Part shown: positions 1 through 64,000 of the stretch, piece after piece
Numbering within the stretch: the stretch's first letter is position 1
Layout of the letters: the number at the start of each line of letters is the position of its first letter
Assembly: GCA_964035015.1 (NCBI GenBank)
Contig: OZ036005.1
Coordinates: forward strand, 4,605,747-4,669,746
Source of the DNA: Corallium rubrum
Lineage: Eukaryota; Cnidaria; Anthozoa; Scleralcyonacea; Coralliidae
Direction of reading: 5' to 3'
Length of the DNA stretch: 64,000 bases
Notes under the pieces: generated by a model
What the model saw: only the letters and a program-made list of their open reading frames with translations
The model's database searches: none
Told to the model about the DNA's origin: nothing
Program-made: the position numbers and the translations under genes

Positions 1-48
1 CAACAACAACAGCAAACAATAACAATATATTTTTTTGTGTTATTTTAG

Positions 49-22605
<22,557 letters not shown>

Positions 22606-22702
22606 TAAGAAAAGGTAAGAGCCAATAACAGATCAGAGTTTAGAATCGTACATATCCATTCTTGATGCCCCTTTGATTCGTCCATAGTCAGTTGAGGTAT
22701 AT

Positions 22703-23038
22703 ATGGAGCACGGGTGGCGTGCGCTGTTAGGGCGCTGCCGTTCACCAATAGTTAAGCCCGGTCGGACGGGGTTAGTACTTGGATGGGTGACCGTTTGGGA
22801 ATAACCATAACCCCGTACTCCGCCAGCATGGGACTTATGTGAGTAGAGTTGGTCTCTCCTGTGCTCCGAGGGTTTTTCGCCGGGTTCTCCGGTTTTCCTC
22901 CCTCCGTAAAATCAACACCTAGGTCTTAGTTGTCTACTCATAGGAGTTTGGTGTCAATTGGGACGAAAGTTCTGTTCCTCGCTCCTGCCGCACGTTAAGT
23001 GGCAAATTTAATAAATTCAAATAAATTCAAATATATGG
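22703..23038 (+). mobile_element. 5S rRNA-derived SINE, near-complete copy
   Basis: The head contains GTTAAGCCCGGTCGGACGGG and TTAGTACTTGGATGGGTGAC, matching the 5S A-box/C-box half. The body reads CGCCGGGTTCTCCGGTTTTC. The tail is an AATAAATTC repeat. It lies just after the FNIP stop and so may fall in its 3' UTR. Confidence 0.85.
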
Positions 23039-23819
23039 AAACTGGACGAAAGCCGTTGTTCTGTGTTTTTGTTCAGTTTGTGCAATTTCACGCGTAGTCT
23101 TTCGTCGTCACGTGTTGATCGAATTTATTGTCAAACCATGTTCATGGTTTCTTCATATGTGTGTGCCTTCCCCCTTGGATACCAGTCTCCCTCTTCATGT
23201 TTCTTGACACCTTTATGTAAGCTGATTCCTCTCTCCAATACCGCTGCCAAACGTTTGCGCGTGCGTGAGTTTGCAAGAGTGAACACTGCAAGAAATGTGG
23301 GAGATAGCCATGGCAACAACAACCAGACAGTGAAGACACTAAGACTCGAATGTTTAAAAAAAATTAATTTTCGTGATGAAAATTACAAAAGGGGCTATCT
23401 CAGCTACAGCCTGTCGTTCTGAAGCACGCGCGTATTGTTATTTAACGTATAATAATTACATTGGGGGGACACAGCGTATGTCAAGTGACCTCTATGCGCA
23501 CGCGAATTATCTTTAAAATGTGCCCTCCCCTTCCCCCTTCCATCAAGGTTGCAACCTAAATTTTCCTATTCCTCGCGCGTCTTCTCCGCCTGCGAGCCTC
23601 TGCAGAGGAGAGAGGATTAGGACCAAAATGTCCAGTCTGATCGTCCTAAGCCTCAAACGTATCGTGTTCCATTTTACCAGTCTAACCGTGTAAATGGAAA
23701 GCCCCTAAAGAAACTCTAAAATAAGGACTTTAACTCTTTCTTGTCCGAATTGGTCTTTGGTATTTTATTCTGGTTATAAACGCCAGACGATTTTATTCAC
23801 CCCTGGGGAAGCCCTCGGA

Positions 23820-24022
23820 CCGGACGTGCAAAAAATTTCAGATTTTTTGCCAACCCCAGACGTGCAAAAATTTTAAGATTTTTTGCTAACTCCGCGTGTG
23901 CAAAAATTTTGAAATTGTTTTGCCAACCCCGGACGTGCAAAAATTTTAAGATTTTTTTGCCAACCCTGGACGTGCAAAAAAGCTTCAGATTTTTTTGCCA
24001 ACCCCGGACGCGCAAAAGTTTT
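23820..24022. repeat. ~43-bp tandem repeat, five units
   Basis: Each unit has GGACGTGCAAAAATTTTAAG and TTTTTTGCCAACCC. The unit is open on the minus strand but shows no codon-like conservation. Confidence 0.85.
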
Positions 24023-24825
24023 CCTAGGCCTTGCCCAGTTAACGCGTTTGCAAAGTGATCCGATCAAGTCCACCCAAGAACCCGAACCGACTACGCGGCA
24101 TTACGATGTGGGCATTTCAGAATAGGTTACAATATTGACAAAGAAGTCATGTACAAATTACATAGTTTTCTGCTCTTTTTTGGTCGGAACTCCGAAGCTT
24201 GCGCAGGCGCAAAATATTTGCCAGCGGTGTCCTCCATGGGGAAGTGCTTCGTGTTGTGTCCACATAATAGTTTGCATAGATATATACTAGTGATTATGAG
24301 ATATGTACGGTGCATCGTGCTTGATTACTGCTAGTTCTAACTCTAACCCTAACATTAAAACTCTACCATAACCATTTAACCTAATTCTAATCCCAAACGT
24401 GTTTAAACCTAACCCAAACTAATGTGTAGACCTTACATGAAGTAGTTACGTTGTCTTTTGGGTTTATTTTTCTATCGCCCCAGAGTTCTTGCCTCAGGTG
24501 CTTTTCCCCCGGCATGTCTCTTTCTATCCGCTTGGGTTCATTGCTCTTGTTACTTTGTCTGTGTTTATTGTTTTATTATTATTTTATTTTTTTATAGGTT
24601 TTTCTGTACGGATTGTGAATTATTAAAACGTTTTATCAACAAATATTTTTGGTGTACTATATTATAAATTTGTATAAATTAATATATCTGTGTAGCTCAT
24701 ACAGTTTGCATAAATTTGATGTTTTGTTATCTGTTGTGGCTATCATGGCTCAGTGCTTTTTACTCGGGCCTCTGTGGCTTAAAAAAGGCTTTTTGGGGGT
24801 TAAATTATGACATTAAATTATCACA

Positions 24826-24925
24826 AAACACATTTAACTCACGGCAGAACACAATTAACTCACGGCAAAACACAATTTACAACTCACGGCAAAACACAAT
24901 TAACTCACGGTAAAACACAATTTGC
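24826..24925. repeat. Left terminal array, ACTCACGGCAAAACACAATT units
   Basis: About five 18-20-bp units at the left edge of the transposon. The right end has the same motif inverted in a much longer array. Confidence 0.85.
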
Positions 24926-25068
24926 GCTTTGATTGTCAGCGGTCGGTACCATGAGACACGATGTTTCAGGTTACACAAAGTACATCACACTTACACATCG
25001 TATCACAGGGTCACGTTGTTTTCCACTTTTCCGACATTTTTATAGTCGAAGCTGTAGTTTTCTGGTAA

Positions 25069-25115
25069 ATGTTTTGTTCAGATTGTGGCGCGTCTCTGAA
25101 GGATAATGATAAATT
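25069..25115 (+). pseudogene. Truncated zinc-ribbon exon copy in left inverted repeat
   Basis: The ATG at 25069 reads MFCSDCGASLKDNDKFCS, identical to the start of the minus-strand gene's exon at 34722. Similarity breaks after TTCGAC, before the second CxxC. So the left arm carries a cut copy of the right arm's exon, upstream of the real left exon. Confidence 0.75.
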
Positions 25116-25209
25116 TTGTTCGACCACCGTAGTAGAGAGCTATGTGTGCATGTGACACATAGAGGAGAGGTTCCTGCTGTGCATGACATTTTTTATTTCA
25201 AATTTTGAA

Positions 25210-28200
25210 ATGTTTTGCTCAAATTGTGGTGTCGCTGTCATGAATGATGACAACTTTTGTTTGACATGTGGAAACGGTAAGTCGATTAAATTTTACGTTT
25301 TCAAATGTGTGTACGAATAGCTCGAAGAGTGCTCAATACCAGCGGCGTAGCTAGGAATTTCCTCAGAGGGGGGGGGGGGGGGCGAGCATTGAAAATTTCC
25401 GACAAAAGGGCGTGGTCAAATGGGCGTGGCTATAATAGTACCACATTAGTTACTTAGTTTACTCAATTGAATACGTAACATGTATTTTAAAAAAGTATTA
25501 TTTATATATGTCACTTACTTGTTTATATCGATGAGAAATTTGAAAATGAGAACAGAATTCGAGTCTTTGAGTAATTGAGCTATTGCACTGCCACTGAATA
25601 CTAATTGAAACAATGAATGAAATACGAGCCGCAAGGCGCAGCTCAAGACTCATTAGGGAGCTTAAGCAAATACAACGCGAACGTCAAGGACAACGTCCTT
25701 AATACAATAGAATTTTCCTCACAACAAAGAAAATGAACAATTTTTAGCCCCAAGAGTAATCCTTACGCCGTCCCCGTTCTACATACAACGTTATTCAGAT
25801 CATTTTCACGTCTTCAGGACGACGGTAACTCTTGAAACGGCGAAACCTGTTAGTTGAGTTTGACTTTAAACTATGCGACAAAAATCCTTTTAGAACTCTG
25901 AAGCTTTTGAATGTCGGAAAACATAGTTTATGTATTCAATACTACGCAAATGATTCGTGGTTTCTGCTAGATACTGAACTTTAGATTGCCGTTGCCGTCC
26001 TAGCTTGCTTAAGCTCCCTCTTGTCAATGAGACTTGAGCTGCGACTTGCGACTCGTATTTCATCGGAACAATTGTCTGCTGTCAACAGTCAACCTAAACC
26101 TGTGAAAATGATCTGTTCGGCGTGTTTGCATTTTGCAATAGCATGTAACCGGACGTCGTGACCCGGCACTTTGTCACCAGTAGTTTATAATAACTTAATA
26201 AGTATAAAGTGTTTGTTGACATTTCTCGTGCGTTTCCCTTGACTTTTCGCAACAAATACTATTTAGTTTATTGAAAAAAACGAAAGTAAAAAGTTATTAT
26301 TTGTAAAATACAATAACACGATTGTGCCAGTCGTTCTTCGACCATCCGATTTTCCGACAAGCATCAAAATTTTCCGACAAACAACACTCAGAAGTCCTGT
26401 GGGTGGGGGGGGGGGGGGGGGGTGGTCGCCGCCCCCCCCCCCTCTAGCTACGCAATACCATTAAATATGTGGTGGTCAACGACCTACGTCAGTATTTTGC
26501 TTCGAATCTGCTTCTTTCGCTTTTGTCACAGACACAGGAGACATATAGATTTAAATCTGTACCATCTGGCATCTACCAGAAGACCAACTCGCTTTTCCCC
26601 AATTTATTGGGCTATTCCAATTTTTAAATGCACCCCCCTATTGAAGACCCCTATTTTTGTCACCCACTCTCTGGAATATCCAAACTGATGGTTACACCCT
26701 CCCTTGGAATTTCCAACTAAAACCTTATCCCTCCCTGGAATTTTCAAGAAAAATTTATCCCATTGCTTGGAATGTCCAACTTCCACCCTACCCCTCTGGA
26801 ATTTCCAAGGAAATTAATCCCTCCCTTGGAATTTCCATAACTTTCCTCGGACAATATGGGAATATCCCATTTTTAGATTTTACTTGCTTGGAAGATGGCA
26901 ATTCTCAGATCCCTGTATGAACCATATGTGTGGATGCACAAGCATAATTTGATTCCATATTTCAGGGGCTGTGGAGGGGTGGGATGGGGTGGGGTAGCTT
27001 CACACCCCCACCCCACCCTCCACTTTTTAGCTAAGGAAAAGAAACATTTTAAATTAAACCAATTGAGATTTATTTATAAAATTAAATGTTGAAATTGTGG
27101 TTTGCCTCAATGATTTTATGTTAAAAATGTTCTTCAAAGTACTGGAAATAATGTTTTAGAGCTTTAGAAATTCAAAAATTTTCTGGAGAATATGCCCCTA
27201 GCCCACCTAAAAATTGTTAGCCCCCACCCACTCAAAAGATCTCCCAGCAACCCCTGTATTTTTTTTTTCATGCAAGTGAGAGAGGATAAAGTAGGGGTTT
27301 ATCGATTATTTTTAATTAATATTATTGTCGTGTTATTTTCAGAAAACCATTGCCCTTCCGCAGGAATTATAAATGTTTAATTGATTAATTACCACCTTTT
27401 TCAAAGAATGTCTGCCAATTTTGCAGCCATGTCATGCCATTAATGTTTTCAATGACCTGTAACTCACTTTACTAATGTTCAATATTCCTTATTTTAAAAG
27501 TTATGCATGAATTGGATACTGATCAAGATGATTCTGACAGTGAACAAGACAGTGAACAAGAAGTGGAAATTGATGAAGAAGGGATAATAACATATTATTT
27601 TAATTGTGGCTTTAGTTACAAAGAAATGCTTCTATTCTTGGAAAAGCATCATCAGTGCAAAATGAGTCATAGTACCTTAATTCGACGACTGAAAGTATAT
27701 GGGCTAAGTAGGCGAGGCTTTGCTACCAATCCCAATTCTAATCATGCTATTGAAGCTGTTCGAGAACGTATCCGACAAATTGTTAATGGTCCTGGATCTT
27801 CAGGAGGGTATAGGACAGTGTGGCATACTCTGGAAATGGAAGGGTTGAGAGTGCCTCGTATAGTTGTACAGGAGATATTGAAGGAGGTAGATCCAGAAGG
27901 ATCTGAATTAAGAAGAGCCCATCGATTAAAAAGAAGGGAGTATCATAATCCAGGGCCCAATTACTCATGGCATATGGATGGGTACGATAAGCTCAAGCCA
28001 TGGGGCTTTCCTATCCATGGTGCGATAGATGGCTTCAGCAGGAAAATCCTTTGGCTACAGTTAACACGTTCAAACAATTCTCCTGACAGTATTGCAAAAT
28101 TTTATTTAAATGCTGTAAATGAATTTAATGGGTGTCCAGTAGAGATGATAACAGACCTTGGAACAGAAAATGGAATTGTGGCGGCAATCCAGTCCTATTT

Positions 28201-28717
28201 TCGTGATAACCATGAGTCCCATCGCTATGTTCCTTCTCCCAGAAACCAGCGGATTGAAGGATGGTGGTCATATTATGCAAAGAACCGTTCTATGTGGTGG
28301 AGAAGCTTTTTCTCTGATTTGGAATCAAGAGGATTGATTGATTTATCTTTCGAGTTAAGCAAAGAATGTCTTTGGTTTTGTTTCTCTGGCATATTACAAG
28401 AAGACTTAGACACTGTCAAAGAACACTGGAATACTCACCGAATTAGAAAGTCCAGGTACAACACTGTTCCTGGTCGCCCTGATTCGCTTTTTTATTTGCC
28501 TGAACAACATGGTGGTGTTGAAAATATTATCATGGAAGTGCCACAAAATGAACTAAATTATGCAAAGGAAGAAATTGTTCAAAGGAATGAAGATAATGAG
28601 TATCAAGAGTACTTTAACTATGCCATTGAAGCTCTTCAGCTTTCATCTGCAAGTGACTGGCAAGAGGCATACCAATTATATAACAGGCTTATGCAAGTTG
28701 CAGAAAACGGTGAATAA
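25210..28717 (+). CDS. Transposon integrase (DDE) with zinc-ribbon N-terminus
   Basis: Exon 1 (25210-25276) encodes MFCSNCGVAVMNDDNFCLTC, a CxxC...CxxC zinc ribbon. Its donor GTAAGT joins the acceptor at 27499-27500, and exon 2 (27501-28717) continues in frame for 427 residues total. After an acidic stretch (QDDSDSEQDSEQEVEIDEE) come a helix-turn-helix region and an integrase core (GGYRTVWHTLEMEGLRVP, NYSWHMDGYDKLKPWGF). Candidate catalytic residues, numbered from the exon-2 Met: Asp ~159 (HMDGY), Asp ~218 (ITDLGTENG), Glu ~252 (NQRIEGWW). The whole triad is present and the frame is intact, so it may be active. Retroviral-type integrases of this form occur in IS3EU-like animal transposons. 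An alternative is a domesticated copy. No LTRs were seen. Confidence 0.8.
25340..26453. mobile_element. hAT-like non-autonomous element inside the left arm
   Basis: Starts CAGCGGCGTAGCTAGG and ends CTCTAGCTACG, with AATACCA repeated on both outer sides. It has G-runs at both ends (25370-25382; 26405-26422). Internal pair: GAAATACGAGCCGCAAGGCG / inverted TTGCGACTCGTATTTC at 25619-26062, a nested fold-back. Non-coding. The right terminus seems to have lost a few bases. Confidence 0.65.
26640..26875. repeat. Palindromic TTGGAATTTCCAA array, left arm
   Basis: About six units of 30-40 bp, each with a CTTGGAATTTCCAA-type palindrome. The same array lies in the right arm at 33930-34335. Confidence 0.85.
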
Positions 28718-29089
28718 ATGTACATGTACTACCTACTAGATATACTTCATGTAATATTTAAATGAAAACACATGGACGGTATTTTACAAAACATTAATTT
28801 TGTTCATCAAATCAAGATTACAGCCTGGGCTTGTGTTGTATAGACCATAAAATGTTAATAAAAAATTCAGTTTTTCATGGATGTTACATAAAATAGTCTG
28901 CAAAATATGAAACTCTCTGGCAACATGTACAGTTAGTAGTCTTGACCATTATGTATGTACCGTACCTATGAGTAACCATGAGTGCATGCAGTTACATGTA
29001 ATATCAACAGCAAATAAAATAACATCAATTAGAGAACAGCCTATATAAAACTACATACAATATGCATGTTTTTCATGTACACTGTCCTG
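28718..29089. other. Gap between convergent transposon genes
   Basis: 372 bp between the two stop codons. It is AT-rich with AATAAA at about 28857 and inverted-sense TTTATT signals, and presumably serves as the 3' UTRs of both genes. Nothing else was seen. Confidence 0.5.
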
Positions 29090-31292
29090 TCAAGCTTTTC
29101 CAAATGATTGTCCCTTACAATAAGCCAACACAAAAATTTCATTAAACCTATCTGATGTTGTCATGTGAACTACTGGGAGGGTTATTATCTTGGCACATGC
29201 CCCTACAACAGGGAAACACACTTTGTGGTTAGGGCATTCATTAAGACATTCATGGTTAAATGCAACTGTGATTGTAAATCCCTGATCACTTAGTGGCTTG
29301 TGTCTCTGACCAGTTAGCCATCCCAGAATGCCTGCCGGTGTTAGATCAGCCTTGTTAAACTGTTCATCTACTTCTTCAAGGGTATCGACCGCATCATCAT
29401 CATCATCCAAACAAGCAATTGCTTCAACATAATCTGACACATATTCTTTATCTTCAAGTTTAAACAAAAGATCTTGAAAGTGGTCCATGACTGCTTCTTC
29501 GGTTTTTCTCCTTGAACTTCCTTCTGGGGAGTACATTGGAACCAACAAGGAAAATAAATAGTTGGCATCGACAACTTCTTCCTTTTGGGATTCTGTTACA
29601 AACAGAGACTTGCAAATTTCTGGGTTGGTTGTGATTGCATTTCCCAGGCCAAATGCAGCAAGTCCTTTCATAAATTCTTTTAGATATACAATTCTTTTCA
29701 TGACAATGCTTATAACAACAGACTTAACAATGTCTTCCACATGTTTTTCATCGATTAACCCAGTGTACCCATGGTCGATAATTGCTTCTTGATGTGAACA
29801 AACATCATTTTTGATTGAGAATAGAAGGTTCCTATCATCTGGAGTTAGATGCTTGTCTGGATCAAGCTCTTTCATATCTACATCTGGGTGCACCATTAGA
29901 TTAAAAACGCTTGCATCAAGGAAATGTGGTGCTGGTCCACCTTGGGCTACTAGCAATAACTTCACAACAGGAAACAAATGCTCCATTCTGAATATTGGAT
30001 GTTGAATCCACAGGACTTCCATGTGGGAACATAACATGGCCAATTTCAGAAACTATGTTGGTATAAAATTCTTTCGCCATTGCACCCGAATCTATACCCT
30101 GTTCACCAGCATAGTGGACTCTTAGAACTTTGTTTACCTTAGATGGATTTTTATTCATTTCCCTCTTCCAGATTGCAAGGTTTCTTGATAATGGCGCTCC
30201 TCGTCGAACAACAATAAATGAGTGGTCTGATCGATCCACAGCTTTAGATATGGTGTTGATTAATGAAGAAGTGTCTGTGAACTGTTGGTTGTTTTCACTT
30301 AATAGCAGCTGTTCTTCATCATCAAACTGCTTTTGCATTTCAAATGCAAGCTCTTCGTCAGCTACAGTCTGTTGCATAGCAGTGTCTTTTGTAAGATCGA
30401 TGTCTTCATGAAAAGGACTTTCCAACCTTGCATGCTTTGTAATGGGTTTGTGATCTTCTGCATCAGGACTTTTCTGCTCACTAGACTTGGTCATATACTT
30501 GGCAATAGTACCGAAAGTAGTATCAGAGGTAGAAGCACCAAAATCATCATCTGATCTATCGAAGTCAGAGTCAGTACATAGGAAAAGCGTTATCCTCTTG
30601 TAATCCTTGCCTATCTCCTCACGGTAACGATTTAATGTAAAGCATTCTTCTGTTGAACCTGGCAAAAGAATGGCTCTCCTTCCATCTTCATATAATAGTG
30701 AATATGTTTGACTGGGATCAAACAAATTACTATGGAAGTTACTCCACTTTTCTTCAGCTAACTTCAGTAAAGGAATGTAAGATATAGTTGGAGAAACTCT
30801 AAGAGCAAGCTTTTTACCTCTTTTAGGCCTAAGGCTTTGCTCTGCTTCATTCCATTCCATCAGACCAATGCTCAAGACTACATCACTAGCTTCTTTCTTT
30901 TTCCCACTTTTTCCAGATTCTGGAGCTTTAGAGACGCGTTTTTTCCACTCTTTCCCTTTATTCTCTCTAAATGTCTTCAGTGATTTTACGTACCCCTTGG
31001 GTGCACTTCCACTAGCAGTGGAAATACCTGTATAAAAACAAATAAACAAACGCTGTTACAGTCAAACTTGTATATATGGTAGTAATTGGGCCTGACTGTT
31101 CTGTAACACATAAAGAACTACTACTTACAGTACATGTTGACCATTATGTAAAAGTTTACTTTATATAGCTTTATAACTGGGAGTTATTAATATTAAATAA
31201 TCAAAAGTGTTTATATGAGAACTGCAGGTTGTACATGTACATCCTGTTTGAAGGTACTAGGTTCGGAGAAATTTAAAGAATTTAAGTACCTA

Positions 31293-31400
31293 ATATTTAA
31301 AACACGAGCAGGAGTGTTTTATCAGATATAAAACACGAGGTGAAGCAGAGTGTTTTATATCTGATAAAACACGTTCCGCGAGTGTTTTGAATAGCTTAAA
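31293..31400. repeat. AAAACACGAG-type palindrome
   Basis: GTGTTTTATCAGATATAAAACAC and its inverted copy around 31340-31390 form a hairpin in the intron of the HECT-like gene. Confidence 0.6.
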
Positions 31401-31589
31401 AAACGACCACCATTTGGCAAGTTCGTTGGCGGAGTAATTTTTGAAAAATAATGTTGTCTAAGCTGAGAAAATCAAAGCTAAAGTTTATGTAAATTAGGAT
31501 GAAATTTTATCACATTATAAAACCACCAACATGGTACTGATTTCCTTTGTGTTTTCCTCATGAAATATTAATGAGTTTTTTAAGCTAAG

Positions 31590-33592
31590 TGGAAAAAAGA
31601 TCTACTAACACTAACACTAGTCAATATCTCTTTGGCAAATGGTTATTTTCCAACTGCATGGAAACTATCGAATATTTTTCCTATTTTTAAAAAAGATAAT
31701 CGCCAATTGAAAAGCAATTACCGCCCTATTTCTCTACTGACATCATTATCTAAAATATTAGAGAAAATCGTGTTTAAATGTCTTTACAACTTTTTGCTAG
31801 AAATATGCTTTTTCACTCCCTTACAATCAGGTTTTCGTCCTGGGGATTCTACTGTGAATCAACTTATACTTATGGTACATAAAATACATGAAGCTTTAGA
31901 GGGTGGGAAGGAAGTGCATATGGTCTTCTTGGACATGAGCAAAGCATTTGATAAAGTTTGGCACAAAGGCCTCTTTTTGAAGTTGGAATGCTTAGGTGTT
32001 AGAGATCCGCTCCTATCTTGGATTAAAAGTTACTTGACAAACAGAAAACAGCGAGTAGTCATTGATGGCCACTCGTCTGATTGGAAAAAAGTTGAAGCGG
32101 GGGTGCCTCAGGGATCAGTATTAGGACCTTTGTTATTCTTAATTTATAGAAATGATATTACTGAAAACCTTCAGAGTAATTGCTTTCTTTATGCAGATGA
32201 TACTTCATTGTTAGAAATTGTTGAAGATCCCAAATTGGCATCTACTAAACTTAACAATGATTTAAAAAGTATTTATTTAGTAATTGGACACGTGACTGGC
32301 AAGTCACTATTAATCCAAGCAAGACTGAAGCGATGATCTTTTCCACTAAGCGATACAAACCAGCACATCCTGCATTGTATTATGAAAATAATGAAATTAC
32401 TACTGTCAGCAGTCACAAACATCTTGGAGTCACTCTTTTGTCTAATCTGTCATGGCGCATACATATTTTAAATATTTATGATAAAGCTCTCAAACGACTT
32501 AATTTATTGAAAGGTTTAAGATTCAAAATTAACAGAAACACTTTGGATAAACTATATAAGTCCTTAATTAGACCTGTTATGGAATATGCAGATGCAGTCT
32601 GGGATGGTTGTACTGAAGACGTTAGTGATCTGCTTGAATCTGTGCAATACGAATTTGCTAAGGTGGTCACGGGTGCAATGAAGGGTACTGGGCGTCAAAG
32701 ATTATTAGAAGAGTTAGCATGGGAAGATTTGAAAACAAGGCGTTCAGTTCACAAACTTGTTTTATTTTTTAAGATAGTTAATTAGCTAACACCAAATTAT
32801 TTATTCGACTTCCTTCCACTTACAACACAACAAAGATCAGGGATATTGCTGAGATCCTCCTGTAATTTCAGCTTATTCCAATGTCGTACGGAGAGATTTA
32901 AAAAATCTTTCTTTCCTGCCACTACAATTTTATGGAATAGCTTAGACTATGATTTTCGGGATACTCAATCTATAGGTCATTTTAAAAGATGCTTGCTAGA
33001 TTTCTTTGACATTTCAACTTATGATAAACGCTATGATTATGCACTTGATAGATATAGTTCAATTTTACATACTCGAATTAGGCTGAATTGTTGTGCGCTG
33101 AATTATTATCTCTTTAAAATCAATTGTGTGGCATCTCAGGCCTGTGATTGTGGATTCAGTTGTGAATCCCCAATTCATTATTTTCTACATTGTCCCCGAT
33201 ATGCTGCTTTTAGATTTTCTTTGTTTATGGCTGTAGTTGAAATCTTGGGAAACAGCTGGTATAATATGTCTGACTCAGTTAAAGTGAAAATGATTTTGTT
33301 TGGCGCTGAAAATTTGAATTTGAATCAAAATAATGCTATTTTTTGCCATGTGCAACAATATATTAAAAGTTCAGAGCGTTTTGTAGTTTTAAATGATTGA
33401 TCAACCAGCTGTTTCCTTGGCTGCCTATTATGTACTATGTATAGTTGCATGCATGCGTGTACTCTTATACCACTTTTTGTAACTATTTTATAAATATGCG
33501 TGAGCCCCCCAGATGAGCTTTTATTGCTCTTGGGGCAAACGTAAGAAATATATGTTTAAATAAAAAAAAAAAATTAAAAAAAAGAAAAAAAG
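31590..33592 (+). pseudogene. Truncated LINE with broken reverse transcriptase
   Basis: The open reading resumes from about 31600 with ANGYFPTAWKLSNIFPIFKK, NYRPISLLTSLSKILEKIVF and FLDMSKAFDKVWHKGL, then GVPQGSVLGPLL and the catalytic YADDT. A frameshift near 32280 moves into INPSKTEAMIFSTKRY, HKHLGVTL and RPVMEYADAVW. A single TAG at 32783-32785 breaks the same frame before the last domain (to 33400). The tail ends in an A-rich run (33562-33592). No endonuclease is present. It belongs to the jockey/CR1-like non-LTR group and was inserted in the transposon intron, opposite to the HECT-like gene. Confidence 0.85.
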
Positions 33593-33929
33593 ATGTACAT
33601 AATTTTCTTTTTTGCTCATTTATAAATGTTTGGTGTTGGGAGGTAGACCATATTAGAACAGTACACATGATTGATTGGCTGCAGGCTGGCTCATGTGAAT
33701 TACACCATGTTCAGGCAGTGTCATCCTATTTTTAACTCAAAAATTGTCTTATTCAAATTCTTAACTGCAAATTTAAAAATGAACAATGTGAATTTCATAT
33801 CTAACAACTATGAACATCAACAGAGCATGCAAGATGACGTTTTCTTAAAAAATAACCAAACTTGACCCCCCGATTTTATCCCCCCCCCCCATGTTGAGGA
33901 ACCTCAATTTTTTTTAGTACCATCTTTGG

Positions 33930-34335
33930 AATTTCCACCTATTTTGCTCTAAATTTATAGCCCTCCCCGGAAAATTCCAGTCAGGTTTCCTACCTTCCCT
34001 TGGAAATTCCAAACAGGTTTGCGACCCTCCCCTGGAAGTTCCAACTAGCATTATGCATTAATTATACCCCTGCCCTGGAATTTCCAAGTAGATTTATACC
34101 CCTCCCCAGGAAAATCCAGTCAGGTTTGTGACCTCCCCTGCACGTTTCTAACAGCTTTGTAACCTTGCCCAGGAATTTCCAGTCAGCCAGTCAGGTTTGT
34201 AACCCCCTGGAAATTCTAACCAGATTTATAGCCCTCCTGGAAATTCCAAACAGGTGACTGAGGTGAGCTAAACTACCCTACCCCTTGGAATTTCCAGTGC
34301 TAAAACTAACCCCCTCCCCTGGAATTTCCAAGGTT
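33930..34335. repeat. Palindromic TTGGAATTTCCAA array, right arm
   Basis: About ten 35-45-bp units with CCCTGGAATTTCCAA or GGAAATTCCAA cores, the counterpart of the left-arm array at 26640. Confidence 0.85.
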
Positions 34336-34871
34336 ACTCAACAGGGGGATGCGGATAAAAATTGGAATAGCCCAATATTAAACGGTCAGCTAAATAATCA
34401 CTTAAAATGCCATTTCCAATCATACTCATTCGCCACTTAATATTGACCATCCGGACTTCTGAACAGGTTTCTTGAATTTTATATTGGTTTTCCTTGTGTT
34501 TAAAAGCCCTCTTTTTTAGTTTTGGGTAAATCTTATGTGTGTCAGAATCGCTCAAAATACCGCCTACTGATAATATAATGTTTATATGAATATTAGCCGT
34601 AGATATAAATATTTTGTTAAGTTCATATATCAAGATATAATCAATGTTTACTCACCCTTTCCACATGTCGAACAAAATTTATCATTATCCTTCAGAGACG
34701 CGCCACAATCTGAACAAAACATTTACCAGAAAACTACAGCTTCGACTATAAAAATGTCGGAAAAGTGGAAAACAACGTGACCCTGTGATACGATGTGTAA
34801 GTGTGATGTACTTTGTGTAACCTGAAACATCGTGTCTCATGGTACCGACCGCTGACAATCAAAGCGCAAAT

Positions 34872-35235
34872 TGTGTTTTACCGTGAGTTAATTGTGTTTT
34901 GCCGTGAGTTGTAAATTGTGTTTTGCCGTGAGTTAATTGTGTTCTGCCGTGAGTTAAATGTGTTTTGCCGTGAGTTGATTGTGTTCTGCCGTGAGTTAAG
35001 TGTGTTTTGCCGTGAGTTAATTGTGTTTTGCCGTGAGTTGTAAATTGTGTTTTGCCGTGAGTTAATTGTGTTCTGCCGTGAGTTAAATGTGTTTTGCCGT
35101 GAGTTAATTGTGTTCTGCCGTGAGTTAAGTGCGTTTTGCCGTGAGTTAATTGTGTTTTGCCGTGAGTTAAGTGTATTTTGCCGTGAGTTCATTGTATCTT
35201 GCCGTGAACATTTGTTCTTGCCGTGACACTTGTGG
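34872..35235. repeat. Right terminal array, TTGCCGTGAGTTAATTGTG units
   Basis: About 18-19 units of 18-20 bp, the inverted form of the left array. The units degrade towards the outer edge (CCGTGAACATT, CCGTGACACTT). Confidence 0.92.
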
Positions 35236-35240
35236 GCCAC

Positions 35241-35617
35241 CGTAATAAAATACTATAATAGTACATACTATTAATAATAATTTACAGAAATCGTTAATCG
35301 TGTTTTTACCAGTCATAGTGAATAACTGTTATTTGGATAACTTATTTTTAAAAATAACTGACATGATTTTACTCCATGTATACAGCTGATTTCTGTTTAT
35401 TTTTTCTGGTCATTGTTTTTTTTCAAATTCATTTATATTTACATTCTTGGGGGAATTAATTAGTTATACTATTTCTAAGCCCTATTAAAAAGGTTGCTTG
35501 TGGGTCATAATTATAATAAATCCATTTTTGTAACTAAATTTTCATATGTGAAAAAATTAATCCAAATCAACCTCCACTTCTAAAAGTGACTGTATTATGA
35601 TATTGATTCTCTTACAG
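35241..35617. other. Unassigned stretch between two transposons
   Basis: AT-rich DNA after the end of the first transposon. It probably holds the left end and first exon of the Harbinger element, but neither could be defined. Confidence 0.4.
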
Positions 35618-36795
35618 GGACAAGCTTTAAACTTCAACATGATAAAAGACAGCCATCAGTTACTGAAAATGAGGCAACATTTACAAAAAACAAGTCACCA
35701 GACACAGAGCAGAATTTGCTTCCCACAGCCACAGGTATTTGGCACTCAGAACAGTGACCCTGCTATGGCAATAATCTATTTTTGTAACTGATTTTCATAT
35801 ATTATGTGAAAATTTCAATCCAAATCAACCTCCACTTCTAAAAATGACTCTATTATGATTCTCCTCTTACAGAGACAAGCTTTGAACTTCAGCAAGATAC
35901 AAGACAGCCACCAGTTACTGAAAATGAGGCAACATTTACAAAAAAACAGTCACCAGAAACAGAGCAGAATTTGCTTCCCACAGCCACAGGTATTGTGCAA
36001 TCATATTTTACAGGTAGAAATGTTGTTTAATTACTGATAACACTGAGTTTTCATATAAAGTTAACTTTTCTTAATTTTTCTAGCCACTAGGTGGGGTGCC
36101 TAATGCAGAAAAATCACTTGCCTGCAGTAAAATTTGCTTGCACCCCTGCTGAAGCTACGTAGGTTTTTTAGTCTGTTTTTTGACATGCTGTATTTGCTTG
36201 ATTATTTTTTTTCAGCCAACAAAGGGGAGAATGCAGTGTGGGTACACTCAGGAACCTTACTGTTGATTGACCAATACAAAGCCTGGGAACCCAAAATAAA
36301 AAAGAAAAAAAACCTGTGGGCTAAGATATCTGAAATCATGCAGCTCCATGGATATAGCTACAACAGTGAACAATGTGAAGGAAAATGGAAAACACTGGTT
36401 CGAAGCTTAAAAAAAGTTGCAGATCACAATTCTAAGTCAGGGAATGAATTAAAAATTCATCCATATGAGGACGAACTTTCTTTTTCTCTGCCCAACCCAA
36501 TGTTAAACCTTCATATATAGTTGATAGCACCATTGATGGTGCTGTACAAAATGTTGGAGAATCTGACCCTACTGGTGAAAGTGATACTGACAATGGCAGA
36601 TCCCCATCACCTGCTCCTGTTCCTGCAAAGAAGAAACGATCAAATGTTTCTGAAGTGTTAGATGTTTTAAAAGAGCATATGCTGACCCAAAGTGCTAGAC
36701 AAGCAGAGGCATTGCAAAGGCAAGAAATGATGCACCAGGAAAGAATGTCTGTAATGAAAGGTTTTCTTGATGTGTTCAGGGATATGAGGAAATAA
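35618..36795 (+). pseudogene. Harbinger trihelix (Myb/SANT-like) gene, duplicated exon and frameshift
   Basis: Exons at 35618-35734 and 35873-35989 are both 117 bp, near-identical and frame-neutral (GTSFKLQHDKRQPSVTENEA versus ETSFELQQDTRQPPVTENEA). The next exon starts at 36216 and encodes the DNA-binding domain (WVHSGTLLLIDQYKAWEPKI, NSEQCEGKWKTLVRSLKKV). The frame stops at 36520, but the next frame carries the expected continuation PSYIVDSTIDGAVQ and a helical tail (LKEHMLTQSARQAEALQRQE) to TAA at 36793. A one-base change in the T-rich stretch near 36476-36487 explains it. The first exon was not located. This is the usual second protein of PIF/Harbinger elements. Confidence 0.72.
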
Positions 36796-37209
36796 TGTCA
36801 TAAAAATGATACTGTTGTGTTTATTGTTGCAGGTGTACCTGTACTTTTTTCTAAATTAAGTCAAAGGAACTGACTATTTTCTGTTACTTTTTGTTATTCT
36901 TATTCAGAAATGTGTTTTATACATTTTAATTTTTAATAAAAGCCAAGTTACATTAATGTATATGAATTATTTATGCTAAATGTAGATTTCAATAATCATT
37001 AATGACAATAATTTTATACAGTAACTTTCATGTAGTGTACACAGGTTTGGATAAAATTCAAACCAAGTCAATTTTCAGGGGTTATTATCTTCAAATAAAT
37101 CCATCAGCTATGTGGTCTCGCTTTTCTGCACCACCACCCTCATCATTGTCACCATCATGTATTCCTGCTATGTTATTATACTCCTCACCACGATCATCAC
37201 CATCTCTAA

Positions 37210-38337
37210 TTACTGAACTAACACATCATCATTAATAATGCATATATTATGAAAAATACAACAAACTATTATAGTATCTACTGCAGTCTTTACCGACTTT
37301 GTATCAAGTAACTGTAAGCGCCGAAATCTTCCTTTCAATAATCCAAATGACCGTTCTACGGCAACTCGGGTTGATGATAACCGGTAATTGAAACGGCGCT
37401 GTCTTCTGGACAAATGACCATTGTCCCTGAATGGTTTTAAAAGCCATGTTCTCAATGGATATGCACCATCACCTAATAAATGATTGTTTGGACCACACCA
37501 CACTGGGGCAATGTTCCAAATGTCACAGTTTTTGAGGATTCTTGCATCATTAACACTACCTGGCCAGCCCGCGACTACATGCAAAAATTGTAGGTTACTA
37601 GCACAAATTCCTTGAAGGACTATTGAGTGGAATTTTTTGCGATTCACATACACTTGTGGATGTTTACTGGGTGCAACTATGCGAATGTGAGTACCATCAA
37701 TTACACCCATTACATTTGGAAATTGTGAACCAACCCTAAAGTCATCCATTATTTTAGTTTTCACATTTTCTTCCTGTGGCAGGTAGATGAACTTTCTTTT
37801 CAGGTGCGTTAAAACAACGGTGAAAACCCTGTTTCTGCATCGGATAATTGATGAATCAGTAACACTGAACCTATCACTCATTCTGTGAATCGTGTCCTGG
37901 TGGGCAATGAACCAAAGAGCAATTAATAAATGTTTTTCAGCAGTTATTGCACTTCTTCCTCTTACTACATCAGGTTTTAGATAACCAGCCACATTCTGCA
38001 ATATTGTTTCAAAAGTTCCTCTTGAAATCCGGAAAAATCCCTGGAAATCATCAAGAAGGTAGCTAGGTATAGTATCTTCGGTGTAACGGGTAATCTTTGT
38101 CCTATCTTCACGAACCCTAAAAAGCATTAGACGTATCACGTATAAAGCTTAAACTTCTTGATATGCTATGTTTTATTAATCACAATCAAACAAAATTTAA
38201 TAACCTTACATTGCGATTGCTGCAGCAAAGAACATTTCCATGTTTATATGATCATCAAACATATTTTCGTCTTCATGTTCAGCTCCCAATGCTGAAATCA
38301 GTACTGGAATAAACGAATTGTGTAGTTGCTCCGCCAT
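37210..38337 (-). CDS. HARBI1-type DDE nuclease of a PIF/Harbinger transposon
   Basis: Exon 1 (38210-38337) starts MAEQLHNSFIPVLISALGAE. Its donor GTAAGG joins an acceptor before 38116, and exon 2 (37210-38116) continues in frame, 344 residues in all. Catalytic-type motifs: VMGVIDGTHIRI (first Asp), GWPGSVNDARIL (second Asp), VAVERSFGLLKGRF (Glu). The N-terminal region GFFRISRGTFETIL is typical of HARBI1-like proteins. The reading frame is undamaged. Its partner is the convergent trihelix gene, as in known Harbinger elements. The terminal repeats and 3-bp target site were not resolved. Confidence 0.88.
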
Positions 38338-38469
38338 CTTATTCGTGGCAGATGTGTGGACTGCGCAGTTAAATGTGTTCTAGAACCGAGAATTCGCTCC
38401 ATTTTGGAGAGTTCCAGAACGGTGTTCCAGAACGATCCGAACAATAAATGGAGCACTCGGAAGAAGACT

Positions 38470-39405
38470 TTATTTATGCTAAATATGTATATTTTAGCCT
38501 TATTTCAAATGTTAAAAAAATGGCTAAAATTGGTCAAAAAAGTAAAGGCTAACCCCTTCACGTTTTGAGCAATTTTGTCTATTTTTCAACTGTAGATATA
38601 AGGCTAAAATATTCGTATTAGCATCAATAAAGCCTTCTTGTTGCGTCAGAAGCTAAGAAAAGGCTTTATTTGGGCTTAATTATCGTTTTTTGACCTTATT
38701 TTAAAGGTTGAAAAAATGGCGAAAATCGGTCAAAAAGTAAAAGCTAACAACCCCTTTACTTTTTGACCAATTTTGGGCATTTTTTCAACTTTTGAAATAA
38801 GGCCAAAATATCCATATTTAGCAAAAATAAAGCCTTCCTGTTGCTCGCTTTATTTCGGCTTAATTATCGTTTTTTGATTGTATTTTAAAGGTTGAAAAAA
38901 TGTCCAAAATCGGTCAAAAAGTAAAGGCTAACCCTTTACTTTTTGACCGATTTTGGCTAGTTTTTTCAAATTTTGAAATAAAGTCAAAAACCGATAAATT
39001 AGCCCCGAAAAGCCTTTTTTAAACTTCTGGAGCAACAAGAAGGCTCTATTTGTGCTAAATATACATTTTTTAGCCTTATTTCAAAAGTTGAGAAAATGAC
39101 CAAAATCGGTCAAAAAGTAAAGGCTAAGCCTTTACTTTTTTGGCCGATTTTGGCCATTCGTTCAACTTTTGAAATAAAGCTAAAATCTGCATATTTAGCA
39201 TAAATAAAGCCTTCTTGTTGCTCCAGGAGCTAAAAAAGGCTTTATTTGGGCTTAATTATCGTTTTTTTTAAATCCTATTTGAAAGGTTGAATAAATGTCC
39301 AAAATCGGTCAAAAATGTAAGGCGTTACCCATTACTTTTTGACCGATTTTGGCCATTTTGTCAACCTTTAAAATACGGTCAGAAAGCGATAATTAAGCGA
39401 GATTA
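38470..39405. repeat. Tandem array of ~190-bp palindromic units
   Basis: Five units, each with CGGTCAAAAAGTAAAGGCTA followed by its inverse (TTTACTTTTTGACCGATTTT), flanked by TAGCCTTATTTCAAA and TTTGAAATAAGGCTAAAAT. Spacers contain AATAAAGCCTTCTTGTTGC. Non-coding. Confidence 0.85.
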
Positions 39406-39649
39406 AGGACCTCTTCGACCCGAGATTTTCAAGGGGGGAGGGGGGCTATACATAATCTTTTGAAGTCAATGTCAAACACATTTTTAATATTCTATTCTGA
39501 CTAATAATAATCTATTATAGACTGCCCTTTTAACATTAGTCTGTTATTAGTTGTGTGTTTTATTCGATGCTCTTTAAACTGTTATTTTCTGTACGCAGCT
39601 TCCCAAGCAGGGCGTCGAGAAAGACGCCTGCCCAGCTCCTTATATACAC

Positions 39650-39978
39650 TTTGTCCGAACATAGTTAATAGAAACTAAACATGGTTTGGAAGCTCAACAA
39701 AAGTCATTGTTTTATGTTTTTGTTCAGGTTTATGGAAATGTTTGCACTTTCACGGTTACTGAACACATTGTGTTTTCTGTATAATGAAGCAATCATCCAA
39801 TAGCAACGTTTGGGTTCAATCACTCAACCGTACTGTTTAAATATTAATAAACCTAAAACAAAGGATTTGGCACCTTCATGTACCTTTCAACATGAAACGT
39901 AGCTTGATTGTTAACCGCTTTGAAGTTTGCCGGGTTTCCAAACCATGTCTATTTTCTATTAACTATGGTCCGAATTAA
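39650..39978. mobile_element. MITE with TCCGAACATAGTTAATAGAA ends
   Basis: The left arm ACATAGTTAATAGAAAC, ATGGTTTGGAA is matched inverted by TTCCAAACCATG, TTCTATTAACTATGGTCCGA, about 330 bp apart. Confidence 0.65.
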
Positions 39979-39989
39979 TTCTATCCTAA

Positions 39990-40335
39990 TTTCTCTTAAG
40001 TTATTTTTGGATTTCACGAGGTAATCTCGCGCTTAACTCGCAGCCTGCCGAGCAGTCGAAAGTGACATTATAGATGTCATTGCAAAAGACCAATTATATT
40101 ACTACACGAGGATTTTAGAAAAGATAAAACTCTTTTTCGTTCAAGAGGAGTCTTGACTGTTTTCAATTCTTGAGTAAAACTTTAATAAAACCTTTTCGTA
40201 ATGCAATTCTTCGGCAAAACGTACTTCACTCCTAGCACTTTTTCCCGCCATTTTGTTTTCCTGAAAGGAACACGCGAGTATCGTTAGTTAGATGATTGGC
40301 TATCTCGAGATCTAAAAATAACTTAAGAGGGATCA
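39990..40335. mobile_element. MITE with CTCTTAAGTTATTTTTGGAT ends
   Basis: The left arm TCTCTTAAGTTATTTTTGGA is matched inverted by TCTAAAAATAACTTAAGAGG at the right. Non-coding, directly next to the preceding MITE. Confidence 0.6.
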
Positions 40336-40487
40336 CTGAATCTCGAAAGAAGACTGGATCGAGTAGTTACTCATTGTTCATCAGGGTCAGAAAACGAAGC
40401 TCGCGAAATGTCAATTTGGTCCCTTGCTAATGGCACCGATCAGGCAATTGTGTAAGTAGCTTAATCCGCACATACAGGATCGGAAGT

Positions 40488-40625
40488 GACGTCACGCTTT
40501 CATACCGGAAGTGAGGTGTGCGCACAGGTGTGCGCACAGGCTGACGTCACATGGGTGTGCGCACAGGCTGACGTCACAGGGGTGTGCGCACATGATGTGA
40601 CGTCATTAGGGGTGTGCGCACAAAG
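40488..40625. promoter_or_regulatory. CRE / ETS / GTGCGCAC cluster in left arm
   Basis: GGAAGTGACGTCACG, CCGGAAGTGAG, three further TGACGTCA sites, and five TGTGCGCACA-type palindromes. An inverted copy lies at 43555-43690. Candidate promoter sites by motif only. Confidence 0.45.
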
Positions 40626-41154
40626 AATGCTGACGTGATAAAAATTATGCGGTGTATATCATTAACGTATCGCGGGCTACTTTTCGACAGCTATTTCGGA
40701 ACGCACTCGGGTTTCCTTCGGTCATCATCGTATTATTTCAAGATGGGTGAAGATCGATAAATAAAAACAGTATTGGAACAGTTTGGCTTGCTTTTTTTCC
40801 TTTCTTTTTTAGTGAATATGAGGAAAAAGATGGATTTGAGACAGAGTTCAGGTTTTTCTGATTACCAAGCCATTTTAAATTCTTTCTTTTTGGATTAATG
40901 ATCACAATGTGCAATAGACACTTTTATACGTTTATGTACACTGAATTACTTAGACTGATGTTTTATAAGCCTACGTGATAATTTTCTACCATAACTAAAC
41001 ACTTAATAAGTATACTGTTCAGGTTTTTACGTTGTTTGTTTATGTAAATGGTTACACGAGAAAGAAACGTCATGTGGTTATTTTCAATGGGTACCTGAAC
41101 CAGCAAAGTCGTCCCGCGTTGAAGAGCCGTTCATTTTTGTGAGATGAGAAGATG

Positions 41155-41585
41155 AGCACATGCTCATAACTGCTCTGAGCACCTGCTCATTGGCTCATAA
41201 CTGCTCTGAGCACTTGCTCATTGGCTCATAACTGCTCATGAGCACTTGCTCTTATGAGCCAATGAGCAAGTGCTCATGAGCAGTTATGAGCCAATGAGCA
41301 AGTGCTCAGAGCACTTATGAGCCAATGAGCAAGTGCTCTGAGCACTTGCTCATCGGCTCATAACTGCTCATGAGCACTTGCTCATTGGCTCATAAGTGCT
41401 CATGAGCACTTGCTCATTGGCTCATAAGTGCTCTGAGCACTTGCTCATTGGCTCATAAGTGCTCTGAGCACTTGCTCATTGGCTCATAAGTGCCCTGAGC
41501 ACTTGCTCATTGGCTCATAAGTGCTCTGAGCACTTGCTTATTGGCTCATAACTGCTCATGAGCACTTGCTCATTTGCTCATATGG
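41155..41585. repeat. GAGCAAGTGCTC / TGAGCCAATGAGCA palindromic array, left
   Basis: Alternating GAGCACTTGCTCATTGGCTC and its inverse, about 430 bp, able to form many hairpins. It is mirrored at 42630-43030. Confidence 0.9.
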
Positions 41586-41879
41586 GCCCGTTTTGGCCCG
41601 TTTTGGCCCTATAAGGCACTATACGGCCCGATGGCCCGTTTGCTGACTAGACGTCCTAACCTGGGCAAGCCCAGGCTTGTCATGCTCCAGGACTTATTCT
41701 TGCTTAAAAAATGAAACAAGACACAATACAATTTTGATAAATTTTTATCCGGTTGCTAAAGTTGAAATAACTATAGGAAGCATGGACGAAAGAAATTCCT
41801 AGTCCAAAAATCAAGTGGTGTTTCTTAATAGGGACTTTCCGTCCCTACTCGTCATTTACAGGTTGTCTGAGCTGAAAGA

Positions 41880-42437
41880 ATGAACTGCCAATATTGTGGG
41901 AAAATGTTTAATAAAGGCTATAATCTAAGACGGCACGAAAACGATTGTCCGTCAAGGGAATACACTGACACTGAGGAGCCTGATATGGAATCTGATGAAG
42001 AAATGTCAAGCTCGTCGTATGATGAAAACAGTCAGAGTTCCGAAGATGACGGTGAAATAAAGGAAGAGATTGATCCTTGGGCAACCATGATTGATGATGC
42101 AAAAGTGACGGTTCGGCCAGAATATGATGAACTATTAAAAACGTTGCAAATGGAAGGGCAAGAAGAAAGTGTAGCTAAGCAGAAAGCCTTTGAAAAAATT
42201 CTCCCTGAACTTCAGAAAGAATTCGCTGACGTTTACGTGGATAATTTACGTTGGATGAAAGCACTTAAAAAGGATCCTGTGCATGGAAAGATCATGGAAA
42301 CGAAGCAGACACTTGTGAACGAAGACTCGTTTGATCCTGATGAAGCTTTATCTGCAGCGGTTGACAAAAGAAAGTTTCTTTTGAAACAGCTTTTAGAAGA
42401 TCAAGGACGTTTTTCAGATAGTGATGATGATCAGTGA
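41880..42437 (+). CDS. Single C2H2 zinc-finger acidic protein, 185 aa, unknown function
   Basis: One exon, ATG at 41880, TGA at 42435; AATAAA about 25 bp downstream (42460). Residues 1-25 are a C2H2-like finger (CQYCGKMFNKGYNLRRHENDC, a CxxC...HxxxxC variant in which the last ligand is Cys). Residues about 27-65 are acidic and Ser-rich (SDEEMSSSSYDENSQSSEDD). Residues about 70-185 form a helical, charged domain (DNLRWMKALKKDPVHGKIME, KRKFLLKQLLEDQGRFSD). I do not recognise the family. It is flanked by the two long inverted repeats and is the only gene in the element. The frame is intact. It could be a DNA-binding accessory protein, or a captured host gene. Confidence 0.75.
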   Translation: MNCQYCGKMFNKGYNLRRHENDCPSREYTDTEEPDMESDEEMSSSSYDENSQSSEDDGEIKEEIDPWATMIDDAKVTVRPEYDELLKTLQMEGQEESVAKQKAFEKILPELQKEFADVYVDNLRWMKALKKDPVHGKIMETKQTLVNEDSFDPDEALSAAVDKRKFLLKQLLEDQGRFSDSDDDQ

Positions 42438-42629
42438 ATCGATGTAATGCTTATGTGAAATAAAAATTTATCAAAATTGTATTGTGTCTTGTTTCATTTT
42501 TTAAGCAATAATAAGTCCTGGAGCATGACAAGCCTGGGCTTGCCCAGGTTAGGACGTCTAGTCAGCAAACGGGCCATCGGGCCGTATAGTGCCTTATAGG
42601 GCCAAAACGGGCCAAAACGGGCCCATATG

Positions 42630-43032
42630 AGCAAATGAGCAAGTGCTCATGAGCAGTTATGAGCCAATGAGCAAGTGCTCAGGGCACTTATGAGCCAATG
42701 AGCAAGTGCTCAGAGCACTTATGAGCCAATGAGCAAGTGCTCAGAGCACTTATGAGCCAATGAGCAAGTGCTCATGAGCACTTATGAGCCAATGAGCAAG
42801 TGCTCATGAGCAGTTATGAGCCGATGAGCAAGTGCTCAGAGCACTTGCTCATTGGCTCATAAGTGCTCTGAGCACTTGCTCATTGGCTCATAACTGCTCA
42901 TGAGCACTTGCTCATTGGCTCATAAGAGCAAGTGCTCATGAGCAGTTATGAGCCAATGAGCAAGTGCTCAGAGCAGTTATGAGCCAATGAGCAGGTGCTC
43001 AGAGCAGTTATGAGCATGTGCTCATCTTCTCA
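42630..43032. repeat. GAGCAAGTGCTC palindromic array, right
   Basis: Inverted counterpart of 41155-41585 with the same order of variants, including single-base variants such as CAGGGCAC, showing shared origin. Confidence 0.9.
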
Positions 43033-43916
43033 TCTCACAAAAATGAACGGCTCTTCAACGCGGGACGACTTTGCTGGTTCAGGTACCCATTGAAAATAAC
43101 CACATGACGTTTCTTTCTCGTGTAACCATTTACATAAACAAACAACGTAAAAACCTGAACAGTATACTTATTAAGTGTTTAGTTATGGTAGAAAATTATC
43201 ACGTAGGCTTATAAAACATCAGTCTAAGTAATTCAGTGTACATAAACGTATAAAAGTGTCTATTGCACATTGTGATCATTAATCCAAAAAGAAAGAATTT
43301 AAAATGGCTTGGTAATCAGAAAAACCTGAACTCTGTCTCAAATCCATCTTTTTCCTCATATTCACTAAAAAAGAAAGGAAAAAAAGCAAGCCAAACTGTT
43401 CCAATACTGTTTTTATTTATCGATCTTCACCCATCTTGAAATAATACGATGATGACCGAAGGAAACCCGAGTGCGTTCCGAAATAGCTGTCGAAAAGTAG
43501 CCCGCGATACGTTAATGATATACACCGCATAATTTTTATCACGTCAGCATTCTTTGTGCGCACACCCCTAATGACGTCACATCATGTGCGCACACCCCTG
43601 TGACGTCAGCCTGTGCGCACACCCATGTGACGTCAGCCTGTGCGCACACCTGTGCGCACACCTCACTTCCGGTATGAAAGCGTGACGTCACTTCCGATCC
43701 TGTATGTGCGGATTAAGCTACTTGTGTAGGTAGATCAATACGAAGATGGAAAATTCTGGACACATTGCTGTGTTTTTGTTTGTAAAAGCGAAAAACGAAG
43801 AAACAGGATGACAACAACTCCGTAGCGATATTTCAAACATGCATGGGTTGGTCCCTTAGTAATGGCAGATTCTGGCTTCATTTCCAAACAAACCAAACTA
43901 AACTAACTTATATTTG

Positions 43917-44068
43917 GGATAGATATACTGCCGAAACAGAACGTAGGAGTCTAACGTTTCGAGCGAAGGCCCTTCGTCAGAGAGAAACGTGACGTCACGT
44001 TTCTCTGACGAAAGGCCTTCGCTCGAAACGTTAGACTCCTACGTTCTGTTTCGGCAGTATATCTATCC
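43917..44068. repeat. 152-bp near-perfect palindrome with hammerhead-like cores
   Basis: The arms GGATAGATATACTGCCGAAA and TTTCGGCAGTATATCTATCC run to a centre at GACGTC (43991). On each strand the inner arm reads CTGACGA, a short hairpin, CGAAAC, then GTTAGAC. This resembles the minimal hammerhead ribozymes of Penelope-like elements. A relative lies at about 9960-10060. Confidence 0.7.
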
Positions 44069-44117
44069 TTGCTATATTTCGATTGTTGTTTGTACACTGC
44101 CTACGCAGCGCGCTACT

Positions 44118-44245
44118 TTTATTAACTTATAGTTATACTGGATAACTCTATCAGTTATATGTAAACTGTTATCCCTAGAGGTCCAGTAAGGGCCATCCCT
44201 CATTGGTCCAGTGTTACTACAGGAGGAAACCGGAGTACCCGGGAA
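44118..44245. repeat. Dispersed repeat, copy 2 of 2
   Basis: Same sequence as 18533-18660: TAGAGGTCCAGTAAGGGCCA, GGTCCAGTGTTACTACAGGA. Next to the palindrome. Confidence 0.7.
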
Positions 44246-44495
44246 AACCTGCGGTGTTTGGTAGAGTCAAACTGGAAGCACTCTTCTCACATGCGGCCAA
44301 GGTGAAATTTTCTATCAGATAACTGCTGAGGGCAGAAATTGACCCCGGCTCGCACAGGTGAAAGGCCCAATACAACAGTTGCTCGATCCAGTCTTCTTCC
44401 GAGTTCAGCGAACTAGACCCATTCCCTCCCTCACCTTTATTGCTCTCATGCTATGGACTACAGACTATAGTCGGTAAGTCGGTAATGTTTCACCA

Positions 44496-45782
44496 CTACT
44501 TATTCGTCGACAAGTAAATCCTTTTCATGTTCTCGACGAGTCGCTTTTGTTGTTCATCAAGCCCGTCTCGTGCGTTAGCACTCAAGAAAGCCCTAGTATA
44601 GTGTTTGAGAAAATTCGACACCAAGATCGGAGATGGTAAACAGAATAGTAGTATACCACTCACTGCGCATGCGCTAGCAAAGAACCGACCCAGTGGGGTT
44701 ATGGGAACGATATCGCCGTAGCCCACGCTGGTCATTGTTTGTATGGCCCACCACATGCTTTGTGGTATGCTGTTAAACTGTCCCAGAGGGCCTTCAATGA
44801 CAAATAAAATGCTGCCAAACACTAGCACTGCTATCCCCATACAAAACACGATAGGACGCATTTGCTCCAAGCTGTCCATAATAGTATGTAAAAGAATTTT
44901 GAAACCAACGCTGTACCGCGACAGTTTGAATACGCGCAAAACACGAAACAGTCTAAGTGCGCGCATGACTAAAAACGACTTGACGTCATTCAATTCTTGC
45001 TTGAAAGGCAGAGTCACAAAATACGGCAGAATGGCGAGAAAGTCTACCATCCCCATAACTGAAAAAACAAACTTGAGCCGTACCGGAGCTGAGTATAGCC
45101 GGCATAAGTACTCCCCGAGAAACCAGACGATACATACAGTCTCGAAGGCAAACCAAAGATCGTTATCTTCTGACCTCCTTAGCGACTTTAAGGTTTCCAT
45201 ACAAAAAATGATTATCGAAAATAGAATGACGATTATAGACATTAACGAGACCACCTGAGCAAGACGGGAACTATGGGGATACTCGAGAACCAGCCACATA
45301 CGTTCCCGGAAGGTGTTGGCCACATAAACTGGTTCTTGTTCTTCACTGTCTTCGTTATCTTGCACTAAAGGATCTGGGTTGGCTATCTCGTAAAACTTTA
45401 GCTCGTCATCAAAATCCTTTACAGTGACAGTGTTTGGCCGCGCGAGGATGCCATGAGACTGGTAATAAAACAAAATGGAGTCAAAAGCCCACTTGCATCG
45501 AGGAAGGACGTACTCCTTCGTGGTCTCGTTAAAGAATTCCTGACGTTTCTCGGAACAGCCCAAAAGCGTTTCGGGAAAACTGTCTAGCGTTGCTTCGTAG
45601 GTCTCGAAGCGTGCCCCGCTAACGTTTAGCGTGATTCGCTTGCTCGATGGCGCGAGGTATCTAGATTTCTTGTGCCGCGTTAAGACTTTAACATGGTGTT
45701 GATTGGTGTATTGCTCACTATCAACATTGATAAAACTTGTGTCGGTAAGCATGCTACTCCGTTTACAGTCCTGAAAATGCAT
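44496..45782 (-). CDS. Voltage-gated K+ channel, Shaker-like, intronless (428 aa)
   Basis: A pore-forming subunit of a tetrameric plasma-membrane K+ channel. T1/BTB domain at about 48-132 (KRITLNVSGARFETYEATL; AFDSILFYYQSHGILARP). It lacks the HxxxxxC...CC zinc site, as in Kv1. S1 ~178-197, S2 ~208-230, S3 ~238-258, S4 RALRLFRVLRVFKLSR with regularly spaced Arg, S5 ~310-330. The filter is SVGYGD (~352-357) in place of TVGYGD. S6 has LPSP where the family has PVP. Single exon, full length, intact. The nearest neighbour upstream is a 2.7-kb satellite. A second Kv gene lies 8 kb away in the same orientation. Confidence 0.93.
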   Translation of the reverse strand: MHFQDCKRSSMLTDTSFINVDSEQYTNQHHVKVLTRHKKSRYLAPSSKRITLNVSGARFETYEATLDSFPETLLGCSEKRQEFFNETTKEYVLPRCKWAFDSILFYYQSHGILARPNTVTVKDFDDELKFYEIANPDPLVQDNEDSEEQEPVYVANTFRERMWLVLEYPHSSRLAQVVSLMSIIVILFSIIIFCMETLKSLRRSEDNDLWFAFETVCIVWFLGEYLCRLYSAPVRLKFVFSVMGMVDFLAILPYFVTLPFKQELNDVKSFLVMRALRLFRVLRVFKLSRYSVGFKILLHTIMDSLEQMRPIVFCMGIAVLVFGSILFVIEGPLGQFNSIPQSMWWAIQTMTSVGYGDIVPITPLGRFFASACAVSGILLFCLPSPILVSNFLKHYTRAFLSANARDGLDEQQKRLVENMKRIYLSTNK

Positions 45783-45939
45783 AATAGAAAAAGAAGTGAA
45801 AAATTAATGTTTAGAACATGGTTAATTGGGCATTGTTCATTGTCATGCCATTGCTAATGTTTTTGTCCCTTTCCGTTAATTGTCATTGTCTTTTTGTTGT
45901 TATTGTGTTTTTCATGCATCGTGTATCGTATTTAACATA

Positions 45940-48240
45940 TCTCATATATCATCTCATCTGATCATCTCCCATATCTCATATCATACCTCATCCTATATCT
46001 CATCTCATATTTCATCTTATATCTCATCTCATAACTCATCTTATATCTCATCTCATATCTCATCTTATATCTCATCTCATACCTCATCTCATATCTCATC
46101 TTATATCTCATCTCATAACTCATCTTATATCTCATTTCATATCTCATCTCATATCCCATCTCATAACTCATCTCATAACTCATCCCATAACTCATCTCAT
46201 ACCTCATCTCATATCTCATTTCATATCTCATCTTATATCTCATCTCATAACTCATCTTATATCTCATTTCATATCTCATCTTATATCTCATCTCATAACT
46301 CATCTTATATCTCATCTTATATCTCATTTCATATCTCATCTCATACCTCATCTCATAACTCATCTTATATCTCATTTCATATCTCATCTTATATCTCATT
46401 TCATAACTCATCTTATATCTCATCTTATATCTCATCTTATATCTCATTTCATATCTCATCTTATATCTCATCTCATAACTCAACTTATATCTCATCTTAT
46501 ATCTCATCTCCCATATCTCATCTTATATCTCATCTCCCATATCTCATCTTATATCTCATCTCCCATATCTCATCTTATATCTCATCTTATATCTCATCTT
46601 ATATCTCATCTTATATCTCATCTCATAACTCATCTTATATCTCATTTCATATCTCATCTTATATCTCATCTCATAACTCATCTTATATCTCATCTTATAT
46701 CTCATCTTATATCTCATCTTATATCTCATCTCTCATATCTCATCTTATATCTCATCTCCCATATCTCATCTTATATCTCATCTCCCATATCTCATCTTAT
46801 ATCTCATCTCCCATATCTCATCTTATATCTCATCTCATATCTCATCTTATATCTCATCTTATATCTCATCTCATAACTCATCTTATATCTCATTTCATAT
46901 CTCATCTTATATCTCATCTCATAACTCATCTTATATCTCATCTTATATCTCATCTTATATCTCATCTCCCATATCTCATCTTATATCTCATCTCCCATAT
47001 CTCATCTTATATCTCATCTCCCATATCTCATCTTATATCTCATCTCATATCTCATCTTATATCTCATCTCATCTTATATCTCATTTCATATCTCATCTCA
47101 TCTCATAACTCATCTTATATCTCATCTTATATCTCATCTTATATCTCATCTCATATCTCATCTTATACCTCATCTCATACCTCATCTCATCTTATATCTC
47201 ATTTCATATCTCATCTTATATCTCATCTCATAACTCATCTTATATCTCATCTTATATCTCATCTCCCATATCTCATCTTATGTCTCATCTCCCATATCTC
47301 ATCTCATATCTCATCTCATATCTCATCTTATATCTCATCTCATATCTCATCTTATATCTCATTTCATATCTCATCTCATATCTCATCTCATAACTCATCT
47401 TATATCTCATCTTATATCTCATCTTATATCTCATCTCATATCTCATCTTATATCTCATTTCATATCTCATCTCATATCTCATCTTATATCTCATTTCATA
47501 TCTCATATCTCATTTCATATCTCATCTCATATCTCATCTTATATCTCATCTCATATCTCATCTTATATCTCATTTCATATCTCATCTCATATCTCATCTC
47601 ATAACTCATCTTATATCTCATCTTATATCTCATTCTATATCTCATCTTATATCTCATCTCATATCTCATCTTATATCTCATCTCATATCTCATCTTATAT
47701 CTCATTTCATATCTCATCTCATATCTCATCTCATAACTCATCTCATAACTCATCTCATATCTCATCTCATAACTCATCTCATAACTCATCTCATATCTCA
47801 TCTTATATCTCATCTCATATCTCATCTTATATCTCATCTCACATCTCATTTTATATCTCATCTCATATCTCATATCTCATCTCATAACTCATCTCATAAC
47901 TCATCTTATATCTCATCTTATATCTCATCTCATATCCCATGTTATATCTCATCTCATAACTCATCTTATAGCTCATCTCATATCTCATCTTATATATCTC
48001 ATCTTATATCTCATCTTATATCTCATCTCCCATATCTCATCTTATATCACATCTTATATCTCATCTCATATCTCATATCATATCTCATCTAATATCTCAT
48101 CTAATATGTCATCTAATATCGCATATCTCATCCCATATCTCATCTTATATTTCATCTCATCTCATCTCATATCTCATCTCATATCTCATCTTATATTTCA
48201 TCTCATCTCATATCTCATCTCCCATGCATATCTCCTCTCA
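45940..48240. repeat. ATCTCATCTTAT satellite, ~2.3 kb
   Basis: Irregular 10-, 11- and 12-bp units, ATCTCATCTT and ATATCTCATCTC, with CCC and AAC variants. It begins about 155 bp upstream of the channel start codon. The 574-residue open frame inside is an artefact. Confidence 0.96.
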
Positions 48241-48690
48241 TCTCTCATCTCATATCTCACTTCATATTTTATCTAATATCTCACATCACATCACATCACA
48301 TCACATCACATCACATCACATCACATCACATCACATCACACATCACACATCACACATCACACATCACACATCACACATCACACATCACACATCACACATC
48401 ACACATCACACATCACATCACATCACACATCACACATCACATCACACATCACACATCACACATCACACATCACACATCACACATCACACATCACACATCA
48501 CACATCACACATCACACATCACACATCACACACACATTACACATTACACATCACACATTACACATGACATCACACATGACATGACATCACACATCACATC
48601 ACATCACATCACACAACACCACATCACATCACATCACACATCACCTCACATCACACCACATCACATCACATCACATCACACCACACTGAA
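48240..48690. repeat. CACAT / ACACATC microsatellite block
   Basis: Pure CACAT and ACACATC units abruptly following the ATCTCAT satellite, evidently derived from it by slippage. The only bases are A, C and T on this strand for most of its length. Confidence 0.93.
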
Positions 48691-49004
48691 GCCTTTCGTC
48701 TCGAGATACTACAAATTTACTCCTTGATCTAAAACCCCTGGTATAAACAAAGCTAACAAAGTTGAAAAGAAAAATAGTTAATATTAAGAAACTTTATTTA
48801 TATAGTAGTCAAGCGTTGTAGAATACAACACCCTTTCACTAATTTTGTTTGTCCATAAATAATCAAGTTAGAGTGATTTGCGATAAATGTCGTGGATAAT
48901 ATTAAATCACATGTTTAATGTTGGATAAAAGTTGGCTGTGGGAAAAACGTTTTCTATAGTCAAGACCATAATCAACATTTTAGTCATACGTTGATGTGGA
49001 ATGT

Positions 49005-49335
49005 ATTAACACGTTGAGGCCTGGACCTCTCCCTGTGCTGAATAAAATCGTCTGGCGTTAGCCAGAATAACCTTGAAGACTCGTCGTCAGGCTTCAAAGT
49101 GTTAAAGAGATAGGTTTTAACACTTTGAGGTCTGGACTTCTCCCTGTGCTGAATAAAATCGTCTGGCGTTAGCCAGAATAAACCTTAAAGACTCGTCGTC
49201 AGACTTCAAATGTTTAAAGAGATAGGTTTTAACACTTTGAGACCTGGACCTTTCCCTGTGCTTGAATAACATCGTCTGGCGTAAGCCAGAATTTAAAGAC
49301 TCGTCGTCAGGCTTCAAATAGTTAAGAAGAAAAAG
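49005..49335. repeat. ~110-bp tandem repeat, three units
   Basis: Each unit has TTAACACTTTGAGGTCTGGA, GCTGAATAAAATCGTCTGGC, GTTAGCCAGAATAA and GACTCGTCGTCAGGCTTCAA. The hairpin core TCTGGCGTTAGCCAGA also occurs elsewhere in the window. Confidence 0.88.
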
Positions 49336-50185
49336 ACGGAAAGTTCCGGAGCTATGTCGAGCTATTTTAGCCAAAATTAATTATTCTACATATTGAAATT
49401 CTGAGCTGCAAACTTGAAAATCGAAACTGTACATTGATTTATTTAAATACTAATTAACTAACAACTATTAAAAGATTTCTGAATATCCAAAACCACGTTT
49501 TCACACAAATTGACCTAAACTTGATTTCTGTCGAGCCAGAGTTGTCAAATTTCCAATCCGTCTCAATGTCGCTCAATTTTGACCATCCGTATACTTCTGT
49601 GCAGGTTTCTAGCATCTCATTTATGTTTGTATATTTTTAAAAAATGTTATTGTAACGTTTAGTGCGATTTTACGATAGCCGTGTTTGTGTCCCTGAGAAT
49701 TAATTAGAATAGATGGATGATACGGGGGTGATTCTTTAGTTCAAAGAAAGACCCAGTTCCTTTAACAAAAACCATCAGTACATTCCATGACAAGCAACAA
49801 AAAAGTGTCACAACGTAATTATTATGGATAAAAAATTACTTGTCATAACTATGCAGAAAAACACAAGACAGATAGTGGTATAAACTCTTCACACCTTTTA
49901 ACTCCTTAGAGCCCCCGTCTGACTTTTATATCCTTGGTAAAAGTAGAAAAATATTTCCTGCATTTAATGTGTAGATGCCGAACGAACAAAAACTTTATCG
50001 TGTACGTGATTAACACCTTTGCTGCCCAAACAGTACGACGAGTTTTCGGTTAAAACTACAGTAAACACGAACAGGTACTAACGGGTGGACCGTAGTGTGT
50101 TTATGACGTATATAACGTTGCCAATAACAATGATTTTCCAATCTCGGTTTTATCAAGACGCCACGTCTAGACACCAAACCAGCTG

Positions 50186-50577
50186 TAGCCGGGCGCATAC
50201 GCTACGATTTTAGTCGGCCGATTTTTTCGGCCAACTAAATTTTGGGCTTTTGCCTAAAATCGATACGCGTGCGGTGTCCTTATTGAGAAATTTTTATCGG
50301 CCGATTGCTATCGGACAATATCAAACTGGTTTGACATTGTCCGATTAAACTCGGTCAAAATATCGCATCATGCCGTGTGTGGCGTTTACCAATTTTTATC
50401 GTACATTGATCACTCCTTATTCTTCCTGAAGTTATTTGGTTTGATGATCGTAAAAATGGTAGCTCCAGTTACTAAATGTGAGCTTTTACATGTAACTGCC
50501 ACACTTGTATGGCAAACACCGCTTTTTATCTGTTGACGAGCCGATAGGCGATAGCCGTAGCGTGTGTGCCAGGCTTG
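50186..50577. mobile_element. MITE with GCCGGGCGCATACGCTACG ends
   Basis: The left end GCCGGGCGCATACGCTACG and right end CGTAGCGTGTGTGCCAGGC are inverted. The interior has repeated TCGGCCGA palindromes. Non-coding. Confidence 0.7.
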
Positions 50578-50821
50578 AGAAAAGACCCCAACAGGTGGGA
50601 TAATAGTTATAGATTTATCATGTTCATAGATTCAACAGCTGATTAAAGTCTGTTTTTCATTTGGTTGCACTAGCTGTGGTTTAGCAGTCGCAAAAGGAAA
50701 GCGACGTATAGCAGAGTGTCTCACATCTGTCGTAAGGTGTTGTTAAGTCACACACGCCTATTTGTATCGCAAAATTAGTAGATGTCCCAACGGCTATAGA
50801 ACCGCTCACTCACAATATTTA

Positions 50822-50942
50822 AATATAATAATTGTCATATTGGTAAAAGCAACAATTCTCGACGTGTAAGGATAGATTCATGACAAATGTATCCTTATAC
50901 GTACGAGAATTATTGCTTTTACCAATATGACAACGATTATAT
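50822..50942. repeat. Hairpin repeat, ~50-bp arms
   Basis: ATATAATAATTGTCATATTG and GGTAAAAGCAACAATTCTCG are matched inverted by GAGAATTATTGCTTTTACC and AATATGACAACGATTATAT. Confidence 0.7.
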
Positions 50943-51227
50943 CTGGACATTGTTGCCATGAAAGTGTTTATCAAGAAAAAATTACCGCATTGTGTCTCAA
51001 CACTAAGCAATCACCCTTTTAATTGAGCTTATTGCCCTGGATAGACCACAATGCATTGCGAATTCAAGATGGCGCCGCTATTGGTGAAAAGGTTCATGAC
51101 TTGTTCATGACTTCATGCAGAATGTTGGAAAAACGTCGTCTACACGGTTGGTAGTGAATCACATACATCACGATGACAATCGTATACAACAATCGTACCA
51201 TGTAGAAAAGACCTTAAACTGCGTGCT

Positions 51228-51615
51228 TACACATACGCACGTATAACACCGCTGCCAAACGTTTTGCGCCTGCGCGACATCCGAGCTCGTATCTCAAAAA
51301 AAGAGCGGGAAAACACTGAAATATTCGGACTGGTCCAAGAGTCCGACACAAAAGTTAAAATTATAAGCATACTACGAAAAATATAAGGTAGGTAACTTGT
51401 GCATGGCTTCTTTGTCAATATTGTAACATATTCTGAAATGACCCCTTCGTAATTTTCTTTACCTTTTTTTAAAACACAATTCTATAGTCGAGTCTTACTT
51501 AGTCTTTACAGTCTGGTGTTGTTGCCACGGCTAGTTCCCACTTCTCTTGCAATGTTTACTCTGCAAACTCACGCATGCGCAAACGTTTGGCAGCGGTGTT
51601 ATGCACGTATACAAT
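51228..51615. mobile_element. Non-autonomous TIR element, ACACCGCTGCCAAACG ends
   Basis: The left end CGCACGTATAACACCGCTGC and right end GCAGCGGTGTTATGCACGTA are inverted; TGCGCxTGCGC lies inside both. Half copies are at about 23233-23330 and 24195-24235. Confidence 0.65.
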
Positions 51616-51861
51616 GGAAACAAATGCAAACCAAGCTAAACTCACCGTATAACATTACGATTATCCTCAACTTGAAATGTCTCTTCTCGGCAAACGATGA
51701 TCAGCAAAACAGTGAGTTTACCTGAAAAAACAATGTCCTCAAAAAAGATATCAATTGACAACTGTTTTTAATAACCAAGATTTCCTTCAACGGGTTTCTT
51801 TCGATAACGTGTGCCGTTTCGACTCGAAGACAGGGTTTTCCCGGTGAAACGAAAAAACTAA

Positions 51862-52245
51862 AGGATAAAGGATAAGGGACTGGGTGGCTAATCATCCTTA
51901 CTTGCAGCCAGCGGCTGAATTGCGAAGGACGCAGATCAAGGTGGCGGTGTCGAGGCATATCAAAGGCGCCCCAAGCAGCCGCCATACGACACAGTTCAGA
52001 CCACGGATCACAGCTAAGATGTTAGGTGTTGATTTTATGGAGGGAGGAAAACCGGAGAACCCGGTGAAAAACCCTCGAAGCACAGGAGAGATCAACTACA
52101 ACTCTACTCACATGAGTCCAAGCCCGACAACGGGGTTATTCCCAAGCGGTCACCCATCCAAGTACTAACCCCGTCTAACCGGGCTTAACTTTTTTGGTGA
52201 GAGGCAGCGCGCTAACAGCACACGCCACCCGTGTGCTGCTAAATC
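51862..52245 (-). mobile_element. 5S rRNA-derived SINE, full-length copy
   Basis: The reverse complement gives AGCACACGGGTGGCGTGTGC, GTTAAGCCCGGTTAGACGGG, TTAGTACTTGGATGGGTGAC, CCGGGTTCTCCGGTTTTCC, and a distal part with GCGCCTTTGATATGCCTCGA. Confidence 0.85.
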
Positions 52246-52256
52246 TTCCTTTTTTC

Positions 52257-52305
52257 TCCCTCCCTCCCTCCATTCCTCCCTTCCTTCTTTCTTTCTTTCT
52301 TTTTT

Positions 52306-52383
<78 letters not shown>

Positions 52384-52542
52384 TTCCTCCCTCCCTCCCT
52401 CCCTCCCTCCCTCCCTCCCTCCCTCCCTCCCTCCCTCCCTCCCTCCCTCCCTCCCTCCCTCCCTCCCTCCCTCCCTGCCTCCCTCCCTCCCTCCCTCCCT
52501 CCCTCCCTCCCTCCCTCTCTCCCTCCCCTCCTCCTTCCTTTT
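52257..52542. repeat. TTTC / CCCT microsatellite
   Basis: About 100 bp of CTTT units then about 150 bp of CCCT, like the larger tract at 12770. It abuts the 5S-derived SINE head. Confidence 0.95.
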
Positions 52543-53674
52543 GTAAGAGCTAAAGCAAATTAAACAATTAAACATGAAGAGACTTGAAAACGTGAAGAAT
52601 CAAACGCATTTAAACACTCAGAAAACGTTTTTGACGAAAATAATTTATTTAACTTAAATAAAATCCACTTCTAATACATAACTTCAACTCTAAACATAAC
52701 CCTCTTAACCCCAACCTCCATAATCTCAATCCCTAACACCTTAAACCTCAAACTATTAACCATTTCCCACCACTATTCACCAACACAATACACCAAGGAT
52801 GGTAAGTCACAGCCAGGATCCAAATACCTGAACCTTATGATTTACTTTTACTTTTACTTTTATTTTACATTTTTTTAAAAAAACACCGCAATTGTCCGCC
52901 ATAATACTTTCGGTTGAGAATTTTTTGTATATCTGTCACCGTTCAAAATAAGGTAACGCTTATAATTCAGAGACAAATACTCGAGTGATTGCGGACACTG
53001 GGATTAAATCTTCGTATTGATACATAAAGTAAGTCCTCTTTGTTTCAGTTCCAAAAGTTCAAAGCGAAAGCTGCAATCAATGATCAAAGATGGCCATTTT
53101 CGGAATCAAATTTAAGTTCCCACACACCCCTGGACTCAAAATGATTTTTTACTGACACCAACAATTTAAACAACCATAAACCTTTCTAAACACCAATTTT
53201 CAGAATTTTTCAATTTTTTCAAAATTAGACTCCAGTACCACCTTAAGCGCTTTAACGTTTGACGAGTTTCCAGGCTATAAATCAGTTGGCCATGGCTGAA
53301 AATGTCAAGGGAATCTGGCGTATAGTTCCCGAGTTATGAACTTTTAACGTTTGCCATGATAGTTCACTTTTGGAAAAATTTGGGCTTCTGGGTAACAATG
53401 CTTGATGACGTACGCAAATGGTCATTAATGCAAAAATCCAATGTTTTATGCATAGTTGTCGATCTGCGTACGTCATAAGGCATTTTAACTGAAACACCAA
53501 ATTTCTTCAAAAACGAACTAGCCATGGCAAACTTCGAGAGTTCATAACTTGAAGAAAATTCATTAGATTCTCTTGAAATCCTACCATGCTCCTCTGTTCA
53601 GTGAAACAACAAGACGTCAACGAATTTTTCACTTCATGGACACTTTAATGAGTAATATTGCTGGACGAAGAATA
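52543..53674. other. Intergenic DNA downstream of second channel gene
   Basis: No gene recognised. A fold-back lies at about 53325-53555 (GTTATGAACTTTTAACGTTT / AGAGTTCATAAC, and TGACGTACGCA / TGCGTACGTCA). A C-rich stretch of CTAAACAT/CCTAACAC words at 52680-52760 is telomere-like but irregular. Confidence 0.5.
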
Positions 53675-55036
53675 TCAATCGCATAGCTTCTCTGAGCCGA
53701 AGCTGTTACACTTCATTCCAGATTTCTTTCGCTTATTTCTCTCTTTTCTAAGGTTATAGATTTCCTCGAAATGATTCAGGAGTACTGGAGCGGGAAGAAT
53801 AAACACTATGAGAATCCCGAGTGCGGCCGCTATTCCTCCGAGGACTTTTCCGAGAATCGTCGTCGGGACGACATCGCCGTAGCCGACGTTGGTCAGTGTG
53901 ATGATAACAAACCAAGCTGCCTCTGGGGTGTTCCTGATATTCGAGGTCGGGCTAGACTTCTCGGCAAGATATATAGATGAAGAGAGGGAAATAGTAAGGA
54001 TTGTGACCAACAGCATGAGTCCAACAATCAGATACATACATTGGCGTATGGTATACCCAAGGAGACGTAAAGCCTCGATGTGGTGGGCGAGTTTGAGCAC
54101 GCGCATAACCCGAACCAAACGAAGTATTCTCAACAATGGTCCGATGCCGTTGTGGTCGTGCGGCCAGCGCCCGTTTTGGAGTTTCAGTATCAAAATCCCA
54201 AAATACGGCACCAAGGCTAGCAAATCAATCATTCCCAAAAACGAAAACACAAAGTTGACCTTTCGTGGCGCGGTGACGAGTCTAGCGAAATACTCAAAGA
54301 GAAACCAAGCGGTCGTAATACTGTCTAATGCAAACCACGCAATCTTTTGCTCACAATAAACTGCTCTGTCGAGAGGAACGGTTCCATTGTTAACCTCGCA
54401 TAATAACGTATGTCCAATCACGGTAGTTTCAAAGCAAAGTAAACCAGTCGTGATAACAATAAAGACGAATGTTATCCAAGAAACAAACCAAGCTGCCCAA
54501 GAGCTTTTGGGATCTTCGAAGAGTAGCCACAGAGTTTTGCTCCACGCGGTTTCAGGGATTTCAACAGACACAGTCTTTAGCGTCCAACAGTCTGGAAAGT
54601 AATCGGTTAATTCGAAGAACTCTAGTTCTCGAGCGAATGTCGTGAAAGGTACGTCGCTAGGCCGTGCCAATATTCCGCCTGACTGGTAGAAGAAAAGAAT
54701 AGCATTAAACGCAAACTTGTCTCGCTCGTCAAAAACATAAGCGTCTTTCGAGGAGACGAAATGCTCGCGACGTTTACGACGTGATCCCAGAAGCGTGTCG
54801 GGAAAACGCATCAAGGTTTCTTCAAATGTTTCGAATAGTTCACCTCGGATACGAATCTTGACTCGTCGCCCGCTCACGAAGGTTTCCGAGTTGATGCAAT
54901 GGAAGCGTTCAACTCCATCGACGAGCTGAATACTGCCACGGTCGGTGAGTTGTAAATGGTTCATGCCGAGAAAACTGCCTCTTCTTGTGTTGTCGTCTGG
55001 CCGTCTCGGAAAACCGAAGTAACTTGTGGTGAACAT
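53675..55036 (-). CDS. Voltage-gated K+ channel, Shaker-like, intronless (453 aa)
   Basis: The second Kv-type subunit, single exon. T1 domain at about 58-150 (RIRGELFETFEETLMRFPDT; AFNAILFFYQSGGILARP). S1 contains FVFIVITTGLLCFET. The S1-S2 loop is long, with two Cys (LLCEVNNGT, YCEQK) and an N-linked site NGT. S2 is WFALDSITTAWFLFEYFARL and S3 GMIDLLALVPYFGIL. S4 is RILRLVRVMRVLKLAHH, with fewer distal positives than the neighbour. The filter is NVGYGD (~382-387). S6 has LPAP in place of PVP. The tail is short and basic (RKERNKRKK). Same strand as the channel at 44496 and clearly diverged from it, so an old duplication. An intact frame suggests function. Confidence 0.92.
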   Translation of the reverse strand: MFTTSYFGFPRRPDDNTRRGSFLGMNHLQLTDRGSIQLVDGVERFHCINSETFVSGRRVKIRIRGELFETFEETLMRFPDTLLGSRRKRREHFVSSKDAYVFDERDKFAFNAILFFYQSGGILARPSDVPFTTFARELEFFELTDYFPDCWTLKTVSVEIPETAWSKTLWLLFEDPKSSWAAWFVSWITFVFIVITTGLLCFETTVIGHTLLCEVNNGTVPLDRAVYCEQKIAWFALDSITTAWFLFEYFARLVTAPRKVNFVFSFLGMIDLLALVPYFGILILKLQNGRWPHDHNGIGPLLRILRLVRVMRVLKLAHHIEALRLLGYTIRQCMYLIVGLMLLVTILTISLSSSIYLAEKSSPTSNIRNTPEAAWFVIITLTNVGYGDVVPTTILGKVLGGIAAALGILIVFILPAPVLLNHFEEIYNLRKERNKRKKSGMKCNSFGSEKLCD

Positions 55037-55359
55037 TATGAACGATGCGGGCGAAATTAGCCAAGCGGTTATGCAGTTATCCTCTTTAAATTGAGACGGA
55101 TTAGAACGGTGTGAAAGTAGTGTGGCACGGTGCGTTGTTTTTTTTTTAATTTTACGACTCGATTTCGTCGATATGAAATAGTAATAACTAGCGCGCAGAT
55201 GGACGCAAGGTGCCGTATTGAATTATTAAATGGTGTGACCGCAGAACAGTGATAATAATCTGCGGGCGCCAAGAGTGGCGTGGATTGATCGAAAAAGAAG
55301 TCTCCAGCAAGCTTAGATTAAAGATTTACAGAAGAAGAGGGTTAAATGTATGGAACTAA

Positions 55360-55570
55360 AGCCCGGTATATACACTGAAACACGTTTCTGAAACATATTT
55401 TTGAAAAGTTTCGGAAACTTGTTTCAAAAAATAGAGCTAGCAGTGTTCTAATCAGGGAAACTTTGTTTCTGAAATAAAATTTTGGACACTTTTCAACACA
55501 CACCGGAAAGTTTTGTTTCTGAAACCGTGTTTCGGTAACTTGTTTCGAAATTGTTCTCTAGAATTGTACT
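55360..55570. repeat. GTTTCTGAAAC-rich repeat
   Basis: Multiple GTTTCTGAAAC / TTTCGGAAACTTGTTTC palindromic words in 200 bp. It may be a MITE; its ends are not defined. Confidence 0.4.
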
Positions 55571-56919
55571 ATATAGGATCGCAACTTTTTAAAAACTCTT
55601 GCGTGTAGAGTGCAAGAGATTGTGTCAACTCATTGATCTTTATACTGGGTGAATCCTTGAGTAGAGAAGAGACAATAAACGCAGACTTACATTCATGCAG
55701 ACAAAGCTACATTCAACGTTGTTTTCTTAAAATTTCGGCTTCTCATCTCAACAAAAAATCAAATATACTCACTACCCATTGACCGAGCGTGAGGTCTGTA
55801 CTAGTGAAAACTCGACAAAGTGTTAGGCTCGTATTCGCCACCACCTTTCTTGCGAAGTAAACCTAAATGCCAGATGTTCTACCCCGAATGTCATTTTTCA
55901 ATTGTTTTTGTTTGACATATTGCTCAAGGTTGTACGTTGAGTAGTTGAATAAAAAAAACACATTAAGTTCTATAAAACTTGCGAGAAGTAAATGTTATAT
56001 TATTACGAACATTGCTACGAACATTTTGAACATTTTAAAAAGTTTCACATAACATGGAAACTTGAACCATACATCAAATGAAGGTTTAACAAAATTTCTA
56101 ACAACATACGTACAAGATATTCAACAATGAGTAGTTCTGAAATTATTATCTATCTTGTTGCATGCATACTGACATGACTTTCGTTTTGTTTATAAAATTC
56201 TCACTGCCAGCGGTCCGGAACGGCAGATTCTGGACCGCTCAGGAACCAATCAAATTGACCGCTCAAGAAAATAGTCATGTAATATATCATACACGAGGAG
56301 GAGTATTTCATCAGGATATCCAAACACTGAGACGTAAAAAAGATTGATAAAGTCTTTGTCTTCTAACCGAGGAAGCAACCTTTATACCAATGTTCCGTGT
56401 AAGAAGTGACACGCTGTGGCCTCATATTAATTAATCTCATATTCGTTCCTCATCTCAAAAAGGCAGATTAACATCATATAGCGTGCGTACTAGAAAAGTT
56501 TCACTAAGAGAAGTCTAACATTTTACTCTGATGAATGGCTCTGCTTGAAACGTCAGTATTTAGTTATCAAAACTATTCTCGGCAATTTACCATCTTTTTA
56601 ATTTGCTGCTTCTAAATAGTCAATAAACAAGAAAGCCGTAGCCAACTTAAGTGTCTTAAAAAACTTAAAAAACATTTAAAATAGGAAGGAAGAAACCTTT
56701 GCTTCACACTTTCACTTGGTTGAAATATTATGATGTAAACGTACTTATATGTATAATTAAAAATCTCCATGCATGTTTTCAAAAAAACTGGTTAGAATAT
56801 GCAAAATGGGAAAAAAAAGGTGAAAAATCATATACTAAAATCAATATATAAATTATTTAAGTATAGTGTTTTAGCTTGAAGTTGTCAAAGTTTCAGTTGT
56901 TCTTTGCTATTCTTTGCTG
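55571..56919. other. Intergenic DNA, nothing recognised
   Basis: AT-rich, no open frame over 61 codons with family resemblance. One diverged copy of the 7665 fold-back lies at 56290-56345. Confidence 0.4.
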
Positions 56920-57273
56920 TACAAGCCGTCGTAAGTAGTTAGAGCGCTGCCTCTCATCAATAGTTAAGCCCGCTTGGACGGGGTTAGTACTTGGATGGGT
57001 GACCGTCTGGGAATAACCTCGTTCTCGAACTTGAGACTTATGTGAGTAGAGTTTAGTTGATCTCTCCTGTGCTTCGAGAGTTTTTCACCGGGTTCTCCGG
57101 TTTTCCTCCCTCCGCAAAACCAACACCTAGGTCTTAGCTGTAATTCGTGGGCCGATATGTGTCGTATGGCGGCTGCCTGAGCGCCTTTAATATGCCTTCG
57201 ACTCGGCCATGTCAAAAATTATTGTAAGGTGCATTTGAAAACCTTAAAGTTGAATTTGCGTGGTATAAATACA

Positions 57274-57348
<75 letters not shown>

Positions 57349-57350
57349 CC
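56920..57350 (+). mobile_element. 5S rRNA-derived SINE, full-length with TTA tail
   Basis: GTTAAGCCCGCTTGGACGGG, TTAGTACTTGGATGGGTGAC, CGTCTGGGAATAACC (intact 5S C-box), CCGGGTTCTCCGGTTTTCC, then GCGCCTTTAATATGCC. It ends in about 75 bp of TTA units (57275-57350). This is the best-preserved copy. Confidence 0.88.
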
Positions 57351-57411
57351 CTTTATTGACAAAAGGCAACTGGGGCTAGTAAAGGGTTAAAGGAGTTTTT
57401 AAGCTCAGAAA

Positions 57412-57492
57412 ACTTTGAGCTCCAGACGAGACTCGAACCGACAATCTTCCGAATACCAGCCGGACGCTCTCACCATTGAGCTGCTAGAACTC
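57412..57492 (-). mobile_element. tRNA-derived SINE head
   Basis: The reverse complement reads TAGCAGCTCAATGGTGAGAG (A-box), an anticodon-like arm TCCGGCTGGTATTCGGA (GGT in the loop) and GGTTCGAGTC (B-box). Acceptor pairing is poor, so not a functional tRNA gene. Confidence 0.6.
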
Positions 57493-58477
57493 AGATGGCA
57501 GACCGAGCTGTTGTTTTCCATATTTATACGCCTGGGAACTAGTCAATGTACCGTACGTGTGTCACAAATACTAGTTGGGTTACAGGGTGTCAGATGATTT
57601 TCAGTAAATGTTTTTCGTATACGTTTTTCTGTAGTAAAGTGTTTTCAGCTTGAAGTCGTTTTTTGTGTTCTTGTTTCTTGAATTCAGGGTTGATCGTTGT
57701 GAGTATAAACCAACTAGTGGACTATTACAAATGCTGCATTCTGATTGGCTTAGCTACTCACTGTCTATTGGTGATAGACGACTAGTAGCGAAAGAGTCAA
57801 GTTTTAAATACGACATGGCGAGAAATAATGGTCACGCATGCGCGTAACGCATGCCCACTTACAAAAATTTTGACTAGAAAAGTTCTGCAAGATTAATAGG
57901 ACTTACATAGAGGATGAGTGAAACAATCGTCGTAGCAGTGTCAATTTTTAAATTATTTCAAATGTTTCCATCTGAATCGTATAGTGCAACACATCTGCGA
58001 TATAAATATCATGAGCGATATGCCACAGGTATTAAATCCGTTGCGGTTTTTGATATACTATTTTGAACATAAGTCTAACATAAGCCAATATGGCGAATAC
58101 GCAAATTGTACCAACCTTGCTGCTCACGTTATCGAAAATCAAACAGAGGTATACTATTTCCGTACAAGTTTCGATCTGATTCGGCTACTATAAAGATCCG
58201 TCTTTTCGATGATATTCTTCATTTCTAGCCTGTATTTGTCGTTGTTGCGGTTTTCAATCTCAAAGCTTCAGTATTTTCTGATCATCGAATGAAGATTTCA
58301 TCCAACATTGCATAAATTAGTTGTTCTCTTTTCTTCTGAACCGCGGAACTGTGACGAGCGCACGACATAGGTACTAGCTTAATAGGGCTTTAACTCCGCC
58401 TCTCTATGTCCACCATTTCTCGCCATGAATACATTTTGCTGACGTCTGGGTTTGTTTCTTTAAAATAATGGTTTGTC

Positions 58478-58802
58478 CGACTAAAGGATAAAGGACTGGG
58501 GGCTAATCATCCTTACTCGCAGCCAGCGGCTGGATTATGAAGAACGCAGATCAAGGTGGCCGTGTCGAGGCATATCAAAGGCGCGCAAGGATCATAGACA
58601 AGATGTAGGTGTTGATTTACGGACGGAGGAAAACATAGGAAACCTCGTTATTAAGCAACTCAGCCGCCGGACAACTTGGCGAAAAACCCTCGAAGCACAG
58701 GAAAGATCAACTGCAACTCTACTCACACGAGTTCCATCCAAGTACCTTCTAACCGGGCTTAACTTTTGTCGAGAGGCAGCGCGCTAACAGCACACGCCAT
58801 CT
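58478..58802 (-). mobile_element. 5S rRNA-derived SINE, deleted copy
   Basis: The reverse complement keeps GTTAAGCCCGGTTAGAAGG and the distal GCGCCTTTGATATGCCTCGA. The C-box region is deleted (only AGGTACTTGGATGGA remains) and foreign sequence sits near 58640-58680. Confidence 0.75.
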
Positions 58803-60318
58803 GTGCTACTTTGGTTTATAGTAAAATAATATGACCACTCGTCCTCGTTGTCTATATATGAACGATAGTCAACTCGGCTTCACTTCGTCGAATATCAGCT
58901 TACAGACAACTCGGGCTCATTGTCTAATTGTTAAATAACCAATGATGACGTTATTGCTCTATAAATCTACATATAGCTGTTTGTATAGTATTCATAATTC
59001 ATAGCCTCAGCCAGATTATTAATAAGTCATATTAAGTCCAAATTCATTGTGTATTGAGCGCTAAAATTAAACAAATTACCCATCTTTGGTCTTTAATTAG
59101 CGCGACATTAAAGCCCATTAAGCTAATTTAATCTATATATAAGATTAATATCCAAAATTAAGTCCCGACCAAAGTTTTCCTTGACAAGTTCCTTGGTAGC
59201 TTTCTTTGTTTGTGTGTACGAGGAACAAAAGTTTTTTCCCAAACATTTTCCTTGACAAGTTATAATTGCTCGTGTGTACGATTGGACAAGTTTTCCTTGA
59301 TGGCAATGATCGCGTAATGAATTTCGGAGATGAGTGCGCAGTGACGTATTGCGGCTGAAAGTGACGGCCAAGATGAATGAAATGCAACGTCACAATATGT
59401 CTTGGATTGAGGTTCAATTCTTGAAGAAAGTGGCGAAAGTCCTCTCTGTGTACCGAAATACATTCAAGTACACATACATGTATGTATTTGCATTTTATCT
59501 CAACGTAATAAATTATGACTTATTATCAACGTATAATAAATCACTTCTTTTGCAAAAATTTCATCTTCATGGACTTTTATGAGAATTTTCCAAACTTGAG
59601 TTACTGGAAGCACAGATTAGGAACCTGATCTCAGAGCACAACAGTGTTTATATTTGTGAATATACCCTTTCTTTAGCAGTGCGACAATCTGCTAGCATCG
59701 CCCCGAATGAGTTACGATTTCCTCATAAATAGTAATGAGGGCCGTTTAGTCTAATTGTCCCTCACAAATACTGAATGAGGAACGTTTAGAACTATAAACG
59801 TCCATCATCACTGATTGATGAGGGAAATACGACATTGACCGTTCCCTCTTGAAACAAAGGATTGCGAGGTGATCATGTAATTATCGAAGTTATATAGCCC
59901 AATGTTTCGCCTATGTTTTTTAAATGGGTATTTTAAATCGATCGGGTTCCCGATCTGTCGTCACTTGCCGTAACTAGACCAGTTTTTTTTTGCTCATGGT
60001 CAACCTTCAAAATCGACAGCTTTAAGCGCAAAGAAAGTCCATGAAGATGATTTTCTTGCAAAACAAAATATATTACAATTTTGACGAGGAGAGTTTAAAT
60101 ATTCTAAATATGCAAACTCTCCCTAGTCTATATTGGGCTCTTGCAGGTGCGTCAAAGCCGCCATGTTGGGTGGCAACTCCACAGTACCAACGTTTAGTGG
60201 ACACCAAATAATGAATGGTAATCCTTTTGTCTTTTGTTTAAATGGATTTGCCACCCAGCTTGGGAATACGTATATATACAAGAGCTCAATAGGAACTTAA
60301 AAAACTAGTGTAGTGTAA
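58803..60318. other. Intergenic DNA, repeats only
   Basis: Duplicated words TTTTCCTTGACAAGTT (59170, 59248, 59285) and ATGAGG hairpins (59720-59825). No gene seen. Confidence 0.4.
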
Positions 60319-60720
60319 GGCCTGCGCCACACGTCGCACAATAGACGAATTTAATCCAGACGAATTCAATTCGAATTAACTTCGTCGGTAATGCGACGTA
60401 AATGCGACGTCGAGTTAAACGTCGAATTTCAGTTGAATTTAATTGTTTTTACTTGGATTCTTGACCTCAAAACGACTTCTTGAAAACATAGGGCCGAATT
60501 TTCACAGACAGAAGAGAAACATTTAATTCGACGCGACAATTCGTCGTGTATTAACTCGAACACGCATCATCGTCGCATCATCTGTCTGACTCAGACGAAT
60601 TTCATTGCCAAGGCGAATTTAATTTGGGTGCGAATTTAATCGAGTTATACGTTGCAGTTTCGTCGAATAAAATTGAAACAATTAAATTCGTCTATTGTAT
60701 GACGTTTAGCGCAGGCCTAA
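60319..60720. mobile_element. MITE, GGCCTGCGC ends and TAA target site
   Basis: The left end AGGCCTGCGCCACACGTC and right end GACGTTTAGCGCAGGCCT are inverted, then AATAGACGAATTT / AATTCGTCTATT. TAA flanks both ends, the usual site of PIF/Harbinger elements. Confidence 0.75.
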
Positions 60721-60811
60721 CTGACGTTTGGCGGACGTTCGTTAAGCTAAATTATTCAGAAAAGATTTCTGAGCCCATGCACACAGGGTTCGAACCTGCA
60801 ACCTTCTAACG

Positions 60812-60958
60812 CCGGTTTTCCACTAGGCGACTTTTTTCTCGCGAAGCGACTTTTTCTTTTGTCTCATGAACTCTGAGTTGGCACTAATCAGAAATCTATT
60901 GAATTCGAACAAAAGAAAGCCGCTTAGCGCGAAAAAAATCGCCTAGTGGAAAACCGGC
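60812..60958. mobile_element. Short MITE, GCCGGTTTTCCACTAGGCGA ends
   Basis: The 147-bp element ends TCGCCTAGTGGAAAACCGGC, the exact inverse of its start. It interrupts a tRNA-like SINE repeat. Confidence 0.8.
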
Positions 60959-61044
60959 TGAATGACCGGTTACCACATCTCATACGCAAACGTTACCACT
61001 TAGGAGCACACATGACTATGAATTTACAACCTTAGCTCTCCATC

Positions 61045-61140
61045 TGAGCCTCAGTGACTCAATGGTTAAAGCGTCTAACTGGTCATTAGAAGGTTGCACG
61101 TTCGAACCCTGTCTGGGGTCTCAGAAATCTTTTCTTGAGT
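61045..61140 (+). mobile_element. tRNA-derived SINE fragment
   Basis: CAGTGACTCAATGGTTAAAG, an anticodon-like arm TCTAACTGGTCATTAGA, and ACGTTCGAACCCTGTC. An inverted fragment of the same family is at about 60740-60812. Pairing is too poor for a real tRNA. Confidence 0.6.
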
Positions 61141-61191
61141 AACTGAGCTTGACGAACGTCCACCGAACGTCTGTTAACTAATACATACTTA

Positions 61192-61298
61192 TTAATATAA
61201 ATATTAATATTAATATTAATATTAATATTAATATTAATATTAATATTAATATTAATATTAATATTAATATTAATATTAATATTAATATTAATATTAAC
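61192..61298. repeat. AATATT hexamer microsatellite
   Basis: About 17 perfect AATATT units, following the SINE end like a 3' tail. Confidence 0.95.
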
Positions 61299-61446
61299 CA
61301 CTTCTTAAATACATTTACTAAAAAATTAAATCTACCTCACATTTGCAAACAAGTCAGTTATGCCTGTATAGTCGTTGAATCATCGTTGGGCGAGAGAACG
61401 TCATTCGAAGAGTTTTCGAGATCTTTCCTAGAAAAAGATAAAGATA

Positions 61447-63662
61447 ATTGTTATATAGCTAGAGTTTTGCTGGATAAAACGATGACTGTCATTGGTTGGT
61501 TTATGGTCACATGATCTTAGCTAAATTTCAATGTCTACCGAGGGGCAACAATTGAGAACTTATTGCCCACTCCGTCAATAATATTGCAATTCTTGCCCGC
61601 CAGAACTTTGAACTCTTCACGGTATCCTATAAACAAAAGCTTGTTTGGTAAAAAAGGATTATTTATAGGTTTTCAAAGCATGTGTGAAGATTAACTGGAG
61701 AAATGTATTGCTGTTCTTTTGTTCTGAGTCTCATATTCGTTTGGTTGAAGTGAAACTATGGAGCCAGGCGAAATGTTTTGGTAAGTCTTTCAGTTTTTTT
61801 TTTGTGTACTTTCCCTTGATAACGTCGAAATTATTCAGCGAAACTCAAGCTATATAACAAAACACTTAATGTCGGATCCCTCGGGAAACAGTTAGTTTTG
61901 TTTTCCCTCGAGTCCCGATGTTTCCCTCAACTTTGTCTCGGGAAACATCAAGACTCTCGGGAAAACAAAACTAACTGTTTCCCTCGGGAGCAGACATTAA
62001 ATGCATGTATATTATTATACCCTCACAAATAATCGTCCAATAAAATGTCTACATTAGCGTCAGGTGCCAGTCCGATGTAGAACAACGACATATTGAACAG
62101 CAATCTTAGGACAGGTCGAACAAGGTAAAAAAAAATACTGGTCAATCGCAGGATTATTTGTTCGGTATAATAAAACACCTATTAAGTTTATCTCCGCCCA
62201 ATATGGAAAATATTAATTACCGAATTCTAACTTTATAGGCTAGACCTTCGGTCTCGACCGTGGTCTCGCCGAATATTGAATTCTCCACTTAAACATTTTG
62301 CCATGTGGGGATTAAGCACCCGCACGAGAGCTCTTACTTAATTTGCCCTTACAAAAATTCCACATGAACGTGTTCCAAAATCACATGTGATTTGGGAACA
62401 TGTTCATATGAAATTTTTGTAATATACACTTAATGTCTGGTCACGAGGGAAACAGTTTTGTTTTCCCGAGAGTCTAAATCTTTCCCAAGACGAAGTCAAG
62501 GGAAACATCGAGACTCGAGGGAAAACAAAACTAACTGTTTCCCGAGGATCAGACATTAAATGCTTTGTTATATAGCTTGAGTTTCGCTGAATAATTTCGA
62601 CGTTTATCAAGGGAAAGTACATAAAAGACCAACTGAAAGACTTACGCCTGGCTTCGTAATTTTACTTCAACTATAAACAAGCAAATATGAGTCTCAGAAC
62701 AAAAGAACAGCAATACATTTCTCCAGTTAATCTTCACACAATGCTTTGAAGACTTATAGATAATCTTTTTTCGTACCAAACAAGCTTTTGTTTATAGGAT
62801 ACCGTGAAGACTTCGAAGTTCTGGTGGACAACAATTGCAATATTATTGTCCGAGTGGGCAATAAGTTCTCAATTGTTGCCCGCTCGGTCTACATTGAAAT
62901 TTAGCTAAGGTTACGTGACCACAAACCAACCAATGACAGTCATCGTTTTATCCAGGAAAACTCTAGCCGGGGGTTGGGTTGGGAGGGTTGCAACCCCTGC
63001 CCTTTTTAACCCCTGCCTTTTTGTGAGACCTCTAATACTAGGTTAGACATTAGATAAACAAATAATTAATCGTCTGTTATGGTACGCAATACAATTCTCC
63101 GCAAATCTGGCGAGACTCAGCTGAGGCTCCTACTTCAATCTCGTACCCAGTTTGTAATATGCTACACCAAGTTTTTCCGAAAAACAACCGCTTTTCTGAA
63201 TTTGTGGTCTCAGCTTTCGAATCTCATGGCGAAAATGAACCAATCATAGAGATAGAGATAGAGCTGGATTTTGGCAACCTGTAAGGTATGTTGGTGTGAT
63301 AATTTCTTCGTTTTTACAGTAAAATTTCAACTATACTCGCTGTAGAATTAGATGAATTAGATGAAAAAGTTCGTTCAAATAGCTGCAAATGGTTTTTCCG
63401 AGGTTCTAGATTTCAAAAATTTCCAGGGAGAACCCCCCCTACAAATGCGGTCACTCATTGCCACTACTGCCCTCCCCCACTTTTTGACACCTTGCTACGG
63501 CACTGATTGTTGTTGTGGTTGTTGAGTGTTCTCGAAGAAGCATAACGAGGATATCTAGTATCCCAAATTGTTTAGAATACTGAATGACTTTGTCCTTTTT
63601 TTGCGTTCAACCCCTGCCCTCGAAATTTTCTAGTTGCACCCCTGCTAGCTATATAACAAGGT
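61447..63662. mobile_element. Large inverted-repeat element with nested insertion
   Basis: The left arm (TTATATAGCTAGAGTTTTGC; GATGACTGTCATTGGTTGGT; AACTGGAGAAATGTATTGCT) returns inverted to about 62965. The middle has two CTCGGGAAACAGTTAGTTTT hairpins. At CTAG, about 690 bp (62967-63655) with ends CCGGGGGTTGGG and GCACCCCTG is inserted, after which GCTATATAACAA completes the outer end. Confidence 0.7.
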
Positions 63663-64000
63663 TGCTTATTATACAATTACATTAAAAACTGTCCAAATAA
63701 CGCTAAAAATGAGTACAAATATACAGCGATATTTGGGTAGTTGGTTATTTGGATAGTAGAAAACTGGTTTGACAGATTTTGTTAGCCAATCAAATTTACA
63801 CACGGGATACTACTTCATGTATGCTTATCATTTTGTCTTGGTGCAAGTCACGCTACTTCTCTGGCCTTTTTAGAGTTTTGTTTTTCAATAAAAATTTGTT
63901 GATCAGAGCAGTTGTAAAATAAATCTCTTATTAGATGTTTTGGTGTGTAGTATCGCTGTATAATTTTACTCGTTGTTTGTATTTTGACTCGCCCTGCGGG

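What the first reader, a model, noticed from the sequence alone, without database searches (positions are those of the whole stretch)
40455..43722. A compact long-TIR element whose only gene is a C2H2 acidic protein
Seen: nearly identical ~1.26-1.3-kb terminal inverted repeats flank one intact 185-codon gene, with a probable 6-bp TGTGTA target duplication. No transposase is present. Known: non-autonomous elements are usually gene-less, or carry a broken transposase. Inference: this is either a mobile unit using a host or partner transposase while carrying its own DNA-binding protein, or an undescribed self-sufficient family.
Basis: partly seen in the sequence, partly recalled or inferred. Interest (0 to 1): 0.88.

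Follow-up and report, generated by a model that had tools for sequence, protein, structure and literature searches.

The report
Gene-bearing satellite of Maverick transposons
This 3.3-kb jumping element carries a single gene and no enzyme of its own, and it wears the same ends as large virus-like Maverick (Polinton) transposons of its host genome, so it probably lives as their satellite.

Summary
The element spans 40455-43722: arms of 1,294 and 1,263 nt, one intact 185-codon gene, no transposase, and a TGTGTA duplication. It is a mobile family. In 20 compact copies, 15 have exact 6-bp target duplications and 4 have 5/6 matches, against 0 exact in 380 mismatched pairings. The gene search listed 150 hits (150 of 217 candidates scored).

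A likely partner was found. The ends (AGTAG[CA]TTA...) are shared with full-size Polinton/Maverick elements in the same genome. One, C13:11136063-11150562, has a 6-bp duplication, an rve+chromodomain integrase, PolB, an adenovirus-type protease and an ATPase-like ORF. Of 5 long inverted pairs with these ends, 4 hold that integrase, whole or in part, and none a listed hit of the gene. Of 32 short pairs, 26 hold the gene and none a listed integrase hit. Terminal modules of particular copies match particular Polintons at 91-95%.

Best reading: a non-autonomous satellite of Polintons with its own zinc-finger/acidic gene, integrated by Polinton integrase and probably copied by Polinton PolB in trans. 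Trans-integration is strongly inferred, trans-replication moderately. The protein's role is unknown; my guess is an adaptor at the ends or on the helper.

The parts
40449..40454 (.). left copy of the 6-bp target-site duplication TGTGTA
40455..41748 (+). left terminal inverted repeat (1,294 nt), beginning AGTAGCTTAATCC
   Evidence: 1,073 nt 100% complementary to the right arm, inner part 99%
40455..40599 (+). left terminal module homologous to a Polinton end (86% over 146 columns, E=1.9e-39), with CRE-like TGACGTCA and palindromic GTGTGCGCACA repeats
   Evidence: L055, C23 Polinton; 88% over 58 columns to the C13 Polinton end, E=1.7e-13
40618..40830 (+). arm segment (element bases 164-376) 98.6% identical to a stretch inside the C13 Polinton, beside its PolB gene
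   Evidence: L057 2868-3083, E=1.9e-107; the mirror stretch in the right arm is element bases 2893-3105
41145..41587 (+). array of about 31-bp repeats (GAGCACTTGCTCATTGGCTCATAA...) in the inner part of the left arm
41880..42437 (+). the only gene: 185 aa, N-terminal C2H2 finger, acidic linker, conserved helical C-terminal domain
42460..43722 (-). right terminal inverted repeat (1,263 nt), ending GGATTAAGCTACT
43578..43722 (-). right terminal module homologous to the same Polinton end
43723..43728 (.). right copy of the 6-bp target-site duplication TGTGTA

Best explanation
The element is a non-autonomous satellite of Polinton (Maverick) elements. Shown: it shares terminal sequences and terminal modules with integrase- and PolB-bearing Polintons of its own genome, makes the same 6-bp duplication, lacks their genes, and instead carries its own 185-aa gene. 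Inferred, strongly: the Polinton integrase recognises the shared AGTAG[CA]TTA ends and inserts the satellite. Inferred, moderately: the satellite is copied as a linear molecule by the Polinton's PolB. Copying from shared ends would explain why the two arms of one copy are almost identical while copies differ from each other, and why inverted dimers occur. Inferred, weakly: the zinc-finger/acidic protein is a trans-acting factor that binds the terminal repeats or a helper protein and steers helper machinery to the satellite.
For: Duplications: 15 of 20 compact copies exact and 4 of 20 with 5/6, against 0 exact and 5 with 5/6 among 380 mismatched pairings; the C13 Polinton has exact GCCCAG. Ends: the terminal 145 bp are 86% identical (E=1.9e-39) to the end of a C23 element whose next frames include a 1,231-aa PolB. 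The first 58 nt of the C13 end match the window element's end at 45 of 58 without gaps; the best match elsewhere in the window is 29 of 58. The C13 element has rve integrase (2.9e-13), chromodomain (1.5e-11), adenovirus endoprotease (9.7e-5, just above cut-off) and DNA_pol_B_2 (1.4e-23), and an ATPase-like ORF with weak hits only. Partition: listed integrase hits in 4 of 5 long pairs and 0 of 32 short pairs; listed gene hits in 0 of 5 and 26 of 32. Cognate ends: L017/L027 resemble the C13 end at 91-95%, L012/L024 the C23 end at 91-93%. Some 23-nt end variants occur both on integrase-bearing long pairs and on gene-bearing short ones, e.g. AGTAGATTAACCCATACATACAG and AGTAGATTAACCCCCCCATCCAG. Exchange: a segment of about 395 bp is 97-98% identical between L053's arms and the C13 Polinton. 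Arm homogenisation: 28 of 32 terminal arms are nearest to their own partner. Nine neighbouring gene pairs lie in inverted orientation within 9 kb. Vertebrate Mavericks have 6-bp duplications and commonly (AGT)2//(ACT)2 ends (PMC8097293, passages).
Against: No movement and no empty site was observed. The shared terminal stretch is only about 58-145 bp plus one internal segment; most of each arm is not matched to Polinton sequence that I hold. One of 5 long pairs (C37:7111831-7121617) has no listed integrase hit, and in C12 and C37:9.03 Mb the match covers only part of the integrase (query 1-282 and 1-225 of 359). Both genome searches are capped (integrase 113 of 2,087 candidates scored, gene 150 of 217), so absences are of listed hits. 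Six of 32 short pairs lack a listed gene hit, and in one of the 26 (C8, 9.5 kb) the gene is only fragments. Within the genome the gene shows no significant purifying selection: 12 synonymous and 27 non-synonymous changes among 14 intact copies, P=0.34. Arm identity could also come from gene conversion between palindrome arms. Use of PolB in trans is not shown. Capsid genes of the C13 Polinton are unproven (no Pfam or PHROG hit).
Confidence: 0.83

Rival explanations
1. Plain non-autonomous Polinton: an internally deleted element whose gene is an incidental passenger with no part in mobility, like a MITE that trapped a gene. (It shares the Polinton-end part of the best explanation.)
For: No purifying-selection signal within the genome; 6 of 32 short pairs lack a listed gene hit; broken gene copies also sit in elements with exact duplications (L016, L024).
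Against: 83 of 88 gene hits of at least 546 bp have no stop. 149 homologues at E<=1e-3 exist in other records, with 11 invariant columns in an alignment of 32 sequences. Nothing like the gene was found in the Polinton pieces held, so it is not simply a left-over of the Polintons examined.
Confidence: 0.3
2. An independent cut-and-paste transposon family with an unknown transposase, which traded end modules with Polintons in either direction without sharing machinery.
For: Most of the arm is not matched to the Polinton pieces held; end modules clearly recombine.
Against: Among the copies read, no element with these ends and another transposase of its own turned up: 4 of 5 long pairs hold Polinton integrase, and the 9.5-kb C8 copy holds PIF/Harbinger-like frames between two broken gene copies, which looks like a nested insertion. 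The outermost bases and the 6-bp duplication are those of the C13 Polinton.
Confidence: 0.07
3. IS3EU/GingerRoot-type mobilisation, which also gives 6-bp duplications; an rva_4-type DDE element lies in the same window at about 24.8-35.1 kb.
For: 6-bp duplications are usual in IS3EU/GingerRoot (PMC10045372, passages).
Against: Complete IS3EU families always have TA..TA ends, and GingerRoot mostly TA..TA or occasionally TG..CA. Here the ends begin AGTAG in all 20 copies checked, and blastn of the element against window 24301-35700 gives no hit.
Confidence: 0.02
4. Assembly duplication or a static palindrome.
For: The arms are near-perfect inverted repeats.
Against: Many dispersed copies, nearly all of those checked with their own target duplication.
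Confidence: 0.005

Closest known systems
Polinton/Maverick elements (adintovirus-like)
   Same: Terminal modules, AGT-type ends, 6-bp duplications, terminal inverted repeats (TIRs) within the published vertebrate range of 46-1,447 bp (PMC8097293, passages); same genome.
   Different: No PolB, integrase, protease, ATPase or capsid gene; 3.3 kb instead of about 14-17 kb; carries a gene that was not found in the Polinton pieces held.
Transpovirons and virophages, satellites of giant viruses (PMC7031253, PMC8877843; search listing and start of abstract only)
   Same: Small DNA element that depends on the machinery of a larger virus-like replicon.
   Different: Here the helper would be an integrated Polinton in a genome with animal-type genes. 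No sequence relation was tested.
Tlr elements of Tetrahymena, once suggested to be non-autonomous Polinton derivatives (PMC4028283, passage)
   Same: The idea of a Polinton derivative.
   Different: Tlr encodes its own major capsid protein, and that paper places it as an old separate lineage; the present element has one unrelated gene.
Non-autonomous TIR elements (MITEs, foldback elements; recalled)
   Same: No transposase; shared ends with an autonomous partner.
   Different: Carries an open, multi-copy gene with homologues in other records; arms stay alike within a copy.

Membership tests
Polinton/Maverick | 6-bp target-site duplication | tested here: met
   15 of 20 exact, 4 of 20 with 5/6; 0 of 380 mismatched pairings exact
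Polinton/Maverick | ends shared with autonomous Polintons of the same genome | tested here: met
   86% over 146 columns with the C23 end; 88% over 58 columns with the C13 end; alignment
Polinton/Maverick | published vertebrate end motif (AGT)2//(ACT)2 | tested here: inconclusive
   Left ends are AGTAG[CA] in all 20 checked; only L019's right end reads AGTAGTAG. The genome's own C13 and C23 Polintons also begin AGTAGC.
Polinton/Maverick | protein-primed PolB, rve integrase, protease, packaging ATPase | tested here: not met
   No other ATG-started ORF of 100 aa or more in the window element; 0 of 32 short pairs hold a listed integrase hit (capped list). It is therefore a non-autonomous relative, not a Polinton.
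Polinton/Maverick | jelly-roll capsid proteins | tested here: not met
   No ORF for them in the window element. In the C13 Polinton the candidate ORFs gave no Pfam or PHROG hit, so capsid there is unproven too.
IS3EU/GingerRoot | TA..TA (or TG..CA) ends with 6-bp duplications | tested here: not met
   Ends begin AGTAG against PMC10045372 passages
Ginger1/Ginger2 | 4-bp duplications (5 bp in TDD-4/-5) and TGTNR ends | tested here: not met
   6 bp and AGTAG against PMC2836005 passages
PIF/Harbinger (PHIS) | no or 1-4-bp duplications; DDE_Tnp_4 transposase | tested here: not met
   6-bp duplications; criterion from the introduction of PMC10045372. The nearby transposase ORF at 37210-38139 lies outside the element.
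Satellite virus-like element | dependence on helper replication or packaging | not testable with these tools
   Only indirect signs: arm homogenisation and inverted dimers

The most novel reading that the evidence does not exclude
A true satellite of an animal Polinton: a small linear replicon excised or copied, replicated and perhaps packaged by the helper's machinery, whose single zinc-finger/acidic protein hijacks or dampens the helper, as virophages and transpovirons relate to giant viruses. If relatives of the protein elsewhere sit in the same kind of element, which I could not check, the family would mark such satellites widely.
Probability: 0.35. Interest if true: 0.9.

Novelty: new variant of a known kind. 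Interest (0 to 1): 0.74.

Why it matters
Whether Polintons still act as viruses or transposons is an open question. A dispersed, recent family that cannot move alone and carries Polinton ends implies that Polinton machinery worked in trans in this lineage, and the satellites act as reporters of that activity. A gene-bearing satellite would be a new ecological layer for these elements in animals. Phrase searches for non-autonomous Polintons or Mavericks (3 papers, listing only, none on this by title and abstract start) and broader searches (listings) showed no description of it. I saw passages of PMC8097293, PMC4028283, PMC9341512 and PMC2836005, and the opening part plus passages of PMC10045372; I read no paper whole. 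Repbase and the founding Polinton paper (not held) could not be checked.

Tried and rejected
Viral and prokaryotic collections: no relatives of the protein in viral contigs or prokaryote genomes; the exact terminus is absent from viral contigs. Structure: AlphaFold model mean pLDDT 72, finger plus helices, pTM 0.47; no PDB fold match at E<=0.001.

The 9.5-kb C8 copy first looked like the autonomous member. It is two broken gene copies in inverted orientation around PIF/Harbinger-like frames (recognised by eye), so I rejected it as the helper. A Polinton of another clade (C14) shows no AGTAG[CA]TTA in the pieces read; most other integrases listed are only about 54-59% identical to that of C13. 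L024's gene looked like a divergent paralogue by tblastn (53%); one search shows it is a broken copy (69-aa frame). Selection test: no signal. The pairwise mean dN 0.012 and dS 0.027 among 13 copies agrees with weak or no constraint on young copies.

Rows dropped: L018, L022 and L026 from the duplication count because their ends were unresolved or truncated. L023 counts in the arm comparison as a miss: its two arms are only 59% identical there. The terminus listing showed the first 100 of 132 sites. The gene search scored 150 of 217 candidates, the integrase search 113 of 2,087. The three C13 pieces leave 11140021-11140099 and 11145101-11146499 unread.
Full report
WHAT WAS CHECKED. The element at 40455-43722 is as described. 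Arms 40454-41526 and 42651-43723 are 100% complementary over 1,073 nt and continue inward at 99% to 41748 and 42460. One ORF, 41880-42437 (+), encodes 185 aa. The flanks carry TGTGTA on both sides. The window is position 4605747-4669746 of contig C23 in a 474-Mb assembly of 312 contigs. Its genes (two Kv-type channel ORFs, an FNIP-domain ORF) are animal-like. I infer a cnidarian-like host from memory of such genes; no call names it.

IT IS A FAMILY. A search with the arm DNA gave 183 matches, 40 of 489 first-look candidates having been scored. I read the ends of 16 copies with both ends resolvable (the window and 15 fetched loci), plus four compact copies found later. Fifteen of 20 have exact 6-bp duplications and 4 of 20 have 5/6. 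The exception, L015, sits in a GGTT simple repeat. Among 380 mismatched left/right pairings there are 0 exact matches and 5 with 5/6. All 20 begin AGTAG[CA]TT at the left end; L019's right end reads AGTAGTAG. The gene search scored 150 of 217 candidates, all 150 matching at 82-100% identity: 88 of 150 hits are at least 546 bp, 83 of those without a stop; a further 30 are 495-545 bp, 24 of them without a stop.

THE PARTNER. A relaxed terminus pattern occurs 64 times forward and 68 times reverse, against 0 and 0 for the reversed control. In the 100 sites listed, 37 neighbouring inverted pairs under 30 kb occur, 33 with the same 23-mer at both ends. Thirty-two are 1.3-9.5 kb and five are 9.8-23.6 kb. 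One unpaired site, C23:190385-190407, lies beside a PolB hit found independently with the Pfam family DNA_pol_B_2. The fetched stretch shows a terminal module 86% identical to the window element's outer 145 bp (E=1.9e-39), then a 162-aa frame and a 1,231-aa PolB frame. The 14.5-kb pair on C13 was read in three separate pieces covering about 13 kb. It has the exact duplication GCCCAG, TIRs aligning over 338 columns at 90.5%, an rve integrase with chromodomain (2.9e-13 and 1.5e-11), an adenovirus-type endoprotease (9.7e-5, just above its cut-off), PolB (1.4e-23), and an ATPase-like ORF with only weak hits (AAA_22 0.0072, below cut-off; a terminase PHROG 1.2e-4). Capsid candidates gave no Pfam or PHROG hit. 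PolB, rve integrase, FtsK-like ATPase and cysteine protease are the conserved Polinton set (PMC4028283, passages).

THE PARTITION. Searching the genome with the C13 integrase gave 114 matches, 113 of 2,087 candidates having been scored. Compared by script with the pairs, four of the five long pairs hold a copy at 97-100%: C1:47795882 (query 30-359), C12:11433408 (1-282), C13:11142497 (itself), C37:9038594 (1-225). C37:7111831-7121617 does not. None of the 32 short pairs does. A 99% copy also lies about 9 kb inside the C23 end that carries PolB. Conversely the 185-codon gene is in 26 of 32 short pairs (in the 9.5-kb C8 pair only as fragments) and 0 of 5 long pairs, and a profile of the protein family finds nothing in the Polinton pieces held. 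Both lists are capped, so the absences concern listed hits. Within that limit, two element classes share ends and divide the genes between them.

MODULAR, COGNATE ENDS. In an alignment of the outer 120 nt, over the first 75 columns, L017 and L027 are 91-95% identical to the C13 Polinton end, and L012 and L024 are 91-93% identical to the C23 Polinton end. The window element is 86% identical to C13. The worst satellite, L028, reaches only 49% because of an inserted module (GGTAATTTTCCATCCA) that several copies carry at the same point, and a missing stretch further in. Several 23-nt end variants occur both on integrase-bearing long pairs and on gene-bearing short ones. A segment of about 395 bp is 97-98% identical between the arms of L053 and the C13 Polinton, and bases 164-376 of the window element's arm are 98.6% identical to part of the same stretch. 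I infer that satellites and Polintons have exchanged sequence more than once.

SIGNS OF A COPYING STEP. In 28 of 32 terminal arms the nearest relative is the partner arm of the same copy, although copies differ from each other (mean between-copy identity 0.90). Simple cut-and-paste inheritance would let left and right arms evolve apart. Copying from one arm, panhandle formation in protein-primed replication, or gene conversion would each produce the observed pattern. Inverted gene dimers occur in 9 neighbouring pairs within 9 kb, and Polintons show PolB in inverted pairs 6-8 kb apart at four places. I take this as moderate support for replication by Polinton PolB, not as proof.

THE PROTEIN. 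It has an N-terminal C2H2 finger (Pfam hits below cut-off), an acidic linker (18 D/E and 2 K/R in residues 26-66) and a helical C-terminal domain. A search found 149 homologues at E<=1e-3 among 214 candidates, the best at 75% identity over 99% of the query, with one cluster standing for 92 sequences; whether such clusters mean many copies in one genome is not shown. An alignment of 32 sequences, the window's and 31 of the 120 homologues listed, has 11 invariant columns. No taxon names were given, and genomic context could not be fetched. No known fold was matched. Within this genome there is no significant purifying selection among 14 intact copies (12 synonymous, 27 non-synonymous, P=0.34), as expected if the copies are young, so the need for the gene rests on its spread in other records. 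Its role is inference: an adaptor at the repeated palindromes of the ends (TGACGTCA, GTGTGCGCACA) or on a helper protein.

COMPARISON. Published vertebrate Mavericks have 6-bp duplications, TIRs of 46-1,447 bp and commonly (AGT)2 or (AG)3 ends (PMC8097293, passages). IS3EU and GingerRoot share the 6-bp length but have TA..TA, occasionally TG..CA, ends (PMC10045372, passages). Ginger has 4-bp duplications and TGTNR ends (PMC2836005, passages). The element therefore works like a Polinton at its ends but fails the gene content that defines one. I file it as a non-autonomous, gene-bearing Polinton satellite: a new variant of a known kind. The stronger claim, a packaged satellite that manipulates its helper, is open.

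Noticed in passing
window 24812-35120: A second element: 301-bp arms 100% complementary 9.5 kb apart, with 21-bp tandem repeats at the outer side, an rva_4/rve DDE gene (27503-28717 +), two ORFs without a Pfam hit (29090-31049 -) and an inserted reverse-transcriptase ORF (31632-32336) of LINE type.
   Followed up: partly
L052 (C20:15403943-15410117): An element with the same ends whose arms carry a different small zinc-finger ORF (MGRTRRNCPVFGCGSTNLARLANHLDQVHG...), with a LINE-like frame inserted: the same ends with another cargo.
   Followed up: partly
L053 arms and L057 (C13 Polinton, about 11149367-11149762): A multi-finger C2H2 frame (MRKKKRCDICGKHTSNYKH...) in the arms of a satellite and, nearly identical, beside PolB in a Polinton.
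   Followed up: partly
own genome, gene hits: 25 of 150 gene hits start at residue 21 (22 of them 21-185), with the finger missing from the match; the finger may be lost, replaced or on another exon.
   Followed up: no
C14:301500-326000 (L049-L051); PolB pairs on C49, C25, C20 and C1:17.7 Mb: Polintons of another clade form large near-perfect palindromes with PolB and an ATPase-like frame in both halves; by eye that frame (313765-314541) has an N-terminal C2H2 finger.
   Followed up: partly
C1:85565421-85566479 and C1:85567762-85568319: A 54%-identical Polinton-type integrase lies 1.3 kb from an open 185-codon gene copy; possibly a satellite next to or inside a more distant Polinton.
   Followed up: no
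C8:15998267-16007746 (L009, L010): A composite with the satellite ends, two broken gene copies in inverted orientation and PIF/Harbinger-like frames between them; duplication AACCGT/AACTGT.
   Followed up: partly
window 37210-38139 (-): DDE_Tnp_4 (PIF/Harbinger-type) transposase ORF of 309 aa, about 2.3 kb from the element.
   Followed up: no
window, near 40415-40435 and 43850-43870: The two flanks share GGTCCCTT..TAATGGCA, a short direct repeat of unknown origin around the insertion site.
   Followed up: no
window 45830-47604 and 12774-13680: Long low-complexity tandem arrays (12-bp and 8-bp spacing) that give long spurious ORFs.
   Followed up: no
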